Shown in pieces: positions 1 to 64,000 of a stretch of DNA of 64,000 bases. Each line of letters opens with the position of its first letter. Positions within the stretch are counted from its first letter, which is position 1. The stretch comes from Luteibacter sp. (GTDB lineage Bacteria > Pseudomonadota > Gammaproteobacteria > Xanthomonadales > Rhodanobacteraceae). The stretch lies in contig NZ_WNDO01000012.1 of assembly GCF_009912395.1 (NCBI RefSeq), positions 1-64,000 on the forward strand, given 5' to 3'. The notes under the pieces were generated by a model that was not told the origin of the DNA, searched no databases, and saw nothing but the letters and a program-made list of their open reading frames with translations. The position numbers and the translations under genes are program-made.

Positions 1-292
1 GCGCGAGCACCGCGCCCTGTTGGAGCAATACGCTTTGATCGCCAGCATGAGTGCCAGAGGCAACTGCTACGACAACGCAGCAATGGAGAGTTGGAACCAC
101 AGTCTGAAGGTCGAGGCCATCCATGGTGAACACCTCGCCACACGGGAGCAGGCCAAGGCTCATGTGTTTGACTACATTGAGGTTGACTACAATCGGATCC
201 GGCTGCACTCGACCCTGGGCTACCTCAGCCCAGAGCAGTACGAGCTGGCCAATGTCGCTTAGATAGGTGTCCGTAAATCAGGGGCAAGATCA
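1..292 (+). mobile_element. IS3-family insertion sequence, right end (cut by window start)
   Basis: Only the 3' part of the element is present: the tail of the OrfB transposase, then a right end finishing GGGGCAAGATCA at 281-292. Read inward on the minus strand this end begins TGATCTTGCCCC, a typical IS3-group terminus with the 5'-TG...CA-3' rule. The minus-strand gene remnant next to it takes its stop codon (TGA at 292-290) from the IS end. The left end and target duplication lie outside the window, so element identity and activity cannot be judged. Confidence 0.8.
2..262 (+). CDS. IS3-family transposase OrfB, C-terminal part
   Basis: This is the tail of a DDE integrase-type transposase, which cuts and joins IS ends. 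The frame is open from the window edge, so the start is missing. The motif SARGNCYDNAAMESW carries the region around the catalytic glutamate of the rve domain. It is followed by the usual IS3 OrfB ending YIEVDYNRIRLHSTLGY-LSPEQYE. The stop is TAG at 260-262, about 30 bases before the IS terminus, as expected for this family. No frameshift is seen in the visible part. Catalytic competence cannot be assessed because the two upstream Asp residues are not in the window. Confidence 0.85.
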   Translation, partial: REHRALLEQYALIASMSARGNCYDNAAMESWNHSLKVEAIHGEHLATREQAKAHVFDYIEVDYNRIRLHSTLGYLSPEQYELANVA

Positions 293-695
293 TACGTCCC
301 TGTCGTGCTGATCCTTGCGCTCCACTGCGTTGAAGATCGCAACCTCCGTTTCGCGGTCAAGGACGCAACCAACCCGAGCTGGTACCGCCAGTCGGTCGGA
401 AACGAGCAGTCGTGTACGTGCTGGAGACTCCTGATGAGTTCGAGACGGTCGCCCGGCACCGCGCCAGTGCTGTGTAGCGCTGCCCGCGGCAAGGTGTTCT
501 GTCTCTCCGTGAGTTGCGCTACGTCCGTATCGAACATGAGCGCTCCAGCGGCATACGCGAGACCGTCGCGGCTGCGGTAGGCGCATACGCTCGATTCCCT
601 CGGCTTCGCTTGTTCTGCTTCAGCAGGTGCTTGGCGACCTGCTCGAAGGCCTGCTGGGCCTTGGCGGTGCTGAGGGTTGCGAGGGTAATACTCAT
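290..695 (-). pseudogene. small conserved hypothetical gene, two frameshifts, IS at its 3' end
   Basis: The start is convincing: ATG at 695-693 preceded by GGAGG at 7-base spacing. The protein begins MSITLATLSTAKAQQAFEQV, continues to NKRSR near 600, then jumps to a second frame reading ESSVCAYRSRDGLAYAAGAL and LIRSLQHVHDCSFPTDW. Near 360 it jumps to a third frame ending TEVAIFNAVERKD. I recognise the pattern, an N-terminal TAQQ(V/A)F-QVA helix and a CAYR-GL-AAGAL block, as a small hypothetical family of xanthomonad and plasmid genomes; its function is unknown. The last codons run into the IS3 terminus, so the C-terminus was probably replaced by the insertion. Assembly error could also explain the shifts. 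Confidence 0.6.
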
Positions 696-697
696 CG

Positions 698-887
698 TTA
701 CGCCTCCGAATTGATGGGGAGGGTGTGGATGACGCAGATGCTGCGCGTGTAGGCCTGGAGGTCCGCGCAGAGTTCTGCGTAATGGAGGTCCTCGGCTTCG
801 TGGGACTAACCTCCACTTGGTCCGCTCGGACTCGAAGACGGTGATGCAGGGGCGGGTGGAGGTTCTCGGGGAGGACTTGCGGGCCAT
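698..887 (-). pseudogene. small hypothetical gene with one frameshift, upstream partner of the previous gene
   Basis: From ATG at 887 one frame reads MARKSSPRTSTRPCITVFES and on to ERTKWRL. Near 806 the sensible frame moves to one reading HEAEDLHYAELCADLQAYTR and then SICVIHTLP. It ends at TAA 700-698, two bases before the ATG of the next minus-strand gene. The acidic/aromatic pattern of the second part looks protein-like, while the other two frames there are Pro/Arg-rich noise, which argues for a frameshift. With the following gene it forms a two-gene unit damaged in both members. No function is recognised. Confidence 0.45.
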
Positions 888-979
888 ACGGATTGCTTTT
901 GATGGCGTGCGGGCATGAAAAGCCGCCTCGTAGGCACCCGATGGTGAGGGGGTGCAGCCTCAGGATCAGGAAGCAGACC

Positions 980-1654
980 ATGGATTCAGTTAGTTCTCAC
1001 AGCAATAAATGCGGTGGCGACCGACAGCATGAGGTGTTGGCACACGAATGCGTCACGGATATGGTGAACGTCACCGAATATAATGAGGTTTACGTAGAGC
1101 ACCCGTATTGATTTCTGAAGTGTCGGCGTTGCGAGTCGGGTGTCTTAAAGCATCGCTGATTCTTTTCCGAAGACGAAGGCGGCATAGTGCTCTATTACCC
1201 GGCACGGTTGAAACGAAAGCGTCCCGAGTGGCTTTGGATGCTTTGGGGTGCCGAGGTGGGCTACCTTGGTGATCTATTACGTGAGGTTTACGATGCGCTA
1301 GCCGCGGATGCGACGATGCTCGCAGCTATGGGTGTCCGCGCAATGCTTGAGCGCTTGATGGTCACGAAGGTAGGAGATCAGGCGGCGTTCGCGAATACGA
1401 TCGCAGCCTTTTTAAAGAACGGGAGCGTATCCAAGCGGGAGTACGCGTGCTTAAAAAAAATTTTGGAGGTGTGGCAAGCTGCCACCGATCGCGCCTTTAG
1501 GCCTACGAAGGGGGATACGTTTACGCCTCTGGATATTACGGAGCATCTGATTGCTGATCTCTATGTTCACGATGGCGCCGTTGATTGCGTATCAAACCGT
1601 GTCCTGCCGAGGGTGAGGGTGCAAAAGATTCCAGAGGAAAACGATAAACCATAG
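980..1654 (+). pseudogene. DUF4145-like gene with two in-frame TGA codons
   Basis: One frame runs from ATG 980 (AGGA nearby upstream) to TAG 1654 and is broken only by TGA at 1109-1111 and TGA at 1157-1159. The conceptual protein has an N-terminal Cys-rich start (KCGGDRQHEVL), a CRRC knuckle (FLKCRRCESGVLKH) and FFSEDEG. A helical C-terminal half follows, with AMGVRAMLERLMVTKVGD. This arrangement, a zinc-knuckle start plus a DUF4145 helical domain, is common in small defence-island or plasmid proteins of unknown role. The part after the second stop could be expressed from GTG 1187 (155 codons), but that would lack the zinc region. GC is clearly lower than in the chromosome to the right. Confidence 0.6.
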
Positions 1655-1747
1655 TGTCCTCATTAGTTCCAGTGCGGGTGTCAAAAAGCTATCATGAGTG
1701 TGGCATTGTGATAATGTGATAAAACGAATTAAATAAGGATGATCAAG

Positions 1748-2020
1748 ATGCTTCAGGTACTACCGGAGTTCGAACAAAAGGCGGTCAGCAATGAACGTGG
1801 AACGCCTTTTATTATTAAGGCATATAAAGACAGTGATGGCGCTCTAGTCGTGCGTGTGCACGATGTTCCTACGCAGGCAGTTCGCGAAACTTACTCTGCC
1901 ACTGAAGACGTGGTGACTGAGTTTGAGAAGAGTGCGAATGGAGTGTCAATGTACGATCACCTTTGCGAACAAGTCCTGGCGGACATGAAGCAGCCGGGTA
2001 ATAAGTTATACGAAGCCTGA
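1748..2020 (+). CDS. hypothetical protein, 90 aa
   Basis: The product is a small soluble protein beginning MLQVLPEFEQKAVSNERGTP; I do not recognise it. I chose ATG 1748 because TAAGGA lies 8 bases upstream of it; the in-frame ATG at 1739 abuts the same sequence and could not use it. It is AT-richer than the chromosomal genes to the right and uses codons such as ATT, AAA and TTA that are rare there, so it belongs with the horizontally acquired patch. It ends in TGA and converges on the ArdA remnant across a hairpin at 2027-2049. No signal peptide or membrane segment is visible. Confidence 0.6.
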   Translation: MLQVLPEFEQKAVSNERGTPFIIKAYKDSDGALVVRVHDVPTQAVRETYSATEDVVTEFEKSANGVSMYDHLCEQVLADMKQPGNKLYEA

Positions 2021-2026
2021 GTGCTA

Positions 2027-2049
2027 TGGTGCTGAAGCTATCAGCACCA
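2027..2049. terminator. hairpin between convergent genes
   Basis: A perfect 9-bp inverted repeat, TGGTGCTGA/TCAGCACCA, with loop AGCTA. It lies between the stop of the 90-aa gene and the end of the ArdA remnant, whose stop codon is in the right arm. No T-run follows on either side, so it would be a weak or Rho-assisted terminator at best. Confidence 0.4.
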
Positions 2050-2430
2050 GAAGGCGTAAACGGTCCCGTCGAACTCTACGAGGGCGATATCACCGTTTAG
2101 CTCCATGTCCCGGACGTACTGTTCTTCGTCGAAGTACGGGCGAAGGTTCTCCGGGACATCTTTCAGGATGCCGAGGTCGTCAATAAAGTTGCCGCCCCAT
2201 TCGCGCTTGCTGTCGGCTTTCCCGGCATACTTGTCCTGGAAGTCCTCGTGGATGAAGTTGGTCACGCCCTGGTGTTCGACCCAGGCACGGAAGGCGTCGC
2301 CATGTTCCTCGACACCCTTTACGAACTCTAGGATGTCGTCCAGATCCGGGTATTCCCCGAAGGTCGCGGGGATGCCGTCGTAGTCGTGTACGGCCCATTC
2401 CTCGGTGCTGGGGACTTCGCAGGAGTCGAC
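2041..2430 (-). pseudogene. ArdA-like antirestriction protein, N-terminally truncated
   Basis: ArdA proteins mimic DNA and block type I restriction enzymes, usually during conjugation. The frame reads EEWAVHDYDGIPATFGEYPD, then a helical stretch (EFVKGVEEHGDAFRAWVEH), GNFIDDLGILKDVPENLRPY and FDEEQYVRDMELNGD, ending FWC. The EEWA(V/I)HDYDG and VPENLR-YFD blocks are typical of the family, and the fragment is strongly acidic, as DNA mimics are. The frame stays open upstream to 2538, but no ATG, GTG or TTG precedes GTG 2265, and the conserved N-terminal block ending in YNAG is absent. A run of eight C at 2432-2439 sits where the recognisable part ends and may mark a slippage frameshift. Confidence 0.6.
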
Positions 2431-2533
2431 GCCCCCCCCGCTTTGAGTAGCGGGTCTCCCGCTGGATTCGTTGAGGCCACACGCGATCTCAGTGGCCCTC
2501 TCGGCGCACTGCGCGACAAGGCCACTCAGCCGC

Positions 2534-2980
2534 TCAATTCAGGCGTTCAATATCGAGAGCAAAGTTCACCTTCTGCCCGCGTTTGTCTCGGTCAATTTCC
2601 AAATGCCCCAACTTCTCTGATTTGAACGTGATCACCACCGAAGGCTTCTGTGCAGACGATGACCGGAACACTCCGTCACCTGTTTTTTCCAAGAGGACAG
2701 GGCCTCCAGTCGCATCGGCTAGATCGCGAGGGGGAGTCACCTTAAGGTGGTCGTTGTCGACGCTCTGAATAACCGTGATGGTGGACTCGCCGGCCTCGGC
2801 GGGAACGCCATGCATTGCCCAACGACCATTGAGCGCGGTCGGTGACACATCGGCGCTCAACGCCGTCGTTGTTGCTCCCAACATAACCAGGCACGATAGA
2901 GCTGCGGCCAAGCGCCGACTCGCCAATGTACGCCTGCCCATATTCGGCAGCGACTCGTTAGAGGGATGAGACCATTGCAT
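2534..2980 (-). CDS. secreted hypothetical protein, 148 aa
   Basis: The start at ATG 2980 is supported by GGAGG 7 bases upstream. A second ATG at 2941 (MGRRTLASRR) would give a more standard signal peptide: Arg-rich, then AAALSCLVMLGATTTALSA with probable cleavage before DVSPTALNG. The mature part is about 100 residues (GRWAMHGVPAEAGESTITVI and so on), probably beta-rich and periplasmic or exported; no family is recognised. It ends at TGA 2536-2534. GC is intermediate between the accessory patch and the chromosome. It has no operon partner. Confidence 0.6.
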   Translation of the reverse strand: MQWSHPSNESLPNMGRRTLASRRLAAALSCLVMLGATTTALSADVSPTALNGRWAMHGVPAEAGESTITVIQSVDNDHLKVTPPRDLADATGGPVLLEKTGDGVFRSSSAQKPSVVITFKSEKLGHLEIDRDKRGQKVNFALDIERLN

Positions 2981-3086
2981 GGTTGAGCCTCCAAGTATGT
3001 TCTATTCGAGCCTATCCGTGCCCCGGATGCCGTGCTATGGCCATAAGTCACTAAGCGAAGTCTTCGAGACCCACAATACCGTTTAG

Positions 3087-3218
3087 GCTTTATTCGCAGG
3101 TGGCAAGGTCAGCAGCACGGTCGGCTTCGACCCGTGCCCATTCCTCACGGACTTCATGCTGTGGGTCATGCACCACGTCGACAACCTGCTCAAGGAAATG
3201 GGCGTTCCGGCGAAGTAA
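3087..3218 (+). pseudogene. stranded C-terminal fragment of an unidentified gene
   Basis: The frame follows TAG 3084-3086 and has no plausible start with a ribosome site. It reads GFDPCPFLTDFMLWVMHHVD and ends NLLKEMGVPAK at TAA 3216-3218. The amphipathic tail and the strong terminator 22 bases downstream look like the genuine end of a chromosomal gene whose 5' part was lost or displaced when the accessory DNA to the left arrived. I cannot name the family. The in-frame ATG at 3154 would encode only 21 residues. Confidence 0.4.
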
Positions 3219-3239
3219 GGCGAAAATCGGTCGTATAGG

Positions 3240-3276
3240 AATCGCCCCTGCGAGTGATCGCAGGGGCGATTTTTTT
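3240..3276 (+). terminator. strong intrinsic terminator
   Basis: A 14-bp perfect stem (AATCGCCCCTGCGA / TCGCAGGGGCGATT) with loop GTGA is followed by seven Ts. It ends the stranded gene fragment on the plus strand. On the minus strand the A-run makes it a possible terminator for the acetyltransferase gene as well. Confidence 0.9.
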
Positions 3277-3286
3277 GACGGAGCCT

Positions 3287-3724
3287 TTAAGCGGGCAGGC
3301 TCATGTGAATCAAGGGAAACGGACGCCCCTCGCCATCCAGGGGAGAGCGCCCCGTCTGGACAAACCCGTAGTGGAGATAGAAGCCTACGGCCTGGGGGTT
3401 TTGTTCGTTTACATCGACACCCAGGGTGTCGTGGGAGCTGCGGACGTGATCCAGCAGCATGCGGCCGATGCCTTTCCCGCGAAGATCCGGTTCGATGAAA
3501 AGCATCTCGACGTGGTTTTCATTGAGCCCGATAAACCCCTGCGGACGGTCGTCGGTATCTACCGCCACCCATAGCTCGACGGCGGGCAGGTAGATATCGC
3601 GGAGCTGTGGAAGCAGCGCGACGATGTCGGATTCCTGTAGGAAATGGTGAGTGGCACGCACGGAGCGCTGCCAAATGTCGAGCAGCACCGTATGGTCGGC
3701 AGCCGTCGCCTGACGAATGATCAT
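3287..3724 (-). CDS. yjaB: GNAT-family N-acetyltransferase, YjaB-like, 145 aa
   Basis: A small acyl-CoA-dependent acetyltransferase. The single GNAT domain fills the protein: an N-terminal beta-alpha start (MIIRQATAADHTVLLDIWQR), the acyl-CoA binding motif LRGKGIGRMLL at about residues 81-91, and VNEQNPQAVGFYLHYGF at about 105-121. The SVRATHHFL start helix, the VNEQN-QAVGFY block and the PFPLIHM end match E. coli YjaB in order and length. The start was chosen at ATG 3724 because AAGGA lies 7 bases upstream; an upstream extension to 3796 has no ribosome site. The substrate is unknown. It stands alone between two terminators. Confidence 0.8.
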   Translation of the reverse strand: MIIRQATAADHTVLLDIWQRSVRATHHFLQESDIVALLPQLRDIYLPAVELWVAVDTDDRPQGFIGLNENHVEMLFIEPDLRGKGIGRMLLDHVRSSHDTLGVDVNEQNPQAVGFYLHYGFVQTGRSPLDGEGRPFPLIHMSLPA

Positions 3725-3935
3725 GGAATCATCCTTACACTTGATATCGGAATAGGAAGGAGCGCCAATCAATGGCGACCGTATAAGTGTCGGCACCGTG
3801 TATGACCGCTTCGCGAGTTAACGCCTGGGCGGTGCACAGCAGAGGTGTGCCGAAAAGGAAGGAGGCAGAACAATAATTAGTGGCTTTTTCGGTGTCAAGC
3901 GACATTGGTAGTGGCGATGTGCTGCTTTTACCCAT

Positions 3936-3966
3936 AAAAAAACCGCCGATATGCCGGCGGTTTTTT
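3936..3966 (-). terminator. bidirectional intrinsic terminator
   Basis: AAAAAACCGCCG / CGGCGGTTTTTT stem with a 6-base loop. It ends the minus-strand miniprotein gene at 3991 and insulates the acetyltransferase gene downstream of it. Confidence 0.85.
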
Positions 3967-3990
3967 GTGGGTGGATGCTCGGCTGGCTCG

Positions 3991-4170
3991 TTAGAACATG
4001 AGGCCCATCAGTTTCACGAAGCCGACGGCGGCGGCGAACAGTCCTGCCGTGGCGACGAAGGGATACCAACGGGCTTCCGCGTTGATCTTCGCGGTCTCGG
4101 CCATCAGCTTTCCGATCTCGGCTCGGATTTTCTCTCGCTCGTCGCGGGTCATGGTCTGGGCGTCGGTCAT
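3991..4170 (-). CDS. coiled-coil/single-TM miniprotein, copy 1 (59 aa)
   Basis: Layout: a hydrophilic N-terminal helix (EREKIRAEIGKLMAETAKIN, about residues 10-29), then AEARWYPF, then one membrane helix (ATAGLFAAAVGFVKLMGLMF) to the C-terminus. The start at ATG 4170 (MTDAQTM) is preceded by GGAAAAACC; starts further up lengthen the protein with Arg-rich, unlikely sequence. A paralogue with the same plan lies at 4907-5110, and the two share a similar block just upstream of their start codons. Small proteins with this K-LMAET repeat helix followed by YP and a membrane helix are frequent in pseudomonads and xanthomonads; their role is unknown to me. It probably sits in the inner membrane with the coil in the cytoplasm. 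Confidence 0.7.
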   Translation of the reverse strand: MTDAQTMTRDEREKIRAEIGKLMAETAKINAEARWYPFVATAGLFAAAVGFVKLMGLMF

Positions 4171-4353
4171 CGGTTTTTCCAAGCCTATCACTGTCAGAGT
4201 AGCGAATTGCCGGCGAGGATCGGCCTGTGAAGGCAATTCGTTTGCGATGCTACGCGTCACTCTCGACGCAGGCATTCGGCGATACGTACGACGTCTCGTA
4301 AGCCTCGGCCGCAGGCTTGCGTGAGGCGTGGACAGGGAATGTTCCCCGGATGC

Positions 4354-4740
4354 TCAGATTCTGTAATCGAAGCTGCCGATGTAGATCAGTTCGAAGCCGT
4401 CGCCCTTGACCGAGCGTGGCGCTGCGATCTGGTCGCTACTGATGAATAGCAGCAGGGTAGCGTCGTCCAGTTCGTGCTCCCGGGCGGCGGCACATACCGC
4501 ACCTGACCACTCCGAGGCATAGGAATGCGGCGCGAAGAACGCCTTCAGTGACAAGTCGGGCGCCCGTTCGCCGGTCTCCATGAAGTCGTGGTCGCAGAAT
4601 GTCTCGCCCTGCGACGCGTAGAACGCCGACAGGGCTTCCTCGTCGTCTTCCCGGTCGTAGTGTTCGGCAAGGAATGCGGCGTAGTTTGCCGGATCCGTCA
4701 CCCTGCCGAGGTAGAAGTGGGAGGTTTCCGTGGTGCGCAT
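4354..4740 (-). CDS. Imm22-type immunity protein (DUF4284-like), 128 aa
   Basis: The order of motifs fits the Imm22/DUF4284 family of polymorphic-toxin immunity proteins: an aromatic beta start (SHFYLGRV), an acidic turn (EHYDREDDEEALSAFY), the CDHDFMET block, an amphipathic helix (EWSGAVCAAAREHELDDAT) and a final strand (FELIYIGSFDYRI). It is short, cytosolic and acidic. ATG 4740 is preceded by GGGAGG at 4-base spacing. No nuclease or other toxin gene is nearby, so it is an orphan: a retained remnant, or protection against toxins delivered by other cells. The family call is from memory of the motif pattern, not a search. Confidence 0.6.
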   Translation of the reverse strand: MRTTETSHFYLGRVTDPANYAAFLAEHYDREDDEEALSAFYASQGETFCDHDFMETGERAPDLSLKAFFAPHSYASEWSGAVCAAAREHELDDATLLLFISSDQIAAPRSVKGDGFELIYIGSFDYRI

Positions 4741-4782
4741 CTGACCTCCCGGTGTGACGGCATTCCGCGACCATCATTCATT

Positions 4783-4828
4783 TCATCCACAGCCTGTGTG
4801 GATAGTCGTTGCATAACGTTGTGGATAA
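4783..4828. promoter_or_regulatory. cluster of DnaA-box-like sites
   Basis: Three 9-mers lie in 46 bases upstream of the immunity gene. TGTGGATAA at 4820-4828 is a perfect DnaA box (TTATCCACA on the minus strand). TGTGGATAG at 4797-4805 and TCATCCACA at 4783-4791 each differ from the consensus by one base. They lie 43-88 bases before the minus-strand start at 4740, in promoter range. There is no AT-rich unwinding region next to them. Confidence 0.4.
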
Positions 4829-4906
4829 CCCTCTCCAGGCCTTGTGGGGCGCGGGTTAGGGTTGGAGTGGTCAATGCGTTGCCAGCAGGGCGGCGATGAC
4901 CGACCA

Positions 4907-5110
4907 TCAGAGCAGCTTTACGACGACCGCTGCCGCCACCCCTAGGGCACTGACGATGATTGCCCCGAGGGCTACGGCGGGGTAGTACCGCAATTCGGCC
5001 TGAATCTTCGACGTCTCAGCGCTGAGCTTCATGGTTTCGGCCATGAGCTTGCTGATGTTGGCGTTGATTTGCTGGCGGTCGATGTCGCTCATGGTTCTGG
5101 CCTGGGCCAT
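4907..5110 (-). CDS. coiled-coil/single-TM miniprotein, copy 2 (67 aa)
   Basis: Paralogue of the 3991-4170 product: helix DIDRQQINANISKLMAETMK with a second repeat (LSAETSKIQAE), then LRYYP, then a membrane helix (AVALGAIIVSALGVAAAVVVKLL). The SKLMAET-K and YP features line up with copy 1. ATG 5110 has GGAG 7 bases upstream; a second ATG (MSDIDRQ) six codons later is possible. It probably anchors in the inner membrane by its C-terminus. Function unknown. It is separated from copy 1 by the immunity gene, so the pair may reflect a local duplication followed by insertion. Confidence 0.7.
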   Translation of the reverse strand: MAQARTMSDIDRQQINANISKLMAETMKLSAETSKIQAELRYYPAVALGAIIVSALGVAAAVVVKLL

Positions 5111-5259
5111 GGGTGCGCTCCTAGCGTATCACTGACAGTACGACCCGGTGCCGGGTGGTGACCGGCTATCGGGAGGCACCGTTCCAAGAATACGCACCCG
5201 TTAGGATCAAGGCTTTAGGACGGCAGCTTCAATGCCCGTAGGAATTCGGACGGACGCGC

Positions 5260-5676
5260 TCAACGCGTCGCCAGCAACTCACGCAGGGCGTCCCTGCGCT
5301 CATCAAGGATGCGGTCCGAATAGGGTTCTGCATTGCCAGAGCCCCAGACGGGGCCAGGCCATGCGGCGTCGCCCTCGACGCGCGCCACAACATGCACGTG
5401 CAGTTGCCGGACGATATTGCCCAGTGCACCGATGTTGAGCTTGTCGCATCGCGCCACGGCGCGCAGTGCGGCGCCGGCAGCATCCACTTCGCGCCAGAGC
5501 ATCGCGCGATCGGACTCGGAGAGGTCGGCAACCTCCACGAGTCCGGCTTGCCTCGGCACCAGCACCAGCCAGGCGAAGCGTGCGTCGCGCATCAGTAGCA
5601 CGCGACACAGAGGCAAGTCACCGACGACGACGGTGTCGCCGGCGAGTCGTGGATCGAGGTCGAAGGTTGCGGTCAC
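5260..5676 (-). CDS. HIT-domain protein (nucleotide hydrolase/transferase), 138 aa
   Basis: HIT proteins act on the alpha-phosphate of nucleotides such as AMP conjugates and Ap4A. The domain fills the protein: a beta start (FAWLVLVPRQAGLVEVADLS), CDKLNIGALGNIVRQLHVHV, then GDAAWPGPVWG. The usual H-x-H-x-H triad reads H93-V-H95-V-V97, so the middle His (the nucleophile) is kept and the third is Val. The start is GTG 5676, overlapping the dienelactone hydrolase stop by 4 bases (GTGA), which implies translational coupling. An extension further upstream would run through the neighbouring gene in another frame. Confidence 0.8.
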   Translation of the reverse strand: MTATFDLDPRLAGDTVVVGDLPLCRVLLMRDARFAWLVLVPRQAGLVEVADLSESDRAMLWREVDAAGAALRAVARCDKLNIGALGNIVRQLHVHVVARVEGDAAWPGPVWGSGNAEPYSDRILDERRDALRELLATR

Positions 5677-6353
5677 GCGAGTTCGGTCTCGAAGAAGGTG
5701 CGCGTGCGTTCCCAGGCGATCTTCGCGCTGGCTTCGTCGTAGCTGGCGCGCACGTCGCAGTTGAAGCCGTGGTCGGCCGGGTAGACCCAGGTATCCATCT
5801 CCGGCTTCAGCTCGCGATGCTTCTCGACCATCTCGGGCGGGATCGAATGGTCGCGCTCGCCGAAGTGGAAGATCACGTTGGCCTTGGCCTTCTCGGACAG
5901 GAAGGGCACGTTGCGCGAACCGTAGTAGCTGGACGAAGGCAGGCCGAGGCGCAGGGCGGCGAGCAGGGCGACGGTGCCGCCCCAGCAATAGCCAACCGTG
6001 CCGACCTTCACCTTGTAATGGTGGGCCAGGTACTTCGCCGCGGCCTCCACGTCCTGGGTGGGGCGCAGCAGGCCCAGTTCGGAGATGTATTTCACGCCCT
6101 TGGACATGCCCTCCTGGTCGTAGCCCAGCTCCACGCCCTTCTGGACGGGGTCGAACAGGGCCGGGGCGATGGCGACGAAGCCCTCGGCAGCGAAACGGTC
6201 GGTCACGCTGCGGATGTGGGCGTTGACGCCGAAGATTTCCTGGATGACGACGATGCCGCCGCGCGGTTCCACGCCTTTGGGTGGCTCGGCGAGGTAGGCG
6301 TCCATGTGCTCGTGGTGGGGTCGGGAGGTATCGAGGGACAGGGTGCGGCCCAT
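5673..6353 (-). CDS. dienelactone hydrolase family protein, 226 aa
   Basis: An alpha/beta hydrolase of the DLH family, likely a cytosolic esterase/lactonase. The Cys-Asp-His triad is visible: C123 in GYCWGG, D168 in FGERDH and H195 in ADHGFNCD. IVVIQEIFGVNAHI near residues 34-47 is the conserved N-terminal block carrying the active-site Glu. The length matches the family. I chose ATG 6353 (MGRTLSLDTSRP) with GGAG upstream; an upstream extension would overlap the rimO promoter. It forms a two-gene operon with the HIT gene and is divergent from rimO. The physiological substrate cannot be read from the sequence. Confidence 0.88.
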   Translation of the reverse strand: MGRTLSLDTSRPHHEHMDAYLAEPPKGVEPRGGIVVIQEIFGVNAHIRSVTDRFAAEGFVAIAPALFDPVQKGVELGYDQEGMSKGVKYISELGLLRPTQDVEAAAKYLAHHYKVKVGTVGYCWGGTVALLAALRLGLPSSSYYGSRNVPFLSEKAKANVIFHFGERDHSIPPEMVEKHRELKPEMDTWVYPADHGFNCDVRASYDEASAKIAWERTRTFFETELA

Positions 6354-6443
6354 GGGGGAGTCTCCGTCGGGGGTGAGAAAGCCTGAAGGGTAACCGGCTT
6401 CACGGTCGATCGTCCTGACTCGGCCGGCTGCCGTCATACCCGC

Positions 6444-6449
6444 TATAAT
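6444..6449 (+). promoter_or_regulatory. -10 element for rimO
   Basis: A perfect TATAAT lies 31 bases before the rimO start codon in the divergent gap with the hydrolase gene. No convincing -35 hexamer at 16-18 bases was found. Confidence 0.5.
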
Positions 6450-6480
6450 GCGCGGTTTCCCCGCTCCGGTACCCACGGCA

Positions 6481-7803
6481 ATGTCCCAGGCCGCCCAGAC
6501 CCAGAAGATTGGCTTCGTTTCACTTGGTTGCCCCAAGGCGCTAGTGGACTCCGAGCGCATCCTGACCCAGCTCAAGGTCGAGGGTTACGAAATCGTACCC
6601 AGCTACGACGCGGCCGATGCCGTGGTCGTGAACACCTGCGGCTTCATCGATTCCGCCGTGCAGGAGTCGCTCGACGCCATCGGCGAGGCGCTGCACGAGA
6701 ACGGCAAGGTGATCGTCACCGGTTGCCTGGGCAAGCGCTAGGAGCTGATTCGCGAGAGCTATCCCGACGTGCTGGCGATCACCGGTCCGCAGGACTATGC
6801 CTCGGTGATGAGCGCGGTGCACAAGGCGCTGCCGCCGGCGCGCAACAAGTTCCTCGACCTAGTGCCGGACACGGGCGTCAAGCTCACGCCGAAGCACTAC
6901 GCGTACCTGAAGATCTCCGAGGGCTGCAACCACCGTTGCAGCTTCTGCATCATCCCGTCCATGCGCGGCGACCTCGTCAGCCGTCCGGTCGACCAGGTGT
7001 TGATCGAGGCCGAGAAGCTGGTCAAGGGTGGTGTGAAAGAGCTGCTGGTGATCTCGCAGGACACCAGCGCCTACGGCGTGGATGTCCGTTACGCGGAGCG
7101 CGAATGGCGCGGCAAGCAGTACCGCACGCGCATGACTGAGCTTTGCGAAGGCCTGTCCGAGCTGGGCGTGTGGACGCGTTTGCACTACGTCTACCCGTAT
7201 CCGCATGTGGACGAGGTCATGCCGTTGATGGCGGAGGGCAAGATCCTCCCGTACCTCGATATCCCGTTCCAGCATGCCAGCCCGCGCATCCTCAAGCTGA
7301 TGAAGCGCCCGGGCAACGTCGACAAGACGCTGGAGCGTATCCAGAACTGGCGTCGTCACGTGCCGGACCTCACCATCCGCAGCACCTTCATCGTCGGCTT
7401 CCCCGGCGAAACCGACGCCGAGTTCAACGAGTTGCTCGACTTCCTGCGTGAGGCCGAGCTGGATCGCGTGGGTGCGTTTGCCTATTCGCCGGTGGACGGC
7501 GCCAAGGCCAACGAGCTGCCGGGTCAGGTCGACGAAGAGCTGAAGGAGGATCGCCTGGAGCAGTTCATGGCGGTGCAGGCCGAGATCTCGGCCGCCAAGC
7601 TCCAGCGTAAGGTCGGCAAGACCATCCGCGTGCTCGTGGACGAGATCGACGCCGACGGTGCCTGGGGTCGTTCCAGCGCCGATGCGCCGGAAATCGACGG
7701 TGCCGTGCGCATCGACGATGGCCAGCTGCTCAAGGCGGGCCAGTTCGTCGATGTGGTGGTTGAGGAAGCCGACGCCCACGACCTTTACGGTCGCCTGGCC
7801 TGA
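6481..7803 (+). pseudogene. rimO: rimO, ribosomal protein S12 methylthiotransferase, interrupted by in-frame TAG
   Basis: RimO adds a methylthio group to an Asp of ribosomal protein S12, using radical SAM and two Fe-S clusters. The frame holds all parts in order. The N-terminal MTTase domain has its three Cys ([31 protein letters not shown]). The radical SAM motif is GCNHRCSFC, and a TRAM domain closes the protein. Codon 87, just after CLGKR, is TAG (6739-6741), and the protein resumes as [10 protein letters not shown] without any frame change. Gln (CAG) or another residue is expected there. Total length, 440 codons, is normal. A restart at GTG 6769 would lack the MTTase domain. This is either a real nonsense mutation (rimO is dispensable in E. 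coli), a sequencing error, or readthrough. Confidence 0.9.
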
Positions 7804-7806
7804 TCC

Positions 7807-8610
7807 ATGCGTTACGTGGCGCCGACGCGGGAGGCGCTGGATCGCAGCGTGCTGGCGTCGCCGCTGCTGGCGCACTGGGATGAGTTCGCCACCTTCGTCG
7901 AAGGTGGCGAATGGCCCGATATCGAGACGCTGAATGCTCTATGGCCGCCTGGTGGCGGCATGCGCTTTATTGCTCAGGACGCCGATCTGCTGGCTGATGG
8001 CCAGCATTACGAAGAGCGCATCGCTCGCCAGGGCGCCATCGCGACGCGACCCGCTAACTGGCACGATCTGTTCAATGCCTTCGTCTGGCTTCGCTACGGC
8101 GCGATCAAGCGCGCCCTGAATGCACGGCAGGTGGCAGAGATCGCCCTTATGGGGCCGCGCGAGCGCTCGCGTCCGCAGTGTGCGCTGACCCATTTCGACG
8201 AGGCGGGCATGATCGTCAGCCTGCGCGATCCGGCGATGCTCCAGGCGTGGGATCGCCACGATTGGCACGGTCTGTTTCGCACGCATCGCGATGCCTGGTT
8301 GTCGGGTGAGGCGAGCGTCGAGGTGTTCGGGCATGCGTTGCTTGAACACGCGCTTACGCCTGACAAGCTGCTGGTGGGCAAGGCCCTGGTGGTGATGGGT
8401 GGCGACGCCGTGCGGGTTTGCGCGGACGCTATCGCCTCCGGCGCGGTACTCAACGATCCGCAGGAGTTACGACCGTTGCCGGTGTCCGGTGTGCCGGGGT
8501 GGCATCCGGATACGGATGAGGATGCGTTCTATGCGACGGCGCCGTGTTTTCAGCCGGTGAGGGAAGGGCGGGTGTATCCGTTGCCTTTGGTTTCCGTGGC
8601 GTCGCAGTGA
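7807..8610 (+). CDS. DUF3025 family protein, 267 aa
   Basis: The gene starts 3 bases after the rimO stop, so it is in the same operon. DUF3025 features are present: FNAFVWLRYGAIKRALNARQ near residues 87-106, the THFDEAGMIV strand, ALLEHALTPDKLLVGKALVV and a C-terminal GVPGWHP block. The protein is soluble, with no signal peptide. The family is widespread in gamma- and betaproteobacteria and has no assigned function that I know. The gene ends before a convergent terminator shared with typA. Confidence 0.8.
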   Translation: MRYVAPTREALDRSVLASPLLAHWDEFATFVEGGEWPDIETLNALWPPGGGMRFIAQDADLLADGQHYEERIARQGAIATRPANWHDLFNAFVWLRYGAIKRALNARQVAEIALMGPRERSRPQCALTHFDEAGMIVSLRDPAMLQAWDRHDWHGLFRTHRDAWLSGEASVEVFGHALLEHALTPDKLLVGKALVVMGGDAVRVCADAIASGAVLNDPQELRPLPVSGVPGWHPDTDEDAFYATAPCFQPVREGRVYPLPLVSVASQ

Positions 8611-8614
8611 AGCT

Positions 8615-8715
8615 CGTCGCACCGGCGCAGGTCGGTGCCCACGGCGAGGTGTTGAAGGATAGGGTGGCGATAACCGATTGCCGCGCTGTAGGCACCGGCC
8701 TGCGCCGGTGCGACG
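8615..8715. repeat. spaced inverted repeat of REP type (distinct family)
   Basis: The arm at 8615-8639 and the arm at 8691-8715 are reverse complements with 24 of 25 positions matching, built from CACCGGCGCAGG. A 51-base spacer lies between them. Repeats of this GCACCGG-TGCGCCGG kind are common between genes in pseudomonads and xanthomonads. Function unknown. Confidence 0.65.
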
Positions 8716-8745
8716 GGGTGGTGATAGCGACCATGTCCTGTCCAT

Positions 8746-8777
8746 AAAAAACGCCGCTCTTTCGAGCGGCGTTTTTC
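8746..8777. terminator. bidirectional terminator between DUF3025 gene and typA
   Basis: AAAAACGCCGCTC / GAGCGGCGTTTTT stem (13 bp) with loop TTTC. It serves both convergent genes. Confidence 0.9.
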
Positions 8778-8796
8778 ATTGCATCGACAGCAGGGA

Positions 8797-10647
8797 TTAA
8801 CCCTGGCCGCGCGAGGCCTTCTTGCGGTCGGCTTCCGTCAGGTGCTTCTTGCGCATGCGGATTTCCTTCGGCGTGACTTCGACCAGCTCGTCGTCGTCGA
8901 TGAAGTCCAGTGCCTGCTCCAGCGTGAACTTGGTGGCCGGGGTCAGCTGGATCGCGTCGTCCTTGCCCGAGGCGCGCATGTTGGTCAGCGGCTTCGGCTT
9001 GATGGCGTTGACCGTGAGGTCGTTGTCCTTCGCGTGGATGCCGATGAGCTGGCCTTCGTACACGGAGTCACCTTCGGCGGCGAACAGCTTGCCGCGTTCC
9101 TGGAGGGGTCCGAGCGAGTAGGCCGGGGTGTTGCCCGGGGCGTTGGCGATCATGACGCCGTTCTGGCGCTTGGCGATCGGGGCAGGGGTGTACGGACCGT
9201 AGTGCTTGAACACGTGGAACAGCAGGCCCGAGCCCTGGGTGAGGGTCTTGAACTGGTTCTGGAAGCCGATCAGGCCGCGAGCCGGGATTTCGTACTCGAG
9301 ACGCACGCGACCCTGGCCGTCGGAGACCATGTTCTTCAGGTCGCCCTTACGGATACCGAGGCGCTCCATCACGCCGCCCTGGTGGACTTCTTCGATGTCG
9401 ATCACGAGTTCTTCGATCGGCTCCATCTTCTGGCCGTCGATTTCCTTGAGGATGACTTCCGGACGCGACACGGCCAGCTCGTAGCCTTCGCGGCGCATGT
9501 TTTCGATCAGCACCGAAAGGTGCAGTTCGCCGCGGCCCGAGACCAGGAACTTGTCAGCGTCGGAGCCGTCTTCGACGCGAAGGGCGACGTTGTGCACCTT
9601 TTCGCGGTCGAGGCGCTCACGCAGCTGGCGGCTGGTCAGGAACTTGCCGCCCGAGAGGTCCTTGTTGCCGACGAACGGCGAGTTGTTGACCTGGAAGGTC
9701 ATGCTGATCATCGGCTCGTCGACGCTCAGCGCCGGCAGCGCTTCCGGCGTGTCGAGCGCGGTGACCGTGTCGGAAATGGTCAGGTCGGGGATGCCCGAGA
9801 TGGCGACGATGTCGCCGGCTTCCGCCGTGTCCTGCTCGATGCGCTCGAGGCCGAGGAAGCCCAGCACCTGGACGATCTTGCCCTGGCGCTTCTTGCCTTC
9901 GCGATCGATCACGGCGACCGGCATGCCCTTCTTCAGGGTGCCGCGCTGGATGCGGCCGATGCCGATGACGCCGACGAAGTTGTTGTAGTCGAGCTGGCTG
10001 ATGCGCATCTGGAAGGCGCCTTCCGGATCGACGTCCGGCTTGGGCGCGTGCTGCATGATGGCTTCGTACAGCGGGGTCATGTCGCCTTCGCGGACGTTCT
10101 CGTCGAGCGAAGCGTAACCATTCAGCGCCGAGGCGTAGACGATCGGGAAATCCATCTGCTCATCGGTGGCGCCGAGCTTGGCGAAGAGGTCCCACACCTG
10201 CTCGACGACCCACTCCGGACGCGCGCCCGGGCGATCGACCTTGTTGACGACCACGACCGGCTTGAAGCCCATCGCGAAGGCCTTCTGGGTGACGAAGCGC
10301 GTCTGCGGCATCGGGCCGTCCATCGCGTCGACCAGGATCAGCACGGTGTCGACCATCGACAGCACGCGCTCGACTTCGCCACCGAAGTCGGCGTGTCCCG
10401 GGGTGTCGACGATGTTGATGCGGTTCTTGACGCCCTTCTTCTTGTCTTCCCAGGTGATCGCCGTGTTCTTGGCGAGGATCGTGATGCCACGCTCCTTTTC
10501 CTGGTCGTTCGAATCCATGACGCGCTCGGCGAGCACGGTACGCTCGTTCAGCGTGCCCGACTGCTTCAGAAGCTGGTCGACGAGGGTGGTCTTGCCATGG
10601 TCGACGTGAGCGACGATGGCGATGTTTCGCAGGAATTCGATCGACAT
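8797..10647 (-). CDS. typA: translational GTPase TypA/BipA, 616 aa
   Basis: An EF-G-like ribosome-binding GTPase needed for 50S assembly and growth under stress. The G domain is N-terminal: [10 protein letters not shown] near residues 13-22 (P-loop), [12 protein letters not shown] near 77-88, and [10 protein letters not shown] for G4. Beta-barrel domain 2, the EF-G-like domains III and V, and the TypA-specific C-terminal domain follow. Length and order match the family closely. The start [19 protein letters not shown] is the standard one. A perfect -10 TATAAT lies about 55 bases upstream at 10706-10701. It is a monocistronic gene ending at the shared terminator. Confidence 0.97.
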
Positions 10648-10700
10648 GCGGTATGCGCCGGCTTGATGCCGGATCGCCTCTTTGGTTTGGGAAGCCGCCG

Positions 10701-10706
10701 ATTATA
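10701..10706 (-). promoter_or_regulatory. typA: -10 element of typA promoter
   Basis: TATAAT on the minus strand, 54 bases before the typA start codon. The -35 at 17 bases (ATGCGA) is weak. Confidence 0.5.
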
Positions 10707-10772
10707 AAGGATTTTGACGACTTTCGCATGACGCCGGGCGGGCCTGTTCATCCGGCCCGCCCGGCGCGCCGT

Positions 10773-12962
10773 TCAGGGTTCGATCGCCGGGCCGCGGCAA
10801 AGGGCCGGCAGATACTGCTTTTCGATACCTTCGGCCTCGCAATCCCAGTCCACGCGGTCCTTTTCCACGCGGGGCGTGAGGATGAGCTGGCCGGAGTCGA
10901 GCTTGGCATTGGTCTTGTGCGGCGGCGTGGCGTCGAGGGTGATCTCGATCGCGCCGCCCTGGCCAATGGCGACCGATCCGGCGTAGTCGTTGCCTAGGGT
11001 GTCGGGCTTGCCCAGGCCGGCGGCGGCGTTGTTTGCTGGGAAGCGGCCCGTTGCCAGGCGCTTGCTCGCCACGGCGGCCTTCACGGGAGCGGCGGCCTCC
11101 AGTGCGGACGCCACCTGGGCGCGGATGATGTAGTTCTGGTACTGGGGTATCGCGATGGCGGCGAGGATGGCGGCGGTGCCCACCATGCTGCCGCTGCCGC
11201 TCTGGCCCAGCAGTTCGAACGGGGTTTCCTGGTAAGTGAACGACAGGGCCAGGGTGTCCTGGTCGGTCTCGATCGCGGCGCCGAGGACGCCCTTGTCGGG
11301 CAGGCCCAGCGTGTGGGCCGACGGCAGCGTGGCGATGTCGGCATCCGAGCCGGAGGCGGCCGCCAGGACCTGCAAGATCTGGATATACGTGTAGTAGGCG
11401 TCGCGCTGGGCGCCATGGGACGTGGCGGTGAAGCCGATCAGCGTGCGGTCGCCCGGGTAGTGGCGATGGCTCAGCCAGTCCGCCAACGAGGTGTCCGGCT
11501 TGGCGGCGACGCGATCGGAAAGCGCCTGCGGCACCTTGGCCATGACGATCCAGTCGCCGTCCTCGATCCACCAGGACTTGCCGCCCATGCGACCGATCAG
11601 GTCGGCGAGGGGCTTCATCGACGGCTCGTCCTTGGGCAGGAACTCCGTGCCTTGCGGCGGGCTGGAGACCCAATGCACCTCAGCGCCATCGACCTGCGTC
11701 GTACCGGTCTTCCAGCCGCGCGAGGCTAGGGAGGTCAGGTGGTCGCGCCAGACCTTCATGTCGCGCGTCCGCAGGGCGTAGTAGGTACCGGCGTCGTCGG
11801 CGAACACCACCAGCTCGGGGCCGAACCAGCGCGGGTAGTCCGCAAAGGAGGCATCGAAGCGCTGCTTCAGCTTGTTGTCGAGTTCACGGTACTTGGCGGC
11901 GGCGTCCGGTCCGAAGTCGAGGTTGAGGTTGTCTTCGAAGTGCTTGAACGCATCCGGGCCGGGCAGGGCGAAGGTAAGGGCCCAGCGCGGTTCGCCGGCC
12001 GTCTTGATCGTGGGCGCGAACGAGGTGGGAGCGAGGTATTGCAGGATGCGCGCCTGGGGTGCATGGGTGATGAAGCGGAATTGGCCCTGGCCGTCCACCG
12101 TGCCGGCGCCGAAGGCAATGGCGTCTGCCTTGGTCGCGAAGTCGGCAGGCAGGCGGCCGAGCGGATTGTCGCCGGCCTGGGCGGCGGCGACACCGCCGAT
12201 GCCGCGCACCGTCAGCCAGCCGAACAGGCCCTGGCCCGAGGTGTGGATACGTGATTCCAGGGTCTTCAGCGAGGCAGGCGCCGAGTCGGCGGTGGCCTTG
12301 TCGATGTCGGCGATCAGGGCGTCCAGCTTCGCGGCGTCGCTGGGGTCCTTCACGGCCTGCGTGGCCCACAGGCGATGGATCGCCACGTCGTAGCGCACCA
12401 CGCCGCCGCTAGTGAGCGTGCCATTGCCCTTGGCGTCCAGCGGGCCGGTGAGGATCGGCGACGTGGTCGAGAGCGAGGCCAGTCGGGCGTTGAAGGCATC
12501 GACCGACGGGTATCCGAGCACAGCGGTCACGACGATGCGCGACGTTGGTGACGGTATGCCGAGCGGGTCGATCAGGGCCACTTCGACCGGCGAGCGCAGG
12601 TCATCAAGTAGCAGCGACAGCACCGAGGCGATTTTCAGGTCGGCAAGGGCCTTGTCCTTCGCGATGCTCTCGCGAAGCGTCGCGACGACATCGAGATGGG
12701 CCTTGGCCGACAGGGCAGCATCGAGCGGGCGCCCGTTCGGCGTGCCGCCGATCATGGTCCAGGGCGAAGGAATGCGGACGTAGGAGACCGTTTGTGCGGG
12801 CAGGTGCTGGCGCAGCCAGGCGGGAGAAGAGATCGCGGCCTGGGCGGCGGCGATGGCCTTCGGGTCCGCGGTGGGTGTCTCGTCGCCACCCTTGTGACAG
12901 GCGGCCAGGCCGAGAGCCGCGACGATCGCGGCGGACAGCAGGACGGTACGGCGTGCAGTCAT
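10773..12962 (-). CDS. large lipoprotein with C-terminal pilin-like domain, 729 aa
   Basis: The start at ATG 12962 gives a lipoprotein signal peptide: MTARRTVLLSAAIVAALGLA with Cys in the lipobox LAAC. A long middle region (about residues 30-580) with YVRIPSPW, VEVALIDPLGIPSP and WIEDGDWIVMAKVPQ has no family I recognise. From about residue 590 the sequence reads TAAILAAIAIPQYQNYIIRA and then VASALEAAAPVKAAV, and it closes with WDCEAEGIEKQYLPALC. This is the alpha-helix and disulfide-loop ending of type IV major pilins, but without the prepilin peptidase site or the FTLIE start. It is likely outer-membrane or periplasmic. An upstream start (MTSRGYRAM) 24 bases earlier is possible. Confidence 0.75.
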   Translation of the reverse strand: MTARRTVLLSAAIVAALGLAACHKGGDETPTADPKAIAAAQAAISSPAWLRQHLPAQTVSYVRIPSPWTMIGGTPNGRPLDAALSAKAHLDVVATLRESIAKDKALADLKIASVLSLLLDDLRSPVEVALIDPLGIPSPTSRIVVTAVLGYPSVDAFNARLASLSTTSPILTGPLDAKGNGTLTSGGVVRYDVAIHRLWATQAVKDPSDAAKLDALIADIDKATADSAPASLKTLESRIHTSGQGLFGWLTVRGIGGVAAAQAGDNPLGRLPADFATKADAIAFGAGTVDGQGQFRFITHAPQARILQYLAPTSFAPTIKTAGEPRWALTFALPGPDAFKHFEDNLNLDFGPDAAAKYRELDNKLKQRFDASFADYPRWFGPELVVFADDAGTYYALRTRDMKVWRDHLTSLASRGWKTGTTQVDGAEVHWVSSPPQGTEFLPKDEPSMKPLADLIGRMGGKSWWIEDGDWIVMAKVPQALSDRVAAKPDTSLADWLSHRHYPGDRTLIGFTATSHGAQRDAYYTYIQILQVLAAASGSDADIATLPSAHTLGLPDKGVLGAAIETDQDTLALSFTYQETPFELLGQSGSGSMVGTAAILAAIAIPQYQNYIIRAQVASALEAAAPVKAAVASKRLATGRFPANNAAAGLGKPDTLGNDYAGSVAIGQGGAIEITLDATPPHKTNAKLDSGQLILTPRVEKDRVDWDCEAEGIEKQYLPALCRGPAIEP

Positions 12963-13075
12963 TGCTCTGTATCCCCTTGAAGTCATCCGGCTCCTGCCGG
13001 GAGCGGGAGGATAGCAGCGCGTGGCGGGGGCGTAAGTTACCCTTGTCTCATCGACGGCTACAGGGAACCTGCCGA

Positions 13076-13918
13076 ATGATCGAGAGGGTGAAGCGTTCCG
13101 TGGGCTGGCCGCTGGCGATCGCCGTGGTCGTCCTGGCCTTGGCCAGCGTCGTGTCTGCATGGGCCGTCCGTCAGCCGATGCTCGTGCCGTCGCGCCACGC
13201 CATGGAAGGTGCCTATCTCCGTCCCCGGGATCATTTCACGACGGTGTTCTGGCGATTGGGTGGCCGTGTCGACCGCGATCCGGCGGCCTTGCATGCGCTG
13301 CGGCACGCCGCCTTGGCCTGTAGTGGGCGAGTGTCCTCGAACTGGTCAAGATACCGGAACCTGTCCACCAGTGAAAAGGTGTTCCATCGATGGCAGCTGC
13401 AATATTGCCGAGGCCGCTCGCAGGCCGGCTGGGCGACGGCCTACGCCACCGGGGAATGGATAGACCTGAAGCAGCGTCATCCCAACTGGAACATCCAGAA
13501 GGGCGAGAAGACGTTTCCGCCCGATTTTTTCGGAAGCGTCGTCCGCGATGCACCGCCTCCCGATATCCGCCTGGTGCAAATAGTGCTGGCCGAGCACGAA
13601 GGGCATGACGTGCCATGGCCTTTCGGCATCGATGTGGTCGCGCATTCGCTGCGCGCCGCCGGGCTGCCGCATTACCAGCGCATGGCGCTGCGCCTTCTGG
13701 AATGCGACATCGTGGGTGGTTGTGGGCCGCGTGGCGTGATGACGTTCGAGCTGTGTCGTGAAGCGAACGACTGCGCGGCCGACCTGTCGACGGCCGATCT
13801 GGTGAGGAAGCGTCATTCGCCGGAGGAGGTCGCGATCATCGAGACGCTTCATCGTCGCCTGCTCGAGCAGCGTCGAGCCTATGCGTCGTCGCACTACGCG
13901 CGCCCCGATCCGTATTGA
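13076..13918 (+). CDS. membrane-anchored hypothetical protein, 280 aa
   Basis: One N-terminal membrane helix (WPLAIAVVVLALASVVSAWAV, about residues 10-30) anchors a soluble, probably periplasmic region. That region is rich in Arg, His and Trp (HRWQLQYCRGRSQAGWATAY; FELCREANDCAADLS) and contains several Cys. I do not recognise a family. The frame stays open far upstream, but that part is a shadow of the convergent lipoprotein gene; ATG 13076 follows a GGGAAC-rich stretch and is the first sensible start. The next gene begins 36 bases later, so the two may be cotranscribed. Confidence 0.65.
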   Translation: MIERVKRSVGWPLAIAVVVLALASVVSAWAVRQPMLVPSRHAMEGAYLRPRDHFTTVFWRLGGRVDRDPAALHALRHAALACSGRVSSNWSRYRNLSTSEKVFHRWQLQYCRGRSQAGWATAYATGEWIDLKQRHPNWNIQKGEKTFPPDFFGSVVRDAPPPDIRLVQIVLAEHEGHDVPWPFGIDVVAHSLRAAGLPHYQRMALRLLECDIVGGCGPRGVMTFELCREANDCAADLSTADLVRKRHSPEEVAIIETLHRRLLEQRRAYASSHYARPDPY

Positions 13919-13954
13919 CCTAGGATGGCCGCCATCTTCAAGGGACGGCCACCA

Positions 13955-15697
13955 ATGCCCGATATCGACACCTACGGCGACGTGCGCGCTACCACGCACC
14001 GCAATGGCGACGATCTGCTCAGCGCCGGCCTGGGCTTGCGTGGACTGGCAGGGGTGCTCGCATCGTTCGCGGACGCCGTGTCGCCGACGCCGGCGGAATT
14101 GCGTCGACGCGCGATCCAGTCGAGTTGGAAAGGCATCGCCGATCTCGGGCGCAAAGGCGGCTTCGGCAGCGTGTATGGCGCGGTGCCGGACGTGCCCGGC
14201 CGCGAGTACACGACATTCGCCCAACTGACGGGTGCCATGGCGCCGCACCGGGTGCTGGTCCAGGTACCCGACGGATTCGATCGCAAGCGTCGCTGCCTCG
14301 TGGTCACCGCGTCGTCCGGCTCGCGGGGCATCTATGGCGCCATCGCGCTGGCCGGTGGCTGGGGCCTGCCTCGCGGTTGCGCGGTGGCCTATACCGACAA
14401 GGGTGGTGGCGCCGGCTACTTCGATACGACGGACGACACGGGTGTGGCGTTGGATGGCACGCGTCGACGCATCGGCGAGACACGTCTGGAATTCGAGCCG
14501 GCGAGCCCCGCCCGGGACGCCGGCATCGCGGTGAAGCATGCCCATTCGGGAGACCACCCCGAAGCCGACTGGGGGCGGCATGTGCTCCAGGCTGCCCACT
14601 TCGGGCTGGCGATGTTGGACCGGGCCTTCCCGGACGAGGCGCCGTTCACGCCCGGCAACACCACGATCATCGCGACGGGCATCTCCAATGGCGGTGGCGC
14701 CGTGCTGCGGGCCGCGGGGGAGGACGTCGACGGCCTGCTCGACGCGGTGGTCGCCCTGGAGCCGAATATCCATGTCGAGGGGCAGGGCAGGCCGTTCTTC
14801 GACTACGGCACGGAGGCGGGGCTGTGGTTGCCCGCCGCCATGGCGTCCTCGCGCTTCGATGCTCTTCCCTTCGCCAGGGTGGGGATCACCCAGCCTCCGG
14901 CCTGGGGGCTCCGGGCCACGTCGCTGCGCGCGCACGGCCGCCTCGCTGCCATGTTGCCCGCGCGATGGGCGGACGAGGCGTTGGAACGTCTGGTCGAGCG
15001 AGGCTGGCGGGAGGAGGCCTTCGCGGCCGCCGCCTGTTCTACCGCGCTTGACCTCTGGCGCGTCATCGCCGCGCCTTATGCCTCGGCCTATCTCCGGCGG
15101 CCGGTGGGCGAGATGCCCCTAGGCTTTTTATACAAGGCGCCTCGGGGGCTGCCGGGTGAGTCCGCGATCCGCGCTGCCTGGTGGTCCGATGGCGCGGGCT
15201 TGCCGCCGGGTCCGGGCATTGTGCTGGAGGGCGGCACGGATCTCTCGATGGACCCGCTCCTGCCCGGGCAGATGGCGCTCGAAGGCCTGTGGGCCGGGCA
15301 GGGCGACGATGCCGCCATGCTGCGCCAGGCGGTGGAGATGACGGCGGCGGCCCTGCCGCGTGGAGGCTTGCCCGTGATCGTCGTGCATGGCGCGGCCGAT
15401 GGCCTGATTCCCGCCACCTTCGCCTCCGATCCTTATGTGCGCTGGCTGCGGGCCGAGGGCCGGGCGCCGGTGTACTGGCGGGTGCCGCACGCCCAGCATT
15501 TCGACGCCTTCCTTTCGTTCCCTGAATTCGGCGATCTCTTCGTGCCCTTGCTGCCCTATGGTTACGCGGCGCTCGACCGGGCCTTGGCGCATGTCGCCCA
15601 GGGCAGGGCGCTGCCGGAGGACGCGGCGGTGCGCGATGCCCGGCCTCGCGGCCGCGGGATGCTGACCGCCGATGCCCTGGGCTTATCGCTTTCCTGA
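13955..15697 (+). CDS. D-3-hydroxybutyrate oligomer hydrolase family protein, 580 aa
   Basis: This family cleaves short 3-hydroxybutyrate oligomers released from polyhydroxybutyrate. Visible features are LVVTASSGSRGIYGAIALAG near residue 100, YTDKGGGAGYFDT, the lipase box GISNGGGAVLRAAG (Ser nucleophile) and a late HAQHFDAF carrying the probable catalytic His. Length fits the family. I chose ATG 13955 (MPDIDTYGD) with AGGGACGG 7-10 bases upstream over ATG 13925, which has no clear ribosome site. No signal peptide is evident, so it is probably intracellular. No PHB synthase or depolymerase is in this window, so the link to PHB use is inference from the family. Confidence 0.8.
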   Translation: MPDIDTYGDVRATTHRNGDDLLSAGLGLRGLAGVLASFADAVSPTPAELRRRAIQSSWKGIADLGRKGGFGSVYGAVPDVPGREYTTFAQLTGAMAPHRVLVQVPDGFDRKRRCLVVTASSGSRGIYGAIALAGGWGLPRGCAVAYTDKGGGAGYFDTTDDTGVALDGTRRRIGETRLEFEPASPARDAGIAVKHAHSGDHPEADWGRHVLQAAHFGLAMLDRAFPDEAPFTPGNTTIIATGISNGGGAVLRAAGEDVDGLLDAVVALEPNIHVEGQGRPFFDYGTEAGLWLPAAMASSRFDALPFARVGITQPPAWGLRATSLRAHGRLAAMLPARWADEALERLVERGWREEAFAAAACSTALDLWRVIAAPYASAYLRRPVGEMPLGFLYKAPRGLPGESAIRAAWWSDGAGLPPGPGIVLEGGTDLSMDPLLPGQMALEGLWAGQGDDAAMLRQAVEMTAAALPRGGLPVIVVHGAADGLIPATFASDPYVRWLRAEGRAPVYWRVPHAQHFDAFLSFPEFGDLFVPLLPYGYAALDRALAHVAQGRALPEDAAVRDARPRGRGMLTADALGLSLS

Positions 15698-15823
15698 CCC
15701 CTTCCTCACACTCGGTCGCTTGAAGTCTTGGGTTCGGGGCGCCATCTTCGGTAGCCTTTACGGCCCCTCCGGTCCGTTCGCGAGAGCGATCGGGTCGATT
15801 TTCAACGAGTTACAGGAATCGAG

Positions 15824-16330
15824 ATGACCATCAACGTCACCATGAAGACCAACAAGGGCGATATCCACCTGCGCCTGCACGACGAGAAGACCCCGGTGAC
15901 GGTGGCCAGCTTCGTCAACCTGGCCAAGCGTGGCTATTACGACGGCCTCTCGTTCCACCGCGTCATCGCCGACTTCATGGTTCAGGGCGGCTGCCCCGAG
16001 GGTTCGGGTCGTGGCGGCCCGGGCTACCGTTTCGGCGACGAGTTCGACGCCAGCCTCAAGCACGACAAGCCGGGCGTCCTGTCCATGGCCAACGCCGGCC
16101 CGGGCACCAACGGCTCGCAGTTCTTCATCACCCACGGTCCGACCCCGTGGCTGGACGGCAAGCACAGCGTCTTCGGCGAGATCGTGGGCGCGGAAGACCA
16201 GAAGGTGGTCGACGCCATCCGCCAGGACGACAAGATCGAAGAGCTCATCGTCGAGGGTGATGTGGACGCGCTGCTGGCGAAGCAGGCGGACAACGTGGCC
16301 AAGTGGAACGAAGTGCTCGACGCCCGCTGA
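15824..16330 (+). CDS. cytosolic cyclophilin-type peptidyl-prolyl isomerase, 168 aa
   Basis: Catalyses cis-trans isomerisation of proline peptide bonds. The single cyclophilin domain contains [13 protein letters not shown] (catalytic Arg), [20 protein letters not shown] and [12 protein letters not shown]. The length and the absence of a signal peptide match cytosolic PpiB-type enzymes. ATG 15824 follows AGGAATCGAG. It is followed at once by its own terminator, so it is monocistronic. Confidence 0.95.
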
Positions 16331-16348
16331 GCAAGACGTACCCTGCTT

Positions 16349-16380
16349 CAGAAACGCCGCCTCAGGGCGGCGTTTCTGTT
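16349..16380 (+). terminator. intrinsic terminator of the cyclophilin gene
   Basis: CAGAAACGCCGCC / GGCGGCGTTTCTG, 13-bp perfect stem, loop TCAG, then TTTCTGT. Confidence 0.85.
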
Positions 16381-16430
16381 TCTGTAGGAGCGCGCTTGCG
16401 CGCGATCGCGCGCAAGCGCGCTCCTACAGA
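16381..16430. repeat. REP-like palindrome, perfect 50-bp copy
   Basis: Two 25-base arms, starting TCTGTAGGAGCGCGCTTGCG, are exact reverse complements with no loop. It is the most perfect of five related copies in the window (others at 18767, 24530, 30174 and 34402), all intergenic. It directly abuts the preceding terminator. Confidence 0.9.
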
Positions 16431-16484
16431 GACGTCATGCTAAAATGGGCGCCTTTGCTCCGTCCCCACAAAGCCGAGGAACCG

Positions 16485-17684
16485 ATGCCGAAGCTCGCCA
16501 CGCGTATGGGCCGCGCCAAGCCCAGTGCGATCATGGTCATTGCCGAAAAGGCCAAGCGCCTGAAAGCGGAGGGCCGCGATATCGTCAGCTTCTCCATCGG
16601 CGTCCCCAACTTCCTTCCCGGCGAGCACGTCTACGCCGCCGCCCGCGAGGCGCTGTCGAAGGACTCTGGCCAGTACGGCAGCAACCGCGGCGCTGACGCG
16701 CTGCTGGATGCATTCTTGAAGCACATCGAGGCGCTGGGCCTCACCGGTTACGGTCGCGAGAACATCAGCACCGGCGTGGGCGCCAAGCAGATCCTCTACA
16801 ACCTGGCCGAGGCCATGCTCGACGAAGGCGACGAAATCGTCTTCCCGGCGCCGTATTGGACTAGCTACCTCGACATCGCCGAAATCGTCGGCGCGAAGAT
16901 CAACATCCTGCCTTGCCCGCCCGAGCAGCATTACAAGCTCACCCCGGCGCAGCTCGAAGAGGCCCTCAAGCGCAAGCCGCGCGTCTTCCTCTTCAACAAT
17001 CCGTCCAATCCCACTGGCATGGTTTATACGCGCGAAGAAATCGCCGCGCTGGCCGATGTGCTGGTGAAGTATCCGGACACCTGGATCATCACCGACGACA
17101 TCTACAACACCATGGTGTTCGACGGGGTGGGTTACCACAATTTCGTGCAGCTTCGTCCCGAGCTGCGCGACCGCACGGTGTTCACCGACTCGCTGTCGAA
17201 GACCTACGGCATGCCGAGCTGGCGCGTGGGCTTCATCGCGGCGCCGGCCGAAGTGGCCAAGGCGGTGACCACGCTCAACTCCAACCACATCACCAGCCTG
17301 CCTGAGGTGGCCACGGCCGCGGCCATTGCCGCGCTGTCGGGTCCGCAGGATATTCCGGCGAAGATGTGCAAGGAGTTCGCGGCCAAGCGCGATCGCGTCT
17401 ACGACGCGCTGGTGTCGATCCCCGGCGTGGTCTGCCCGCGTCCGCAGGGTGCGTTCTACGCTTTCCCTGATATCTCGGTGGCCTTCGGCAAGAAGCACAA
17501 CGGCGTGGAAATCACGGACGACGTCACCTTCTGCGCGGCGCTGCTCGAGGCCAAGGGCGTAGCCTGCGTGCCGGGTTCTGCCTTCGGCGAGCCGCGTTCG
17601 CTGCGCATTTCCTATTCCTGCCCGGACGAGGCGCTCGACAAGGGCATGGCCCGCATCGTCGAGTTCTTCGCCGAGCTTTCCTGA
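16485..17684 (+). CDS. class I/II aminotransferase, aspartate-aminotransferase-like, 399 aa
   Basis: A PLP-dependent aminotransferase. Visible are GVPNFLPGEHVYAAA near residue 40, YGSNRGADALLDAF, FLFNNPSNPTGMVYTREE, TDDIYNTMVF (PLP-phenol Asp and Tyr) and the lysine motif SLSKTYGMPSWRVGF with PLP Lys239. The Arg near the end (SLRISYSC) binds the substrate alpha-carboxylate. Closest in pattern to prokaryotic aspartate/prephenate aminotransferases; substrate choice cannot be fixed from sequence alone. ATG 16485 has GAGGA 4 bases upstream. The frame is open further upstream but there it shadows the cyclophilin gene. It is followed 39 bases later by mdh, with a fresh AAGGAG site. Confidence 0.88.
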   Translation: MPKLATRMGRAKPSAIMVIAEKAKRLKAEGRDIVSFSIGVPNFLPGEHVYAAAREALSKDSGQYGSNRGADALLDAFLKHIEALGLTGYGRENISTGVGAKQILYNLAEAMLDEGDEIVFPAPYWTSYLDIAEIVGAKINILPCPPEQHYKLTPAQLEEALKRKPRVFLFNNPSNPTGMVYTREEIAALADVLVKYPDTWIITDDIYNTMVFDGVGYHNFVQLRPELRDRTVFTDSLSKTYGMPSWRVGFIAAPAEVAKAVTTLNSNHITSLPEVATAAAIAALSGPQDIPAKMCKEFAAKRDRVYDALVSIPGVVCPRPQGAFYAFPDISVAFGKKHNGVEITDDVTFCAALLEAKGVACVPGSAFGEPRSLRISYSCPDEALDKGMARIVEFFAELS

Positions 17685-17723
17685 TCGTCAGTCCAAAAGC
17701 GATATTCCTTAAGGAGTCGAAAG

Positions 17724-18710
17724 ATGAAAGCACCCGTTCGCGTTGCCGTGACCGGCGCAGCCGGCCAGATCGGTTATGCCCTCCTGTTCCGTATCGCCGC
17801 CGGCGACATGCTGGGTCCCGACCAGCCGGTCATCCTGCACCTGCTCGAAATCACCCCGGCGTTGCCGGCCCTCCAGGGCGTGGTGATGGAGCTCAACGAT
17901 TGCGCGTTCCCGACGCTCGCGGGCGTGGTCGCCACCGATGACGTCAACGTCGCCTTCAAGGACGTCGACTACGCCCTGCTCGTCGGCGCGCGTCCGCGCG
18001 GCCCGGGCATGGAGCGCAAGGATCTGCTCGAAGCCAACGGCGCCATCTTCGGTCCGCAGGGCAAGGCCCTCAACGACCACGCCAAGCGCGACGTGCGCGT
18101 GCTGGTCGTCGGCAACCCGGCCAACACCAACGCCCTCATCGCCCAGCAGAACGCTCCGGACCTCGATCCGAAGTGCTTCACCGCGATGGTCCGCCTCGAC
18201 CACAACCGCGCGCTGTCGCAGCTGGCCGAGAAGACCGGTACGCATTCGACCGACATCAAGAAGCTCACCATCTGGGGCAACCACAGCTCCACCCAGTACC
18301 CGGACCTGCACACCACCACGGTGAAGGGCAAGGCGGCGCTGGAGCAGGTCGACCAGGCTTGGTACGAGAGCGACTTCATCCCGACCGTGCAGCAGCGCGG
18401 CGCCGCCATCATCAAGGCTCGTGGTGCTTCGTCGGCCGCATCGGCTGCCTCGGCCGCCATCGACCACATGCGTGACTGGACCCTCGGCACCGCCGAAGGC
18501 GATTGGGTTTCCATGGCGATCCCGTCCGACGGTTCGTACGGCGTCGAGCCGGGTGTGATCTTCGGCTACCCGGTCACCGTGAAGGATGGCAAGTACGCCA
18601 TTGTCCAGGGTCTGGCGATCAACGCGTTCTCGCAGGCGCGCATCGACGCGACCGAAAAGGAACTGCGCGAAGAGCGCGCTGGCGTCGAGCACCTGTTCGC
18701 CAAGAAGTAA
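17724..18710 (+). CDS. mdh: malate dehydrogenase, 328 aa
   Basis: Oxidises malate to oxaloacetate with NAD in the TCA cycle. The NAD-binding motif [15 protein letters not shown] sits at residues 10-24, followed by [16 protein letters not shown] (mobile loop Arg pair), [12 protein letters not shown] and the catalytic His187 in [13 protein letters not shown]. Length and motifs match the cytosolic-type MDH of proteobacteria and actinobacteria rather than the shorter E. coli type. AAGGAG precedes the ATG by 8 bases. It ends in a strong terminator. The aminotransferase just upstream uses or makes oxaloacetate if it is AspC-like, which would fit co-transcription. Confidence 0.97.
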
Positions 18711-18728
18711 TCCTTCTTCGGTGCAATG

Positions 18729-18762
18729 AAAAAGGCCGCGTCTCACGACGCGGCCTTTTTTT
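18729..18762 (+). terminator. intrinsic terminator of mdh
   Basis: AAAAAGGCCGCGTC / GACGCGGCCTTTTT with loop TCAC and seven Ts. Confidence 0.9.
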
Positions 18763-18766
18763 GTTT

Positions 18767-18837
18767 CTGTAGGAGCGCGCTTGCGCGCGACCGGGGGTGA
18801 CCATGCATCCGGTCGCGCGCAAGGCGCGCTCCTACAG
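18767..18837. repeat. REP-like palindrome, copy 2
   Basis: Arms CTGTAGGAGCGCGCTTGCGC-GCGACCGG and the reverse complement, with one base inserted in the right arm, around a loop of about 15 bases. It lies between convergent mdh and gnd and ends 5 bases from the gnd stop codon. Confidence 0.85.
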
Positions 18838-18842
18838 TTACA

Positions 18843-19847
18843 TCAGGAGTGCTCGCCTTCCTTCGGCGGCGTGCCACGACCTTCGATGTGTCCACCGAAG
18901 CCCATGCGCATCGCGGAGAGCAGGCGCTCGGCGTAGGTGTGGTCCTGGCGCGAGCGGAAACGGGCGAAGAGGGCGGAGGTGAGCACCTCGGCCGGCACGG
19001 CTTCCTCGATGGCGGCGTTGACGGTCCAGCGGCCTTCGCCGGAGTCGTTGACGTAGCCGGAGTAGTTGTCCAGCTCCGGGCCCTTGGCCAGGGCGCTGGC
19101 CGTGAGGTCGAGCAGCCAGGACGACACGACGCTGCCGCGACGCCAGACTTCGGCGATGTCGGCCATGTCGAGGTCGTAGCGCTCGCGCTCCGGCAGCTGG
19201 GTGCCGTTGCGGTTCTTCAGGATGTCGAAGCCTTCCGCAAACGACTGCATCATGCCGTACTCGATGCCGTTGTGGATCATCTTGACGAAGTGACCCGCAC
19301 CGGCCGGGCCGGCGTGCATGTAGCCGTTCTCGACACGCGCGTCGCGGCCTTCGCGGCCTTCGGTGCGCGGAATGTCACCGGCGCCCGGGGCGAGGGTTTT
19401 GAAGATGGGGTCGAGGTAGTCGACCGTGGGCTTGTCGCCCCCGATCATCATGCAGTAGCCGCGATCCAGGCCCCACACGCCGCCGGAGGTGCCGACGTCG
19501 ACGTAATGCTGGCCCTTGGTGGCCAGTTCCTCGGCGCGACGGGCGTCGTCCTTGTAGAAGGTGTTGCCGCCGTCGATGACGATGTCGTCCTTGCCCAGCA
19601 AGCCGGACAGGGTCTGGATCGTGTTCTCGGTGATCTCGCCGGCTGGCAGCATCACCCAGACGACCTTGGGCGAGGGCAGGGCCTTGACCAGGGCCTCGAG
19701 CGATTCGACCGCTTCGCCGCCGTCTTTCGCCAGAGCGGCACGGGCGTCCGCGTTGTTGTCGTAGACGACGGTCTGGTGACCGTCCCTCATGAGGCGGCGG
19801 GCGATGTTGCCGCCCATGCGGCCCAGACCGATCAAACCGATTTTCAT
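18843..19847 (-). CDS. gnd: 6-phosphogluconate dehydrogenase (short, YqeC/GndA type), 334 aa
   Basis: Oxidatively decarboxylates 6-phosphogluconate to ribulose-5-phosphate. It starts [20 protein letters not shown] (NAD(P) Rossmann motif at residues 5-15). [20 protein letters not shown] carries the substrate-binding SGG-G motif, and [20 protein letters not shown] has the catalytic Lys and the HN-IEYG block. The length of about 330 is the short dimer-type enzyme, usually NAD-preferring, not the 470-residue form. ATG 19847 has GAGGA 8 bases upstream; a longer reading to 19907 lacks support. It is monocistronic, convergent with mdh. Confidence 0.93.
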
Positions 19848-20067
19848 GCGTGGGGTCCTCGATGGATTCAACGGGAGGGGATATGCGGTCCGCGGAGCGG
19901 TATGCAAGCCATAAAGGAGATTATCGCTCCAATCGTGGCAAATCGGGAAAAATCGCGACTTTGTAACCGATGGCGAGCGAAAATTTCGTCATGCTCCCTG
20001 ACTTTCGGCACGGTGGGCTGTTTCATCGCGAGGGGTACGCTGGGGTGTCGTCTACAGGGTGTTACCA

Positions 20068-21999
20068 ATGAACTACGCTGCCCGCCTCTCCCTCGCCGCC
20101 ATGGCTATCGCGGGGGCGCTCGGCGCCTCGGCCGCGACCTACGATCCACGCGAGACCTTCGCTCCCTTCGCCTGGCCGCAGCCGGTCACGGCCTATCGCT
20201 CGGGTAGCGGCATGCCCGGTCCGTTGTATTGGCAGAACCATGCCGACTACGACCTGGCCGCCACGCTCGATCCGGCCAAGGGCACGCTGGTGGGTAACGC
20301 CACCATTCATTACACGAACAACAGCCCCGACGCGCTCGACGTGCTCTGGCTGCAACTGGACGAGAACCGCTTCACCGCCGACGCGCGCGGCAACTTCACC
20401 TCGGGCAAGATGCCGTCGCGCCATACCGATGGCTATCGCATCGCCACGGTGACAGTGGAGCAGGGCGGTAAGACGCAGAAGGCGAGCTATGTGGTGTCTG
20501 ACACGCGCATGCAGGTGCGCCTGCCGCAGCCGCTGCCGGCGCGCGGCGGCACGCTGTCGCTGACCATCGCATATTCCTACGACCTTCCTGGCGACTTCGG
20601 TGGTCGCACGGGCTTCGCGCCGTCGAAGAACGGCAACATCTACGAGATGGCGCAGTGGTATCCGCGTATGTGCGTCTACGACGACCTGCGTGGCTGGGAT
20701 ACCGCGCCCTACCTCAACAGCGAGTTCTATCTCGAATACGGCGACTTCCATTACGCGATCACCGTGCCCTCCGACATGATCGTGGCCGGTTCGGGTGAGC
20801 TGGTGAATCCCGAGGACGTGCTCACGAATTCGCAGCGCGAGCGCCTGGCGAAGGCCCGCGAGAGCGACGCCACGGTGATGATCCGCACGCCGGCGGAGGT
20901 GACCGACCCCGCCAGCCGTCCGAAGCGGGGCGGTACGCTCACCTGGAAGTTCCGCATGCAGAACACGCGCGACGTGGCCTTCGGAGCATCCACCGCCTAT
21001 GTGTGGGACGCGGCGCGGATCAACCTGCCCGAGGGGCGCAAGGCGCTGGCGATGTCGGTGTATCCGGTGGAAAGCTCCGGCAAAGAATCATGGAGCCGCT
21101 CCACGGAGTACATGAAGGCGGCGGTCGAGCACTTCTCGGAGAAGTGGTATCCCTACCCGTATCCGGTGGCGGTGAACGAGGGTGGCTCCGCCGCCAGTGG
21201 CATGGAGTATCCGGGCCTGGTCTTCGACCCCATGGAAGCCTCGCCGAAGGAACTGCACATGGTCACGGCCCACGAGATCGGCCATACCTGGTTCCCGATG
21301 ATCGTCGGCACCGACGAGCGTCGCAACGCGTGGATGGACGAGGGTTTCAACACCTTCATCGATGTCTACGAGGCTGATGCCTTCCACAAGGGCGAGTTCG
21401 CTCCCAAGCGCGACGGTGAGTACGCGCCCAAGGGCGGGAACCCGGTGGACGAGATCCTGCCGCTGCTGGCCGACCGGAACGCGCCCCCGCTGTTGATCGG
21501 CGCCGACATGGTCAAGGAGAAGTACCGCCACCCCGCCACGTACTTCAAGTCGGCGCTGGGCCTGGTGCTGTTGCGCGAGCAGATCATCGGCCCGGAGCGT
21601 TTCGATCCGGCATTTCGCAAGTACATCGCCACCTGGGCCTACAAGCATCCCACGCCGTCGGATTTCTTCCGACTGATGGAGAGCGAGGCGGGCGAGGACC
21701 TGTCCTGGTTCTGGCGTGGCTGGTACGCCAACAACTGGGAATTGGATATGGCCGTGATGGGGGTGGACGGCAACACCGTCACCGTCGAGAATCGCGACCA
21801 GCTGGTGATGCCGGCGACGCTGCGGGTGACCTTCGACGACAAGTCCACCCGTGACATCCGCATCCCCGTGGAGACCTGGCAGCAGCACACCTCGTTCGGC
21901 GTGGTGGTGCCGGGCAAGGGGCGTATCGTGGCCGCCACGATCGACCCCGATCACCGCATTCCCGATCGCGACCGCTCCAACGACACCTGGCCCCGCTGA
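20068..21999 (+). CDS. M1-family metallopeptidase, exported, 643 aa
   Basis: A zinc aminopeptidase-like enzyme. The signal peptide is LSLAAMAIAGALGASA with cleavage before ATYDP. The zinc site is complete: H402-E403-x-x-H406 in AHEIGHTWFP and E425 in MDEGFNTF, 18 residues after the second His, the M1 spacing. GGSAASGMEYPGLVF upstream corresponds to the substrate-binding GxMEN-type loop in the variant form (GMEYP). It is likely periplasmic. ATG 20068 has CAGGGT upstream; GTG 20059 is an alternative. The Pr6Pr gene follows after 8 bases. Confidence 0.92.
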   Translation: MNYAARLSLAAMAIAGALGASAATYDPRETFAPFAWPQPVTAYRSGSGMPGPLYWQNHADYDLAATLDPAKGTLVGNATIHYTNNSPDALDVLWLQLDENRFTADARGNFTSGKMPSRHTDGYRIATVTVEQGGKTQKASYVVSDTRMQVRLPQPLPARGGTLSLTIAYSYDLPGDFGGRTGFAPSKNGNIYEMAQWYPRMCVYDDLRGWDTAPYLNSEFYLEYGDFHYAITVPSDMIVAGSGELVNPEDVLTNSQRERLAKARESDATVMIRTPAEVTDPASRPKRGGTLTWKFRMQNTRDVAFGASTAYVWDAARINLPEGRKALAMSVYPVESSGKESWSRSTEYMKAAVEHFSEKWYPYPYPVAVNEGGSAASGMEYPGLVFDPMEASPKELHMVTAHEIGHTWFPMIVGTDERRNAWMDEGFNTFIDVYEADAFHKGEFAPKRDGEYAPKGGNPVDEILPLLADRNAPPLLIGADMVKEKYRHPATYFKSALGLVLLREQIIGPERFDPAFRKYIATWAYKHPTPSDFFRLMESEAGEDLSWFWRGWYANNWELDMAVMGVDGNTVTVENRDQLVMPATLRVTFDDKSTRDIRIPVETWQQHTSFGVVVPGKGRIVAATIDPDHRIPDRDRSNDTWPR

Positions 22000-22007
22000 C
22001 CCGACAC

Positions 22008-22646
22008 ATGTCTCCCCGTACCGCCGCCTCCCACCTGTTCGCCATGATCCTCGCCGCGGTGGCGTGGCCGACCCTGCTCTTGCAGTACTGGCTGACCATC
22101 TAGTCGGGCCCGTTGGGCGAGGTGACGGTACGGTACTTCAGCTTTTTCACCATCCTGTCGAACGTGCTCGTGGGGCTGGTGGCCGCCGCGGCGGCCATCG
22201 GTGGCAGCTGGGCCCCGTTGCGTGTGCTGCGCACGCCGGGCGCGCGCGGGCTGGCGGCCGTGTCGATCATGGTCACCTGCCTGGTCTACGCCACCATGCT
22301 TCAGGGTTTGTGGCATCCGCTCGGCGCACAGTTGTTGGCCGATCGCTCGCTGCATTACGTCGTGCCATTGCTCTACATGGCGTGGTGGATGGCGGTACTG
22401 CCGCACGGCACGCTGGCCTGGCCGCATGCCCTGCGCTGGCTGCTGTTCCCCCTCGTGTTCGCCGTATGGACGCTTAGCCGCGGCGCGCTGGTCCACGAAT
22501 ACCCCTATCCCTTTCTCGATGTCGACCGGCTCGGGTATTCGCAGGTGCTGCTCGATTGCCTGGCGGTCGGCGCGCTGTTCCTGGCGCTGGGCTTTGGGCT
22601 GGTGGCGATCGACCGCGCGCTGGCGCGTCGCCCCGCACTGACCTGA
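22008..22646 (+). pseudogene. Pr6Pr-family membrane protein interrupted by in-frame TAG
   Basis: A single frame from ATG 22008 to TGA 22646 encodes a multi-spanning membrane protein of 212 codons. The first helix (FAMILAAVAWPTLLLQYWLTI) is followed by TAG at codon 32 (22101-22103), then SGPLGEVTVRYFSFFTILSN, the family signature R/L-Y-FSFFTILSN. Helices with LYMAWWM and HEYPYPFLDVDRLGY, the conserved late block, complete it. Related proteins usually have a polar residue such as Gln where the stop sits. The part after the stop could start at TTG 22113 but would lack helix 1. It is probably cotranscribed with the M1 peptidase. The function of the family is unknown. Confidence 0.75.
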
Positions 22647-22689
22647 GCCTGCACGTGCCCGCGACGGCAGGCGGGCTTACAATGACCGC

Positions 22690-24522
22690 ATGATCTATCG
22701 CTGGTTCGAATCCCTGATCGACATTTTCCGGGAGGCGCCCGACGCCACCCCGCCGACGAGTGTCGTCCGTTTTTACGCTTACTACCTGCGTCAGGTCTGG
22801 AAGATCTTCGCCTGGGCGCTGGCTGTCGGCCTTGCGGTGGCGTTGATCGAGGTCGCGCTGTTCGACTTTCTGGGTCGCGTGGTGGACATGGCGCAGAACA
22901 CCGCACCGTCCGCCTTTTTCCCGACCCACTGGAAAGCGCTGCTCTGGATGGGTTTCGTGGTGGTCGTGCTGCGTCCGCTGTCCATCGGCCTGCACAACCT
23001 GCTGGTGAACCAGGCCCTAGCGCCCGGCATGACCAACATGATCCGCTGGCAGCAGCACCGCTACGTGCTCAAGCAGAGCCTGTCGTTCTTCCAGAACGAT
23101 TTCGCCGGCCGTATCGCCAATCGCATCATGCAGACGGCGCCGTCGCTGCGCGAATCCGCCGTGCAGGTGGTGGACGCGCTCTGGTACGTCACCGTCTACG
23201 CGGGCACCTCGATCTACCTGTTGGCCAAGGCCGATCTATGGCTCGCCGCGCCGCTGGTGGTGTGGATCGTGGGATACGTGGGCATGCTCGTCTACTTCGT
23301 GCCGCGTGTTAAGGATCGTTCGTGGCACGCCTCGGAGGCGCGCTCGAAGGTGATGGGGCGCATCGTCGACGGCTACAGCAACATCATGACGCTGAAGCTG
23401 TTCGCGCATACCAATCGCGAGGAATCGTATGCCCGCGAGGCGATGACCGAGCTGACCGGCAAGGTGCGCACGCAGAACCGCATGATCACCTCGATGGACC
23501 TGTCGATCACCACGCTCAATGGCTTCCTCATCGCTGGTACGAGCCTGCTGGCGCTGTGGCTCTGGTCGCGTGGCACGGTGTCCACGGGACAGGTCGCGCT
23601 GGCGGTGGGCCTGGTGATCCGCATCAACAACATGTCCGGCTGGATCATGTGGGTGGTCAACGGCATCTTCGATAACGTCGGCACGGTGCAGGACGGCATC
23701 ACGACCATTTCCCGCGAGCGTACCGTGGTCGACCGTCCGGATGCGCAGCCGCTACGCGTGCCGCACGGCGAGGTGCGCTTCGACGACATCCATTTCCATT
23801 ATGGCAAGGCGGGTGGCGTCATCGGTGGGCTCGACCTCATCGTGCGGCCGGGTGAGAAGATCGGCCTGGTGGGTCCGTCGGGTGCGGGCAAGTCGACGCT
23901 GGTCAACGTCATGCTGCGTCTGTACGACCTGGAAGGCGGGCATATCTATATCGATGGGCAGGACATCGCCCGCGTCAGCCAGGAATCGCTGCGCTCGCAT
24001 ATCGGTGTCGTCACCCAGGACACCTCGCTGCTGCACCGGTCCATTCGCGACAATCTGCTCTATGGACGTCCTGACGCGAGCGAGGAGGACATGCTTTCCG
24101 CTGTCCGCAGGGCGCGCGCGGATGAGTTCGTGCCCGGGCTGGTCGACGGGGAAGGGCGTACGGGCTTCGACGCGCACGCTGGCGAGCGTGGCGTGAAGTT
24201 GTCTGGCGGCCAGCGCCAGCGCATCGCCATTGCCCGCGTGTTGCTCAAGGACGCGCCGATTCTCGTCCTCGACGAGGCGACCTCGGCGCTGGATTCCGAG
24301 GCCGAGGCCGCGATCCAGGAAAGCCTGGAGACCCTGATGCAGGGCAAGACGGTGATCGCCATCGCGCACCGCCTGTCCACCATCGCGCGGATGGATCGTC
24401 TGGTGGTGATGGACAAGGGCGCCATCGTCGAAAGCGGCACGCATGCGGAACTGATCGCGAAGGGCGGTCTTTATGCGCGCCTCTGGGCGCATCAGACAGG
24501 CGGCTTCGTGGGCGTCGATTGA
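22690..24522 (+). CDS. ABC exporter, fused TM and ATPase domains, 610 aa
   Basis: The N-terminal half is a type IV exporter membrane domain (about residues 35-340, five to six helices, e.g. IFAWALAVGLAVALIEVALF). The C-terminal ATPase domain has Walker A GPSGAGKST, a Q-loop near GVVTQDTSLL, the signature LSGGQRQRIAIARV, Walker B ILVLDEATSALDSEA and the H-loop AIAHRLST. This half-transporter would act as a homodimer in the inner membrane, MsbA/lipid-A-exporter-like in layout; the substrate is unknown. A -10-like TACAAT at 22678-22683 is only 6 bases before the ATG and no ribosome site is evident, so the mRNA may be leaderless. Confidence 0.93.
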   Translation: MIYRWFESLIDIFREAPDATPPTSVVRFYAYYLRQVWKIFAWALAVGLAVALIEVALFDFLGRVVDMAQNTAPSAFFPTHWKALLWMGFVVVVLRPLSIGLHNLLVNQALAPGMTNMIRWQQHRYVLKQSLSFFQNDFAGRIANRIMQTAPSLRESAVQVVDALWYVTVYAGTSIYLLAKADLWLAAPLVVWIVGYVGMLVYFVPRVKDRSWHASEARSKVMGRIVDGYSNIMTLKLFAHTNREESYAREAMTELTGKVRTQNRMITSMDLSITTLNGFLIAGTSLLALWLWSRGTVSTGQVALAVGLVIRINNMSGWIMWVVNGIFDNVGTVQDGITTISRERTVVDRPDAQPLRVPHGEVRFDDIHFHYGKAGGVIGGLDLIVRPGEKIGLVGPSGAGKSTLVNVMLRLYDLEGGHIYIDGQDIARVSQESLRSHIGVVTQDTSLLHRSIRDNLLYGRPDASEEDMLSAVRRARADEFVPGLVDGEGRTGFDAHAGERGVKLSGGQRQRIAIARVLLKDAPILVLDEATSALDSEAEAAIQESLETLMQGKTVIAIAHRLSTIARMDRLVVMDKGAIVESGTHAELIAKGGLYARLWAHQTGGFVGVD

Positions 24523-24529
24523 CCCCGCA

Positions 24530-24683
24530 CTGTAGGAGCGCGCTTGCGCGCGAACCCTCGGGATATCGTTTTCGAATGAAGCGTTGCGATAGGGTTGGCC
24601 GGCTTCAACGCTCGCCCGACAAAACGCAAGGCATCATTCGCCGTGGCAGGGTTGAGGGTTCGCGCGCAAGCGCGCTCCTACAG
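24530..24683. repeat. 154-bp hairpin element with REP-type ends, copy 3
   Basis: The ends are the same CTGTAGGAGCGCGC palindrome arms seen elsewhere, here extended by CGAACCCTC and GAGGGTTCG and separated by about 95 bases. The inner parts also mirror each other: a CGAATGA-GC-TTGCG block near 24572-24588 and its near-complement near 24626-24641. The whole unit could fold into one long imperfect hairpin, like a non-autonomous MITE/BIME. It lies between convergent genes. Confidence 0.75.
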
Positions 24684-24690
24684 TGCTCGG

Positions 24691-25572
24691 TCACGTGACC
24701 CTTGGCTCCAGCGCCTCTCGCTCCACCCAGGCGATGAACGCCATCGCGGCGGCCGTCGGCGGGCGGTGGGCCGAGTGGACCACGTAATAGGCGTAGCGCG
24801 TCGGTAGCTCCGGGCCGGGCAGGCGGACCAGTCGGCCATCGGTGAGGTGCGCGGTGGCGAGTCGGGTGCGTGCGAGTACGGCGCCGAGGCCTGTGGCCGC
24901 GGCGTTCAGGCCGTCCGCCGAGTCGCTGATGGTGTGCATGGTGCCCCCGCGCGGATAGCGCACGTTCGCCGCGCGGAACCATTCGCGCCAGCCTTCGGGG
25001 GCGATATCCGTCAGCAGGGGCAGGGTGCCGACGTCCTCGGGCGTGCGGACCCGTGCCGCCAGCTCGGGCGACGCCAGCGGCTGGAGGGAATCGTCCATGA
25101 GGAAGCGAGAGGTCAGGCCGGGCCACTGGCCGAGCCCGTAGCGGATGCCCAGGTCCGGACCGCCTTCGTCGAAACGCACCAGCGAGCGATCGTTGTCGAT
25201 GGACAGGCGCACGGTGGGGTGGGCCTCGACGAAGCGGCGCAGTCGGGGCATCAACCAGCTCGCGCCGAGCGACGGCAGGATGCTGATCCGCACGCCGTTA
25301 TCGCGTCGGTGCTGGCGCAGACCATCCAGCACGGCCTCCACCTCGGCCAGGGCCGAGCCGGCGGCATCGGCCAGCAGGCGGCCTTCCGGGGTAAGCACCA
25401 CGCCACGGGCATGGCGCTGGAACAGGCTCACCCCCAGCGAGGCCTCGAGCTTGCGCACGTGATGGCTGACCGCGCTGGCGGTCAGGTGCAGTTCCTCGGC
25501 CGCATGGGCGAAGTTCTGGTGCCGGGCGGCGGAGGCGAAGGCGGCGAGGGCGGGCAGGAGGGCGGATCGCAT
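24691..25572 (-). CDS. LysR-family regulator, GcvA-like, 293 aa
   Basis: N-terminal winged helix-turn-helix: FASAARHQNFAHAAEELHLT with SAVSHHVRKLEASLGVSLFQ. The effector-binding domain includes LPSLGASWLMPRLRRF. The ASWL-PRL-RF pattern and the SAVS(H/Q) helix are typical of the GcvA subgroup. I took ATG 25572 (MRSALLPALAAFASAARH) as the start because the HTH begins shortly after; an upstream ATG at 25641 would add 23 unlikely residues. It is divergent from the EamA transporter gene 97 bases away, the usual arrangement for a LysR regulator controlling its neighbour; that link is inference. Confidence 0.9.
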   Translation of the reverse strand: MRSALLPALAAFASAARHQNFAHAAEELHLTASAVSHHVRKLEASLGVSLFQRHARGVVLTPEGRLLADAAGSALAEVEAVLDGLRQHRRDNGVRISILPSLGASWLMPRLRRFVEAHPTVRLSIDNDRSLVRFDEGGPDLGIRYGLGQWPGLTSRFLMDDSLQPLASPELAARVRTPEDVGTLPLLTDIAPEGWREWFRAANVRYPRGGTMHTISDSADGLNAAATGLGAVLARTRLATAHLTDGRLVRLPGPELPTRYAYYVVHSAHRPPTAAAMAFIAWVEREALEPRVT

Positions 25573-25668
25573 GAGACATGAATCATTTGAAGGGCTGGCT
25601 TGCAAAGAATGCGCTTGCGAGACGCAATGTTCCAGCGACAATGAGCCTCAGCCACAAATGAGGTTCAT

Positions 25669-26571
25669 ATGTCGTCCGCTACCGGTTCTCCCGCCGACTC
25701 CCTTCCCCAGGCGGAGGAGCGCGATTGGCGCACGCCCGCCGAACTGATCGCGCTGGGCGCCACGTGGGGCGGTTCGTTCCTCTTCATGCGCGTGGCGGCC
25801 AATGATTTCGGCCCGTTCCCCATGGTCGCTACCCGCCTGCTATTCGGCTCGGCGATCCTGCTGCCCTTGCTGTGGCGGGCCCGTCGCAGCATCCACCTGT
25901 CTCATGTGTGGAAGATGCTGCTCGTGGGTGCCCTCAGCGCCGCGATCCCCTTCAGTCTGTTCGCCTGGGGTGCCGAGCGCGCGCCGGCGGGTATCGGCGC
26001 CATCGCCAACAGCACCACGGTGCTGTTCGCCGCCCTGATCGCCTTCATGTTCTTCGGCGAGAAGATCGGCACCCGCAAGGCCATCGCCCTGGTAGCCGGC
26101 TTCGTCGGCGTGGTGATCCTGGTCAGCGGGCACGTCGCGGGCGACAACATCGCGCCCGCCGCCCTGGCGGCGGTCGCGGCCTCGCTGTGCTACGGCATCG
26201 CCGCCAACCTCATCAAGCGCTATCTCTCCGACCTGCCGCCGACGGCGGTGGCCGCGGGCAGCCTGCTCGCCGCGCTGATCCTGGTTGCGCCGCTGGCGCT
26301 GCTGACCTGGCCGCACACGCCGATTCCGGCGAAGTCGTGGATCTGCGTGGTGGCGCTCGGCGTGCTTTCCACGGGCCTGGGCTATGCCTTCTACTTCCGC
26401 CTGATCCAGCGCATCGGCGCACCGCGCGCCGCGACGGCGACCTACCTCGTGCCGCTGTTCGGCGTGGGCTGGGGCTGGCTGTTCCTCGGCGAGGCGCTGT
26501 CCCCGAGCATGGCCATCGCGGGTGCCATCATCCTGGGCAGTGTGATCTTCAGCCAGAAAAGCAAGGGCTGA
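25669..26571 (+). CDS. EamA/DMT-family transporter, 300 aa
   Basis: An inner-membrane exporter of the drug/metabolite superfamily with ten predicted helices in two EamA repeats. Repeat 1 starts at ALGATWGGSFLFMRVAANDFGP and has the APAGIGAIANSTTVLFAAL block. Repeat 2 has AALAAVAASLCYGIAANLIK and RIGAPRAATATYLVPLFGVG. It ends with the short basic tail SQKSKG. The family exports amino acids and related metabolites; the substrate here is unknown. It is transcribed divergently from the LysR gene. Confidence 0.92.
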   Translation: MSSATGSPADSLPQAEERDWRTPAELIALGATWGGSFLFMRVAANDFGPFPMVATRLLFGSAILLPLLWRARRSIHLSHVWKMLLVGALSAAIPFSLFAWGAERAPAGIGAIANSTTVLFAALIAFMFFGEKIGTRKAIALVAGFVGVVILVSGHVAGDNIAPAALAAVAASLCYGIAANLIKRYLSDLPPTAVAAGSLLAALILVAPLALLTWPHTPIPAKSWICVVALGVLSTGLGYAFYFRLIQRIGAPRAATATYLVPLFGVGWGWLFLGEALSPSMAIAGAIILGSVIFSQKSKG

Positions 26572-26637
26572 CAGATCCCTTTCGCCGAAGGGGCGAGGCG
26601 TGGAATAGTTCGGGCTTCCGTTTCCAAGGGGTTCGAC

Positions 26638-28272
26638 ATGACGCGCCTTCGCCACCTTCTCGCCTTCGGCGTCACCAGCTTCGTCGTCGCGCTTGCCGCG
26701 CAGGCGCAGGACCCCGCAGCGGCCCCTGCCACTGCGACGAGCGCTGCGCGCCCGGAGGCGCTGGCCGATTTCGACGCCTACGTCGATGCCACGCGCAAGC
26801 AGTTCGACGTGCCGGGTATCGCGGTGGCGATCGTGAAGGACGGCAAGATCGTGCTCGAGATGGGTTCCGGCGTACGCAAGCTCGGCGAGCCGGCGAAGGT
26901 GGACGCGCATACGCAGTTCGCCATCGCGTCGAACACCAAGGCCTTCACCGCCGCCTCGCTGGCGATCCTCGCTGACGAGAAAAAGCTCGACATGAACGAC
27001 CGGGTGGTCGATCGCCTGCCGTGGTTCCAGATGTCGGACCCTTACGTCACGCGCGAAATGCGCATCCGCGATCTGCTGGCCCATCGCAGTGGCCTGAGCC
27101 TCGGTGCCGGTGACCTGCTGTATTGGCCCGCCACCAGCTACACCACGGAAGAGGTGGTGCAGCGATTGCGCAACGTTCCGCTGACCAACAGCTTTCGTGC
27201 CGAGTACGCCTACGACAACATCCTGTTTGGCGTGGCGGGTCTTGTGATCGAGAAGGTGTCGGGACTGTCGTGGCACGATTTCGTGAACCAGCGCATCTTC
27301 ACCCCGCTGGGCATGACCGAGTCGCGCAGTGACGCGCCCACGCAGATCGGTCCGGGGGACGATGTCGCCACCGGTCACGCCAAGTTCGACTTCAAGGACC
27401 TGAAGCCGGTCGCGCCGATGTCCTGGACCAACAACCAGACGGCGGGTGGCATCTACACCAGCGTCCACGACCTCTCCAAGTGGATGAACATGCAGCTGGC
27501 CGGCGGCGCCTACACGGACGCCAGTGGCAAGCCGCAGCGCCTGTTCTCCGAGGCCCGCCAGAAGGAAATGTGGTCGCTGATCACGCCGATCCGCATTTCG
27601 GAGCCGAGCGTGCCGGAACTGAAGGCGGTCAAGCCCAACTTCTCCGGTTATGGCGAAGGCTGGTTCGTCTCCGATTACCGCGGTCACAAGCTGGTGTGGC
27701 ACACCGGCGGCTGGCCCGGCATGGTGTCGCGCCTGACCCTGGTCCCCGACCTGCACCTGGGCGTGGTCGTGCTGACCAACCAGGAAAGCGGTGCCGCGTT
27801 CCAGGCGGTGACGATGCGCGCGCTCGACGCCTATATGGACGCACCGAAGACCAACTGGATCGCCGCGTACGCCGCGGGCGTGAAGAAGGCCGAGGCCGGC
27901 GCCGACGACAGCATGAAGAAGCACGAAGCGGCCCGCGCGAAGAACGCGAAGCCGTCGCTGCCGCTCGACGGCTACGTGGGCACGTATCGCGATCCCTGGT
28001 ACGGCGACGTCAAGGTGGACAAGGAGGGTGGCAAGCTCGTGATGCGCTTCACGAAGACTGCCCAGCTCACCGGCACCCTGGAGCCGTGGCAGCACGATAC
28101 GTTCATTGCCCACTGGAACGATCGCTCGCTCAACGGCGACGCCTTCGTCAATTTCTCACTGGACCCGGACGGCAAGATCCGCGAAGTGCGCATGGAGCCG
28201 GTCTCGCCGCTCACCGACTTCAGCTTCGACTTCCAGGACCTGCGCCTCGCCCCCGTGACCCCGGCCAAATAA
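26638..28272 (+). CDS. exported serine hydrolase (beta-lactamase/PBP-like) with C-terminal DUF3471-like domain, 544 aa
   Basis: Signal peptide FGVTSFVVALAAQAQ, with cleavage near AQA. The class C beta-lactamase/D-aminopeptidase fold shows S-x-x-K in IASNTKAFTAASLAIL, the Tyr motif in YAYDNILFGVAG and the third motif HTGGWPG. RDLLAHRSGL is the conserved loop. A C-terminal region after about residue 445 (LDGYVGTYRDPWYGDVKV) is the lipocalin-like DUF3471 unit common in these esterase/peptidase-like enzymes. True beta-lactamase activity is not implied. It is followed by the asnB leader region. Confidence 0.9.
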   Translation: MTRLRHLLAFGVTSFVVALAAQAQDPAAAPATATSAARPEALADFDAYVDATRKQFDVPGIAVAIVKDGKIVLEMGSGVRKLGEPAKVDAHTQFAIASNTKAFTAASLAILADEKKLDMNDRVVDRLPWFQMSDPYVTREMRIRDLLAHRSGLSLGAGDLLYWPATSYTTEEVVQRLRNVPLTNSFRAEYAYDNILFGVAGLVIEKVSGLSWHDFVNQRIFTPLGMTESRSDAPTQIGPGDDVATGHAKFDFKDLKPVAPMSWTNNQTAGGIYTSVHDLSKWMNMQLAGGAYTDASGKPQRLFSEARQKEMWSLITPIRISEPSVPELKAVKPNFSGYGEGWFVSDYRGHKLVWHTGGWPGMVSRLTLVPDLHLGVVVLTNQESGAAFQAVTMRALDAYMDAPKTNWIAAYAAGVKKAEAGADDSMKKHEAARAKNAKPSLPLDGYVGTYRDPWYGDVKVDKEGGKLVMRFTKTAQLTGTLEPWQHDTFIAHWNDRSLNGDAFVNFSLDPDGKIREVRMEPVSPLTDFSFDFQDLRLAPVTPAK

Positions 28273-28286
28273 GCGCCTACCCCCCT

Positions 28287-28316
28287 GTTGCAACGCAATG
28301 CGAATCATGGTCTAGT
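28287..28316 (+). promoter_or_regulatory. asnB: candidate promoter of the asnB leader
   Basis: A TTGCAA -35-like hexamer at 28289-28294 is followed after 16 bases by TCTAGT (28311-28316, 4 of 6 matches to TATAAT). The predicted transcript start falls at about 28322-28325, on or next to the leader ATG, which implies a leaderless leader-peptide mRNA. Assigned by eye. Confidence 0.4.
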
Positions 28317-28333
28317 CGGGTCATGATTCGCAT
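28298..28333 (+). promoter_or_regulatory. 12-bp dyad overlapping leader start
   Basis: ATGCGAATCATG at 28298-28309 and its exact complement CATGATTCGCAT at 28322-28333 flank a 12-base spacer. The right arm contains the start codon of the leader peptide and the spacer covers the candidate -10. It could be a repressor/activator operator or, if transcribed, a hairpin hiding the start codon. Confidence 0.5.
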
Positions 28334-28391
28334 CGCCGCCAATAACGCCAATACCAATAATGCCCGGAACATCGGGAGGGTCGGCGTGTAG
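28323..28391 (+). CDS. Asn-rich leader peptide of the asnB attenuator, 22 aa
   Basis: A 22-codon ORF (ATG 28323, TAG 28389-28391) has Asn at codons 7, 8, 10, 12, 13 and 16: six of 22 residues, five of them within seven codons. Four are AAT, a codon rare in this GC-rich genome. It is followed 30 bases later by an intrinsic terminator and then by asparagine synthetase. Codons 18-21 (28376-28384, GAGGGTCGG) can pair with CCGCCCTC at 28428-28435 with one bulged U, which would break the terminator stem. Ribosomes stalled at the Asn codons would leave this segment free (antitermination); ribosomes reaching the stop codon would cover it (termination). This is the textbook geometry of amino-acid attenuation. 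Upstream of the ATG there is no good ribosome site. Confidence 0.75.
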   Translation: MIRIAANNANTNNARNIGRVGV

Positions 28392-28421
28392 GCGGTTGCA
28401 ACAGAAACCACCGAAAACACC

Positions 28422-28456
28422 AAAGGCCCGCCCTCACCAGGCGGGCCTTTTTCTTT
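28422..28456 (+). terminator. attenuator terminator before asnB
   Basis: AAAGGCCCGCC (28422-28432) pairs with GGCGGGCCTTT (28440-28450), loop CTCACCA, followed by TTCTTT. It ends 38 bases before the asnB start codon and after the Asn-rich leader ORF. It could also simply end the preceding hydrolase transcript, but its position suits attenuation. Confidence 0.85.
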
Positions 28457-28494
28457 GCGCGTTTTGATCCACCTAACCGAAGGAGAGAAAGGCC

Positions 28495-30165
28495 ATGTGT
28501 TCGATATTCGGGATGTTCGGCCTCGCGCCGGGCGACGACCTGGTCGCCCTGCGCGTGCAGGCCATGGAGCTATCGCAGCGGCAGCGGCATCGCGGTCCGG
28601 ACTGGAGCGGCGTGTACGTCGACGACGGGGCGATCCTCGTCCACGAGCGCCTTGCCATCGTCGACCCGGCCAGCGGCGCACAGCCCCTGCGCTCGCTGGA
28701 TGGTGAGTTGGCTCTCGCGGTGAACGGCGAGATCTACAACCACCGCGAACTGCGTGCGGCCAGCGACTATGCCTTCACCACCGGCTCGGATTGCGAGGTG
28801 ATCAACGCGCTCTATCGCGAGCATGGCGCGGATTTCCTGGGTCGCCTGAACGGCATTTTCGCGTTCGCCCTGTGGGATGCGAAGCGTCGCCGCTTCCTCA
28901 TCGCTCGCGATCCGGTCGGTGTCTGCCCGTTGTACTGGGGGCATGACAGGGAAGGGCGCCTTTGCGTCGCGTCGGAGATGAAGTCGTTGATCGGCGTATG
29001 TGCCGACGTGGCGCCGTTCCCGCCGGGCCATTGCTACGACAGCGAACGCGGCGAGGCCGTGCGTTACTGGACCCCCGGGTGGCGCGACTACGACGCCACG
29101 GCCGGCCATGAGCTGGCACCGAAGGATCTTCGCGCCGCCTTCGAAGCCGCGGTGCATCGCCAGATGATGACCGACGTGCCCTATGGTGTCCTGCTCTCCG
29201 GTGGCCTGGATTCCTCGCTGGTGGCGGCCGTCGCGGCGAGTTTTGCCCGTCACCGCATCGAGGACGGCGATCGCGGCGAGGCATGGTGGCCGCGGCTGCA
29301 TTCCTTCGCGATCGGCCTGGAAGGCTCCCCGGACCTGAAGGCCGCCGAGGTCGCCGCCGAAGCGCTCGGCACCGTGCATCACGGCTTCCGCTACACCTTC
29401 GAGGAAGGCCTGGACGCGCTGCCCGAGGTCATCCGGCATATCGAAACCTACGACGTCACCACCATCCGCGCTTCCACGCCGATGTTCCTGCTGGCCCGCC
29501 GGATCAAGGCGATGGGCGTGAAGATGGTGCTGTCGGGGGAAGGTTCGGACGAAGTCTTCGGCGGCTACCTCTACTTCCACAAGGCGCCCTCGGCCCGTGA
29601 GTTCCACGAGGAAACCGTGCGCAAGCTCGACGCACTGCATTTCTACGACTGTCTGCGTGCGAACAAGTCCATGTCCGCCTGGGGAGTGGAGGCACGGGTG
29701 CCCTTCCTCGACACCGAGTTCCTGGATGTCGCCATGTCGTTCGACGCGGAGGCCAAGATGGTGGCCCGCAAGGGCATCGAGAAGGGCATCCTTCGCGAAG
29801 CCTTCGAGGGCGCGCTGCCAGACTCGATCCTCTGGCGCCAGAAGGAGCAATTCAGCGACGGCGTGGGCTACGGCTGGATCGACGGACTCAAGGCGCATGC
29901 CGAGTCGATGGTCTCCGATCGCGAATTCGCCGCCGCGGCGGCCCGCTTCCCGGTGAACACTCCGGCCACCAAGGAGGCCTTCTTCTATCGGACGATCTTC
30001 GAGAGGCACTTCCCGGGCGAGGCCAGCGCCAACACGGTGCCCGGCGGCAAGTCCATCGCCTGTTCCAGCCCAGCGGCCCTGGCCTGGGACCCGGCCTTCG
30101 CCTCGGCCGCCGATCCGTCGGGCCGGGCGGTACGGGGCATTCACAAGGAGGCCCTCGAGGCCTGA
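28495..30165 (+). CDS. asnB: asparagine synthetase B (glutamine-hydrolysing), 556 aa
   Basis: Makes Asn from Asp, Gln and ATP. The N-terminal Ntn glutaminase domain starts MCSIFGMFGL with catalytic Cys2 after Met removal; RGPDWSGVYVDDGAILVHER and AVNGEIYNHRELR are the glutaminase-site blocks. The C-terminal synthetase domain has the PP-loop LLSGGLDSSLVAAVAA near residues 231-246, and SGEGSDEVFGGYLYF. Length equals E. coli AsnB. AGGAGAG precedes the ATG by 7-10 bases. A candidate Asn attenuator precedes it. It is a single-gene unit followed by a REP element. Confidence 0.96.
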   Translation: MCSIFGMFGLAPGDDLVALRVQAMELSQRQRHRGPDWSGVYVDDGAILVHERLAIVDPASGAQPLRSLDGELALAVNGEIYNHRELRAASDYAFTTGSDCEVINALYREHGADFLGRLNGIFAFALWDAKRRRFLIARDPVGVCPLYWGHDREGRLCVASEMKSLIGVCADVAPFPPGHCYDSERGEAVRYWTPGWRDYDATAGHELAPKDLRAAFEAAVHRQMMTDVPYGVLLSGGLDSSLVAAVAASFARHRIEDGDRGEAWWPRLHSFAIGLEGSPDLKAAEVAAEALGTVHHGFRYTFEEGLDALPEVIRHIETYDVTTIRASTPMFLLARRIKAMGVKMVLSGEGSDEVFGGYLYFHKAPSAREFHEETVRKLDALHFYDCLRANKSMSAWGVEARVPFLDTEFLDVAMSFDAEAKMVARKGIEKGILREAFEGALPDSILWRQKEQFSDGVGYGWIDGLKAHAESMVSDREFAAAAARFPVNTPATKEAFFYRTIFERHFPGEASANTVPGGKSIACSSPAALAWDPAFASAADPSGRAVRGIHKEALEA

Positions 30166-30173
30166 CGTCCCTT

Positions 30174-30242
30174 TTGTAGGAGCGCGCTTGCGCGCGATGG
30201 AGGTTGCCGCTAGCCCCATCGCGCGCAAGCGCGCTCCTACAA
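30174..30242. repeat. REP-like palindrome, copy 4
   Basis: 27-base arms starting TTGTAGGAGCGCGCTTGCGC, exact complements, around a 15-base loop. Between asnB and prfB. Confidence 0.88.
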
Positions 30243-30285
30243 GGAACGGTGGCGGCACGAGAAATCCCCGGAGGCGGCGGCCCTT

Positions 30286-30294
30286 TGCTAGAAT
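30286..30294 (+). promoter_or_regulatory. prfB: extended -10 promoter for prfB
   Basis: TGCTAGAAT, an extended -10 (TGnTAnAAT), ends 50 bases before the prfB ATG. No clear -35, as is usual for extended -10 promoters. Confidence 0.5.
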
Positions 30295-30344
30295 CGGACG
30301 CTTTCGTCGGCGCGTCCCGCGCCGCACCATCAGGCAAGCCAACC

Positions 30345-31470
30345 ATGATCGAGACCAATCCGATCCTCGCGCAGATCGCGGACCTCAAGGGCCGCGTCGA
30401 GTCGCTTAGGGGGTATCTTTGACTACGCCGTCAAGAAAGAACGGCTAGAGGAAGTCAATCGCGAGCTCGAGAGCCCCACCGTCTGGGATGACCCGAAGCG
30501 CGCGCAGGACCTGGGCCGCGAACGCGCCCAGCTCGACACCATCGTCACCGGCATCGAAGAGATGACCGCAGCCCTCGACGATGCGAAAGAACTGCTCGAG
30601 ATGGCCGCCGCCGATGGCGACGAGGCCACCGTGGAGTCGATCGTCGGCGACGTGAACAAGGTCGACGCCCGGGTTAGCAAGCTTGAATTCCAGCGCATGT
30701 TCTCCGGCCAGCTCAACAGCGCCGCGGCGTTCGTCGACATCCAGGCCGGCGCCGGCGGCACCGAGGCGCAGGACTGGGCCGAAATGCTACTGCGCATGTA
30801 CCTGCGCTGGGCCGAATCGCGCGGCTGGAAGGCCGAGTTGATGGAAGTCTCCGGCGGCGAAGTCGCGGGCATCAAGTCCGCCACCTTCCGCGTGGAAGGC
30901 GACTACGCCTATGGCTGGCTCAAGACCGAGATCGGCGTGCACCGCCTGGTCCGCAAGAGCCCGTTCGACTCCGACAACCGTCGCCACACCAGTTTCACCT
31001 CGGTGTTCGTGTCGCCCGAAGTCGACGACGACATCGAGATCGACATCAACCCGGCCGACCTCAGGACCGACGTGTACCGTTCGTCGGGCGCGGGCGGCCA
31101 GCACGTGAACAAGACCGAGTCGGCGGTGCGTATCACGCACGTTCCCACCAATACGGTGGTGGCCTGCCAGACCGAGCGCAGCCAGCATGCCAACCGCGAT
31201 CGCGCGATGAAGATGCTGAAAGCCAAGCTGTACGAACTGGAAGTGCAAAAGCGCAACGCCGAGAAGGATGCGCTGGAAGCCACCAAGTCGGACATCGGCT
31301 GGGGCAGCCAGATCCGTAACTACGTGCTCGACCAGTCGCGCATCAAGGATCTGCGCACCGGCATCGAGCGTTCCGACACCCAGAAGGTGCTCGACGGCGA
31401 CCTCGACGAATTCGTCGAAGCCAGCCTCAAGGCCGGCCTTGAAGCCGGCTCCAAGCGCGTCGACGCGTGA
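30345..31470 (+). CDS. prfB: peptide chain release factor 2, with programmed +1 frameshift
   Basis: RF2 ends translation at TGA and TAA. The gene is read as 30345-30419 joined to 30421-31470. The first 25 codons end in CTT TGA C, with the internal Shine-Dalgarno AGGGGG 3 bases before CTT. This is the classic autoregulatory +1 slip, in which low RF2 lets ribosomes shift past the in-frame TGA at 30420-30422. Downstream features are the stop-recognition tripeptide SPF in [13 protein letters not shown] and the catalytic GGQ in [17 protein letters not shown]. Length is about 374 aa. The next gene, lysS, follows, as in many proteobacteria. Confidence 0.97.
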
Positions 31471-31526
31471 ACCACCCCGGGGCGCCCGAGCGCCCCGGTT
31501 TCCTTACCGAAGCAGCCATCCGAGCC

Positions 31527-33059
31527 ATGACCGAAAACACCCACGCCGACACTCCCGCGACCGCCGCCGACGAAAACCGTCTCATCGCCGAGCGCCGCGA
31601 GAAACTGAAAGCGCTGCGGGCGCAGGGCATCGCTTACCCGAACGACTTCAAGGTGGATAGCTTCGCGGGCGACCTGCAGGCCGCTTACGAGGACAAGGAC
31701 ACCTGGAGCGCCGAAGCCATCGAGGCCGCGCCGCGCCAGGTGGCCGTGGCCGGCCGCATCATCCTGATGCGCGGGCAGGGTAAGGTCAGCTTCGTGCAGA
31801 TGCAGGACGGCACCGGCCGCATCCAGCTCTTCATCCACCAGGGCACCCTGGGCGAGGATGCTTACAACGCCTTCAAGCGCTGGGACCTGGGCGACATCGT
31901 CGGCGCCACCGGCACGATCATGCGCACCAAGACCGGCGAGCTGTCGATCAAGGTCGAGTCGATTCGCCTGCTGACCAAGTCGCTGCGCGGCCTTCCGGAC
32001 AAGCACCATGGCATGGCCGACGTGGAGCAGCGCTACCGCCAGCGCTACGTCGACCTCATCGTCACCGAGGAAGCCCGCCGCACCTTCGTGCAGCGCTCGA
32101 AGATCGTCAGTCATGTGCGTCGCTGGCTCGAGGCCGAACCGCGCCGCTTCATGGAGGTGGAAACCCCCATGATGCACGTGATCCCGGGTGGCGCCACGGC
32201 GCGCCCGTTCGTCACGCACCATAACGCGCTCGACATCCCGCTGTTCCTGCGCGTGGCGCCGGAGTTGTACCTCAAGCGTCTTACGGTGGGCGGCTTCGAC
32301 CGCGTCTACGAGATCAACCGCAATTTCCGCAACGAGGGCGTGTCCACGCGACACAACCCCGAGTTCACGATGCTCGAGCTGTACCAGGCCTACGCCACGT
32401 ACCACGAGATCATGGACCTCACCGAGGGCCTGATCCGCTCGGCGGCGGCCGAGGTCATCGGCAACACGGTGATCGAGTGGGACGGCGCCACCATCGACGT
32501 CGGTCCGGCCTTCCGCCGCTGGCGCATGGAAGACGCCGTGCTGGAGCTGAATCCCGAGATCAAGCCGGGCGAACTGCGCGACCGCGAAGCCATGGCGGCC
32601 CATGCGAAGCGTCTCGGCATTCAGGTCAAGCCGTCGTACGGCTGGGGCAAGCTGCTGCTGGAGATCTTCGAGGCGACGGTCGAGCATACCTTGGTGCAGC
32701 CGACCTTCATCACCGACCACCCGGTCGAGGTCTCGCCGCTGGCTCGCGAGAGCGACACCGACAAGGGCATCACTGACCGCTTCGAGCTGTTCATCAACGG
32801 CAAGGAAATCGCCAACGGCTTCTCCGAGCTCAACGACTCGGAAGACCAGGCCGCGCGCTTCCAGGCCCAGGTGGACGCCAAGGACGCCGGTGACGACGAG
32901 GCCATGCACTACGACGCCGACTACATCCGCGCGCTCGAGGTCGGCCTGCCGCCTACGGGCGGCCTGGGTGTCGGTATCGACCGCCTGGTGATGCTGCTGA
33001 CCGGCTCGTCGTCCATCCGCGACGTGCTGCTGTTCCCGACCATGCGCCCCGAGGCCTGA
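31527..33059 (+). CDS. lysS: lysyl-tRNA synthetase, class II, 510 aa
   Basis: Charges tRNA-Lys. The N-terminal OB-fold anticodon domain ([20 protein letters not shown]) precedes the class II catalytic core: motif 1 near [14 protein letters not shown], motif 2 [15 protein letters not shown] and motif 3 [16 protein letters not shown] chose ATG 31527 ([10 protein letters not shown]) by family N-termini; the frame extends to a GTG at 31467 overlapping the prfB stop, which would add 20 residues. It is coupled or close to prfB, a common order. Confidence 0.96.
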
Positions 33060-33130
33060 TCCAGGGATTTCCCGTCTACGAGGCGCCACGATGGGCGCCG
33101 TGGTGCTTTGTTCTGCCTGAAAGGACTCTC

Positions 33131-33784
33131 ATGCGTCTTTGCCCTGCGGCCTCGGTCGCACTCCTGTCCGTGCTCTTGGCCGCGTGCGGGCCGGCCGTCA
33201 AGCCGTCCTCGGTGCCCCTGGACGCATCCTTGCTCCCCGTGACCATCTACGTGGCCACATGTCCTCCCCCTGAGGGCGGTGTGCTGGGTTTCATGGGGGC
33301 GATGGATCGTGCGCCAGGTGAAGCCACCTGCGCAGCCATGCTGGACAGTGCCAGGAGAGCCGCACGAATGGTCCCGGACATCGATGTGGTGTCTTACGCC
33401 TTCTCGGATCCCGGCGTAGGACTGGTGCGCAGGTTCCCCGAGATCGAGCCCGACAGGGATGCGGAAGCCAGTCACCACAGCCTCTACCGGGTCGTGCTGA
33501 CGCCGCCTCGATCGAGTCGTACGACGACTACAGGGGGCTCGTATGTCAGCACCTCGATGGAATTCGAAGTGACTGAGGTGGCTACGGAAAAGGTACTTGG
33601 GCGTTCGACCCTGGTTCCCGTCAGCGCCGGTCGGCTCGGTGCCGACCAATTGGTGAGCCGCCTGATTGCCGGGCTCAAGGGGAATCGCTGCGAGGTTCTG
33701 AACAAGTGGTCGCTTTCCGGGATTGCGCACAAAGCGGCAAGCGGCAAATCCTGCGACACGTACACACTTTGGCCTGTCGACTGA
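33131..33784 (+). CDS. hypothetical lipoprotein, 217 aa
   Basis: Lipoprotein signal peptide: [19 protein letters not shown] with the lipobox LLAAC, so the mature protein starts at Cys19. The mature part has several Cys ([28 protein letters not shown]) and a strand-rich centre ([33 protein letters not shown]). I recognise no family. It stands between lysS and yciI; AGGACTC lies upstream of the ATG. Confidence 0.7.
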
Positions 33785-33839
33785 CGATGAACCTTTCGCG
33801 TCGCTACAATCGTCCTTTCCGCTAAGGGATCGCCTCCCC

Positions 33840-34139
33840 ATGTTCTACGTTATCGTCGCCCTCGATCATCCGAACTCGCTGGAGAAGCGCCTCGCGGCGC
33901 GCCCGGCGCATGTGGCGCGCCTGAAGGCCTTGCTGGAGGAGGGGCGCCTCAAGCTGGCCGGTCCGTTCCCGGCCATCGACTCGGAAGATCCGGGCGAGGC
34001 CGGTTTCGACGGCAGCATGATCATCGCCGAGTTCGCCGACCTGGCGGCCGCCAAGGCCTGGGCCGACGCCGATCCGTACATCGAGGCCGGCGTCTATAAG
34101 GAAGTGGTGGTCCGCCCGTTCCGGGTGACCTTGCCGTGA
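33840..34139 (+). CDS. yciI: YciI family protein, 99 aa
   Basis: A small ferredoxin-like alpha/beta protein. [20 protein letters not shown] and [23 protein letters not shown] carry the conserved His and the GxL-xxGP turn of the YciI/YCII domain; [17 protein letters not shown] is the usual ending. Its biochemical role is unclear; the fold is related to dehalogenase-like and EthD-like proteins. The start ATG 33840 has AAGGGAT upstream; a longer open frame upstream shadows the lipoprotein gene. It overlaps bolA by 4 bases. Confidence 0.88.
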
Positions 34140-34399
34140 CGGTGGAGAAGGTCGAGCGCATCCGTCGCCTTCTGATGGAGGCGCTGGCCCCGGTCGAGCT
34201 GGATGTGATCGACGAAGGCCACAAGCACGCCGGTCACGCGGGCGAGGGCAAGGGCCACTTCTTCGCCCGGATTGTCAGCCCGGCGTTCGCCGGCAAGAAC
34301 CCGATCCAGCGCCACCGGATGGTCTACCAGGCCCTCGGTGACATGATGCCGGACGGCATCCACGCCCTCTCGATCGAAGCCAAAACCCCGGGCGAGTAA
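34136..34399 (+). CDS. bolA: BolA family protein, 87 aa
   Basis: BolA proteins pair with monothiol glutaredoxins to handle Fe-S clusters; some also bind DNA. The domain fills the protein: [20 protein letters not shown], the conserved HAGH (residues 33-36, probable ligand His), [16 protein letters not shown] and [23 protein letters not shown] 34136 overlaps the yciI stop (GTGA), implying translational coupling. The pair yciI-bolA is a common conserved neighbourhood in gammaproteobacteria. Confidence 0.92.
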
Positions 34400-34401
34400 C
34401 C

Positions 34402-34447
34402 TGTAGGAGCGCGCTTGCGCGCGACCGCGCGTAAGCGCGCTCCTACA
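34402..34447. repeat. REP-like palindrome, copy 5
   Basis: TGTAGGAGCGCGCTTGCGCG arm and its complement with one mismatch, nearly no loop. Between bolA and smc. A -10-like TATAAT at 34458-34463 follows it and may serve smc. Confidence 0.85.
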
Positions 34448-34579
34448 ATCAATAGGTTATAATTCCTTTTTCGCGTTGTTTCGCGTATTGCATCCGGGTG
34501 ACCCCTTTGGCAAAGTGACCGATCTGCCAGGGGGTGGCTCCCGACCGGAGCCCACGGCCGCGTCCCAACGGAACCAAAC

Positions 34580-37500
34580 ATGCGTCTGACCACCATCAAG
34601 CTGGCGGGATTCAAGTCCTTCGTCGACCCCACCACGCTCCACCTGCCCACCAACATGACCGGTGTCGTGGGCCCGAACGGCTGCGGCAAGTCGAACATTA
34701 TCGACGCCATCCGCTGGGTCATGGGCGAGTCGGCGGCCAGCCGCCTGCGTGGCGATTCGCTCACCGACGTGATCTTCTCCGGCTCCAGCGCGCGCAAGCC
34801 CGTGGGCCAGGCGGCGGTCGAGCTCATCTTCGACAACGGCGACGGCACCATCCAGGGCGAGTACGCGAGCTTCGCGGAAATCTCGGTCAAGCGCGTGGTC
34901 AGCCGCGACGGCCAGTCCTCGTATTTCCTCAATGGCGCGCGTTGCCGTCGTCGCGACATCACCGACCTGTTCCTGGGCACGGGCCTGGGCCCGCGTTCCT
35001 ACTCGATCATCGAGCAGGGCATGATCAGCCAGATCATCGAGGCGGCCCCGGAAGAACTCCGTACCCATCTGGAAGAGGCGGCCGGCATCTCCAAGTACAA
35101 GGAGCGCCGCAAGGAGACCGAGAGCCGCATCAAGTCCACCCGTGAAAACCTCGACCGCGTGCGCGATGTACGCGACGAGGTGGACAAGCAGCTCGATCAC
35201 CTCAATCGCCAGGCCCGCGCCGCCGAGCGCTGGAAAGGCTTCAAGGAAGAACAGACCCGCCGCGAGGCGGAGCTGCGCGCCCTCGAATACCGCACCCTCG
35301 ACCGCCAGCGCCAGGGCGAAGGCTCCGGCCTGCGCGAGGCGGAGCTGGAGATCGAGAAGCACACCGCGTCCCAGCGCCAGGTCGAAGCCCAGCTAGAGAG
35401 CGTCCGCGAGCGCCACCAGGGCGCCAGCGAGCACCTGAACCAGGTCCAGGCCGAGGTCTACAAGGTCGGCGCCGAGATCGCCCGCGTCGAGCAGCAGGTG
35501 CGTCATAACCGCGACCTCGCCGAGCGCCTCACCCGCGCCCGCACCGATGCCGAGCGCGAACACGAGGAATTGCAGGGCCATATCGGCACCGATCGTGAGC
35601 AGGTGGAGACCTTGCGCATGGCGCTGGCCGAGGGCGAGCCCAAGCTGGAATCCCTGCAGCAGATCCAGGACGACACCGGCGAGGCGCAGCGCGCCACCGA
35701 ATCACGCCTCGCCGATTGGCAGCAGCGCTGGGATACCCACACTCGCGGCGCCTCCGAATCCACCCGCGCAGCGGAAGTGGAGCGCACCAAGCTCGCCTAC
35801 CTCGATCGCCAGTCGGTCGATCTGGCGCGTCGCCGCGAGGCGCTGGAGACCGAGCAGCGCGCCACCGACGTGGCTGCGCTCGATGCCGCTGCCGAACAGC
35901 TCGATACCGAGCACGACACCCAGCGCGAACGCGTCGAACAGCTTGGCACCGTGCTCGACCAGCACAAGGTCGCCCATGAGCGCGTGCAGGACGAGGAACG
36001 CCAGGTCCAGTCCGCGCTCAACGATGCGCGCCAGCAGTTGCAGACCGCACGCGGCCGCCAGGCGTCGCTCGAGGCCCTGCAGACCGCCGCGCTGGGGCAG
36101 GAAGAATCCGCCTCCACCGGCTGGCTGAAGCGTCTGGGGCTCGATAGCGCTCGCCGCCTGGGTGAATCGTTGCAGGTCGACGCCGGTTACGAGTCGGCCG
36201 TGGAAACCGTGCTCGCCGGCCTGCTGGACGGCGTGATCGTGGATGCTCCCGAGGCGCTCACCCCTGAATTCGCTGCCCTTGGCGAGGCCGACGTGGCCCT
36301 GTTCGCCTCCGCGCAGGGTGGCCCCGGTGCCGCCGACACGCTGGCTGGCCATGTTCGTGGTCCGCTGGCCGCGCTTGGCCTGCTGGCCAACGTCTTCGTC
36401 GTCGACACGGTGGAGGACGCCGCCGCGCGCGTCGGTTCGTTGTCCGCCCCCCAGTCCGTGATCACCCGCGACGGTGCCTGGATGGGTCCGGGCTGGGCCC
36501 GTGTGCTGCGGGCGCATGGCAACCAGGTCGGTGTGCTCGCTCGCGAGCGTGACATCCGCCAGCTCGCCGAACAGATTGAAACCCTCGAAACGACCATCGA
36601 GGAACGCACCGGCCAGCTCGAAGACCTGCGTACCAGCAAGTTCGAGACCGAGCGCCAGCGCGATGACGCGCAGCGCGATCTTTATGCCGCGCACCGTCGC
36701 CTGTCCGAACTCGCCGGCCAGTTGCAGAGCCAGCGCGGCAAGATGGAAACGGCCCGTGCCCGCGCCGAGAAGATCGGCGGCGAGATATCCACCCTTGTCG
36801 AACAGCTGGATGAACTCGAAGGCCAGACCCGCGAGGCCCGCGCACGGCTCGACGAGGCCGTGGGCCACATGGGCGATCGCGAAGACGAGCGTCGCACGCT
36901 GGAGAATGAGCGCCGCGAATTGCTCGAAGCCCGCGAGGAAGCCCGCATCAACGCCCGCGAGGCTGCCGACCAGTCGCACCAGCTGGCCCTGAGCATGGAA
37001 TCCAAGCGTGCCGCGCTGACCTCGCTCGAACAGGCCCTGGCTCGCCTGGATACCCAGCTTCGCCAGGTCGTGGCCCGTCGCGACGAGATCGACGAACAGC
37101 TCGCCGCCGGCTCCGATCCCATCGTGGAGCTGGAATCCGAACGCCAGACCTACCTCGATCAGCGCCTGCTGGTCGACCGCCAGCTCGTGGACGCCCGTCG
37201 TGCCCTGGAAGACTGCGACGCGGAGTTCCGTCGCCTCGACCAAGAGCGACAGCGCATCGAGCAGGTGATGAACAAGGTGCGCGAGAACGTCTCGGAAAAG
37301 CGCCTTGCCGCCCAGGCCCTGCAGCTTCGCGCCGAACAGCTCGCCCAAGCGATCACCGCCTCCGGTCTCGAACTGGAAGGTCTCCTGGCCGAGCTGCCTG
37401 AGGATGCCGCACCGGACCGCTGGCAGCAGCAACTGGTGGACCTGGCCCAGAAGATCGCCCGCCTGGAGCCGGTGAACCTGGCCGCGATCCAGGAGCACGC

Positions 37501-38080
37501 CGAACAGTCGCAGCGCAAGGAATACCTCGACTCGCAGCTCGCCGACCTGGGGTCGGCGCTGGAGACGCTGGAAGGCGCGATCAAGAAAATCGACCGCGAG
37601 ACCCGCCAGCGCTTCAAGGAAACCTTCGACCGCGTCAATGCGGGCGTGCAGGAACTCTTCCCCCGACTGTTTGGTGGCGGCCACGCCTACCTGGAACTGA
37701 CCGGCGAAGACCTGCTGGACACCGGCGTCGCGATCATGGCCCGGCCGCCCGGCAAGCGCGTGTCCAACATCAACCTGCTGTCCGGCGGCGAAAAGGCGCT
37801 GACGGCGGTATCGCTGGTGTTCGCCATCTTCGGCCTCAACCCGGCGCCGTTCTGCCTCCTCGACGAGGTGGACGCGCCGCTGGACGAGGCCAATGTCGGC
37901 CGCTTCTCCGCGATGGTGCGTGAGATGAGCGAAAAGGTGCAGTTCATCTTCGTGAGCCATAACAAGGCCACGATGGAAGCCGCCCACCAGCTCTGCGGCG
38001 TTACCATGCGCGAGCCGGGCGTTTCGCGCCTCGTCCAGGTGGATCTGGCCGAAGCCTCGAAGCTGGCCGGCGTCGCCTGA
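34580..38080 (+). CDS. smc: chromosome segregation ATPase SMC, 1166 aa
   Basis: The core of the SMC-ScpAB condensin. N-terminal ATPase half: GPNGCGKSNIIDAIRWVMGE near residues 31-50. Long coiled coils follow, rich in E/R/Q and A heptads, with RTHLEEAAGISKYKERRKET after the head. A globular hinge spans about residues 515-660 (VDAGYESAVETVLAGLLDGV). The second coil leads to the C-terminal head with signature LLSGGEKALTA and Walker B PFCLLDEVDAPLDEANV. Length is normal. scpA and scpB are not in the window. zipA follows 26 bases later. Confidence 0.97.
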   Translation: MRLTTIKLAGFKSFVDPTTLHLPTNMTGVVGPNGCGKSNIIDAIRWVMGESAASRLRGDSLTDVIFSGSSARKPVGQAAVELIFDNGDGTIQGEYASFAEISVKRVVSRDGQSSYFLNGARCRRRDITDLFLGTGLGPRSYSIIEQGMISQIIEAAPEELRTHLEEAAGISKYKERRKETESRIKSTRENLDRVRDVRDEVDKQLDHLNRQARAAERWKGFKEEQTRREAELRALEYRTLDRQRQGEGSGLREAELEIEKHTASQRQVEAQLESVRERHQGASEHLNQVQAEVYKVGAEIARVEQQVRHNRDLAERLTRARTDAEREHEELQGHIGTDREQVETLRMALAEGEPKLESLQQIQDDTGEAQRATESRLADWQQRWDTHTRGASESTRAAEVERTKLAYLDRQSVDLARRREALETEQRATDVAALDAAAEQLDTEHDTQRERVEQLGTVLDQHKVAHERVQDEERQVQSALNDARQQLQTARGRQASLEALQTAALGQEESASTGWLKRLGLDSARRLGESLQVDAGYESAVETVLAGLLDGVIVDAPEALTPEFAALGEADVALFASAQGGPGAADTLAGHVRGPLAALGLLANVFVVDTVEDAAARVGSLSAPQSVITRDGAWMGPGWARVLRAHGNQVGVLARERDIRQLAEQIETLETTIEERTGQLEDLRTSKFETERQRDDAQRDLYAAHRRLSELAGQLQSQRGKMETARARAEKIGGEISTLVEQLDELEGQTREARARLDEAVGHMGDREDERRTLENERRELLEAREEARINAREAADQSHQLALSMESKRAALTSLEQALARLDTQLRQVVARRDEIDEQLAAGSDPIVELESERQTYLDQRLLVDRQLVDARRALEDCDAEFRRLDQERQRIEQVMNKVRENVSEKRLAAQALQLRAEQLAQAITASGLELEGLLAELPEDAAPDRWQQQLVDLAQKIARLEPVNLAAIQEHAEQSQRKEYLDSQLADLGSALETLEGAIKKIDRETRQRFKETFDRVNAGVQELFPRLFGGGHAYLELTGEDLLDTGVAIMARPPGKRVSNINLLSGGEKALTAVSLVFAIFGLNPAPFCLLDEVDAPLDEANVGRFSAMVREMSEKVQFIFVSHNKATMEAAHQLCGVTMREPGVSRLVQVDLAEASKLAGVA

Positions 38081-38106
38081 GCACTACCCAAGGAATCGAA
38101 CGAATC

Positions 38107-39144
38107 ATGACCCCCGCCATCGGTCTCGCCTGGAATCCCGCTGTCGGCATCCCGATGCTGTTCGTCGGCGTCGTCGTGCTCGTGTTGCTCTGGCTTTTCG
38201 GCCAGCCGCGCAAGGAGCAGGGCCGACGCAAGCCGGTGCAGGAACAGCCCGAGCGGGCGCGCGAGCGTCGTGAGCCCGTCTTCGGTGACGAGGAGGGCGA
38301 ACCGCAGGAGCACGAGACCTTCGATCGCCATGACTCCTTCAGCGCGCGCGACGACGACGCCAACGATCCGCTGTTCAATCCGTCGCCGAAACAGGGCGAA
38401 CTGGATGTGGACCTGCGTGCCGAGCTGGAGCGCCTGGGCGCGTCGCTGGTCGGCGAGCGACATGCTTCCGCGGCACCCGTGATCCACGACGAGCCCGCGC
38501 CGCGCCCTGCGCAGCGTACCGAGCCGCGCATCGATCTCGATCTGCCGTTCGACCTCGACGAGCCGGTCACCGCCGCCCCGCCAGCCGCGCCGGTCCCGGC
38601 ACCCGCGCCTCCGCCGCCCGCCCCGGCTCCGGTAGCCGCGCCGGTCCCGGCGAAGACCCCGCCGCGCTCCGACCTGGGGCGTCGCCCGACCCATGCGCCG
38701 GTCGAGCGCATCGTCAGCCTCTATGTCGTGTCCCGCGAAGGCATGAAGTTCAGTGGTGCCGATCTGGTCGTGGCCGCCGAGAAGGTGGGGCTCGAATTCG
38801 GTGACATGGGCATCTACCACCGCCTGGTGGACGGCCATCCGGAACAGGGCCCGATCTTCAGCGTCGCCAACCTGGTGAAGCCGGGCAACTTCGACATGGC
38901 CCGCGTCGCCACCTTGCAGACCCCGGGCCTGTCGTTCTTCATGGCCTTGCCGGGCCCGATCAACGCACTCGATGCCTGGGAGGCCATGCTGCCCACCGCG
39001 CAGCGTCTCGCCGAGCTGCTCGATGGCCTCGTGCTCGACGAAGAGCGCAACGCCCTCGGTCGTCAGCGCATCGCCCACATCCGTGACGAACTGCGTGGCT
39101 GGGACCGCGGTCACGAAAGCGAAGAGATCAAGTTCGGCCAGTAA
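38107..39144 (+). CDS. zipA: cell division protein ZipA, 345 aa
   Basis: ZipA anchors FtsZ to the inner membrane. The N-terminal helix (GIPMLFVGVVVLVLLWLFG, about residues 14-32) is followed by a charged and then a long Pro/Ala-rich linker (PAAPVPAPAPPPPAPAPVA). The C-terminal FtsZ-binding domain runs from about residue 198 (ERIVSLYVVSREGMKFSGAD) through IYHRLVDGHPEQGPIFSVAN to the end. The order smc-zipA is conserved in xanthomonads; ligA, which commonly comes next, is not here. Confidence 0.93.
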   Translation: MTPAIGLAWNPAVGIPMLFVGVVVLVLLWLFGQPRKEQGRRKPVQEQPERARERREPVFGDEEGEPQEHETFDRHDSFSARDDDANDPLFNPSPKQGELDVDLRAELERLGASLVGERHASAAPVIHDEPAPRPAQRTEPRIDLDLPFDLDEPVTAAPPAAPVPAPAPPPPAPAPVAAPVPAKTPPRSDLGRRPTHAPVERIVSLYVVSREGMKFSGADLVVAAEKVGLEFGDMGIYHRLVDGHPEQGPIFSVANLVKPGNFDMARVATLQTPGLSFFMALPGPINALDAWEAMLPTAQRLAELLDGLVLDEERNALGRQRIAHIRDELRGWDRGHESEEIKFGQ

Positions 39145-39172
39145 GCCGACATCCCATCCAGCGAGTGAACCG

Positions 39173-39192
39173 GACGGCCCTGCGGGGCCGTC
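39173..39192 (+). terminator. GC hairpin after zipA
   Basis: GACGGCCC / GGGCCGTC with loop TGCG, 29 bases after the zipA stop. There is no T-run, only CTGTCGTCG, so termination may be weak. Confidence 0.5.
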
Positions 39193-39327
39193 TGTCGTCG
39201 TGCGTTCACGTTACCGCAACACCCGGATGCGTCACTGTGATGGCTCCTCCGCGTGTCCGGGTCATTGGCACGATGCACACATCCGGCCCGGCATGCTTGT
39301 GTCCACACCCCATGGAACACGAGTCAC

Positions 39328-42300
39328 ATGTCGGCAAGCATGCGTGCGCCACTACGGATCTACTATCTGCATCCGCGCCTCGCCGGGCCGTTGACGGCGT
39401 GGAACGCGTGGATCGACCACGCAGCAGGGCTGGGCTTTGCGCAGCTGCTGGTGGCACCACCGTTCGAGGCCTCATCGTGCGGTAACGTTTTCGTGACACG
39501 CGATGTCGAGCGATTGGATCCAGCGATCGCCGATGGCGATGCGGAGACACGACTAGGCCAGATCGCAAAAGCCTGCCGCGCGAAGAAACTGGAATTCTGG
39601 CTCGACCTGCCGCTCGACGAACTCGCTTCCGACGCACCGCTGCGTCACGAGCACCCCGAATGGTTCAGGGCGGTGGCCGCTCAGCACGGTACGCCCGATC
39701 CGCGATGGACCCCGAGCGAAAGCGAAAGCGTTCGTTGGCGGTTGAACGATCTCGATGTGGCTGGCGCTGCCACGCAGTGGTGGATCGACCGGCTACGGCG
39801 GTGGGTCGCTGCTGGCGTAACGGGCTTCCGCCTGCTTCACCCGCAACGGCTTTCCGCGCACCTATGGAAAACGTTGATCGATGCCGTGCGTCATGAGGCA
39901 CCGGGCATCGCTTTCCTCGCATGGACACCCGGCTGCACGCCCGACCAGGTCGCGGCGATGCGCGGTGTCGGTTTCGATGCGACGGTTTCCTCGGCGAACT
40001 GGTGGGACTATCGCGCGCCATGGTTTGCCGAGGAAACCACGCGACTGGCAGCGATCGCCCCATCGCTGGCCTGCGCGGAAGAGCCATTCGGTACGCGGCT
40101 AGGTGATGAGTTGGGCGAAGAAAACCAGCTCGATCACGCCTATCGTCGCGCAGCAGCTTTCGCCGCGACGTCTCCGGCGGGATGGCTCGTGCCCATGGGC
40201 TTCGAGTTCGCCGTGCACGACGCGCTCGATGCGCGACGGGGCGAACCCATGGATCCGACGACGCTGAAGGCGAAAGGACTGCTCGATCTTCGCGACACGA
40301 TCCAGGCCGCGAACGCATCGGTGGCGCCACAGATAGCCCCGGCACCGCATATCGCGACGCATGGCGACGTCGCCTTGCTGCTCACGGTCGATGGTGCGGA
40401 CGCGCGCACCGCGAAGCAGGCGACATTGACCCTCGTCAACGCGTCGCTCGATCGCGACGTACCGGTCGCGTCCGCCGACATCCTGACTGGCGCGGCCAGC
40501 CACTTTGGTCCCTGGACGACACCCGATGGCCATCGCCTTTTCGAACACGACGACGGGCTTCTCCTCGCGCCCGGTGCCGTGCTGACGCTTTCCGCGACAC
40601 CCTCGATACCAGCCTTGCGAAAGATGGGAGCCAGTGTGAAGAAGGAGTTGCTGCAAAACGCCACCCGCGCACCGCGCGTGGCGATCGAAGCGGTGCAACC
40701 CACCGTCGATGGCGGGCGCTTTCCCGCCAAGCGGATCGTCGGCGAGCCGATTGTCGTCACCGCGGATATTTTCCTTGACGGACACGACGTGCTGGCCGCC
40801 CGCCTGTGCTATCGCGCGCAGGATGAAAAGGGCTGGCACGACGTGCCGATGTCGCTGGTCAACAACGACATCTACACGGCGAGTTTTACGCCTACCCGCA
40901 TCGGTCGACACGAATTCCGCATCGAAGCCTGGCGCGATCCGTTCGCCAGTTATCACCATGAACTGGAGGTCAAGCACGCGGCGGGCGTGCCTGTTGCGCT
41001 GGAGCTGGAGGAGGGGCGCCTGCTGGTGGAGAAGCGAGCCAATGGCGCATCCGGAGCCCGGGCGAAGGCTTTGCGCAACCTGGCGACGGCCGTGGGCAAG
41101 GCGAATGACGAGGCACGTGTCTCGCTCTTGCTGGCCGATGCCGCCGCAGACCTGATGAGCGCCACCGACCCACGTGACCGCTCGACCGTGACGGACACCT
41201 TCGTGATCGAGGTCGATCGCCGCGAAGCCATGTTCGCCAGCTGGTACGAGTTGTTCCCGCGTTCGATGACCGAATCGAAGGCGCATCACGGCACGTTCCG
41301 CAACACCATAGGACGCCTGCCCGCAATCCGCGACATGGGCTTTGATGTGCTGTACTTCCCACCGATCCATCCCATCGGCAAAGCGTTCCGCAAGGGTCCC
41401 AACAACACCCTGACGCCGGGCCCGGACGATCCGGGCAGCCCGTATGCGATTGGCTCTCCCGACGGCGGTCATACAGCGATCCATCCCCAGCTCGGCACGC
41501 TGGAAGACTTCCGCGCGCTGCGCGACGCCGCCCACGAGCATGGCCTGGAACTGGCGCTGGATTTCGCGATCCAGTGCTCGCCCGACCATCCCTGGCTGAA
41601 AGAGCACCCGGAATGGTTCGACTGGCGACCCGACGGCAGCATCAAGTACGCCGAAAACCCGCCAAAGAAGTACCAGGACATCGTCAACGTCGATTTCTAC
41701 GCGGATGGCGCGGTCCCCTCGCTCTGGCAGGCCTTGTGCGATGCGGTACTGTTCTGGGCGGAGGAGGGCGTGCGCACGTTCCGCGTGGACAACCCCCATA
41801 CCAAGCCGTTTCCGTTCTGGGAATGGATGATCGCGCGGGTGAGGGCGAAGTATCCCGACGCGCTGTTCCTCTCCGAGGCGTTTACCCGTCCCAAGCCGAT
41901 GTATCGCCTGGCCAAGGTGGGCTTCAGCCAGTCGTACACGTACTTCACCTGGCGCAACTCGAAACAGGAATTCATCGACTACCTGACCGAGCTGACGACC
42001 ACGCCGCCGAAGGACTTCTTCCGCCCGAACTTCTTCGTCAACACCCCGGACATCAACCCGTACTTCCTGCAAACCTCGGGGCGTCCCGGTTTCCTGATCC
42101 GTGCCGCGCTGGCCACGACCCTCTCGGGCCTGTGGGGCATGTACTCGGGCTTCGAGATCTGCGAATCGGCGCCGATGCCGGGCAAGGAGGAGTATCTCGA
42201 TTCCGAGAAGTACGAGATCCGCATTCGCGACTTCGACGCCCCGGGCAACATCGTCGCGGAGATCACTCAGCTCAACCGCATCCGTCGCGCGCACCCCGCG

Positions 42301-42597
42301 TTACAGACGCACCACGGCGTGCGCTTCCTGCCGGCGAACAACGACCAGGTCCTGTTCTTCGAGAAGCGACGGGGTGATGACCTCGTCCTCGTCGCTATCA
42401 GCATGGACCCGCACAACGCGCAGGCCGCCGACCTGACCCTTCCCCTGGGCGAGTGGGGGCTGCCGGACGACGCCAGCCTCGACGTCCACGATCTTTTGCA
42501 TCCCCAACCCATCGCCTGGCGTGGTCCGGCTCAGCATGTGTGGCTCGGCCTCGGCCAGCCCTATGCGATCTGGCATGTGCGGCTACCCGGAGTCTGA
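39328..42597 (+). CDS. glgE: alpha-1,4-glucan:maltose-1-phosphate maltosyltransferase GlgE with N-terminal degenerate GH13 domain, 1089 aa
   Basis: GlgE extends glucans with maltose from maltose-1-phosphate. The C-terminal part, about residues 430-1089, is a full GlgE: an immunoglobulin-like N-domain, WYELFPRSMTESKAHHGTFR, nucleophile D821 in FRVDNPHTKPFPFWEW and acid/base E850 in FLSEAFTRPK. The 29-residue spacing equals that in the well-studied actinobacterial enzyme. The first 400 residues form a second amylase-like region (RIYYLHPRLAGPLTAW; LEFWLDLPLDELAS; GVTGFRLLHPQRLS) in which the expected GFR-D nucleophile is Leu/His and the acid position is AWTPG, so it looks catalytically dead. ATG 39328 was chosen; 39340 is possible. 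First gene of a seven-gene operon. Confidence 0.93.
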   Translation: MSASMRAPLRIYYLHPRLAGPLTAWNAWIDHAAGLGFAQLLVAPPFEASSCGNVFVTRDVERLDPAIADGDAETRLGQIAKACRAKKLEFWLDLPLDELASDAPLRHEHPEWFRAVAAQHGTPDPRWTPSESESVRWRLNDLDVAGAATQWWIDRLRRWVAAGVTGFRLLHPQRLSAHLWKTLIDAVRHEAPGIAFLAWTPGCTPDQVAAMRGVGFDATVSSANWWDYRAPWFAEETTRLAAIAPSLACAEEPFGTRLGDELGEENQLDHAYRRAAAFAATSPAGWLVPMGFEFAVHDALDARRGEPMDPTTLKAKGLLDLRDTIQAANASVAPQIAPAPHIATHGDVALLLTVDGADARTAKQATLTLVNASLDRDVPVASADILTGAASHFGPWTTPDGHRLFEHDDGLLLAPGAVLTLSATPSIPALRKMGASVKKELLQNATRAPRVAIEAVQPTVDGGRFPAKRIVGEPIVVTADIFLDGHDVLAARLCYRAQDEKGWHDVPMSLVNNDIYTASFTPTRIGRHEFRIEAWRDPFASYHHELEVKHAAGVPVALELEEGRLLVEKRANGASGARAKALRNLATAVGKANDEARVSLLLADAAADLMSATDPRDRSTVTDTFVIEVDRREAMFASWYELFPRSMTESKAHHGTFRNTIGRLPAIRDMGFDVLYFPPIHPIGKAFRKGPNNTLTPGPDDPGSPYAIGSPDGGHTAIHPQLGTLEDFRALRDAAHEHGLELALDFAIQCSPDHPWLKEHPEWFDWRPDGSIKYAENPPKKYQDIVNVDFYADGAVPSLWQALCDAVLFWAEEGVRTFRVDNPHTKPFPFWEWMIARVRAKYPDALFLSEAFTRPKPMYRLAKVGFSQSYTYFTWRNSKQEFIDYLTELTTTPPKDFFRPNFFVNTPDINPYFLQTSGRPGFLIRAALATTLSGLWGMYSGFEICESAPMPGKEEYLDSEKYEIRIRDFDAPGNIVAEITQLNRIRRAHPALQTHHGVRFLPANNDQVLFFEKRRGDDLVLVAISMDPHNAQAADLTLPLGEWGLPDDASLDVHDLLHPQPIAWRGPAQHVWLGLGQPYAIWHVRLPGV

Positions 42598-42600
42598 TCC

Positions 42601-45600
42601 ATGGCAACACGCGGAAAGAGCAAGAAGCACGTCAAGGCGCCAGATTTCTCGAGCGATCCGCTCTGGTACAAGGACGCCATCATCTATCAGGTGCACCTGA
42701 AGTCGTACTTCGACGCCAATGACGATGGCGTGGGTGACTTCCAGGGCCTGATCGACAAGCTCGACTACATCGCCGACCTTGGCGTGAACACGCTGTGGCT
42801 GTTGCCGTTCTATCCCAGCCCGCGCCGTGACGACGGCTACGACATCGCCGAATACAAGGCCGTGCACGAGGACTACGGCCGGCTCGCCGACGCGAAGCGC
42901 TTTATCGCCGAGGCTCATAAGCGCGGCTTGCGCGTCATCACCGAGCTGGTCATTAACCACACCTCGGACCAGCACCCCTGGTTCCAGAAGGCACGTCATG
43001 CCAAGAAGGGCTCGGCAGCGCGGAACTTCTATGTGTGGTCCGACACCGACCAGGCCTATGACGGCACGCGCATCATCTTCCTGGACACCGAGAAATCGAA
43101 CTGGACCTGGGACCCGGTCGCCGGCCAGTACTTCTGGCATCGCTTCTTCTCGCACCAGCCCGATCTCAACTTCGACAATCCCGCCGTGCTCAAGGCAGTG
43201 CTCGATGTCATGCGCTTCTGGCTGGATATGGGCGTGGACGGCTTGCGCCTCGACGCCGTCCCGTACCTGATCGAACGCGAAGGCACCAACAACGAGAACC
43301 TTCCCGAAACGCACGGGATCCTCAAGCTGATGCGTGCGGAGATCGACCAGCATTACCCCGATCGCATGCTGCTTGCCGAGGCCAACCAGTGGCCGGAAGA
43401 CACGCAGGATTATTTCGGCAACGGCGACGAATGCCACATGGCGTTCCATTTTCCGCTGATGCCGCGCATGTACATGGCGATCGCGCGCGAAGACCGCTTC
43501 CCCATCACCGACATCATGCGGCAGACCCCGGCGATCCCGGAGAACTGCCAGTGGGCGATCTTCCTGCGCAACCACGACGAACTGACCTTGGAAATGGTCA
43601 CCGACAACGAGCGCGATTACCTATGGCAGACCTATGCCGCCGATCGCCGCGCTCGCATCAACCTCGGTATTCGTCGTCGCCTGGCGCCGCTGCTGGAGCG
43701 CGACCGTCGCCGTATCGAGCTGATGAACGCGCTGCTGCTGACCATGCCGGGTACGCCGGTGCTCTATTACGGCGACGAGATCGGCATGGGGGACAACATC
43801 CATCTTGGCGACCGCGACGGCGTGCGTACGCCGATGCAGTGGTCGGTCGACCGTAACGGCGGGTTTTCCCGTGCCGATCCCGCCAGCCTCGTGCTGCCGC
43901 CCATCATGGACCCGCTGTACGGCTTCCAGGCGATCAACGTCGAAGCCCAGCAGCGTGACCCCCATTCGCTGCTCAACTGGACCCGCCGCATGCTCGCGGT
44001 GCGCAAGCGCTACAAGGCGTTCGGTCGCGGCGCGCTGAAGTTCCTGTATCCGGGCAATCGCAAGGTGCTGGCCTACCTGCGCGAGTTCGGCGACGAGCAT
44101 GTGCTTTGCGTGGCGAACATGTCGCGCACCCTGCAGGCGGTGGAACTGGACCTGTCGGCATTCGATGGCCAGGTACCGGTGGAGATCGTCGGCGGTACCT
44201 CGTTCCCGCCGGTGGGGCAGCTGCCTTACCTGTTGACCGTACCGGCTTATGGCTTCTATGCCTTCCAGCTGCTGCCCAATGCACAGATGCCCGACTGGCA
44301 CGAGGTGCCGGCCGAAACGCTGCCTGACTACGAGACTCTCGTCCTGCGCGGCCCGCTCGTGGAAGGCCCGGTGATGGAGCACCATCGCGGCGTGATCGAA
44401 CGCCAGGTGCTTCCGGCATACGTGGATGTACGGCGCTGGTTCGCCTCGAAGGATCGCGGCGTGGAATCGGTGAAGGTGCTCAAGGCCGTGCCCTGGCCCG
44501 ATCGTGGCGACGACCTCGTTTTCACCGAGATCGAGGTCACCCTGTCCGATGGTGGCAAGGAGCGTTACAGCCTGCCGGTGGGCATCGTGTGGGAGGACGA
44601 GAACCCCAATGCGAAGGCGCAGGCTCTGGCGCTTGCCCGCGTGCGTCGCGGTCGCCGCATCGGCCTGCTTACCGACGGCTTCTCGTTGGAGGCGTTTCCT
44701 TCCGGCCTGCTGATCGGCCTGCGCAACGGCACCTCGTTGCCGGTGAGCGGCGGTAGCGTCCGTTTCGAGAAGACGGAGGGGTTCGACGACATCGACTTCG
44801 ATCCGGCCATCGAGAACCGCTGGCTGGCCTCGGAACAATCGAACAGTTCGATGATCCTGCACGACGCGGGCGTGGTGAAGCTGTTCCGTCGTACGTCGGC
44901 GGGCATCAACCCCGAAGTGGAGATGGGGCGCTTCCTGACCGAGCGTGGCTACGCGAACACGTCGCCATTGCTGGGTGAAGTGGCGCTGGTGAGCGACAAC
45001 GGCGAGCGCACGACGCTGGCCGTACTCCAGGGCTTCCTGCGCAACCAGGGCGACGCCTGGCGCTGGACGCTCGACTACCTGCGTCGCAGCTACGACGAGT
45101 TCAATCACTCCACCGACGATGACCGCCGGGCGGAAATCGAATCGGGCTACGATGCCTTCGCCACGGCGGTGGGTAAGCGACTGGGCGAGTTGCATGCCTT
45201 GCTCGCCCAGCCCACCGACTTGCCGGCGTTCACTCCGGAGAAGGCGTCCGCCGCGACTGTCGACGGATGGCGTGACGGCGTGCGTGGCCAAGTGGGACGT
45301 GCGCTGCTGTCCGTGGACCATGCGGCGGGCATGCCGGAAGACCTTGCGTCCGATGTCGAAGCCCTGCGTGGCCTGGCCGGCGCGCTGGAGAACCGGATCG
45401 GCAAGCTGGCCGAGGCGGGGCGGGGCGCGCTCACCACGCGTACTCATGGCGATTTCCACCTGGGCCAGATCCTGGTGGTGCAGGACGACGCATACATCAT
45501 CGACTTCGAAGGCGAGCCGGCTCGCTCGCTGGACGAGCGTCGCGGCAAGAGTTCGCCCCTGCGCGATGTGGCGGGATTCCTACGCTCCCTCGATTACGCG

Positions 45601-45918
45601 TCGGCGATGGCACGACGTGGCGAGGATGGGCTGGCGCCGATGGACGACGCCGGTTTCGGCGATTACCTGGCTCGTTTCCGCGAGCGCTCGTCGAGGGTGT
45701 TCCTGGAGGCGTATCGCCGCGTGCTCGACGAGGCGCCCGTGCGCTGGATCGGTGCTGACGAACTGGCGCCCGTGCTCGAGCTCTTCGTGATCGAGAAGGC
45801 CGCCTACGAAATCAACTACGAGGCCGCGAATCGCCCAGGCTGGCTGGACGTGCCCCTGCGCGGGCTACTGAATGCCACGCGTGGCGAGACGGCACATGAA
45901 CTGAAGGAGGATACGTGA
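42601..45918 (+). CDS. treS: trehalose synthase fused to maltokinase (TreS-Pep2), 1105 aa
   Basis: Interconverts maltose and trehalose, and phosphorylates maltose with ATP to feed GlgE. N-terminal GH13 domain, about residues 15-550: [20 protein letters not shown], nucleophile D218 in [14 protein letters not shown] and acid/base E260 in [11 protein letters not shown]. The spacing of 42 matches the mycobacterial enzyme. The C-terminal maltokinase domain, about 570-1105, has an aminoglycoside-kinase-like catalytic loop THGDFHLGQ near 948-956 and metal loop IDFEGEP near 966-972. Fusion of the two steps is known in many proteobacteria. It starts 3 bases after glgE and its end overlaps glgB by 4 bases. 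Confidence 0.95.
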
Positions 45919-48101
45919 TCGATCCACGTACCTATGGGCTCGACGACGGCGCCGCCGTCGACGCGCTGGTCGATGGCCGGCATGGCGATGCGTTCGCCTT
46001 GCTCGGCCCCCATCGCGTCGGCGATCGTCGCGTCGTGCGCACCCTCCAGCCCGGGTCCAATGGCGTCGAAGTCATCGACGCCGCCGGGCAGGTGACGGCC
46101 ACCCTGGACAAGGTGCACCCGGGGGGCGTGTTCGCCGGCTTCGTCGATGGCGACGATCCCTATCGCCTGCGCGTGCGCTGGCCTGCTGGCACGCACGATA
46201 CCCACGACCCATATGCCTTCGGCGTGTTGCTTGGCGACGACGACCTCCGGCGCTTCGCCGATGGCACGCATATCGGGTTGTTCCGCTTTCTCGGCGCTCA
46301 TCCCACGACTTGCGATGGCGTGCATGGCGTACGCTTCGCCGTCTGGGCACCGAATGCACGACGTGTCAGCGTGGTAGGCGATTTCGACAGCTGGGACGGT
46401 CGCCGACAGCCGATGCGCAAGCGCGTGCCGTCGGGTGTCTGGGAGCTTTTCGTGCCCGGCTTGTTGCCGGGGGCGCGCTACAAATACGAAGTGCTGGGTG
46501 CCGACGGCTCTCTCACCCAGCGCGCCGATCCCATCGCACTGGCTGCGGAGCTACCGCCTGCCACCGCATCCATCGTCGCCGATCCGGCCGCGTTCCACTG
46601 GACCGACGACGAGTGGATTCGTCGTCGCGGTGCCTTGCATCATGCCGGGTCGCCCCTTTCGATCTACGAACTGCATGCCGGGTCCTGGCTGCGTAGCCCG
46701 GACGGCGGCGACCTGCATTGGGACGAGATCGGCGAGCGCCTGATCCCGTATGTCGCCGGCATGGGCTTCACGCACATCGAATTGCTGCCGGTGTCCGAGC
46801 ATCCGTTCGGTGGATCGTGGGGTTACCAGCCGCTGGGCCAGTTCGCGCCGACCTCGCGGTTCGGCACGCCGGAGGCTTTCGCTCGCTTTGTCGATCGTTG
46901 CCACGAAGCTGGTGTCGGCGTGATCGTCGACTGGGTGCCCGCGCATTTTCCGACGGATATCCATGGCCTCGCACACTTCGACGGCACACCGCTCTACGAG
47001 CATGCCGATCCGCGCGAAGGCTTCCACCAGGATTGGAACACGCTGATCTACAACCTGGGACGCAACGAGGTATCGGCGTATCTGGTTTCCAGCGCGCTGG
47101 CGTGGCTGGAACGGTTCCATGTCGATGGCCTCCGGGTGGATGCGGTGGCCTCGATGCTCTACCGCGACTATTCGCGCAAGGCGGGCGAATGGGTGCCGAA
47201 CCGGTACGGCGGCCGCGAGAACCTCGAATCGATCGCCTTCCTGCGTCGCGTGAACCAGCTGGTGGCCGAGCGTCATCCCGACTGCATGACCATCGCGGAG
47301 GAATCCACCGCGTGGCCCGGTGTCACGCAGCCGGTGGAGCAGGGCGGCCTCGGCTTCACTTTCAAGTGGAACATGGGCTGGATGCATGACTCGCTGGAGT
47401 ACATATCCCGCGACCCCATACATCGTCGCTGGCACCATGGTGAGATGACCTTCAGCATGGTCTATGCCTATTCCGAGCGCTACGTGTTGCCGCTGTCCCA
47501 TGACGAGGTTGTGCATGGCAAGCGTTCGCTGCTGGGACGCATGCCGGGCGACGAATGGCAGCGCTTCGCCAACCTGCGCGCCTACTACGGTTTCATGTGG
47601 GCGCATCCCGGCAAGAAGCTGCTGTTCACCGGCGGCGAGATCGCCCAGCCGCACGAGTGGAACCATGACGCCCAGATCGCCTGGAACCTGCTCGATCACC
47701 CCTTGCACCTGGGCGTACAAAAACTGGTGCGCGACCTGAATCGGGTGTATGCCGATACGCCGGCGATGCACGCGCTCGATGCCGATCCGCGCGGATTCCG
47801 CTGGGTGATCGGCGACGACGCCGACCAGAGCGTGTTCGCCTGGTTGCGCCTCGCTGACGACGGGGCGCCCGCGCTCATTGTCTGCAACATGACGCCCACG
47901 CCGCGCCACGGCTTTCGCATCGGCGTACCGCAGGGCGGTCGCTGGCGCGAGGCGATCAATTCCGATGCGGAGGCCTATGGCGGCTCCGGTGTCGGCAACG
48001 AAGGCGAGCGACACGCCCAGGACGTCGCCTCCCATGGCTTCGAGCGTTCGCTCGTGCTCAACCTGCCACCCCTGTCCACGGTCATCTTCGTGGCCGACTG
48101 A
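45915..48101 (+). CDS. glgB: 1,4-alpha-glucan branching enzyme, 728 aa
   Basis: Introduces alpha-1,6 branches into the glucan. N-terminal repeats ([20 protein letters not shown] and a CBM48 domain with [20 protein letters not shown]) precede the GH13 domain. That domain has nucleophile D409 in [15 protein letters not shown] and acid/base E462 in [14 protein letters not shown], the same 53-residue spacing as E. coli GlgB. A C-terminal beta domain closes it. It starts at GTG 45915, overlapping treS (GTGA). In this operon GlgB works on chains built by GlgE. Confidence 0.96.
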
Positions 48102-48112
48102 AGAGGAACGCG

Positions 48113-50218
48113 ATGCCCGCTCTTCCCGAACGCATGCAATCCGGTTCGCCTTATCCGCTAGGCGCCACCTGTGATGGCATGGGCACCAATTTCGCCGTCT
48201 TCTCCGCGCATGCGGAGCGTATCGAGCTTTGCCTGTTCGATCCTTCCGGCAAGCGGGAAATCGCCCGGTACGACCTTCCCGAATGCACCGACGAGATCTG
48301 GCACGGCTATCTCCCGCGGGTACGTGGCGGCACGCTGTACGGTTTCCGCGCGCATGGTCCCTATCAGCCGGAGGAGGGGCATCGCTTCAATCCCAACAAG
48401 CTCCTTCTAGATCCTTACGCGAAACTGCTCCATGGGCAGGTGCGCTGGTCGGACGTGCTGCACGGTTATCGCGTCGCCTCGTCCCGCGCGGATCTCTCGT
48501 TCGATCGACGCGACAGTGCGGCGGCTATGCCCAAGGGCGTGGTCGTCGACGAGCCGATGCACTGGAAGGGGGGGCGACGGCCGCATACACCGTGGAACCG
48601 CACGGTGGTGTATGAAACCCACCTCAAGGGATTCACCCGTAATCTAAAGCGCATCCGCGCCCACGAGCGCGGCACCTTCATCGCGCTGGCTGATCCCTAT
48701 GTGATCGATTACCTCGTGAAGCTGGGCGTGACGGCGGTGGAACTGCTTCCGGTACATGCCTACCTCCAGGATCGCCGCCTCACTGAGATGAAGCTGCGTA
48801 ACTACTGGGGATACAACACCCTGGCGTTCTTCGCTCCTGAACCAGCCTATCTCTCCGAAGGCACGCTCAACGAGATTCGTGCCACGGTGCAGGCGCTGCA
48901 TGCTGCCGGTATCGAGGTGATCCTCGATGTCGTCTACAACCATACCTGCGAAGGAAGCGAACTCGGCACGACGCTGTCGTTCCGTGGGCTGGACAACAAG
49001 AGTTACTACCGGCTGATGCCGGACAACCCGCGCTACTGCATCAACGATACCGGCACTGGCAATACGGTCAATACGGCGCATCCCCGCGTCCTCCAGTTGG
49101 TGATGGACTCGCTGCGTTACTGGGTACAGACCTTCCATGTCGACGGGTTCCGTTTCGATCTCGGCGTGAGCCTGGGGCGCGAGGAGCATGGTTTCGATCC
49201 TTGTGCCGGCCTGTTCGATGCGATGCGTCAGGATCCAGTGCTCAACGGCGTGAAGTTGATTTCCGAGCCCTGGGATATCGGTCCGGGCGGTTACCAGTTG
49301 GGCAATCATCCTCCAGGTTTCGGCGAGTGGAACGGCAAGTTCCGTGACGATGTACGCCGGTTCTGGAAGGGCGATTCGGGCATGCGCGGCACGCTGGCCG
49401 GGCGACTTCAGGGGTCGGGCGAACTTTTCGACCATCAGCGTCGCAAGCCTTGGGCATCGGTGAACTTCATCACGGCTCATGACGGCTTTACGCTGGAAGA
49501 CCTGGTCAGCTACAACGACAAGCACAACGAAGCCAATGGCGAAGACAACCGCGATGGCGGCAACGACAACGAGAGCTACAACCACGGCGTGGAGGGCCCT
49601 ACGGACGATCCCTCGATCCGCGCCACGCGCGACCGAGTGAAGCGCGCGATGCTGTCGACGATGTTCTTCTCGCACGGCACGCCGATGCTGCTGGGCGGCG
49701 ACGAATTCGGACGTACGCAGCAGGGCAACAACAACGCCTATTGCCAGGACAACGAATTGTCGTGGTACGACTGGAAGGAGGCCACCTCTGACCAGGGCAA
49801 GGAACTCTTCGACTTCGTCGCCCGCCTCGTGCGCCTGCGCGACCTGCATCCGACGCTGAGAGCCGCACACTTCCTGCGCGGGGATACCGAAGTGGTACCC
49901 GGCATCAAGGAGGTCAACTGGTTCGACGAAAGCGGTTCGGAAATGAGCCAGGAGACCTGGGGCTATACTGAGGGGCGCCTGTTGGCCCTGCGGCGGGCTC
50001 AGTCTCAGGACAAGAAGGCCGACATCACGCTGATCCTCATCAACGGCACGCCGGACATGCACGTCTTCCAGCTTCCGCAGCCGGTGGTCGCGTGGCGAGT
50101 GAGGTCGGACAGCGCCAAGCCGGGGGCGTCGGAACGACCCTGGACGGAATCCTCGATCGAGGTGGAAGGGCATAGCGTCGTGCTACTGGCCGCAGCGGTT
50201 CGTCTGGAGTCCCCATGA
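48113..50218 (+). CDS. glgX: glycogen debranching enzyme GlgX, 701 aa
   Basis: Hydrolyses alpha-1,6 branches of trimmed glucans (isoamylase type). The N-terminal CBM48 (GATCDGMGTNFAVFSAHAER) is followed by the GH13_11 core: NYWGYNTLAFFAPEPAYLS, VYNHTCEGSELGTTLSFRG, nucleophile Asp in HVDGFRFDLGVSLGRE, acid Glu in LISEPWDIGPGGYQLG and FITAHDGFTLEDLVSYNDKH. Length is normal. AGAGGAACGCG lies before the ATG, which comes 11 bases after the glgB stop. The last codons overlap treZ by 4 bases (ATGA). Confidence 0.95.
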   Translation: MPALPERMQSGSPYPLGATCDGMGTNFAVFSAHAERIELCLFDPSGKREIARYDLPECTDEIWHGYLPRVRGGTLYGFRAHGPYQPEEGHRFNPNKLLLDPYAKLLHGQVRWSDVLHGYRVASSRADLSFDRRDSAAAMPKGVVVDEPMHWKGGRRPHTPWNRTVVYETHLKGFTRNLKRIRAHERGTFIALADPYVIDYLVKLGVTAVELLPVHAYLQDRRLTEMKLRNYWGYNTLAFFAPEPAYLSEGTLNEIRATVQALHAAGIEVILDVVYNHTCEGSELGTTLSFRGLDNKSYYRLMPDNPRYCINDTGTGNTVNTAHPRVLQLVMDSLRYWVQTFHVDGFRFDLGVSLGREEHGFDPCAGLFDAMRQDPVLNGVKLISEPWDIGPGGYQLGNHPPGFGEWNGKFRDDVRRFWKGDSGMRGTLAGRLQGSGELFDHQRRKPWASVNFITAHDGFTLEDLVSYNDKHNEANGEDNRDGGNDNESYNHGVEGPTDDPSIRATRDRVKRAMLSTMFFSHGTPMLLGGDEFGRTQQGNNNAYCQDNELSWYDWKEATSDQGKELFDFVARLVRLRDLHPTLRAAHFLRGDTEVVPGIKEVNWFDESGSEMSQETWGYTEGRLLALRRAQSQDKKADITLILINGTPDMHVFQLPQPVVAWRVRSDSAKPGASERPWTESSIEVEGHSVVLLAAAVRLESP

Positions 50219-51966
50219 GTGCCCGTTTCGTCCACGCCATGCCCTACGGCGCGAAGCCACTGGGCGACGGGAACGTGCGTTTCCGGTTGTGGGCGCCCGA
50301 TGTGGATACGGTCGCCATCGAGTGCGAAGGTGGTCATGTTTCGACCATGCGCTCGCTGGACGATGGCTGGTTCGAGTGCGTGTGCCCTGCGCCGGTGGAT
50401 TCGGGGTATCGGTTCCGCGTGGGTGGCGATCTTCTGGTGCCGGACCCGGCATCGCGTCGCCAACGCGACGGCGACGTGCACGGCTACAGTGTCGTCGTCG
50501 ATCCCTCGTCCTACGCGTGGCGCCATGTCGACTGGCAGGGCAGGCCCTGGCACGAGACGGTGATCTACGAGCTGCACGTGGGGGCGCTGGGAGGCTATCG
50601 CGGTGTCGAAATGGTATTGCCGCACCTTGCGTCCCTTGGGGTTACGGCGGTGGAGCTGATGCCCATCGCGGAGTTTCCCGGCCAGCGCAACTGGGGCTAC
50701 GATGGCGTGCTGCCGTATGCGCCGTCGGCCGCCTACGGCACGCCAGACGACCTCAAGGCGTTGATCGATACGGCGCACGGCCTGGGCCTGATGGTCTTCC
50801 TCGATGTGGTCTACAACCACTTCGGGCCGGAAGGCAATTACCTGGATGCCTACGCCTCGCGCTTCTTCGACGAATCGATCCATACGCCCTGGGGCGCATC
50901 GATCGGCGTATCGACGCCCCAGGTGGGGGACTATTTCGTACACAACGCGCTGTACTGGCTCGAGGAATATCGCTTCGACGGGCTGCGTTTCGACGCCGTG
51001 CATGCCATCGGCAATCCAGGATGGCTCGGTTCGCTCGCGGCGCGGGTCCACGCGGCGATGGGGCCGGATCGCCATGTGCATCTGGTGCTGGAGAACGAGG
51101 CCAACCAGGCCAACCTGCTGGGCCGGGGGCGCTTCGACGCACAATGGAACGATGACTTCCACAATGCGTTGCATGTGCTGCTGACCGGCGAGGACGAAGG
51201 GTATTACGCCCACTACGAGTCGGCGATGGACAAGCTCCTAAGGAGCCTGCGCGAAGGTTTCGCCTACCAGGGCGAAACGATGGGCGGAAAGCGTCGCGGC
51301 GAACCCAGCGCCCATCTTCCCGCCTCGTGCTTCGTCAACTTTCTGCAAAACCATGACCAGGTCGGGAATCGCGCGTTTGGCGACCGACTGAGCGCGATGG
51401 TGCATCCGGAAACGATGGAGGCCGCGCTGGCCCTGTTGCTCCTGGCGCCCTTCGTGCCCTTGCTCTTCATGGGCGAGGAGTGGGGCAGTCGCACGCCGTT
51501 CCTGTTCTTCACCGATTTCATCGACGAGCGCTTGCGCAAGGCGGTGCGTGAGGGGCGCCGCAAGGAATTTGCCGCCTTCGCAAGTTTTGCCGGTGAGGAC
51601 ATTCCCGATCCGAACGACGCGGACACCTTCACTGCGTCCATTCCCGAGCGCGACATCGCGCTGGGGGAGGAGCGACGTGCGCTGCTGCGCACGCTTATCG
51701 CCGTACGCCAGGAACACGTCGCGCCGTATATCGCACAGGCCTATGGCAAGGACGCCATGGCACTCGGCGAACAGGCCTTTGTCGCGTCGTGGGCGCTGGC
51801 CGAACGCAGTTTAACGATCTTCGTCAATCTCGGCGACACGGACGTCACGATCGAACGCACACCATCGTCGTCTGCGGCGTGGCTGCATGGAGATGCCGCC
51901 ACCGTCGCCGCCCTGTCGCGTGGCCTGCTCCCTGCCCGCCGCGCTGTCGCCTGCCTGGAGTCGTAA
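50215..51966 (+). CDS. treZ: malto-oligosyltrehalose trehalohydrolase, 583 aa
   Basis: Releases trehalose from maltooligosyl-trehalose made by TreY. CBM48-like N-terminus (GNVRFRLWAPDVDTVAIECE), then the GH13_10 core: YELHVGALGGYRGVEMVLPH, QRNWGYDGVLPYAPSAAYGT, nucleophile Asp in GLRFDAVHAIGNPGW, acid Glu in LVLENEANQANLLGRG and FLQNHDQVGNRAFGDR. It overlaps glgX by 4 bases. Length is typical. It pairs functionally with treY two genes downstream. Confidence 0.95.
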   Translation: MSARFVHAMPYGAKPLGDGNVRFRLWAPDVDTVAIECEGGHVSTMRSLDDGWFECVCPAPVDSGYRFRVGGDLLVPDPASRRQRDGDVHGYSVVVDPSSYAWRHVDWQGRPWHETVIYELHVGALGGYRGVEMVLPHLASLGVTAVELMPIAEFPGQRNWGYDGVLPYAPSAAYGTPDDLKALIDTAHGLGLMVFLDVVYNHFGPEGNYLDAYASRFFDESIHTPWGASIGVSTPQVGDYFVHNALYWLEEYRFDGLRFDAVHAIGNPGWLGSLAARVHAAMGPDRHVHLVLENEANQANLLGRGRFDAQWNDDFHNALHVLLTGEDEGYYAHYESAMDKLLRSLREGFAYQGETMGGKRRGEPSAHLPASCFVNFLQNHDQVGNRAFGDRLSAMVHPETMEAALALLLLAPFVPLLFMGEEWGSRTPFLFFTDFIDERLRKAVREGRRKEFAAFASFAGEDIPDPNDADTFTASIPERDIALGEERRALLRTLIAVRQEHVAPYIAQAYGKDAMALGEQAFVASWALAERSLTIFVNLGDTDVTIERTPSSSAAWLHGDAATVAALSRGLLPARRAVACLES

Positions 51967-51969
51967 GCC

Positions 51970-54048
51970 GTGAATGCCGCACTCGACGATCGTCTCGCCC
52001 TGCTTGCCGAACAGGCGGGCGTCGACGTGCACTGGCGCGATGCGCTGGACCGTCCCCAGTCCACGCCGCCGCATACCTTGCGTGCCGTGCTGGCGGCCCT
52101 GGGCTTGCCGGCGGATACGCCGGACGATGTCGAGGATAGCCTGCGGCGGATCGAGGAGGAGCGCAGCGGTCGTTCGCTTCCCCGACTGCTTACCGCCGAC
52201 GCCGGTGGGGCTATCCAACTGCCGCCGCTGCCGCGTGGACGGGTTTGGAAACTCATCGACGCTGAGGGTACGCGCATCGCCGAAGGCGAATTGCCGTCGG
52301 GCGAGGGTCGCCTGCCGGGCCCCGCGACACCCGGCTATTACACCTTGTTGCTGGACGAGCAGGAGGTCGTTGTCGCCGTCGCGCCTCCGCGCGCGCTGGG
52401 GATCGGAGATCTTCCGAAGGCTCGGCGACCCTGGGGCGTGGCGGTGCAGATGTCCTCGTTGCGGCGTCCGGGCGACGGGGGCATCGGCGACTTCACCGCG
52501 TTGGAGCTCTGTGCTCGAGCGGCGGCGGAGAAGGGCGCCGATGCGTTGGCCATCAGTCCCGTGCATGCGCTGTTCGCCGCGGCCCCCGAGCGCTATAGCC
52601 CTTACGCGCCATCCAGCCGTCTGTTCCTCAATGGCCTCTACGTCGATCCGGCACGCACCAGTGGCGAGCAGACCGTGCGCGCGGTGATCGACACGCACAA
52701 CCTACGCCAGGAGCTGGCCGAACTGGAGTGGCTCGATCTCATCGACTGGCCGCGCGCCGCGCGTGCGCGGATGACGATCCTGCGCTCGGTCTACGAATGG
52801 GCGTCGGTGGACTTCAACCATGCCGAACGCTTCGCCACCTTCCGCAAGGAGCAGGGTGAACCCCTTGAGCGCCATGCGCGGTTCGAAGCGTTGCATGCGG
52901 ATTTCACCGCACACGGTCGACCGGGTGGCTGGCAGGGCTGGCCCTCGGGCTTCCACGATCCGTCGAGCCCCGAGGTGGCCGCCTTCGCCCGCGAACACTC
53001 GCGTGAAGTGGCGTTCCATGCCTGGCTTCAATGGCTGGCGGCGCAAGGGCTCATCGATGCGCAGAAAGCCGCGCGCGACGCTGGCATGGCGATCGGCCTG
53101 GTGGCTGACCTGGCCGTGGGTGCCGATGCGGGCGGCAGCCATGCCTGGGCGCATCAGGCCGAGATGCTTCGTGGGCTATCGGTCGGCGCGCCGCCGGACG
53201 CACTCAATCGCCTCGGCCAGGACTGGGGGCTGACGACGTTTTCGCCCCGCGGCCTGCGCGAAACGGGTTTCAAGGGGTTCATCGGCATGCTGCGCGCGGC
53301 TCTGGCCCATGCGGGCGGCGTGCGTATCGACCATGTGCTGGGCCTGAAGCGTCTGTGGATGGTGCCGCATGGCGCAGGCGCCACCGAGGGCGCCTATGTG
53401 CGCTATCCGCTGGACGACTTGTTGCGCCTCGTGGCCCTGGAGTCGCACCTGCATCGGGCGATTGTCATCGGCGAAGACCTGGGTACGGTGCCCGCCGATT
53501 TCCGCAAGCGTATCGGCGACAAGGGCGTGCTAGGCATCCGCGTGCTCTGGTTCGAGCGCGCGGAGGATGGCGGATTCGTATCGCCGCAAGACTGGTCCGA
53601 CCATGCGATGGCCACGACCAGTACGCACGACGTGCCCACGGTGGCCGGCTGGTGGAGCGGGCGCGACGTGATCTGGCGCAAGCGTGCTGGCCTTGATGAT
53701 CCCGCCGTGGACGAGGGCGTGCAGCGCGAGGCGGATCGCCATCGGCTGTGGAGCGCGCTTTGCTCGTCGGGCTCGGCCTGGAACGAGGATTCGCCGCCCT
53801 CACCGGACGATATCTCGCCTGTGGTGGTGGCTGCCGCGAAGCATGTGGCGCAGACGCCCGCGCCACTCGCGATCTTCCCGGTCGAGGACATCCTCGGCCT
53901 GCACGAGCAACCGAACCTCCCCGGGCCTACCGACGCGATCCATCCCAACTGGCGTCGCCGCATGCCCGATTCGTCGGCGCGGCTGTTCGACGGCCCCATC
54001 GCGCATGCGGTGTGCGCCACGATCGACCAGACGCGGAACCGGACGTGA
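51970..54048 (+). CDS. malQ: 4-alpha-glucanotransferase (amylomaltase), 692 aa
   Basis: Moves glucan segments between maltodextrins, freeing glucose. A long N-terminal domain (about residues 1-135) precedes the GH77 core. The core has RPWGVAVQMSSLRRPGDGGI, LAISPVHALFAAAPERYSPY, nucleophile Asp in GVRIDHVLGLKRLWMVPHG, acid Glu in VIGEDLGTVPADFRKRI and TTSTHDVPTVAGWW. GTG 51970 follows treZ by 3 bases; no ATG is nearby. The stop overlaps the treY start (GTGA). It supplies and recycles linear chains for TreY and GlgE. Confidence 0.95.
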   Translation: MNAALDDRLALLAEQAGVDVHWRDALDRPQSTPPHTLRAVLAALGLPADTPDDVEDSLRRIEEERSGRSLPRLLTADAGGAIQLPPLPRGRVWKLIDAEGTRIAEGELPSGEGRLPGPATPGYYTLLLDEQEVVVAVAPPRALGIGDLPKARRPWGVAVQMSSLRRPGDGGIGDFTALELCARAAAEKGADALAISPVHALFAAAPERYSPYAPSSRLFLNGLYVDPARTSGEQTVRAVIDTHNLRQELAELEWLDLIDWPRAARARMTILRSVYEWASVDFNHAERFATFRKEQGEPLERHARFEALHADFTAHGRPGGWQGWPSGFHDPSSPEVAAFAREHSREVAFHAWLQWLAAQGLIDAQKAARDAGMAIGLVADLAVGADAGGSHAWAHQAEMLRGLSVGAPPDALNRLGQDWGLTTFSPRGLRETGFKGFIGMLRAALAHAGGVRIDHVLGLKRLWMVPHGAGATEGAYVRYPLDDLLRLVALESHLHRAIVIGEDLGTVPADFRKRIGDKGVLGIRVLWFERAEDGGFVSPQDWSDHAMATTSTHDVPTVAGWWSGRDVIWRKRAGLDDPAVDEGVQREADRHRLWSALCSSGSAWNEDSPPSPDDISPVVVAAAKHVAQTPAPLAIFPVEDILGLHEQPNLPGPTDAIHPNWRRRMPDSSARLFDGPIAHAVCATIDQTRNRT

Positions 54049-56690
54049 GCCCGCCGCGCGCCTTGGCGCGCCTGCAATTCCATGCGGGCTTTACCTTCGA
54101 CGATGCCGTGCGCGTGGTGGATTACTACGCGCGGCTCGGGGTGAGTCATCTCTATGCTTCGCCGATCCTGCGAGCCCGCGCGGGATCCACGCATGGCTAC
54201 GACGTCGTCGATTGCCACCAGGTCAATCCGGAGATCGGTGGCGAGGAAGGGTTGCGTCGGCTGGTCGCTGCGTTGCGTGCGCAGGGCATGGGCCTGGTGG
54301 TGGACATCGTGCCAAACCATATGGGCGTCGGACCCGAAAACGCCTGGTGGATGGACGTGCTTCGCCATGGCCGTGACAGCCGTTACGCGGGTCATTTCGA
54401 CATCGACTGGCAGTCGCCCGATCCACTGCTGCGCGGGCGCCTGCTGCTTCCGATACTCGGAGCGGGCTACGATGCCACCCTGCGCGAAGGGCATCTGCGC
54501 CTGGCGCGTCACCGCGGCGAATGGACGCTACGTCTCTATGACGATCACCTGCCACTGTCGCCTGCCTCGACTCGAGACCTGGGCGACGATGCCATCGCGA
54601 CGCACGATCCGTCGATCGACGAGGGTAGGGCGCAACTGTATGCATTGATCGAGAGGCAGCACTATCGCCTGGCCTTCTGGAAGCTGGCCAGCGACATGGT
54701 CAACTACCGTCGTTTCTTCGACATCAACGAACTGGCCGGCCTGCGCATCGAACGCACGGCGGTGTTCGAGGACACCCATCGCACGATCTTCCGCCTCTAC
54801 GCGGAAGGACTCATCGACGGCGTGCGCTGCGACCATGTCGATGGCCTGGCCGATCCGCGCCGCTACTGTCGGCAACTGCGTCACCGCTTCGACCGACTGC
54901 GCTCGCAGCGACCGAAGGACGCATGGCCCGGTGGCGCCTACGTCGTGGTGGAGAAGATCCTCGCCGACGACGAGCGACTGCGGATCGACTGGCGCGTGGA
55001 CGGCACGACTGGCTACGAGTTCATGGACCAGGTCTCGGCCGTGCTGCATGACGAGGCGGGCGAAGCACCACTCACCGGCTTGTGGCGAAAATTGACCGGT
55101 GAGGCCGCCGACTTCGCGACGCAGGCTGTGCGGGCGCGCCGGCAGATCCTGGTCGACAGTTTCGAGTCGGAGCTGGATCGCACGGCGAGGGCGTTGTTCG
55201 CTTCGGCGCGTGCCGCCGTGGCGACGCGCGACGTTTCGCTGGCCGCGATCCGTCGCGTCCTCGTGGAACTGCTCGTGCACTTTCCTGTGTATCGCACCTA
55301 TGCCGGTGGCACCGGCCGCGACGCCTTCGACGAGGCGATCTTCGCTCGGGCGGTGGAAGGCGCGTTACGCACGCTGCGCGGCGAGGATGCCGATCTGCTG
55401 CATCTGGTGGCGGCATGGCTGGGTGGCGAGGCGCCGCGTTCGCTGCCGCCCGGGCCCGTGCGGCGTGCCCGCGAACGGGCCATCTCGGTATTCCAGCAGG
55501 CGACTTCGCCCGTGGCGGCCAAGGCGGTCGAGGACACTGCTGGCTATCGCTACGGTCGATTGCTGTCACGTAACGAGGTGGGCGTGGATGCTGCGCGACT
55601 CGCCTTGTCGCCCGAGGATTTCCATCGCCATGCGGTCGAACGGGCGGCGACGTTTCCGCATGCGCTGCTGTCCACCGCCACACATGATCATAAGCGCGGC
55701 GAAGACCTGCGCGCACGCCTGGCGGTGTTGTCCGAGGTGGCCGGCCGCTGGGTGCCGACCGTGGAGCGCTGGCGGATGCGTCATGACACCTTCCGCCAGC
55801 GCGCGGATGGACGCATGGCGCCATCGGCCGCCGACGAACTGATGCTGTACCAGATGCTCGTGGGGGCATGGCCGCTGGATCTCCGTGTGGACGACGAGGA
55901 CGGGCTGGAAGCATTTGCCACCCGGATTGCCGCGTGGCAGCGCAAGGCCCTGCGCGAAGCCAAGCGCTGGACGCGCTGGACCTCGCCCAATGAACCCTAC
56001 GAGGACGCCTGCGAGGACTTCCTCCGGGCCATGTTGTCGGGGGAGGCGGCGGCCGAACTTCGCGCGTTCGCCGACTACATCGCGGCACCGGGGGCGGCGA
56101 ATGGCCTGGCCCAGGCGGTGTTGCGGATGACCATGCCGGGCATACCCGATCTCTACCAGGGCACCGAGTACTGGGATTTCAGCCTGGTGGATCCCGACAA
56201 CCGGCGCCCCGTGGACTTCGCGGCGCACTCCGCCTCGCTGGCCCGGGACCCGGTGCCGCGGGAGGCGTTGGCGGACTGGCGGGGTGGCGTCATCAAGCAG
56301 TCGGTGATCCGCCGGTTGCTCTGCCTGAGGAAGACGCATCCGGCTTTGTTCGCCCAGGGTGGCTATCGCCCGGTCGAGGCGAAAGGGCCGGCGGCAGCGC
56401 ATGTGCTCGCCTTCGTCCGCGAGCATCGGGGGCGGATGCTGTTCGTCGCCGTGGGGCGCCATCTTGCCGGGTGGCTCGCGGGCACGGATGGGCCCGGCGT
56501 GCCCAAGACCCACTGGGAAGGGACGACATTCGAATTGCCCGGACGGAACTGGGCGGGCGTCCTGACGGATGGGGTGCTCGACGGCGGCACGGTGCTGGCG
56601 GCGGATATCTTCGCCGGGCTACCCGTGGCGGCATGGTGGGGAGAGGTTCTGTCCGAGCCCCGCAGGGGGCGGCCGGGCGGCCACGCGTAA
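54045..56690 (+). CDS. treY: malto-oligosyltrehalose synthase, 881 aa
   Basis: Converts the reducing-end glucose pair of maltodextrins into a terminal trehalosyl unit, the TreZ substrate. GH13_26 features are ARLQFHAGFTFDDAVRVVDY, SPILRARAGSTHGYDVVDCH, VVDIVPNHMGVGPENAWWMD, nucleophile Asp in GVRCDHVDGLADPRRY, acid Glu in YVVVEKILADDERLRIDW and DLYQGTEYWDFSLVDPDN. I chose GTG 54045, giving VSPPRALARLQF and overlapping the malQ stop. The open frame upstream shadows malQ. It is the last gene of the operon; no clear terminator was found before cmk. Confidence 0.94.
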   Translation: MSPPRALARLQFHAGFTFDDAVRVVDYYARLGVSHLYASPILRARAGSTHGYDVVDCHQVNPEIGGEEGLRRLVAALRAQGMGLVVDIVPNHMGVGPENAWWMDVLRHGRDSRYAGHFDIDWQSPDPLLRGRLLLPILGAGYDATLREGHLRLARHRGEWTLRLYDDHLPLSPASTRDLGDDAIATHDPSIDEGRAQLYALIERQHYRLAFWKLASDMVNYRRFFDINELAGLRIERTAVFEDTHRTIFRLYAEGLIDGVRCDHVDGLADPRRYCRQLRHRFDRLRSQRPKDAWPGGAYVVVEKILADDERLRIDWRVDGTTGYEFMDQVSAVLHDEAGEAPLTGLWRKLTGEAADFATQAVRARRQILVDSFESELDRTARALFASARAAVATRDVSLAAIRRVLVELLVHFPVYRTYAGGTGRDAFDEAIFARAVEGALRTLRGEDADLLHLVAAWLGGEAPRSLPPGPVRRARERAISVFQQATSPVAAKAVEDTAGYRYGRLLSRNEVGVDAARLALSPEDFHRHAVERAATFPHALLSTATHDHKRGEDLRARLAVLSEVAGRWVPTVERWRMRHDTFRQRADGRMAPSAADELMLYQMLVGAWPLDLRVDDEDGLEAFATRIAAWQRKALREAKRWTRWTSPNEPYEDACEDFLRAMLSGEAAAELRAFADYIAAPGAANGLAQAVLRMTMPGIPDLYQGTEYWDFSLVDPDNRRPVDFAAHSASLARDPVPREALADWRGGVIKQSVIRRLLCLRKTHPALFAQGGYRPVEAKGPAAAHVLAFVREHRGRMLFVAVGRHLAGWLAGTDGPGVPKTHWEGTTFELPGRNWAGVLTDGVLDGGTVLAADIFAGLPVAAWWGEVLSEPRRGRPGGHA

Positions 56691-56765
56691 CGGGAGCCGA
56701 CTTACCACGCGCTCAGGCAGGTGTCCACGGCGATATCATGCCGGTTTCCCGAGCGAGGTATTCCC

Positions 56766-57446
56766 ATGGCCCATCCGACGGTTGTCCCCGTCCTTACCAT
56801 CGACGGGCCTTCCGGGTCCGGCAAGGGGACCATCAGCCGCCTCGTGGCCGAGCAGCTCGGCTGGCACCTGCTGGATTCCGGCGCCCTCTACCGGGCCGTG
56901 GGCTACGCGGCGGGCGAGCAGGGCATCGACTTGTCGGACGTGGATGCTGTCACCCGCTGCGCCCAGGCCGTGAAGATCCGCTTCCAGGCCAGTCCCGACG
57001 GCGGTGAGACGCATGTGCTGGTCAACGGCCACGACGCCACGGACGAGCTGCGCACGGAAACGGCTGGCGCGGCCGCTTCGGCTATCGCCGTGATCCCCTC
57101 CGTCAGGCAGGCCCTGGTGGACCTCCAACTGGCCTTCCGCAAGGCTCCGGGCCTGGTCGCGGACGGCCGCGACATGGGTACGGTGATCTTCCCGGACGCC
57201 GCCCACAAGGTATTCCTTACGGCCAGCGCGGTCGAGCGGGCGAAAAGGCGCTATAAGCAGTTGAAGGATAAGGGGCTGAGCGTTACACTTGCAGGCCTCC
57301 AACGGGAAATCGAGGCGCGCGACGAGCGTGATGCGTCGCGGGCGGTCGCCCCGTTGAAGCCCGCCGAGGGCGCCGTGGTAGTCGATACCACCGGCATGCC
57401 CATCGAGGTGGTGGTGGCAAAGGTTTTCGCCGTGGTGCGTCCCTGA
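56766..57446 (+). CDS. cmk: cytidylate kinase, 226 aa
   Basis: Phosphorylates CMP and dCMP. P-loop [11 protein letters not shown] at residues 14-24, then [14 protein letters not shown] (NMP-binding), [15 protein letters not shown] and a C-terminal lid region [16 protein letters not shown]. Length matches bacterial Cmk. ATG 56766 has GAGG 7 bases upstream. It stands directly before rpsA, the widely conserved cmk-rpsA-ihfB order. Confidence 0.96.
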
Positions 57447-57518
57447 CGCATCCGGCACAACGCTCGTGCGGTACGCACGGGTTCTTGGCAACGGTGCCGG
57501 GGGGCACACTTGATATCT

Positions 57519-57551
57519 CCCCTGAGCACCCACAACCGGTGGGTCCCCTGA
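57519..57551 (+). promoter_or_regulatory. rpsA: rpsA 5' region hairpin flanked by direct repeats
   Basis: A hairpin ACCCAC-aaccg-GTGGGT at 57528-57544 is flanked on both sides by the heptamer CCCCTGA (57519-57525 and 57545-57551), 62 bases before the rpsA ATG. It is a candidate leader structure for S1 autoregulation or a protein-binding site. Confidence 0.35.
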
Positions 57552-57612
57552 CCGCTCGCGTTCAAGAAGCACGCCTGCGCCGGGTACGACCTTTCATAAC
57601 CCTGGAATCAAC

Positions 57613-59286
57613 ATGACTGAAAGTTTTGCCGAACTGTTTGAACAGAGCCAGCAGGCCATTTCGAAGCTGAAGCCCGGCTCCATCGTCACCGGTATCGTTG
57701 TGGAAATCCGCAACGACGTGGTGGTGATCAACGCCGGCCTGAAGAGCGAAGGCATCGTTCCGATCGAGCAGTTCAAGGACGAGAACGGCGCTCTCGAAGT
57801 GGAAGTGGGCGACGAAGTCAAGGTCGCGCTCGACGCGCTCGAAGACGGCTTCGGCGAGACCAAGCTCTCCCGCGAGAAGGCCAAGCGTTCGATGGTGTGG
57901 GACGACCTCGAGCAGGCGTTCGACAAGGAAGAGACCATCACCGGCAAGATCTCCGGCAAGGTCAAGGGCGGCTTCACCGTCGACATCAAGGACGTCCGCG
58001 CGTTCCTGCCGGGCTCCCTGGTCGACGTGCGTCCGGTCCGTGACCCGGTCTACCTCGAGGGCAAGGACCTCGAGTTCAAGATCATCAAGCTCGACCGCAA
58101 GCGCAACAACGTGGTCGTCAGCCGCCGCGCCGTCGTCGAGACCGAGTTCTCCGAAGAGCGCGAGAAGCTGCTCGAGCGCCTCACCGAGGGTGCGGTCGTC
58201 AAGGGTGTGGTCAAGAACCTCACCGATTACGGCGCGTTCGTGGACCTCGGCGGCATCGACGGCCTGCTGCACATCACCGATATGGCGTGGAAGCGCGTGC
58301 GTCACCCGTCGGAAGTGGTCAACGTCGGCGACGAGCTGGACGTCCGCGTCCTCAAGTACGACCGCGAGCGCAACCGCGTCTCGCTCGGCCTGAAGCAGCT
58401 CGGCGACGATCCGTGGGTCGCCATCGCCCGCCGCTACCCGGTCGGCAGCCGCCTGTTCGGCAAGGTCTCCAACGTCACCGATTACGGCTGCTTCGTCGAG
58501 ATCGAGCCGGGCGTCGAAGGCCTGGTGCACGTCTCCGAAATGGACTGGACCAACAAGAACGTCAACCCGGCCAAGGTCGTGCAGGTCGGTGACGAGACCG
58601 AAGTCATGGTCCTCGACGTGGATGAAGAGCGTCGCCGCATCTCCCTGGGCATCAAGCAGACCCGCTCGAACCCGTGGGAAGCCTTCGCCGCCATGCACAA
58701 GAAGGGCGACAAGGTCTCCGGCCAGATCAAGTCGATCACCGATTTCGGTATCTTCATCGGTCTCGAAGGCGGCATCGACGGTCTCGTCCACCTGTCCGAC
58801 ATCTCGTGGCAGGCCTCGGGTGAAGACCTCGTCCGCAACTTCAAGAAGGGCGATGAAGTCGAGGCCGTGGTCCTGGCTGTCGATCCGGAGCGTGAGCGCA
58901 TCTCCCTCGGCATCAAGCAGATGGAGCAGGATCCGTTCGGCCAGTTCATGGCCACGAATCCGCGCGGCACGGTCCTGAACGGTACGGTCAAGGAAGTCGA
59001 TGCCAAGGGTGCCGTGATCGACCTGGGCGAAGGCGTCGAGGGTTACCTCCGCGCCAACGACATCGCCAAGGAGCGTGTGGAAGACGCCACGCAGCACCTG
59101 AAGGTCGGCGACAAGGTCGAAGCCAAGTTCACCGGCATGGATCGCAAGGGCCGTCAGCTGCAGCTGTCGATCCGCGCGAAGGACGAGGAAGAGCTGGCCG
59201 ACACCATGGCCGACTACCAGTCCGCTGCCGGCGGCACGACCAAGCTCGGCGCGCTCCTCAAGGAGCAGATGAACAAGGCCGACTAA
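57613..59286 (+). CDS. rpsA: 30S ribosomal protein S1, 557 aa
   Basis: S1 helps load mRNA on the 30S subunit. Six S1 OB repeats are visible, each with the GxV-xI-xFGxFV type pattern: [20 protein letters not shown], then [80 protein letters not shown] and [20 protein letters not shown]. Length is exactly that of E. coli S1. It starts [12 protein letters not shown]. The Shine-Dalgarno is poor (CTGGAATCAAC), as is usual for rpsA, which relies on leader structure. It ends in a terminator before ihfB. Confidence 0.98.
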
Positions 59287-59301
59287 TTGGCCTGATCGTC
59301 G

Positions 59302-59332
59302 GAAGAGGGGCGGTTCGCCGCCCCTCTTCTTG
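59302..59332 (+). terminator. intrinsic terminator of rpsA
   Basis: GAAGAGGGGCGG / CCGCCCCTCTTC with the stable tetraloop TTCG, then TTGTGG. The T-run is short, so partial readthrough into ihfB is likely. Confidence 0.75.
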
Positions 59333-59380
59333 TGGGAAACAGGTTTCGAGCCTCAGCTTTAAAGAAAAATCAGGGGACCC

Positions 59381-59683
59381 ATGACAAAGTCGGAACTCAT
59401 CGAGGCGCTGGCGCGGCGCCAGACCCACCTTGCCTTCAGCGACGTGGAACTTGCCGTCAAGAGCGTGCTCGAGCAGATGAGCCTTGCCCTGTCCACGGGC
59501 GAGCGCATCGAGATCCGCGGCTTCGGTAGCTTTGCATTGCACTTCCGTCCGCCGCGCATGGGGCGCAACCCCAAGACGGGCGAGGCCGTGGCCCTCCCGG
59601 GCAAGCACGTCCCGCACTTCAAGCCAGGAAAGGAATTGCGCGAACGCGTGAACCTCGCCATGGAAAACGACGCCGCGCTTTGA
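59381..59683 (+). CDS. ihfB: integration host factor beta subunit, 100 aa
   Basis: DNA-bending heterodimer partner of Ihf[21 protein letters not shown] starts the HU/IHF helix pair, and the DNA-binding arm [20 protein letters not shown] has the Pro that intercalates in [20 protein letters not shown] completes the family signature. It lies after rpsA, as in most gammaproteobacteria. Its last codons form one arm of its own terminator. Confidence 0.97.
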
Positions 59684-59699
59684 CGCGGCGTTTTTTTTG
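59669..59699 (+). terminator. intrinsic terminator of ihfB
   Basis: ACGCCGCG / CGCGGCGT with loop CTTTGA followed by eight Ts. The loop contains the ihfB stop codon. Confidence 0.88.
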
Positions 59700-59827
59700 G
59701 CGGGCAGGGTGGCTCGAAACCTTTTGGCCATCCGCAGGGACTCACGCTGCATGCCTTTCGCTTCCAACCTGTACGAATTCGTAATTCCCGCACACCACGT
59801 CATTCATGATTCGGGTACAGTCGCCGG

Positions 59828-60088
59828 ATGCGTCTGATCGCCATCATCTTCCTGTTGTTGTTCATCGCCGCCGGCATCGTTTTCGGCGCGTTGAACGCCG
59901 ACCTCGTGCCGTTCGATTTCGGTTTCGCTCGTGGCTCCGTACCGAAGGGCGCGGCCATGCTGGTCGCCCTGCTGGTGGGTTGGATCCTGGGCGGCATCAC
60001 CGCATGGCTGGGCACATCCTGGGCTAACCAGCGCAAACGTCGCCGGGCCCTGGGGGATCGCAAGGCAGGCAGCGCGAAGACCGCATGA
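59828..60088 (+). CDS. lapA: LapA family inner-membrane protein (DUF1049), 86 aa
   Basis: Two membrane helices: LIAIIFLLLFIAAGIVFGALN (residues 3-23) and AAMLVALLVGWILGGITAWLG (about 43-63), with the conserved N-A-x-x-V-x-F/DF hinge (NADLVPFDFGF) between them. It ends in a basic tail. LapA acts with LapB in control of LPS synthesis. It overlaps lapB by 4 bases (ATGA), the standard lapA-lapB arrangement. Confidence 0.9.
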   Translation: MRLIAIIFLLLFIAAGIVFGALNADLVPFDFGFARGSVPKGAAMLVALLVGWILGGITAWLGTSWANQRKRRRALGDRKAGSAKTA

Positions 60089-61257
60089 ATCCGATCTGGC
60101 TGCTGGCGCTGGTTCCCCCGCTGGCTTTCGCTACCGGTTGGTGGATGGCCCGCCGAACTCACACGCGCCGTTCCGGCGATCGTGTCAACGAGCTTTCCTC
60201 CGACTACTTCCGAGGCCTGAACTATCTGCTCAACGAGGAGCAGGACAAGGCGCTCGAGGTCTTCCTGCGGTTGGCCGAATACAACCGCGATACCGTCGAG
60301 ACGCATCTGGCCCTGGGCAACCTGTTCCGCAAGCGGGGCGAGGTCGACCGCGCGATTCGCCTGCACCAGCACCTGGTATCGCGCCAGGGGCTTTCCGATG
60401 AAATGAAGACGGTGGCACTCCTCGAGCTTGGTGAGGACTACATGCGCGCCGGCCTGCTCGATCGCGCCGAAACGCTGTTTTCCGATCTGGTGGCCATGGA
60501 TGCCCTGGCACCCTCGGCGCTGCGCCATCTCATCGCGATCTATCAGCACGAGCGCGAGTGGCACAAGGCGATCGACCACGCACGCCGCCTCGAGGCGATG
60601 ACCGGCGAGGATGAGTCGGCCATGATCGCCCAGTTCTATTGCGAGCTGGCCGAACAATCGCGGCAGCACGGTGCGCGCACGGAGGCTCGCGACTACGTGC
60701 GCGAGGCGTTCTCCTGCCAGGCCGATTGCGTGCGCGCCCACATGATCGCCGGCCGGCTTTCGTCCGAGGATGACGACATGCCTGGCGCGATTGCCTCCTA
60801 CGAGGCTGCCATCGACGCCGACATCGCCTTCGTGCCGGAAATCTTGCCTCCGCTTCTCAACTGCTACGCACGCTCGCAGCAGATGGATCGTGCGGAGGAT
60901 TTCCTTCGCGAGATCATGCAGCGCTACCACGGCATCTCCCCGGTGCTGGCCCTGACCCGGCTTTACGAGGGCAGGGACGGTGAGCGCACCGCCATCGACT
61001 TCCTCACCGGCCAGCTGCGCAAGCGTCCTTCCGTGCGCGGCCTCATGGCGCTCATCGATGCGACCATGGACAAGGTGTCCGGTGAAGCGAGGGAGAACTA
61101 CCTGATTCTTCGCGACCTGACCCGCAAGTTGCTGGAAGGGCAGGCCATGTACCGATGCAGCCGATGCGGCTTCGGCGCGAAGGCGCACCACTGGCAGTGC
61201 CCCAGTTGCAAGAGCTGGGGTAGCGTTCGGCCCATCCATGGTGTCGCCAACGAATGA
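60085..61257 (+). CDS. lapB: lipopolysaccharide assembly protein LapB (YciM), 390 aa
   Basis: An inner-membrane adaptor that guides FtsH to degrade LpxC. The N-terminal helix IWLLALVPPLAFATGWWMARR is followed by TPR repeats from SDYFRGLNYLLNEEQDKALE to about residue 340. The C-terminal rubredoxin-like zinc site has two CxxC pairs, MYRCSRCGFGAKAHHWQCPSCKSW near residues 354-377 (written here as one block with Cys at 357, 360, 371 and 374, approximate). Its start overlaps lapA and its end overlaps the following glycosyltransferase by 4 bases. Confidence 0.94.
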   Translation: MNPIWLLALVPPLAFATGWWMARRTHTRRSGDRVNELSSDYFRGLNYLLNEEQDKALEVFLRLAEYNRDTVETHLALGNLFRKRGEVDRAIRLHQHLVSRQGLSDEMKTVALLELGEDYMRAGLLDRAETLFSDLVAMDALAPSALRHLIAIYQHEREWHKAIDHARRLEAMTGEDESAMIAQFYCELAEQSRQHGARTEARDYVREAFSCQADCVRAHMIAGRLSSEDDDMPGAIASYEAAIDADIAFVPEILPPLLNCYARSQQMDRAEDFLREIMQRYHGISPVLALTRLYEGRDGERTAIDFLTGQLRKRPSVRGLMALIDATMDKVSGEARENYLILRDLTRKLLEGQAMYRCSRCGFGAKAHHWQCPSCKSWGSVRPIHGVANE

Positions 61258-62291
61258 TCCTTCCCCTCATGAACGGCACGCAGGCCCTGGCCGGCTACAC
61301 CGTCCTCGCCCTGGTCGTTTCCCTTGCGTGTGTCCGCGTGGCCATCGCCTATGCCCATCGCAGGGGCATGCTCGACACCCCCGGGCACCGTCGGTCGCAC
61401 ACGATCCCCACGCCGCGCGGAGGAGGCATCGGTATTGTTATCGGTGCCCTGGTGGGCATGCCGTCGGCGTTGCTGCTCCTGCCCCAATCCCCGGGCGTGC
61501 CGGTCGTCGCCGCGTTTACCGTGGCCACCATCGCGGTCGCGGCGATCGGCTGGCTGGACGACCATGGTTCCTTGCCGATCCGGTCTCGCCTGCTCATCCA
61601 GCTCGCCGCGACCCTGCTGCTCTGCGTGGCCGTGGCGTCGGGCACGGCGAGCCTGTGGTGGGCCGTACCGCTGCTGGTCGCCGGGGTATGGTGCATCAAC
61701 CTGCATAATTTCATGGATGGCATCGATGGGCTGGCCGCCCAGCAGGCCATGTTCTTCGGTGCTGCCAGCGCCGCCCTGGCCTGGGGCGCGGGGACGGTCG
61801 CCATCACTGGCGCCGGACTGTCGATGGCCGCGGCAGCGGCCGGTTTCTGGTGGTTCAACCGCTCGCCAGCTCGGATTTTCATGGGTGACGTGGGTAGCGG
61901 CACCCTGGGTTTGCTGGTTTTCGCCCTGACAGCGATGCTCTGGGTCTTTCGCACGAACTTGCTGTGGCCGGTCCTCATCCTGTCATCGGCCTTCGTCATC
62001 GACGCCACCTTGACGCTGCTCGTGCGAATGCTGCGCGGTGCGCGCTGGTACACTCCGCATCGCGAGCATCTCTATCAGTGGCTCGTGAGACGAGGATCGT
62101 CACACCGGCGGGTGGCCCTGGGCTACCTGGCATGGAACGTTCTGGTCTGCGTTCCCATCGCATGGATCGCGTTCCGCCTCCCTCAGGCGGCACCCTGGTG
62201 CTTCGTGGCAACGTATGTGGTAGGGGCAGCGGTCTGGCGTACTGGCAAGCGATATGGCTTGCGTCGAAGGGAGCGACATGTTTCTCCGTAA
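61254..62291 (+). CDS. WecA/MraY-family glycosyl-1-phosphate transferase, 345 aa
   Basis: Starts lipid-linked polysaccharide synthesis by moving a sugar-1-phosphate from a UDP-sugar to undecaprenyl phosphate. About ten membrane helices. Motifs: the cytoplasmic loop HRRSHTIPTPRGGGIGIVIG, the Asp pair in AAIGWLDDHGSLPIRSRLLI, NLHNFMDGIDGLAAQQ, FMGDVGSGTLGLLVF and the late H-R-E-H loop (YTPHREHLYQWLVRRG). The HIPTPRGGG and FMGDVGS blocks fit GT family 4. ATG 61254 overlaps lapB (ATGA). A GlcNAc or Fuc/QuiNAc-type donor is likely but cannot be read. Likely the first gene of an O-antigen or exopolysaccharide locus. Confidence 0.9.
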   Translation: MILPLMNGTQALAGYTVLALVVSLACVRVAIAYAHRRGMLDTPGHRRSHTIPTPRGGGIGIVIGALVGMPSALLLLPQSPGVPVVAAFTVATIAVAAIGWLDDHGSLPIRSRLLIQLAATLLLCVAVASGTASLWWAVPLLVAGVWCINLHNFMDGIDGLAAQQAMFFGAASAALAWGAGTVAITGAGLSMAAAAAGFWWFNRSPARIFMGDVGSGTLGLLVFALTAMLWVFRTNLLWPVLILSSAFVIDATLTLLVRMLRGARWYTPHREHLYQWLVRRGSSHRRVALGYLAWNVLVCVPIAWIAFRLPQAAPWCFVATYVVGAAVWRTGKRYGLRRRERHVSP

Positions 62292-64000
62292 GTTCATCGG
62301 CATCATCCATCCTCGTACGGCCGTGGTCGCTCACGACCTGGCCATGGCGGCGCTCGCCTGGTGGATCGCCAAATCCCTGCGCTACGCGCTGATGCCCGAA
62401 CTGGCCCCGGTCACCTACCTGCCGATGGAGTTCCCCATCGTGCTGTTGGTGCAGGGCGCCGTCTTCAACTGGACCGGCCTGTACAAGGGCGTCTGGCGCT
62501 TCGCGAGCCTGCCCGACCTGTGGAACATCATCCGTGCGACGGTGATCGGTTCCCTGATCATCGGCTTGGCGATGGTCATGTACTCGCGGCTCGATGGCGT
62601 GCCGCGCTCGGTGTTGCTGGTCTACCCGGTGGTGCTGGTCGTCCTGCTCGGCCTGCCGCGACTCAGCTATCGCTTCTGGAAGGACAGCCGCATCGACCTG
62701 TTCCAGTCGGTGCCAAGCAAGCGCGTGCTGATCGTCGGTGCGGATCGTGCGGGCGATGCGCTGGCGCGCGACCTGCGTCGCGACAGCCGCTACAGCGTGA
62801 TCGGCTTCGTCGACGACAACACGGCCCTGCGCGGCGCGCAGATCGGTGGCGTGCCGGTGCTCGGCACCATCGACCAACTGGCTGAGTTGTCGCGTGCCGT
62901 GGCCGTGCAGATGCTGCTGATCGCCGTACCGGGCGCGAGCACGGCACAGATGCGCCGCATCGTGTCCTATTGCGAAAGCACGGGCCTGCCGTTCCGCACC
63001 GTTCCCCGCCTCGAGGACGTCGTGGCGGGGCGTGCCCAGTTCAACGAGATCAAGGAAGTCGCCATCGAGGATCTCCTCGGGCGCGACGCCGTGGAGCTGG
63101 ATTGGACCGCCATCCGCGAGAACGTCAGCGGACGTCGTGTGCTGGTCACCGGCGGTGGCGGATCGATCGGTTCGGAACTGTGCCGCCAGGTCGCGCGACT
63201 GGGTGCCCAGTCGCTCACCGTCGTGGAAATGTCCGAATACAACCTCTACCGGATCGGCCAAGAACTGACCTCGGCGTATCCGGAGCTGATCTTCAACGGC
63301 GTGCTGGCGGATGCCCGCGAGGCCGTGGCGATTAATCGCCTGTTCGAGGAAACCCAGCCGCAGATCGTGTTCCACGCTTCGGCCTACAAGCATGTGCCGA
63401 TGTTGCAGGGTCAGTTGCGCGAGGCCTTCCGCAACAACGTGATGGGAACGCGCGTGGTGGCCAGTGCGGCCGTGCGCTGCGGTGTCGAGTCGTTTGTGCT
63501 GATCTCCACCGACAAGGCGGTGAACCCGACCTCCGTCATGGGTGCCTGCAAGCGCATGGCCGAGATCTGGTGCCAGAACCTCGCCGCACACACCTCTACA
63601 CGTTTCATTACCGTCCGCTTCGGTAACGTGCTGGACTCGGCCGGCTCGGTGGTTCCGCTGTTCCGCAGGCAGATCCGCCAGGGCGGTCCGGTGACGATCA
63701 CGCATCCGGAGATTTCGCGCTACTTCATGACGATTCCCGAAGCCTGCCAGCTCATCCTGCAGGCGGCGAGCCTCGGAAAGGGCGGCGAGATCTTCGCGCT
63801 CGACATGGGCGACCCGGTCAAGATCCACGACCTCGCCGAGCAGATGATCCGTCTTGCCGGCAAACGGCCGGGCTCGGATATCCAGATCGTGTATACCGGC
63901 CTGCGTTCCGGCGAAAAATTGTTCGAAGAGCTGTTCCACCCCCTGGAGAACTACAAGAGCACGACCCACGCCAAGATTTTCCAGGCCCAGCACCGACAGG
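62278..64000 (+). CDS. WbpM/FlaA1-type nucleoside-diphosphate-sugar 4,6-dehydratase (right end cut)
   Basis: Open from ATG 62278 to the window end (574 codons, no stop). Four N-terminal membrane helices are present (e.g. FPIVLLVQGAVFNWTGLYKG), then a first Rossmann region (VLIVGADRAGDALARDL, near residue 145), a linker, and a second Rossmann/SDR domain with VTGGGGSIGSELCRQVARLG near residue 289. The active site is FVLISTDKAVNPTSVMGACK: the SxxK-type dehydratases of this group have Met, not Tyr, before the Lys. Such enzymes make UDP-4-keto-6-deoxy sugars for O-antigen or capsule. The start overlaps the previous gene by 14 bases. Confidence 0.93.
   Translation, partial: MFLRKFIGIIHPRTAVVAHDLAMAALAWWIAKSLRYALMPELAPVTYLPMEFPIVLLVQGAVFNWTGLYKGVWRFASLPDLWNIIRATVIGSLIIGLAMVMYSRLDGVPRSVLLVYPVVLVVLLGLPRLSYRFWKDSRIDLFQSVPSKRVLIVGADRAGDALARDLRRDSRYSVIGFVDDNTALRGAQIGGVPVLGTIDQLAELSRAVAVQMLLIAVPGASTAQMRRIVSYCESTGLPFRTVPRLEDVVAGRAQFNEIKEVAIEDLLGRDAVELDWTAIRENVSGRRVLVTGGGGSIGSELCRQVARLGAQSLTVVEMSEYNLYRIGQELTSAYPELIFNGVLADAREAVAINRLFEETQPQIVFHASAYKHVPMLQGQLREAFRNNVMGTRVVASAAVRCGVESFVLISTDKAVNPTSVMGACKRMAEIWCQNLAAHTSTRFITVRFGNVLDSAGSVVPLFRRQIRQGGPVTITHPEISRYFMTIPEACQLILQAASLGKGGEIFALDMGDPVKIHDLAEQMIRLAGKRPGSDIQIVYTGLRSGEKLFEELFHPLENYKSTTHAKIFQAQHRQ

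Follow-up and report, generated by a model that had tools for sequence, protein, structure and literature searches.

An Asn-rich leader ORF conserved upstream of asnB in Luteibacter and its relatives, a candidate ribosome-mediated attenuator

The asparagine synthetase gene asnB of Luteibacter sp. and its relatives is preceded by a short ORF rich in Asn codons and by an intrinsic terminator, and this arrangement very likely controls asnB as a ribosome-mediated transcription attenuator that responds to charged Asn-tRNA. The parts of the element, their conservation, selection at the level of codons, the possible pairings and a promoter-like sequence were observed in the window (the whole stretch of DNA that was analysed, 64,000 nucleotides from contig NZ_WNDO01000012.1) and in related loci. 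For the comparisons, 171 non-identical upstream regions were scanned, of which 136 passed a filter on the ORF and a promoter score, a filter that favours promoter-bearing rows. A terminator between the leader ORF and asnB was found in 132 of these 136 rows; three of the four that were dropped (L047, L063 and L078) have a stem without a run of three T directly after it, and the fourth is a non-leader. Within the window, the locus is laid out as follows.

28288..28293, + strand: predicted −35 element, TTGCAA (TTGC is found in 123 of 132 rows, and 131 of the 132 have a 17- or 18-nt spacer)
28311..28316, + strand: predicted −10 element, TCTAGT, with 6 nt between its end and the leader ATG
28323..28391, + strand: leader ORF, MIRIAANNANTNNARNIGRVGV followed by a stop codon; probably leaderless, with the transcript start predicted at or beside the ATG
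28341..28370, + strand: regulatory stretch, codons 7-16 with six Asn (assigned from pN/pS at the Asn columns and from the AAT share)
28335..28349, + strand: segment 1, predicted to pair with 28383-28396 when ribosome-free (MFE structure); the model no longer forms this pairing once the A site is placed at codon 7, 8 or 10
28374..28396, + strand: segment 2, the final leader codons and 5 nt past the stop (assigned by folding and homology); 28374-28389 is the predicted 5' strand of the antiterminator and 28383-28396 the partner of segment 1
28422..28435, + strand: segment 3, the 5' arm of the terminator (28422-28432) and the start of its loop, predicted partner of segment 2
28440..28456, + strand: segment 4, the 3' arm of the terminator (28440-28450) and a T-rich tail; hairpin core −19.9 kcal/mol
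28481..28485, + strand: Shine-Dalgarno sequence of asnB, AGGAG, assigned from sequence (116 of 132 rows have an SD-like motif upstream of asnB)
28495..30165, + strand: asnB, glutamine-hydrolysing asparagine synthetase of 556 aa and the proposed regulated gene (Pfam PF00733, 1.7e-86; PF13537, 6.7e-40)

The initial annotation of this DNA had described a leader ORF with Asn at codons 7, 8, 10, 12, 13 and 16, four of them AAT, and re-reading of 28323-28391 gave the same result. The strong terminator that it reported consists of an 11-bp stem (28422-28450) and the TTCTTT that follows it; this G+C-rich hairpin starts 30 nt downstream of the leader stop codon, and asnB starts at 28495, which is indeed 38 nt past 28456. 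A Pfam search of the asnB product returned the Asn_synthase domain PF00733 and a glutamine amidotransferase domain.

In the mechanism that we infer, from transcription start and translation through stalling and termination to the response to Asn, the transcript would start at or beside the leader ATG and the leader would be translated from this 5'-AUG without a Shine-Dalgarno sequence. With Asn-tRNA plentiful, the ribosome would reach the stop codon and cover segment 2, upon which the terminator (3:4) would form and transcription would halt before asnB. With Asn-tRNA in short supply, the ribosome would stall at the first Asn codons and cover segment 1; segment 2 would then pair with the 5' arm of the terminator while its 3' arm is yet to be transcribed, and the polymerase would enter asnB. 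If the leader is not translated, the 1:2 hairpin would leave the terminator free, and the default in this sequence would be off. Of 41 genomes, 39 have asparaginyl-tRNA synthetase (AsnRS) above the cut-off; none has AsnA above it, with one match below.

The leader is widespread among close relatives. Of 80 asnB loci from named organisms, mainly Luteibacter, Dyella, Rhodanobacter and relatives with one Luteimonas, two were left out of the count with just 123 and 60 nt of upstream sequence. All 78 others, which have at least 400 nt upstream, carry an ORF with at least three Asn in 14 residues before asnB; 72 of them have at least five Asn in 14 residues and 69 at least six. The closest asnB among the 80 named loci is that of Luteibacter anthropi, with 95% identity. 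Among 200 genomes drawn from the order, 127 contained asnB at an E-value of 1e-150 or better. The leader was present in 29 of the 30 asnB-carrying genomes of the window's own family (f1; strong model matches), in 32 of 33 of family f2 and in 3 of 3 of family f3, and G114 (f2) and G091 (f1), which lack it, have a more divergent asnB (64% and 66% identity, respectively). Thirty of the 61 asnB genomes from more distant families of the order were fetched, and among these 30 the combination of ORF, terminator and model match was confined to a single locus, L177, while L110, L170, L179 and L180 each carry an ORF with three Asn. L177 (genome G105, family f8) has an isolated leader-like ORF, MFAIYNTINTTNNRLLRSAGSF, and a terminator before asnB, with a model match at E 6.6e-7; its leader may stem from descent, transfer or convergence. 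In other orders, no ORF with at least five Asn in 14 residues was found in 52 asnB upstream regions, one of them just 162 nt long; an ORF with three or four occurs in 13 of these regions.

A covariance model of the element was built from 58 rows of one alignment (A1), and 19 candidates per genome were scored with it. In the 200 genomes this gave 37 matches at E < 1e-6, all 37 directly upstream of asnB, and many of the matched rows or their near relatives are themselves in the model. Because the model contains relatives and 19 candidates were scored per genome, weaker elements elsewhere may be missed. The ten weaker matches inspected contained no Asn run, and two of them, L288 and L292, have ORFs with a few scattered Asn. 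By sequence comparison, the Asn-rich ORF, the hairpin and asnB are a conserved unit.

The Asn-rich stretch is not expected by chance, since none of 16,056 control short ORFs has six or more Asn in 14 residues versus 105 of the 132 leaders. The controls were start-to-stop ORFs of 10-45 residues from 620 kb, comprising the window and 80 related loci with the 450 nt before asnB masked, and their maximum was five Asn in 14 residues, from two starts of one ORF. Three groups of leaders (17, 21 and 15 distinct sequences) were used to estimate selection. The pN/pS ratio at the Asn columns was 0.15, 0.14 and 0.04, versus 1.00, 1.14 and 1.01 in the part upstream of the Asn run; in the tails it was 0.96 and 1.34 in two groups, the third tail having no synonymous change to compare. 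The Asn columns show synonymous exchange of AAT and AAC, and AAT accounts for 0.48 of the Asn codons in the leaders versus 0.13 in asnB. Leaders range from 20 to 45 residues, apart from one row of 66 residues whose start is doubtful, and the leader peptide matched no NCBIfam or Pfam family. As far as substitution patterns can tell, constraint at the protein level is limited to the Asn columns; the codons are selected and the peptide is not.

The high share of AAT would also fit a leader that regulates asnB through a general readout, such as slow translation, leaderless initiation or ribosome loading, with the Asn codons acting merely as unstructured AAY. Other A/T-rich codons could give low structure as well, yet it is Asn that is kept while AAT and AAC exchange, and the strong model matches all lie before asnB. 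We regard such a general readout as very unlikely. The conservation of the leader ORF in at least three families might instead reflect a functional small peptide, to which the terminator and the pairing would be secondary, and attenuator peptides can work in trans, as described for peTrpL (PMC7298713). The leader has no sign of peptide constraint outside the Asn columns, however: its variable length, the pN/pS of about 1 before the Asn run and similar values in two of the tails disfavour a functional peptide, as does the way in which the tail changes so as to match the terminator arm (see below), and we consider this explanation highly improbable. It is scarcely credible that the hairpin is simply the 3' terminator of the serine-hydrolase gene at 26638-28272 and that the Asn-rich ORF is coincidental. 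That gene runs in the same direction and ends some 150 nt upstream of the hairpin, but of the 75 loci with 1.5 kb or more of upstream sequence just one, L001, has a homologue in that position, while the leader is kept across the loci. We rejected this reading, which also gives no account of the Asn run or of its selection and pairing.

Attenuation as proposed above requires that the end of the leader compete for the terminator. The initial annotation had drawn a pairing of 28376-28384 with 28428-28435, and this duplex can be drawn by eye with U at 28381 bulged. Folding gave a related register (28376-28381 with 28430-28435 plus 28383-28385 with 28426-28428), and homology gave another in which 28374-28382 faces 28425-28433 with 8 of 9 positions paired. 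The codons after the Asn run can pair with the terminator 5' arm over 7 to 12 bp in all 118 non-redundant rows, a count from optimised duplexes that is biased toward pairing. Between families the helix has compensating exchanges, namely C-G/T-A, A-T for G-C once in the core, and G-C/T-A/C-G further in. Tails form more stable duplexes with their own arm (−22.2 kcal/mol) than with an arm from another class (−16.4 kcal/mol), and for 124 of the 132 the own arm outperforms the class mean. When the tails were shuffled, the mean z-score was −3.26, and for 86 of the 132 no more than 2 of 200 shuffles did as well. When the partner strand was slid along in A1, the paired cells fell from 93.5% to 57.9% or less. 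Within f1 (A1), where the helix shows almost no variation, covariation is weak: a two-sided change occurs in 1 of 8 pairs, and 137 of 500 shuffles reach as much. Locus L160 (genome G155, f2) carries a natural double change, with tail GCAGGCC and arm GGCCTGC, by which the antiterminator stays Watson-Crick and the terminator gains a U-G pair.

In the window itself, the fold of 28318-28460 has a z-score of −2.87, with 1 of 200 shuffles equally good. Base shuffling produced a tail:arm duplex as good in 11 of 200 cases, and redrawing synonymous codons did so in 3 of 200; the duplex is thus only moderately unusual in this one sequence, and the comparative data carry the weight. The MFE structure of the unmasked window RNA also contains a 1:2 hairpin of 28335-28349 with 28383-28396, which was absent from the first account of the locus. 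That account had proposed looking in relatives for conservation of a short Asn-rich ORF and alternative hairpins while the remaining sequence drifts. This is what the comparison revealed: the ORF is present in all 78 countable named loci, the Asn columns are constrained and the preceding part is neutral, and the pairing is kept with compensating changes between families. The attenuator interpretation is therefore well supported by comparison across relatives.

Ribosome positions were modelled by treating the footprint as unpaired bases and cutting the RNA before the terminator 3' arm. For the window, masked folding predicted 0.2 antiterminator bp when ribosome-free; the value was 9.2 for a ribosome with the first Asn codon in its A site and 0.3 for one at the stop codon. 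The MFE structure holds the antiterminator for stalls at codons 7, 8, 10, 12 and 13, and not for a stall at codon 16. Averaged over 132 rows, the corresponding values are 8.4 ribosome-free, 9.7 stalled and 1.5 at the stop codon, and the stalled state exceeds the stop state by at least 4 bp in 109 of the 132. Hence the earlier proposal that a stalled ribosome exposes the pairing segment and a ribosome at the stop codon covers it holds in the model, both for the window and for these 109 rows. A default-off state is not general, because the ribosome-free mean is close to the stalled mean. The 23 rows with a separation of less than 4 bp include 11 from f2, several of which have a stop codon further from the pairing segment. 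In genus g15 of f2 (L149-L151 and L154-L157), the leader stop lies several codons beyond the antiterminator segment, and under the simple footprint model that segment would stay uncovered by a ribosome that has reached the stop codon. When the complete window RNA with both arms was folded at equilibrium, the terminator won at every modelled ribosome position; the choice would thus have to be kinetic and made during transcription, as in known attenuators.

A promoter-like sequence at the leader ATG, which the initial annotation did not mention, suggests how translation of the leader might begin. A TTGC-like hexamer upstream of the leader start is separated by 17-18 nt from a T....T hexamer; the commonest −10 hexamer is TCTAGT (32 of 132 rows), and the distance from the −10 end to the start codon is 6 or 7 nt in 125 of 132 rows. 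An SD-like 4-mer is found upstream of the leader start in only 4 of 132 rows, versus 116 of 132 upstream of asnB. Since the start codon in the other rows was chosen with the promoter score, the 54 rows with a single in-frame ATG were taken separately, and 49 of these score at least 7.5 at that spacing versus 1.2% of random ATGs. The sequence in the window has 8 of 12 consensus bases, with C at the second −10 base, and a strict sigma-70 scan of the window called no promoter. Because the promoter-like sequence ends 6-7 nt before the ATG and SD-like motifs are rare, the asnB leader ORF is probably leaderless.

A second leader of this kind was noted in the same genome, where L296 (contig C9, 1200-1328) carries a leader ORF, MTQRNIHGRFALDLLTAVTGKLRLGGGLLLISLVLITCGGAG, before leuA, and 7 nt separate the end of TTGACA-18-TACGAT from the leader ATG. 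Among f1 genomes with a leuA match, 8 of 8 (L301-L308) have a promoter-like sequence 6-8 nt before the ATG of the leuA leader. A terminator and a competing pairing were found in the window's own genome, the one genome checked, and the leuA leader is probably a leaderless branched-chain attenuator. A scan for a his leader before hisG of the same genome found none. We lean, with some reserve, towards a broader view in which the attenuators of this order are leaderless as a rule, with promoter and leader ORF fused, and in which the asnB element is an old member of this set that has persisted in at least three families, as well as the first ribosome-mediated attenuator specific for Asn. If this rule is true, the first transcribed base would be that of the start codon, and ribosome and polymerase would be synchronised with no 5' UTR.

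The his, thr, leu, ilv, trp and phe leaders of Proteobacteria are well known, and several have Rfam leader families. Like them, the asnB leader has an ORF with codons for the amino acid that the gene product makes, predicted 1:2, 2:3 and 3:4 pairings that exclude one another, and a terminator before the gene. It differs in its amino acid and gene, Asn and asnB, and in the rarity of an SD-like motif before the leader ORF. The initial annotation had likened it to the his, thr, leu and ilv attenuators, and the defining features of that logic that sequence and modelling can address are present. An Rfam scan of the window gave no match at the gathering score; the best leader scores were 22.7 bits for Thr_leader (gathering score 55), 17.1 for Phe_leader (55) and 16 for Trp_leader (41). 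The leuA leader resembles that of asnB in combining a leader ORF that has a promoter-like sequence near its ATG with a terminator and a competing pairing, and differs in its branched-chain codons, a classical specificity. In Firmicutes, asn genes are preceded by Asn-specific T-boxes, which bind tRNA directly. The signal, charging of tRNA-Asn, and the kind of target would be the same, but in the asnB leader the sensor would be the translating ribosome, and a scan of the window gave no T-box match. Regulatory leader ORFs at the 5' end of a transcript have precedents: rnTrpL of Sinorhizobium meliloti begins with the trpL ATG (PMC7298713), and the polycysteine ORFs of mycobacteria are reported to be leaderless leader ORFs (Canestrari 2020). 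From these, the asnB element differs in amino acid, gene and lineage.

The suggestion that an Asn-sensing leader of this kind may be undescribed fits the titles and abstract openings found, none of which reports an Asn leader of asnB, and stops short of proof, as the search lacked two attenuation surveys likely to list one. Text searches found neither asparagin- nor asnB in the main texts of a 2010 survey of premature terminators (PMC2965389) and a 2005 actinobacterial study (PMC1262725), and no asparagin- in a 2016 leader-gene paper (PMC4833913). As tested by sequence and modelling, the asnB leader would represent a new specificity, Asn, of classical attenuation. To our knowledge, classical attenuation has been described for a short list of amino acids, to which an Asn sensor before asnB would add, and a large group of related bacteria gains a proposed regulator for asparagine synthetase. 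A naturally SD-less attenuator would also offer a system for studying initiation at a 5'-AUG and its coupling to the polymerase.

Two further observations concern the surroundings of asnB. The window's own genome has a second asparagine-synthetase-like gene on contig C54 (34699-36312, − strand), which scores above the TIGR01536 cut-off. In 13 of the 171 rows, mostly from Rhodanobacter-type genomes, copies of a palindromic repeat (GGCCATSSATGGCC with flanks) lie between the terminator and asnB; examples are L014 and L053 (at about 2600-2900), and L053, where the leader sits further upstream of asnB, retains it.
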